Shown in pieces: positions 1-7,980 of a stretch of DNA of 7,980 bases. The notes beneath the pieces were generated by a model that saw only the letters and a list, made by a program, of their open reading frames with translations, did no database searches and was not told the origin of the DNA. Position 1 is the stretch's first letter; every line of letters starts with the position of its first letter. Origin of the DNA: Chloroflexota bacterium (GTDB lineage Bacteria > Chloroflexota > Limnocylindria > Limnocylindrales > CSP1-4). The stretch is taken from assembly GCA_021786915.1 (NCBI GenBank), contig JAJYMP010000255.1:1-7980 (forward strand). The letters run 5' to 3'. The position numbers were made by a program, and so were the translations under genes.

Positions 1-68
1 ACGTCGTCCGCCCGGGCGACGAGATCGAGTTCCAGAAGCAGGCCGGCGTCAAGGGCCTGGGGGCCTGA
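1..68 (+). CDS. C-terminal end of a probable ubiquitin-like modifier (cluster A), partial
   Basis: Only the last 21 codons are present. The reading frame begins at base 3 and stops at TGA 66-68. The visible tail contains RPGDEIEF and ends in GVKGLGA. A PGD-(I/V)-E-(F/V) strand followed by a short glycine-containing tail is typical of the last beta strand and C-terminus of ThiS/MoaD/ubiquitin beta-grasp proteins, whose terminal glycine is activated by an E1. Its position directly before an E2, a JAMM protease and an E1-like gene is where bacterial Ubl operons keep the modifier. The final residue is Ala after Gly, not the usual Gly-Gly. The assignment rests on the short tail plus context. The rest of the gene lies outside the window, so another small protein cannot be excluded. 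Confidence 0.55.
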   Translation, partial: VVRPGDEIEFQKQAGVKGLGA

Positions 69-86
69 CGCCAGCCAGCGCGGAGG

Positions 87-120
87 CCCGGAGCCGGTGG
101 CCCTCCCACCCGGTTCCGGG
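87..120 (+). other. GC-rich hairpin between Ubl and E2 genes
   Basis: The arm at 87-100 (CCCGGAGCCGGTGG) and the arm at 106-120 (CCACCCGGTTCCGGG) are complementary, except for one G-T pair or mismatch and one bulged base, around a 5-base loop. The hairpin lies in the 81-base gap between the first two genes of cluster A. No T-tract follows, so it is not a classical intrinsic terminator. It could stabilise the 3' end of the upstream message or attenuate read-through, leaving more Ubl than enzyme. That role is inference. Confidence 0.5.
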
Positions 121-149
121 CTCCCGCAGCAGAAGGGAGCTCGAACGCC

Positions 150-920
150 ATGCAATCGCGCACGTTCCTGCGCATCGAGGGCGACCTCGTGAGCCTGATC
201 ACGGAGGTCATCGACCGGGAGGTGACGCTCCCGGACCTCATGACCGAACTCACGACAGCTCAGGTCGCCATGACCCCTCGGCTGCCGACCGGCTGCCGCT
301 TCTGGATCCGCTCGGGGACGACGGACCGCCAGGTCTTCGTCGTCGAGCAGCCCCCGTCGCGGCGGACGATCGAGTACCACGCCAGCCGACGCCGGGACAG
401 CGAGCCGACCACCTATCGGCTCGCGCTGCCGTACGTCGTCTTCGTCGTCTGGACGATCGGCGACCAGGTCGAGGGACTAGCCACGTACTTCCGGACGCAG
501 CCGGTCGCGTCCCTCGACGCGACGCTCCTCTGCTCGACCCTGCCGAACACGAACGACGACGGCGTCGTCTGTCTCGGGTCGGTCCGGGTCAGCGGGGCGA
601 GCGTCGGCGAACGGGTCGACGCACTGATCGGCGCGTTCTGGGCGAGCCGCTTCAACCAGGATCTCCGCCGGCACCCGCTGCCCTTCAACGGCGGCTTCCG
701 GGCCTGGGCATCCCGCTCCCGGCGCGATCCGCTCGCGGCCCTGTCCCTGCAATACGACCCGTACTGGCGGACCCTCCGCCAGGTCGTGGCGCAGCTGGCC
801 GGACTCGCGATCACGGATCTGCCGGCCGGGGCACCCTTGCCGGAGGAACCGGCGGAGGCCGAGGTCCTGACCCCGGAACCTATGGCGGACGGAGGTGAGC
901 CCGATGCCCTCGCTTCGTGA
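150..920 (+). CDS. E2-like ubiquitin-conjugating protein, prokaryotic E2 family D / PRTRC protein B type
   Basis: This 256-residue protein is the predicted E2-like carrier of cluster A, expected to take the activated Ubl from the E1-like protein and pass it to targets. Residues 88-145 look like an E2 core: hydrophobic strands (YRLALPYVVFVVW), a YFRT strand, then LPNTNDDGVVCLGSV at 131-145. The P-x-N-x(3)-D-G-x-V-C-x-G pattern resembles the active-site stretch of the PRTRC protein B / Prok-E2_D family, which makes Cys141 the likely thioester residue. Two other cysteines (49, 128) fit no motif. The C-terminal 35 residues are Pro/Glu/Ala-rich and probably disordered. The ATG at 150 has an AAGGGAG site at 133-139. 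The 3' end overlaps the next gene by 17 bases. The family call comes from remembered motif shape, not from a search. The protein also has a long N-terminal region that I do not recognise. Confidence 0.7.
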   Translation: MQSRTFLRIEGDLVSLITEVIDREVTLPDLMTELTTAQVAMTPRLPTGCRFWIRSGTTDRQVFVVEQPPSRRTIEYHASRRRDSEPTTYRLALPYVVFVVWTIGDQVEGLATYFRTQPVASLDATLLCSTLPNTNDDGVVCLGSVRVSGASVGERVDALIGAFWASRFNQDLRRHPLPFNGGFRAWASRSRRDPLAALSLQYDPYWRTLRQVVAQLAGLAITDLPAGAPLPEEPAEAEVLTPEPMADGGEPDALAS

Positions 921-1161
921 CCACCTCATCCGGACGCCGGAGGTCCGCTCTCGGAATCTCAGCGCCTGGATGGCTCCCGCTCTCGGCGAACGAGCGACAC
1001 CGCTGCCCGATCGATTCTTCGAGGAGGCCGCACTGACGGTGCTCGCCCACGTCTTCCGGGATGCGGGTCCCATCCGGGAGCAGCTCGTCTACGAGCGACG
1101 CCGCTTCGAGCGGTTGGTCCAACTCATCCACCGCCTGCCCGAACGGGCCGGAGGTGCGTGA
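904..1161 (+). CDS. small helical protein of cluster A, function unknown
   Basis: This 85-residue protein lies between the E2-like and JAMM genes. I recognise no family. The second half is amphipathic helix: FFEEAALTVLAHVF, then a strongly charged segment EQLVYERRRFERLVQLIHRL at about residues 55-76. There is no cysteine, signal peptide or membrane segment. The start is taken as ATG 904 because GGAGG at 891-895 sits 8 bases upstream; a GTG at 895 lies inside that site and would add three residues. It overlaps the E2 gene by 17 bases, and its stop shares one base with the next ATG (TGATG), so it is translationally coupled on both sides. It is probably an accessory subunit, for example an E2 or E1 partner or a target adaptor, but that rests on context only. 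The terminal Gly-Gly-Ala is encoded by the next gene's ribosome-binding site. Confidence 0.75.
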   Translation: MPSLRDHLIRTPEVRSRNLSAWMAPALGERATPLPDRFFEEAALTVLAHVFRDAGPIREQLVYERRRFERLVQLIHRLPERAGGA

Positions 1162-1988
1162 TGTTTCCGATCCTCGAAGCCGGTCCATCGCTCGAGGGGG
1201 CGACCCTGCCGGCCTTCGTCGTCGCTCGCGACGGGCTCTACCTGCGGAAGCGAAGCCTCCTCGGGCTGAGCCAGACGAAGGTCGGCCGGATCGCCCACCT
1301 GCCGGAGGGCAGGGAGTTCGTCGACTACGCGCTGCCCAAGGTCCCAGCCGACCTGATGGCGCGCGCGGTCGGCTTCTTCCGCGCCGTCTACCGGCTGCAT
1401 AAGACCGAGGCGGCCGTTCTCCTGGTCTGGCGTGACGCAGGCTTCGACCTCGTCGTGCCGGCCCAGAAGGTGTCCAGTGTCTCGGTCAAGTTCGACCTGG
1501 CGGACGGCGACGTGCCGTCCGGCGGTCGACTCGTGGGGACGATCCACTCGCATGGGGGCTTCGGCGCCTATGCGAGCTCGATCGACGAGGACGACGAGGC
1601 GGAGCTCGATGGGCTCCACGTCGTCGTCGGCGACTTCGATCAACGACGGCTCGGCTACTCGGCCGCGATCGTCGTCGACGGCATCCGCTTCTCTCTGAAG
1701 ACCGGTCAGCTCATCGAGCGGCCTCGGCGCCTCGCCGAGCCACCCGACGACTGGCTCCGGAAGGTGAAGCTGGCGCCGCCGCCCCGCCTCAAGGGCAAGC
1801 CGTCGATCAAGGAGTACCTCGCCCGGGGCTTCAAGCCCTCGGACGAGATCTCGAAGCCAAGTCGACGGGAGCTCGACGACGCGATCGAGAAGGCGAGCAA
1901 GCTCGCCACCGCCCTCGGCTACCGCCTCAGCTACTGGCTCGTGCCGGTCTCCGGCTCGAGCGAGAAGGGAGGCACGGCCGATGGCTGA
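1161..1988 (+). CDS. JAB/JAMM metalloprotease, predicted Ubl isopeptidase of cluster A
   Basis: This 275-residue protein is a predicted zinc isopeptidase that would trim the Ubl precursor or remove conjugated Ubl. The JAMM site is complete: His129-Ser-His131, seven residues, Ser139-x-x-Asp142 (in IHSHGGFGAYASSIDEDD), with the expected upstream glutamate at Glu83 (KTEAAVLLVW). The catalytic domain spans roughly residues 60-185. Flanking it are an N-terminal portion of about 60 residues and a C-terminal extension of about 90 basic, Pro/Lys-rich then helical residues (about 190-275), longer than a minimal JAB domain. This layout recalls PRTRC system protein A. ATG 1161 is preferred over GTG 1158 because GGAGG lies at 1150-1154. 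It is coupled to the preceding gene (TGATG) and overlaps the E1 gene by 8 bases. The enzyme class is secure, but its substrate is inferred from neighbours. Confidence 0.9.
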   Translation: MFPILEAGPSLEGATLPAFVVARDGLYLRKRSLLGLSQTKVGRIAHLPEGREFVDYALPKVPADLMARAVGFFRAVYRLHKTEAAVLLVWRDAGFDLVVPAQKVSSVSVKFDLADGDVPSGGRLVGTIHSHGGFGAYASSIDEDDEAELDGLHVVVGDFDQRRLGYSAAIVVDGIRFSLKTGQLIERPRRLAEPPDDWLRKVKLAPPPRLKGKPSIKEYLARGFKPSDEISKPSRRELDDAIEKASKLATALGYRLSYWLVPVSGSSEKGGTADG

Positions 1989-2679
1989 CCGGATCGTCCT
2001 CGTCGGCTGCGGCGGGATCGGGAGCCAGTTGCTCCCGCCGCTCGTCCGCTACCTCGCGAACCGGCCCGAACCGCGCTCGCTCCTGGTCCTCGTCGACGGC
2101 GACGTCTTCGAGCCCGGGAACCGATCGCGACAGGCCTGCTCGACCAGCGATCTGGGCTCGAACAAGGCCGAGGCCCTGGCCCGGGTCGCACGAGACGATG
2201 GGCTCGCCGTCCAGGCCATCCCCGAGTTCCTCGACGAGACCAACGTCCGGTCGATCGTCCGCGAGGGAGACATCGTCCTCCTCGCGGTCGACAACCACCG
2301 GGCGCGGGCCCTCGTCGATCGACATCTCGGATCGCTCGACGACGCGACGCTCATCAGCGGCGGCAACGACGAGACGGACGGCAACGTCCAGCTCGTCCGC
2401 CGCCGTGACGGCTGGTCCGTGGACGGCCATCTGACCGAGATCCACCCGGAGATCGGCATGGCCACTGTAGAGGAACCGCGCGGCGACGGCTGCCAGGCAA
2501 TGGCGGCCGAACATCCGCAGCTCCTCGTGACGAACCTGATGGTCGCCAGCGCGATGCTCAGCTGCCTCTGGCAGATCAGTGAGCGCGGCAGCGTCCCCTA
2601 CAGCGAGGTCTACCTCGACGCCATCCAGAACGCGGCCCGCAGCCGCTCCTGGTTCCGCGTCCCGGCCGGCGCGCAGTAG
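1981..2679 (+). CDS. ThiF/E1-like adenylyltransferase of cluster A
   Basis: This 232-residue E1-like enzyme is predicted to adenylate the C-terminus of the cluster A Ubl using ATP. The Rossmann nucleotide loop is VGCGGIGS (8-15). The acidic LVDGDVFEPGNRSRQ (37-51) gives the conserved Asp39/Asp41 and the N-x-x-R-Q signature (Asn47, Arg50, Gln51). Lys62 (NKAEAL) and Asp104 (LAVDN) fit the conserved lysine and metal-site aspartate. There is no CxxC zinc knuckle, and the protein is shorter than ThiF/MoeB (about 245-270). Cys171, in GDGCQAMAAEHPQ within the crossover region, is a candidate thioester cysteine; Cys53 and Cys195 are alternatives. ATG 1981 has AAGGGAGG at 1965-1972. It is the last gene of cluster A. 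PRTRC-type ThiF proteins are the closest remembered relatives. Confidence 0.9.
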   Translation: MADRIVLVGCGGIGSQLLPPLVRYLANRPEPRSLLVLVDGDVFEPGNRSRQACSTSDLGSNKAEALARVARDDGLAVQAIPEFLDETNVRSIVREGDIVLLAVDNHRARALVDRHLGSLDDATLISGGNDETDGNVQLVRRRDGWSVDGHLTEIHPEIGMATVEEPRGDGCQAMAAEHPQLLVTNLMVASAMLSCLWQISERGSVPYSEVYLDAIQNAARSRSWFRVPAGAQ

Positions 2680-2758
2680 GGAGTGTGGACCCACAGGTGC
2701 ACAACCCGGCCGAGGCGGCGCCCACCGGCGTCCCTCGGCCGAACGATCTCAGGCGGCT
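2680..2758. other. spacer between cluster A and the ATPase/recombinase module
   Basis: This 79-base gap separates the E1-like gene from the ATPase. I see no terminator with a T-run. A GTG-started frame of 29 codons (2685-2774) crosses it but has no convincing family or ribosome site. The sequence becomes unusually AT-rich just after it (about 2756-2795). Confidence 0.5.
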
Positions 2759-3922
2759 TTGTTACAGGACTTGAAACAATTGTCACAAACGCGATCGACG
2801 AACCCGTTCCGACCTGGTAGCGGGATCCTCCCGCCGCTCTTGGCTGGGCGCGAGCGCGAGACGGCTGCCTTCGAGGCGCGCGTTGCGCGGACCCGCGAGG
2901 GCCAGCCGCAGCACACGGCGCTGCTCGGCGAATGGGCGATCGGCAAGACGACGCTCCTGATGCACTGGCGACGCCTGCGACAGCAGGCTGGCGACGCCGT
3001 CGTCCTTTCGATGGCATACCCGCAGTCGGCGGACGAGTTCCTCGCCGGTCTCGTCACGGCGATCGATGCCGAACTTGGGACGGACTGGCCGCGGCGTCTC
3101 GACGTGGAGCTGGGCGTCGATATCGGAATCGCCGACGCTCGGTTCCGCCGGACCGCCCCGAACTCCGAGAGGGAGTTGCGCGCGGCATTGCGACGACTCG
3201 TCGAGCACCGCGCGGACGAGGACCGGTCCGTGGTCGTCTTGCTCGATGACGTCGACCTGCTGCGTGAGACCGGGGACGTGCTCCTGCGCCTGCGCGCCTG
3301 TGCCCTCGAGCTCTACGCGGCCGACCTGCCGCTCGCATTCATCGTGGCGGCGTCCCCAGGCCTGTTCACGGAGGTGCGATCGGCTCACGAGCCGCTGGTC
3401 CGGTTCTTCGAGCCGCTGACTGTCGGTCCGCTCGATGACTCGGACGCCGCGCGAGCCCTGGCCGAACCGCTCGCGGAAACAACCGTTCGATTCGACCCCG
3501 ACGTGGTCGCCGAGATCGTGGACCTCGCCGGCGGACGACCCTACTACCTTCAGAAGCTCGGCTACTACACGTTTGACGCCGCGGGCAACGGGCGGGTCAC
3601 ACAGGCCGAGTTCGCGGTCGCCTTCGAGCGAGCGTTTGCCTCCGTAAGCCAGGAGATCTTCGCCGCTCGCTGGGCCGGTATGTCCCCGATCGACCGCCAG
3701 GTTGTGGCCGTCGTCGCCCGCAGCACCGAGCCGCGCCCCTCGGGCGACATCGAAGCCGAGGCGGCGCGACGCGGAGTGAGGCCGGGAGCCGCCCGGCAAT
3801 CGCTGCGCCGTCTTGCGTCGAAGGGCCAGATCGACCGGCTCGCCAACGGGCACCGCGGCCGTTACGAGGTTCGGGATCGGCTCTTCAAGCGGTACCTGGA
3901 ACTGCAGACATGCGAGCCGTAG
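2759..3922 (+). CDS. AAA-type ATPase with C-terminal winged helix
   Basis: Starting at TTG 2759 gives 387 residues. An N-terminal NPFRPG...PPLLAGRERE leads into a P-loop ATPase. The Walker A is GEWAIGKT (57-64) and the Walker B is VVVLLDD (158-164). A FIVAASPG strand (194-201) and an AGGRPYYLQ segment (about 257-265) follow, as in Orc1/Cdc6-like and archaeal-type AAA ATPases. Residues about 308-380 look like a winged helix (IDRQVVAVVARS...RQSLRRLASKGQI...YEVRDRLFKRYL), which suggests DNA binding. The start is uncertain. No ATG or GTG exists between GTG 2579, deep inside the E1 gene, and the conserved region; TTG 2759, 2771 and 2780 are the choices and none has a well-placed ribosome site. It overlaps the recombinase gene by 13 bases, so the two are probably co-translated and may work together. 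The ATPase class is firm, but its role is unknown. Confidence 0.85.
   Translation: MLQDLKQLSQTRSTNPFRPGSGILPPLLAGRERETAAFEARVARTREGQPQHTALLGEWAIGKTTLLMHWRRLRQQAGDAVVLSMAYPQSADEFLAGLVTAIDAELGTDWPRRLDVELGVDIGIADARFRRTAPNSERELRAALRRLVEHRADEDRSVVVLLDDVDLLRETGDVLLRLRACALELYAADLPLAFIVAASPGLFTEVRSAHEPLVRFFEPLTVGPLDDSDAARALAEPLAETTVRFDPDVVAEIVDLAGGRPYYLQKLGYYTFDAAGNGRVTQAEFAVAFERAFASVSQEIFAARWAGMSPIDRQVVAVVARSTEPRPSGDIEAEAARRGVRPGAARQSLRRLASKGQIDRLANGHRGRYEVRDRLFKRYLELQTCEP
2771..2788. repeat. AT-rich imperfect palindrome at the 5' end of the ATPase gene
   Basis: TTGaaACAATTGTcaCAA is an 18-base imperfect palindrome (14 of 18 positions symmetric) around a perfect ACAATTGT (2776-2783). It stands out in GC-rich surroundings. 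It could be an operator or a recombinase recognition site near the module edge, or simply coding sequence. There is no direct support for any of these. Confidence 0.35.
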
Positions 3923-4860
3923 CCGTCGCAAGCGCTGTTCCCAGACTCGACGAGTTCGCGCTTGCCGACGTCATCTCCGAGTACCTCTCCGCCTTGAAGG
4001 TCGCCGGCAGGAGCCCGAAGACGATCAGTTGGTATGCCGACATGCTCTGGGAGTTCGTCCGGTTCATCGAGCGTGAGGGGGTTCGGGCGACGGTCGCGGA
4101 CGTCGCCCCCGTCGAGGTGCGGCGCTGGCTGCTGGCAATCCAATCACGACGAACGCGAAGCCTTGCCCCAAGCAGCATGGCCGCCCGCGTCCGGACCGTG
4201 AAGGCGTTTGGGACCTGGATCGCGAACGAGCTTGATCTGCCGGCGAACCCGGTTCGGGGTGTGCCGGTTCCTCGTGTCCCCGAACTTCTCGTTCCTAGCC
4301 TTCGGGAACCCGACATCCTTGCCCTTCTAAGAACCCTCGATGCAGGTTCTCAGCAGCCCGAGCGCGACCGGGCGATCGTCCTGCTGCTGCTCGATACGGG
4401 TCTGCGCCTGAGTGAGGCCGCCAACCTTCGAATTCGCGACGTCGACCTCATCGAGGGTCGGTGCCGCGTGATGGGAAAGGGCGGACGAGAGCGCGTAGTG
4501 CCAGTTGGCCGAAAGACCCGTCGCGCTCTCCGTCATTGTCTCGCGCGCCGGGGAAGGCTCCTGCCCGACGAGGCTCTGTTCATCGGCCGCGGTGGTCGGG
4601 CGCTCGCTCCCCGCGGCATTCAGCAGCTCGTCCGCCGACTGAGCCGCCGCACCACGCTCGCGTCGCGATGCTCACCTCACGTCCTTCGCCATACCTTTGC
4701 CCGATCGTTTCTTGCGAACGGTGGCGACGTGTTCTCGCTTCAGCGAATCCTCGGCCACAGCCCATCGTCCCTTCAGGTCACTCGTCGGTACGTCGACCTG
4801 CTCGATGACGACCTCCGCGCGGTACACCGTGAGGCCTCACCGGTCGACCGTCTGGGCTAG
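3910..4860 (+). CDS. tyrosine recombinase (XerC/XerD-like integrase)
   Basis: This 316-residue protein is a site-specific recombinase that cuts and rejoins DNA through a 3'-phosphotyrosine intermediate. A SAM-like N-terminal core-binding domain covers about residues 15-110 (EYLSALKVAGRSPKTISWY). The catalytic domain has every expected residue: Arg166 (DTGLRLSE), Lys190 (MGKGGRER), His257 and Arg260 (HVLRHTFA), His283 (LGHS) and Tyr294 (TRRYVDL). Length is normal for Xer-type enzymes. ATG 3910 lies within the end of the ATPase gene (13-base overlap), with no strong ribosome site of its own, which suggests translational coupling. Because of this pairing and the accessory surroundings, an element-borne recombinase is more likely than the chromosomal dimer-resolution XerC/D. 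Catalytic competence looks intact, but the target site is unknown. Confidence 0.93.
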   Translation: MRAVAVASAVPRLDEFALADVISEYLSALKVAGRSPKTISWYADMLWEFVRFIEREGVRATVADVAPVEVRRWLLAIQSRRTRSLAPSSMAARVRTVKAFGTWIANELDLPANPVRGVPVPRVPELLVPSLREPDILALLRTLDAGSQQPERDRAIVLLLLDTGLRLSEAANLRIRDVDLIEGRCRVMGKGGRERVVPVGRKTRRALRHCLARRGRLLPDEALFIGRGGRALAPRGIQQLVRRLSRRTTLASRCSPHVLRHTFARSFLANGGDVFSLQRILGHSPSSLQVTRRYVDLLDDDLRAVHREASPVDRLG

Positions 4861-4903
4861 CTCCAGGCGGATTGGCCCGCGACGCTCGCGCTGAGCCACC
4901 GTG
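4861..4903. other. convergent intergenic gap
   Basis: These 43 bases separate the ends of the recombinase gene and the minus-strand peptidase gene. The only structure seen is a five-base-pair stem with a three-base loop at 4878-4890 (CGCGA-CGC-TCGCG). It has no T-run, so a bidirectional terminator is not convincing. Confidence 0.4.
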
Positions 4904-5767
4904 TCAGCCGCTTGGGTCCCAGAACAAGATCAGAACCTGGTAGGTCGTATTCACCAGTTCATATTTCACAACGCGGCGCTTGCCCGCTAGATCGATACGA
5001 AGTTCCTCGCCACCGACGACCACTGCGGGTTTGGTCAGATCGGCGGCTGAACGAAGCCAGGTCTCGGGCGGGTCGGCAATCACCACAGGCACCTTCGGCG
5101 GCCCGAATCGCTCAATCCATGACGGCGACGCGGTGACCTCATTGCGGCGGTAACGAAGGGGTTCGCGACTCAGCGGCGATGGTTCCAGCGCGATCGCAAG
5201 CACGGGGCGATGATGAGTCCGTGCAAATGCCCGCAATGTTGCACGGATTGACGCCCCAAAGAGACCCGCGATGGTCACGACCGAGGCCATCTCCAATCGG
5301 TGCTGCGCGGCGATGCGACGGATGAAGTCGTGTTGGAACAGCAGAAGCGAGGCGCCCTCATTGGCCTCCCGTTCAAACAAACGCCGGGTCGCCGGCGAGA
5401 GATCGACGTCGTCGTCGACTACGACGAGATCCGTCTGCCATGGCGCGATGTGATGGACGACTTCATGAAGTCGATTGAAATTTCGTCGCCCGTGGATCGC
5501 GATGGCGGGGTCGAGGTGAATCTCGCGTTCGCGGCGATCGAGCAACGCACGGATCTTGAAGCGAAAGGGAGCGATCGCCGCGCGAAGGTACTGCGGTGCG
5601 CGCGAGAGGACGGAATCGGAGAGGACTGACTCGCTGGCCTCCCGCAGGTTGCCGGCGGCCACGATGTCGTCGATAGGGGTCGGCAATCGTCCGAGCGCGC
5701 CAGCATCCAGGAGGAGCCGGTGGGTCAACCGGCTAATCTCGTCGGGATGCTCGGCATCGCCGGTCAT
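4904..5767 (-). CDS. ImmA/IrrE-type metallopeptidase (M78-like)
   Basis: This 287-residue protein is a predicted zinc metallopeptidase of the ImmA/IrrE (COG2856) type. The HExxH motif is HEVVH at 101-105 (RLHEVVHHIAPW). About 25 residues later FEREANEGASLLLF (131-144) matches the family's second motif, EREAN-x-x-A, with Glu132 or Glu134 as the third metal ligand. An N-terminal helix with a (L/P)xxIDDIV-like stretch is also typical. Residues about 185-287 are a beta-rich extension of unknown role. Relatives such as ImmA and IrrE/DdrO-protease cleave the XRE-family repressor encoded beside them. Here the HTH gene ends two bases upstream on the same strand, so this pair is the expected switch. 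Fewer GC-ending codons than cluster A suggest a separate origin. Confidence 0.85.
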   Translation of the reverse strand: MTGDAEHPDEISRLTHRLLLDAGALGRLPTPIDDIVAAGNLREASESVLSDSVLSRAPQYLRAAIAPFRFKIRALLDRREREIHLDPAIAIHGRRNFNRLHEVVHHIAPWQTDLVVVDDDVDLSPATRRLFEREANEGASLLLFQHDFIRRIAAQHRLEMASVVTIAGLFGASIRATLRAFARTHHRPVLAIALEPSPLSREPLRYRRNEVTASPSWIERFGPPKVPVVIADPPETWLRSAADLTKPAVVVGGEELRIDLAGKRRVVKYELVNTTYQVLILFWDPSG

Positions 5768-5769
5768 CC

Positions 5770-6120
5770 TCAGCCCTCGCGGCTGCGCTCGTGCCGATAC
5801 CAGGACAGGTATCGGGCCAGCTCTTCCACCTCTGCCGCCGAGAGATCCTCTGCATTCAGGGCATGAGCAAGGATATTCACGGAGGCGTCGCCTCGACCCG
5901 CTCGAGGGACGACATGGCCGGCAAGCTCCATTAGGTCTCGATACGGAATGGCCAGTGCTGCCGCCAGGCGATGTAGGACCGCCGGCGACGGTTGCTTGAC
6001 CTCGCCTCGTTCGATCTTCTGAAGATATGGCGGACTGATGCCCGCCTTCGCAGCCGTGCCGCGGAGGGAAAACTCCTTCAGTTCACGGACTTCGCGCAGG
6101 CGTCGTCCGAGATCACCCAT
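5770..6120 (-). CDS. XRE-family HTH transcriptional repressor
   Basis: This 116-residue protein has an N-terminal Cro/C1-type helix-turn-helix: GRRLREVRELKEFSLRGTAA, then GISPPYLQKIERGEVKQPS, then VLHRLAAALAIP (residues about 5-60). The C-terminal half (about 75-116) holds two helices that may dimerise or carry the protease-cleavage site. ATG 6120 is chosen because AAGGAGGA (6132 down to 6125, minus strand) sits just upstream; longer in-frame starts as far as 6501 would run through the opposite Ubl gene. It precedes the ImmA/IrrE peptidase gene by two bases, forming a likely two-gene operon. It is divergent from the cluster B Ubl operon, so it probably represses its own promoter and the Ubl promoter. 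That regulation is inferred from position. Confidence 0.92.
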   Translation of the reverse strand: MGDLGRRLREVRELKEFSLRGTAAKAGISPPYLQKIERGEVKQPSPAVLHRLAAALAIPYRDLMELAGHVVPRAGRGDASVNILAHALNAEDLSAAEVEELARYLSWYRHERSREG

Positions 6121-6151
6121 CGAATCCTCCTTCTCGTTCACCGACGGCGTG

Positions 6152-6166
6152 ACTGTACACTCCAGT
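6152..6166. promoter_or_regulatory. candidate operator in the divergent promoter region
   Basis: ACTGTACACTCCAGT has inverted ACTG/CAGT arms and contains a perfect TGTACA (6154-6159). It covers the proposed -10 element of the leftward promoter and touches the -35 of the rightward one. A dimeric XRE repressor bound here could control both. This is inference from symmetry and position. Confidence 0.35.
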
Positions 6167-6180
6167 TGACATCTTCGCAA
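6152..6180 (-). promoter_or_regulatory. candidate promoter for the XRE/peptidase operon
   Basis: On the minus strand, TTGCGA (6180-6175) is 17 bases from TACAGT (6157-6152). Each hexamer matches four of six sigma-70 consensus bases. Transcription would start about 25 bases before the XRE start codon. Predicted by eye. Confidence 0.4.
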
Positions 6181-6195
6181 CCTCTCAGCTAGCAT
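6166..6195 (+). promoter_or_regulatory. candidate promoter for cluster B Ubl operon
   Basis: A consensus TTGACA at 6166-6171 is followed after 18 bases by TAGCAT (6190-6195), which matches four of six bases of the -10 consensus. The start of transcription would be near 6202, shortly before the GGAGG site (6219-6223) of the Ubl gene. Confidence 0.5.
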
Positions 6196-6228
6196 GGGCC
6201 GCGTAACCCGTAGTGAACGGAGGATCCA

Positions 6229-6510
6229 GTGGTGAACGAACAGGACAAGGTCAGGGACAGCATCAAGGTAACGGTCACTTTCCCCCTCGGCGAGGGGCCC
6301 TACCACGATGACGTGCCACCGGACACGACGGTCGGCGATGTCCGATCGGCAGCCATGCGCGGCTTCGGCGTGACTGAGGATCCGGCATTGCTCTTCTACC
6401 TCATTCACGCCGGCGACAGGATCGACGACGGTCGGACGATCGGCGACGTGGCCGGCCACGCGGCAGCCGTCAAGTTCACCCTCGCCCGCGAGATCATTCA
6501 AGGGGCCTGA
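6229..6510 (+). CDS. ubiquitin-like modifier protein (cluster B)
   Basis: This 93-residue beta-grasp protein is the predicted modifier of cluster B. The first strands are IKVTVTFPL (12-20), then DTTVGDVRSAAMRGFGV for the helix. YLIHAGDRIDDGRTIGDVAG (57-76) closely parallels ubiquitin's LIFAGKQLEDGRTLSDYN: LI, AG, DGRT and the final D are shared, and Ile59 corresponds to ubiquitin Ile44. The last strand VKFTLAREII leads to a Gly-Ala C-terminus instead of Gly-Gly. Lysines are few (7, 13, 82) and ubiquitin's Lys48 position is Asp63. Start is GTG 6229 or GTG 6232, after GGAGG at 6219-6223. Its stop overlaps the E2 start by one base (TGATG). It would be activated by the E1-like protein downstream and perhaps trimmed by the JAMM protease. 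Confidence 0.85.
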   Translation: MVNEQDKVRDSIKVTVTFPLGEGPYHDDVPPDTTVGDVRSAAMRGFGVTEDPALLFYLIHAGDRIDDGRTIGDVAGHAAAVKFTLAREIIQGA

Positions 6511-6947
6511 TGGATATCGAGAGCCAGCTGCGCCTCGACGAGGACGTTGAGGCGGTCGCCTTCTACCTTGACGAGAATGGCGGTCGCCTCGACGCCGATC
6601 CGGCTGGCGAGGCCGGCGTTTGGTGGGCCACGATGCGGCCCCGCACTATCCCCGAGGAGCAGTACTACGTTCGGATCGGCTGGCTCCGATACCCGGACGC
6701 GCCTCCCTCGGTCAAGTTCGGAACCGCCGTCGGCGGTTCACTTGGCATCACGGCCGCGTGGCCCGTCGTGCCGAGCTATCGGCCAGGCAATTTCGATATC
6801 TGCGCTCCGTTCACAAAAGAGGGGTTCGAATCGCATCCGGAGTGGGCCGCCCAGTTCCCGTGGCCCACGACCGGCAACCCTTTTCTGTGGATCGTGGACA
6901 TCGTCCAGGGGCACCTTGACCGCTCGTACCAGGGGCGATCGGGATGA
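6510..6947 (+). CDS. E2-like ubiquitin-conjugating enzyme (cluster B)
   Basis: This 145-residue protein has the size of a minimal E2 fold. YYVRIGWLRYPDAPPSVKF (52-70) reproduces the E2 beta-strand followed by YPxxPPxVxF, which is diagnostic of eukaryotic-type Ubc domains. The only cysteine, Cys98 in GNFDICAPFTKEGF, occupies the position of the catalytic cysteine (compare GSICLDIL), and Trp112 (HPEW) matches the tryptophan that follows. The canonical HPN tripeptide is absent. The end LWIVDIVQGHLDRSY is the C-terminal helix. It is coupled to the Ubl gene by TGATG and to the JAMM gene by ATGA. It would carry the cluster B Ubl as a thioester on Cys98. It differs from the cluster A E2-like protein in length and motifs, so the two are not recent duplicates. 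Confidence 0.85.
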   Translation: MDIESQLRLDEDVEAVAFYLDENGGRLDADPAGEAGVWWATMRPRTIPEEQYYVRIGWLRYPDAPPSVKFGTAVGGSLGITAAWPVVPSYRPGNFDICAPFTKEGFESHPEWAAQFPWPTTGNPFLWIVDIVQGHLDRSYQGRSG

Positions 6948-7429
6948 CCGGTCTCGAACTACCGGCGGCTGCGCTGGCGCGCCTGCTCGCCGATGTCGTT
7001 CGGTTTGGTGACAACGGCCTCGAGACGGGTGCGGTGCTGCTCTCGTCCCGTCGTGACAGTCATGCCGATGTCCTAGCACTGTGCGGCGAGCACGGAATTG
7101 AGCGCCGTCCCGACCAGTTCGTAATAAGTGGCGCCGCCCTCGCCCAACTGTTCGACTGGGCAGACGAGGCAGGGGCCCGGGTTATCGCTCAGGTGCATTC
7201 GCATGGCGGACTCGCGCGGATGTCCCCAACGGACCGACGGTTCGGGCTCACCGTCGAGGGCTTCACGAGCGCCATCGTCCCGCACTTCGGTCGACCGCCA
7301 AATGATCCGGCGGCATGGGGATGGTGGCGGTTTCAGGACCAGGTCTGGGTGCCCTCCGACCCTGGATCAGCTGTAGCGGCCCCGAGCCGGACGGTCATCT
7401 TCGACGAGGAGGGAGTTCGTGCCGGCTGA
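6944..7429 (+). CDS. JAB/JAMM metalloprotease (cluster B)
   Basis: This 161-residue protein is a predicted zinc Ubl peptidase, little more than a JAB domain. Glu27 lies in ETGAVLL, the usual position of the catalytic glutamate. His85-Ser-His87 and Ser94-x-x-Asp97 (VHSHGGLARMSPTD) give the metal site. Only six residues separate the second His from Ser, against seven in the textbook HxHx7SxxD. The JAMM protein of cluster A has seven, so the spacing is family-specific or slightly degenerate. The C-terminal region contains PHFGRPPNDPAAWGWWRF, a loop and strand seen in bacterial JAB proteins of Ubl operons. The start ATG overlaps the E2 stop (ATGA) and the 3' end overlaps the E1 gene by 11 bases. 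It probably processes the Gly-Ala tail or reverses conjugation. Confidence 0.87.
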   Translation: MTGLELPAAALARLLADVVRFGDNGLETGAVLLSSRRDSHADVLALCGEHGIERRPDQFVISGAALAQLFDWADEAGARVIAQVHSHGGLARMSPTDRRFGLTVEGFTSAIVPHFGRPPNDPAAWGWWRFQDQVWVPSDPGSAVAAPSRTVIFDEEGVRAG

Positions 7430-7980
7430 TCACTCCCGCGCGCTTCTCCTCGGGCAGAACGTGACCGACCAGCCGCAGAGCGAGCTCGCTCAGCGACTCG
7501 AGGGCGCGAGCGTTTCGATCGACATCGACCTCGGCATTCCCGGTGCTGTCTTGACCGCGTCGATCCTCGTTCGGACCCTCCGGCGCCTCCCTGGGCGCAT
7601 TTCGATCGACCCCGATGAACTGCCCACCTCGCTGGTCGAGCGGCTCCGCGTCGAGGCCGAGGCCATCGATCCGGATCGACCCATCGCCGTTGGCCGGCCT
7701 CGGGCTGGTGACACGATCATCCGAATCGGCACCACGGGGCCGCCCGGGTCATTGCGCGTCATCCCAGATCTGCACGGCTTCCGCCTCTCGTGGGCGAGCA
7801 ACTCCCTTCAACAGGGGAAACCTGCTTCCGCTCTGGGATCGGCCGCGGCTGCTGCTGCTGCCGCCGCCGAGACCTTCAAGGTGGCGGCCCGCGTAATCGG
7901 AGTTCGGGGCCGTCGCCATCGCCGTCTGGCATGGTGCCCGGTCACACTTTCCCATCGGCCCGCTCAAGGCCCGGATCTTC
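7419..7980 (+). CDS. N-terminal part of E1/ThiF-type adenylyltransferase (cluster B), partial
   Basis: An open frame from GTG 7419 runs off the window (187 complete codons). GAGGAGGGAG at 7406-7415 is its ribosome site, inside the JAMM gene, and the two genes overlap by 11 bases. The visible part fits the N-terminal, catalytically inactive domain found ahead of the ThiF domain in bacterial E1s of Ubl operons: VRTLRRLPGRISID, HGFRLSWAS, then a small-residue helix and ETFKVAARVIG, like the aaEvFK helix of that family, then LAWCPVTLS. The ATP-binding GxGxxG and the catalytic cysteine would lie beyond the window. The helix contains nine consecutive alanines (142-150) from a GCN codon run at 7842-7868. 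The assignment leans on operon position and these motifs. Confidence 0.72.
   Translation, partial: MPADHSRALLLGQNVTDQPQSELAQRLEGASVSIDIDLGIPGAVLTASILVRTLRRLPGRISIDPDELPTSLVERLRVEAEAIDPDRPIAVGRPRAGDTIIRIGTTGPPGSLRVIPDLHGFRLSWASNSLQQGKPASALGSAAAAAAAAAETFKVAARVIGVRGRRHRRLAWCPVTLSHRPAQGPDL
7842..7868 (+). repeat. GCN triplet run encoding nine alanines
   Basis: Nine consecutive alanine codons, including four GCT in a row and three GCC in a row, lie inside the E1-like gene. It reads as a low-complexity helix before ETFK, at a place where the family already favours small residues. Triplet slippage could vary its length without breaking the frame. Confidence 0.8.

Follow-up and report, generated by a model that had tools for sequence, protein, structure and literature searches.

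The stretch of DNA analysed here (7,980 nt from a Chloroflexota bacterium; the window) is probably part of an element, likely integrative, of a member of the Limnocylindrales. It carries two unrelated ubiquitin-like protein (Ubl) conjugation systems: cassette A, which appears to be a constant part of the element, and a Bil-type operon (cluster B), which appears to be its cargo. The contig containing the window, L002, matches it with 99.6% identity. The stop of A at 2679 and the start of B at 6229 are separated by 3.55 kb, in agreement with the 3.5 kb of the initial annotation. Homologues exist for both gene sets (338 for JAMM-A, 120 of them among the matches listed, and 63 for BilB), and chance can therefore be excluded.

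Results

The genes of cassette A all lie on the forward strand in the order Ubl, E2, 88-aa protein, JAMM, E1. The window opens inside Ubl-A (1..68), of which the last 21 codons (3-68) are present, ending in AGVKG followed by LGA and the stop codon; the whole gene, encoding 80 aa, lies upstream of the window at L002 8670-8912. AGVKG was found in all 24 readable Ubl-A tails, with either one or three variable residues behind it. A conserved ORF 5' of Ubl-A was ruled out, as the reading frames there are not conserved, and a search of L002 7800-20000 against Rfam gave no known leader and detected only a tRNA.

E2-A (150..920, 256 aa) resembles Prok-E2_D (1.1e-4, under the Pfam cut-off) and PRTRC_B (3.9e-4). 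It has a candidate catalytic Cys141 in LPNTNDDGVVCLG, the candidate active-site motif being LPNTxDDGxVCLG. JAMM-A (1158..1988, 276 aa) is PRTRC_A-like (3e-8) with E84, H130, H132, S140 and D143 invariant, and E1-A (1981..2679, 232 aa) is a compact ThiF protein (ThiF, 4.7e-19; PRTRC_ThiF, 7.1e-19) with R50, K62 and one invariant cysteine, Cys171. Between E2-A and JAMM-A lies the gene for the 88-aa protein (895..1161; 85 aa from the first ATG), which was missed when both clusters were first read as Ubl, E2, JAMM, E1, an order that holds for B. This protein could be aligned across 22 sequences, the window's own included, and gave no meaningful match among the Pfam, PADLOC and NCBIfam profiles. 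Its predicted structure, a helical model of low confidence (pLDDT 59), was too poor for use. No PADLOC family matched E2-A, the 88-aa protein or JAMM-A. E1-A matched E1–E2 models of PADLOC (best 6.9e-13), which would fit a defence role for A, and matched BilD weakly (9.5e-7), as is common among ThiF-fold proteins.

The best NCBIfam matches of the JAMM, E2 and ThiF proteins of A are PRTRC_A, PRTRC_B and PRTRC_ThiF, and the plasmid relatives of ThiF-A are mostly annotated as PRTRC ThiF (among the 20 of 96 records listed). The scores for A, B and ThiF (33.5, 19.9 and 68.1 bits) are, however, all under the curated cut-offs (101.8, 131.45 and 144.75 bits), and no PRTRC ParB over the cut-off was found in any of the 15 A genomes, the sub-threshold ParB matches listed being on contigs other than those of the A loci. 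PRTRC proper was rejected on these grounds. Cassette A also differs from PRTRC in the extra 88-aa protein, the AAA ATPase and recombinase described below and the T4CP-like and Replic_Relax genes near it in 11 of 33 loci. PRTRC systems reside on plasmids or mobile elements. A is present in multiple copies in some genomes and is accompanied by integrases and a tRNA, and in the 11 loci just named by T4CP-like genes, but no attachment repeats were found. Judged by its sequences, A is a PRTRC-like cassette.

Cassette A is followed on the same strand by genes for an AAA_16 ATPase (2759..3922, start codon uncertain) and an XerC/D-like tyrosine recombinase (3910..4860), the latter bordering a cargo slot that ends in an integrase next to a tRNA gene. 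Such a tyrosine recombinase is often present in the A elements. A search for A gave 33 loci, with up to five matches in one genome; the 23 named loci of one listing all come from metagenome-assembled genomes. The order A, AAA, (Xer), cargo, integrase was seen in the 15 loci with a complete slot, the exceptions being L021, which has no AAA gene, L018, which has remnants of it, and L015, where cargo lies ahead of AAA. At least a piece of the AAA gene is present 3' of ThiF-A in 29 of the 30 loci read past ThiF, a tRNA adjoins the terminal integrase in 11 of 24 loci scanned, and the T4CP-like and Replic_Relax genes, some of them fragments at contig ends, lie upstream of A in 11 of the 33 loci. The A elements are apparently integrative, with hosts that are probably Limnocylindrales.

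The window copy has both the integrase and the tRNA. The 47 kb of contig left of its tRNA-Gln gene contain no exact 12-nt match to that gene, and 15-nt words revealed no attachment repeats around the element in 11 loci, the sole 15-nt repeat (L010) lying beyond the tRNA. The M23, T4CP-like and Replic_Relax proteins encoded in sister loci gave no tblastn match on the window's 65.7-kb contig. As neither flanking direct repeats nor relatives of these T4CP-like and Replic_Relax proteins were found on this contig, the window copy was not classed as an integrative and conjugative element, and its mobility is inferred from its relatives.

Cluster B has the gene order Ubl, E2, JAMM, E1 on the forward strand and profile similarity to BilA-D, that to BilB being weak. 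The BilA-like Ubl (6229..6510; BilA, 1.7e-8) has 93 aa, one β-grasp unit by length, aligns to positions 79-158 of the 162 of the profile and ends in QGA. The E2 (6510..6947) has no Pfam match and matches BilB at only 0.021; its placement is supported by 32% identity over 143 residues to the corresponding protein of a Deinococcus plasmid Bil operon, which itself matches the same profile at only 0.0048. The JAMM peptidase (6944..7429) is BilC-like (1.6e-12) and the E1 (7419..7980) continues beyond the window edge. Its match to BilD is 0.008 for the part inside the window and 1.7e-14 for the full-length protein (504 aa, L002 16262-17776). Solved structural relatives of BilB and BilD were not found by sequence. 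Bil reportedly tags phage structural proteins.

Cluster B shares with Bil the gene order, the PADLOC matches to BilA, BilC and BilD, and the layout of the operon on the Deinococcus aetherius plasmid. In Bil as published, BilA is reported to have two Ubl domains in a row and BilB a CEHH motif, with E at +6, H at +8 and H at +13 from the cysteine (PMC11354881). The E2 of cluster B, with the candidate motif NFDIC, keeps the candidate catalytic Cys98 and E104 at the published +6 spacing, both invariant in 21 sequences, but its sole invariant histidine, H109, stands at +11 and not at the +8 and +13 of the motif. The window BilA has a single Ubl unit, as has that of Deinococcus (104 aa). Because of this single domain, cluster B is, on sequence grounds, a Bil-like variant and not a typical Bil. 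The first reading of the locus as two different Ubl operons, one of the Bil kind, is thus borne out; a tandem duplication was rejected, since the best families of A and B differ, as do the E2 active-site candidates.

Upstream of bilA, on the reverse strand, are genes for an ImmA/IrrE-type, CapP-like peptidase (4904..5767; HEVVH motif; PADLOC capP, 8.5e-12; Pfam Peptidase_M78, 0.001, under the cut-off) and an XRE-family repressor (5770..6120, 116 aa), CapH-like by position. A sigma-70-type promoter for the bil operon is predicted at 6166..6195 on the forward strand (10/12 consensus, 18-nt spacer), the only one between the divergent regulator and bilA (mean in shuffled sequences 0.0), and overlapping palindromic 9-nt arms at 6151-6162 may be an operator. 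The window thus shares with CapH/CapP a divergent HTH repressor and an HExxH peptidase before an immune operon. CapH/CapP are reported to control such operons and to be associated with Bub operons as well (PMC13373217), and by analogy with that work the peptidase would be expected to cleave the repressor on single-stranded DNA.

Directly 3' of bilD in L002, just outside the window, is a gene whose predicted fold matches, in a model, 20S proteasome subunits and Anbu, with 11-17% identity among the 50 matches listed and Ser or Thr at position 2; the sequence has no relative in the PDB. Its position right behind bilD distinguishes L002 from known Bil, and its position behind a Ubl E1 gene, together with the low identity among the matches listed, sets it apart from the Anbu and proteasome homologues whose fold it is predicted to share. 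That an Ntn hydrolase generally accompanies Bil found no support in eight other Chloroflexota loci: in these and their surroundings, tblastn gave no match to BilA-D, to the A proteins or to the remaining Ubl proteins known from the cargo. One BilB homologue and one Ntn homologue each lie on a contig of 4582, which may be chance.

Cargo in the sister elements comprises Bil, Bub-type, Ubl-E2/E1, NACHT, TIR and HATPase systems. A second Ubl system was present in five of the 15 complete slots (four of 14 distinct elements), the other ten containing no recognised Ubl system. These second systems are of three kinds (Bil; a Bub-type set; a Ubl-E2/E1 pair) and their carriers are spread over three parts of the tree of cassettes, a tree without support values. 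The Bub-type cargo of L008, L021 and L024 consists of multiubiquitin, DUF6791-ThiF E1, DUF6527 and an HTH-M78 regulator. The multiubiquitin/DUF6791-ThiF/DUF6527 set is known as Bub, operons of which likewise have regulators (CapH/CapP); the set seen here differs in sitting in an A-element slot, at the position of the window's Bil. The HTH-M78 regulator of L021 and L008 is a single gene, whereas the window's repressor and peptidase are separate. Bub was also found without A, on 20 kb read of a 25.5-kb contig.

Of the 126 genomes searched in the order, 15 contain cassette A and one contains the window-type BilB. A fixed pairing of A with Bil was rejected, the two occurring together in 1/126 genomes of the order and 1/400 of a phylum sample (at most nine candidates scored per genome), both matches being the genome of L002. 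The refuting condition named in the initial annotation, that relatives always have one cluster alone, nearly holds for Bil, but the broader pairing with a second Ubl system recurs. Within the order, A slots contain two of the four DUF6791 loci and one of the 24 TIR loci (p = 0.045; the comparison is post hoc, DUF6791 having been picked after its sighting in A slots). Adding Bil and the L018-type system gives 4/6 against the same 1/24 (Fisher p = 0.0026), a figure biased by the 1/1 counts of these two, and the genome-level figure of 4/5 genomes carries the same bias. As the queries for these two came from A elements, only the DUF6791 comparison is relied on. Among the papers listed by the literature searches, none describes a PRTRC-like cassette together with Bil or Bub.

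Discussion

It seems fairly likely that the window belongs to a mobile element that bears a damage-inducible Bil operon as cargo and has its own Ubl cassette, A, for upkeep or transfer and not for defence. JAMM-A or another peptidase would trim Ubl-A to ...VKG, E1-A would activate it through its ThiF fold, and E2-A would hand it from Cys141 to a target from which JAMM-A could take it off again. Behind A would follow the AAA ATPase, the Xer-like recombinase, the cargo slot and a second integrase beside the tRNA gene. In the window, the slot would be filled by an anti-phage Bil operon that a divergent pair of CapH/CapP type controls: DNA damage or phage would produce single-stranded DNA, the peptidase would cleave the repressor, the TTGACA promoter would be released and BilABCD would tag phage structural proteins, with the gene for a proteasome-fold hydrolase ending the operon. 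Two Ubl systems would share one element because the slot collects defence modules and Ubl systems recur among them. Of this picture, the gene content, the conserved candidate catalytic residues, the architecture and the recurrence are observed, and mobility, trimming, conjugation, CapH/CapP control, action against phage and the role of A are inferred.

Several kinds of Ubl-E1-E2-JAMM operons are anti-phage systems, and A adjoins defence cargo; with the PADLOC matches of E1-A (E1–E2 models, 6.9e-13; BilD, 9.5e-7) this would be consistent with A itself being anti-phage and stacked with Bil. Such layered defence, suggested in the initial annotation, is improbable and found no support for A, which stays constant while the cargo varies, resembles the plasmid-borne PRTRC cassette, matches no PADLOC family in three of its proteins (E2-A, 88-aa protein, JAMM-A) and lies near conjugation-type genes in 11/33 loci. 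A functional link, in which A promotes or regulates the second Ubl system of its slot or has targets in common with it, so that Ubl cargo is selected, is similarly doubtful; the JAMM of A might, for example, trim or deconjugate cargo Ubls. Three kinds of second system in one slot type, spread over three parts of the tree, argue for it, as does the post hoc DUF6791 comparison (2/4 against 1/24, p = 0.045). Against it, every second system has its own E1, and Bil also its own E2 and JAMM, ten of 15 complete slots lack a recognised Ubl system, Bub occurs without A in the 20 kb read of the 25.5-kb contig, and the stronger count (4/6, p = 0.0026) uses queries from A elements. That A is instead a fixed chromosomal or decayed island set, with Bil in a variable region by chance, is quite unlikely: the single genome in 126 with both and the attachment repeats that were not found are consistent with it, but several A copies in some genomes, the repeated order A, AAA, integrase, tRNA and the second Ubl systems in four distinct elements point away from it.

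These findings make a PRTRC-like Ubl cassette the invariant core of what appear to be integrative elements. Two independent bacterial Ubl cycles in one cell and on one element offer a natural setting for direct tests of orthogonality or cross-talk. A bolder and very improbable extension is that PRTRC-like Ubl elements preferentially recruit second Ubl systems, with the resident cycle gating the cargo cycle or otherwise acting on it, and that in this copy Bil tagging feeds a dedicated proteasome-fold hydrolase; if true, this would be a bacterial ubiquitin-like degradation pathway in immunity. A survey of proteasome homologues reportedly found no genomic context that indicated a function (PMC8665760). 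Through the gene behind bilD, one family of proteasome homologues gains a member with a genomic context beside Ubl enzymes.

The window and its two operons

The window (7,980 bases), which is probably a stretch of a Chloroflexota genome of the order Limnocylindrales, since the nearest homologue of its JAMM-A protein among the matches listed (94%) carries that name, is contained whole in contig JAJZRQ010000005.1 (L002, from a Chloroflexi bacterium MAG) with 99.6% identity. All 32 differences lie within 44-527 and the remainder is identical, as expected if the left end were mosaic or came from another copy. Cluster A encodes a Ubl (80 aa, mostly beyond the window), an E2, an 88-aa protein, a JAMM protein and a compact E1, and cluster B a Ubl, an E2, a JAMM protein and a 504-aa E1. 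Between them lie genes for an AAA ATPase, a tyrosine recombinase, an ImmA-type peptidase and an XRE-type repressor. MerB and MerR-type genes are found immediately left of the cassette region (L002 5238-7572).

The initial annotation paired these as two distinct Ubl operons, and this was correct as an observation: the co-occurrence is real and informative. Its interpretation, that the two might be layered defence or act on each other, held in part, as B resembles defence cargo but A resembles the core of an element. Both kinds of system are known. Ubl operons on mobile elements have been described before: in 2006 Iyer and colleagues reported several E1/E2/JAB operon types, of which some were on plasmids or within ICE-like elements, and proposed restriction-like or addiction-like roles (PMC1779556). 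In the literature searched, no report was found of the A element family or its constant PRTRC-like cassette, nor of a repeated second Ubl cargo or of Bil with a proteasome-fold gene.

The A element

Cassette A is present in 15/126 genomes of the order, with several copies in some, and 33 loci were read (L001-L024, L093-L098 and L156-L158; L154 and L155 repeat L003 and L016 and are outside this count). The usual layout is A, an AAA ATPase, in some cases a Xer-like recombinase, cargo, a terminal integrase (either a tyrosine integrase on the opposite strand or a serine recombinase), and a tRNA gene. At least a piece of the ATPase gene was seen in 29 of the 30 loci read past ThiF, the exception being L021; the Xer-like gene, on the same strand as A, was seen in 12 loci and as a remnant in L018. 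A tRNA gene adjoins the terminal integrase in 11 of 24 loci scanned, and the window's contig has two full tRNA-Gln genes, the second 1.9 kb right of the first. T4CP-like and Replic_Relax genes are upstream in 11/33 loci, in part as fragments where the contig ends, and an M23 peptidase accompanies them in some. Because attachment repeats were not found (11 loci and the window's contig) and tblastn detected no relatives of the T4CP-like or Replic_Relax genes (nor of M23) on the window's contig, it is from architecture and copy number that we infer the A locus to be an integrative element; 'conjugative' fits, at most, relatives of the window element. In L010 a 51-bp exact repeat (5778-5828 and 9334-9384) covers about half of a tRNA-Arg gene, which suggests another insertion beyond the tRNA, on its far side.

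Second Ubl systems as cargo

A recurrent pairing of A with Bil was not borne out, being found in 1/126 genomes of the order and 1/400 of the phylum, the same genome both times; remoter Bil could be missed in these counts because the BilB query family was narrow (63 proteins). A second Ubl system of some kind does recur. The slots of L008, L021 and L024 carry PIN, HTH-M78, multiubiquitin, DUF6791-ThiF E1 and DUF6527 genes (in L021, multiubiquitin 2.6e-19 and DUF6527 4.8e-26; in L024 the E1 is frameshift-broken as read). The L018 slot carries a fused Ubl-E2 candidate, its Ubl with a sub-threshold Pfam multiubiquitin match (0.057), and an E1 (ThiF 1e-34) whose N-terminal part is JAB-like by reading, Pfam giving ThiF alone. 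L008 1-12056 and L024 8759-20823 share 98.9% identity across 12 kb and form one entry in the count of distinct elements; their bins are Chloroflexi MnB_4 and Acidimicrobiia FR_1, so that either recent transfer or mis-binning is indicated.

Fifteen slots were complete to the terminal integrase (L001, L002, L006, L008, L010, L014, L015, L016, L018, L021, L022, L024, L093, L095 and L096), and five held a second Ubl system, which is 4/14 distinct elements and 5/33 loci overall. On the cassette tree these four elements are spread over three parts, with L018 near L021. The other slots held a HATPase (L014), a TIR gene between E1-A and the AAA gene (L015), NACHT (L022) or genes without identification (L093, L096), or were empty or nearly so (L001, L006, L010, L016, L095). 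At a contig end in L004, a PIN gene (8900-9295) is 86% identical to that preceding the Bub-type operon of L021, and such an operon may lie beyond.

DUF6791 was found in 4/126 genomes, with two of its four loci within A slots. The third is on a 25.5-kb contig with no A in the 20 kb read, A being on another contig of the same genome, and the fourth is at a contig end. The sole yardstick family, the defence domain TIR_2, gave 24 loci in 16 genomes, one in an A slot and one more on an A contig 28 kb off. The comparison of 2/4 with 1/24 (Fisher p = 0.045) is post hoc and ignores kinship; with Bil and the L018 type included it becomes 4/6 (p = 0.0026), a figure that is biased because both queries derive from A elements. 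A preference of A slots for Ubl systems is therefore a lead, not a result.

Proteins of cassette A

The best NCBIfam matches were PRTRC_B for E2-A, PRTRC_A for JAMM-A and PRTRC_ThiF for E1-A, all below curated cut-offs, and PRTRC ParB exceeded its cut-off in 0/15 genomes carrying A. With truncated and frameshifted copies excluded, 24 sequences including the window share a single invariant Cys in E2-A (141) and another in E1-A (171), and E84, H130, H132, S140 and D143 of JAMM-A are common to 25. Ubl-A was matched in 25/30 contigs searched; all 24 readable tails have AGVKG and then one or three residues that vary (the tail of L095 is masked). We infer from sequence that Ubl-A would be trimmed to its terminal glycine and that A would run a working conjugation cycle. 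The 88-aa protein (895-1161) is weakly conserved and predicted, in a poor model, to be mostly helical. PADLOC gave no match for it, E2-A or JAMM-A. Cassette A may nevertheless have a defence role, because E1-A matches the E1-E2 models (6.9e-13) and BilD (9.5e-7).

Upstream of the window's left end, a noncoding leader (L002 8455-8600) is conserved in 14 loci, some 70-215 nt ahead of where Ubl-A starts. It has no Rfam match, and compensatory change was seen at 5/42 predicted pairs, one being C-G to U-A in 4/14. PRTRC-like proteins with 24-38% identity to A occur on four IMG/VR contigs of 121-248 kb (L025, L026, L027 and L028): JAMM and ThiF on each, and an E2 on three.

The Bil-like operon and the gene that follows it

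PADLOC matched cluster B to BilA (1.7e-8), BilB (0.021), BilC (1.6e-12) and full-length BilD (1.7e-14). The Bil operon of Deinococcus aetherius plasmid pDAETH-1 has the identical four-gene order behind an XRE regulator, and its proteins are 31-34% identical over aligned parts. Unlike published Bil, BilA here has a single Ubl unit and the E2 motif one His, not two. Ahead of the operon is a divergent pair of regulators similar to CapH/CapP (capP 8.5e-12 in PADLOC; HEVVH motif in the peptidase), and the stretch that separates this pair from bilA has a candidate promoter (10/12 consensus positions). CapH/CapP pairs are regulators of immune operons that react to single-stranded DNA, and Bub is among the operons with CapW or CapH/CapP alongside (PMC13373217).

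Directly 3' of bilD (stop at L002 17776), outside the window, is a gene for a 272-aa protein (L002 17783-18601). Its AlphaFold model (pLDDT 86.7) matches 20S proteasome subunits and Anbu (best E 1.9e-8), with TM by query length of 0.44-0.55 among the matches listed, which suggests a proteasome-like fold. Pfam Proteasome gave 0.047 for this protein and no match at E 0.001 in the whole L002 genome. The family has 741 homologues; in 31 aligned, position 2 is Ser or Thr and Lys41 is invariant, corresponding by reading to proteasome Thr1 and Lys33. A survey of proteasome homologues found, for those it covered, no genomic context pointing to function (PMC8665760). The family was matched in 18/400 Chloroflexota genomes, seven at E < 1e-60. 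The link to Bil rests on one operon, because in eight other Chloroflexota loci read with their surroundings tblastn detected neither BilA-D nor the proteins of A or of the other Ubl cargo. A 96% identical homologue of the 272-aa protein is present in metagenomes.
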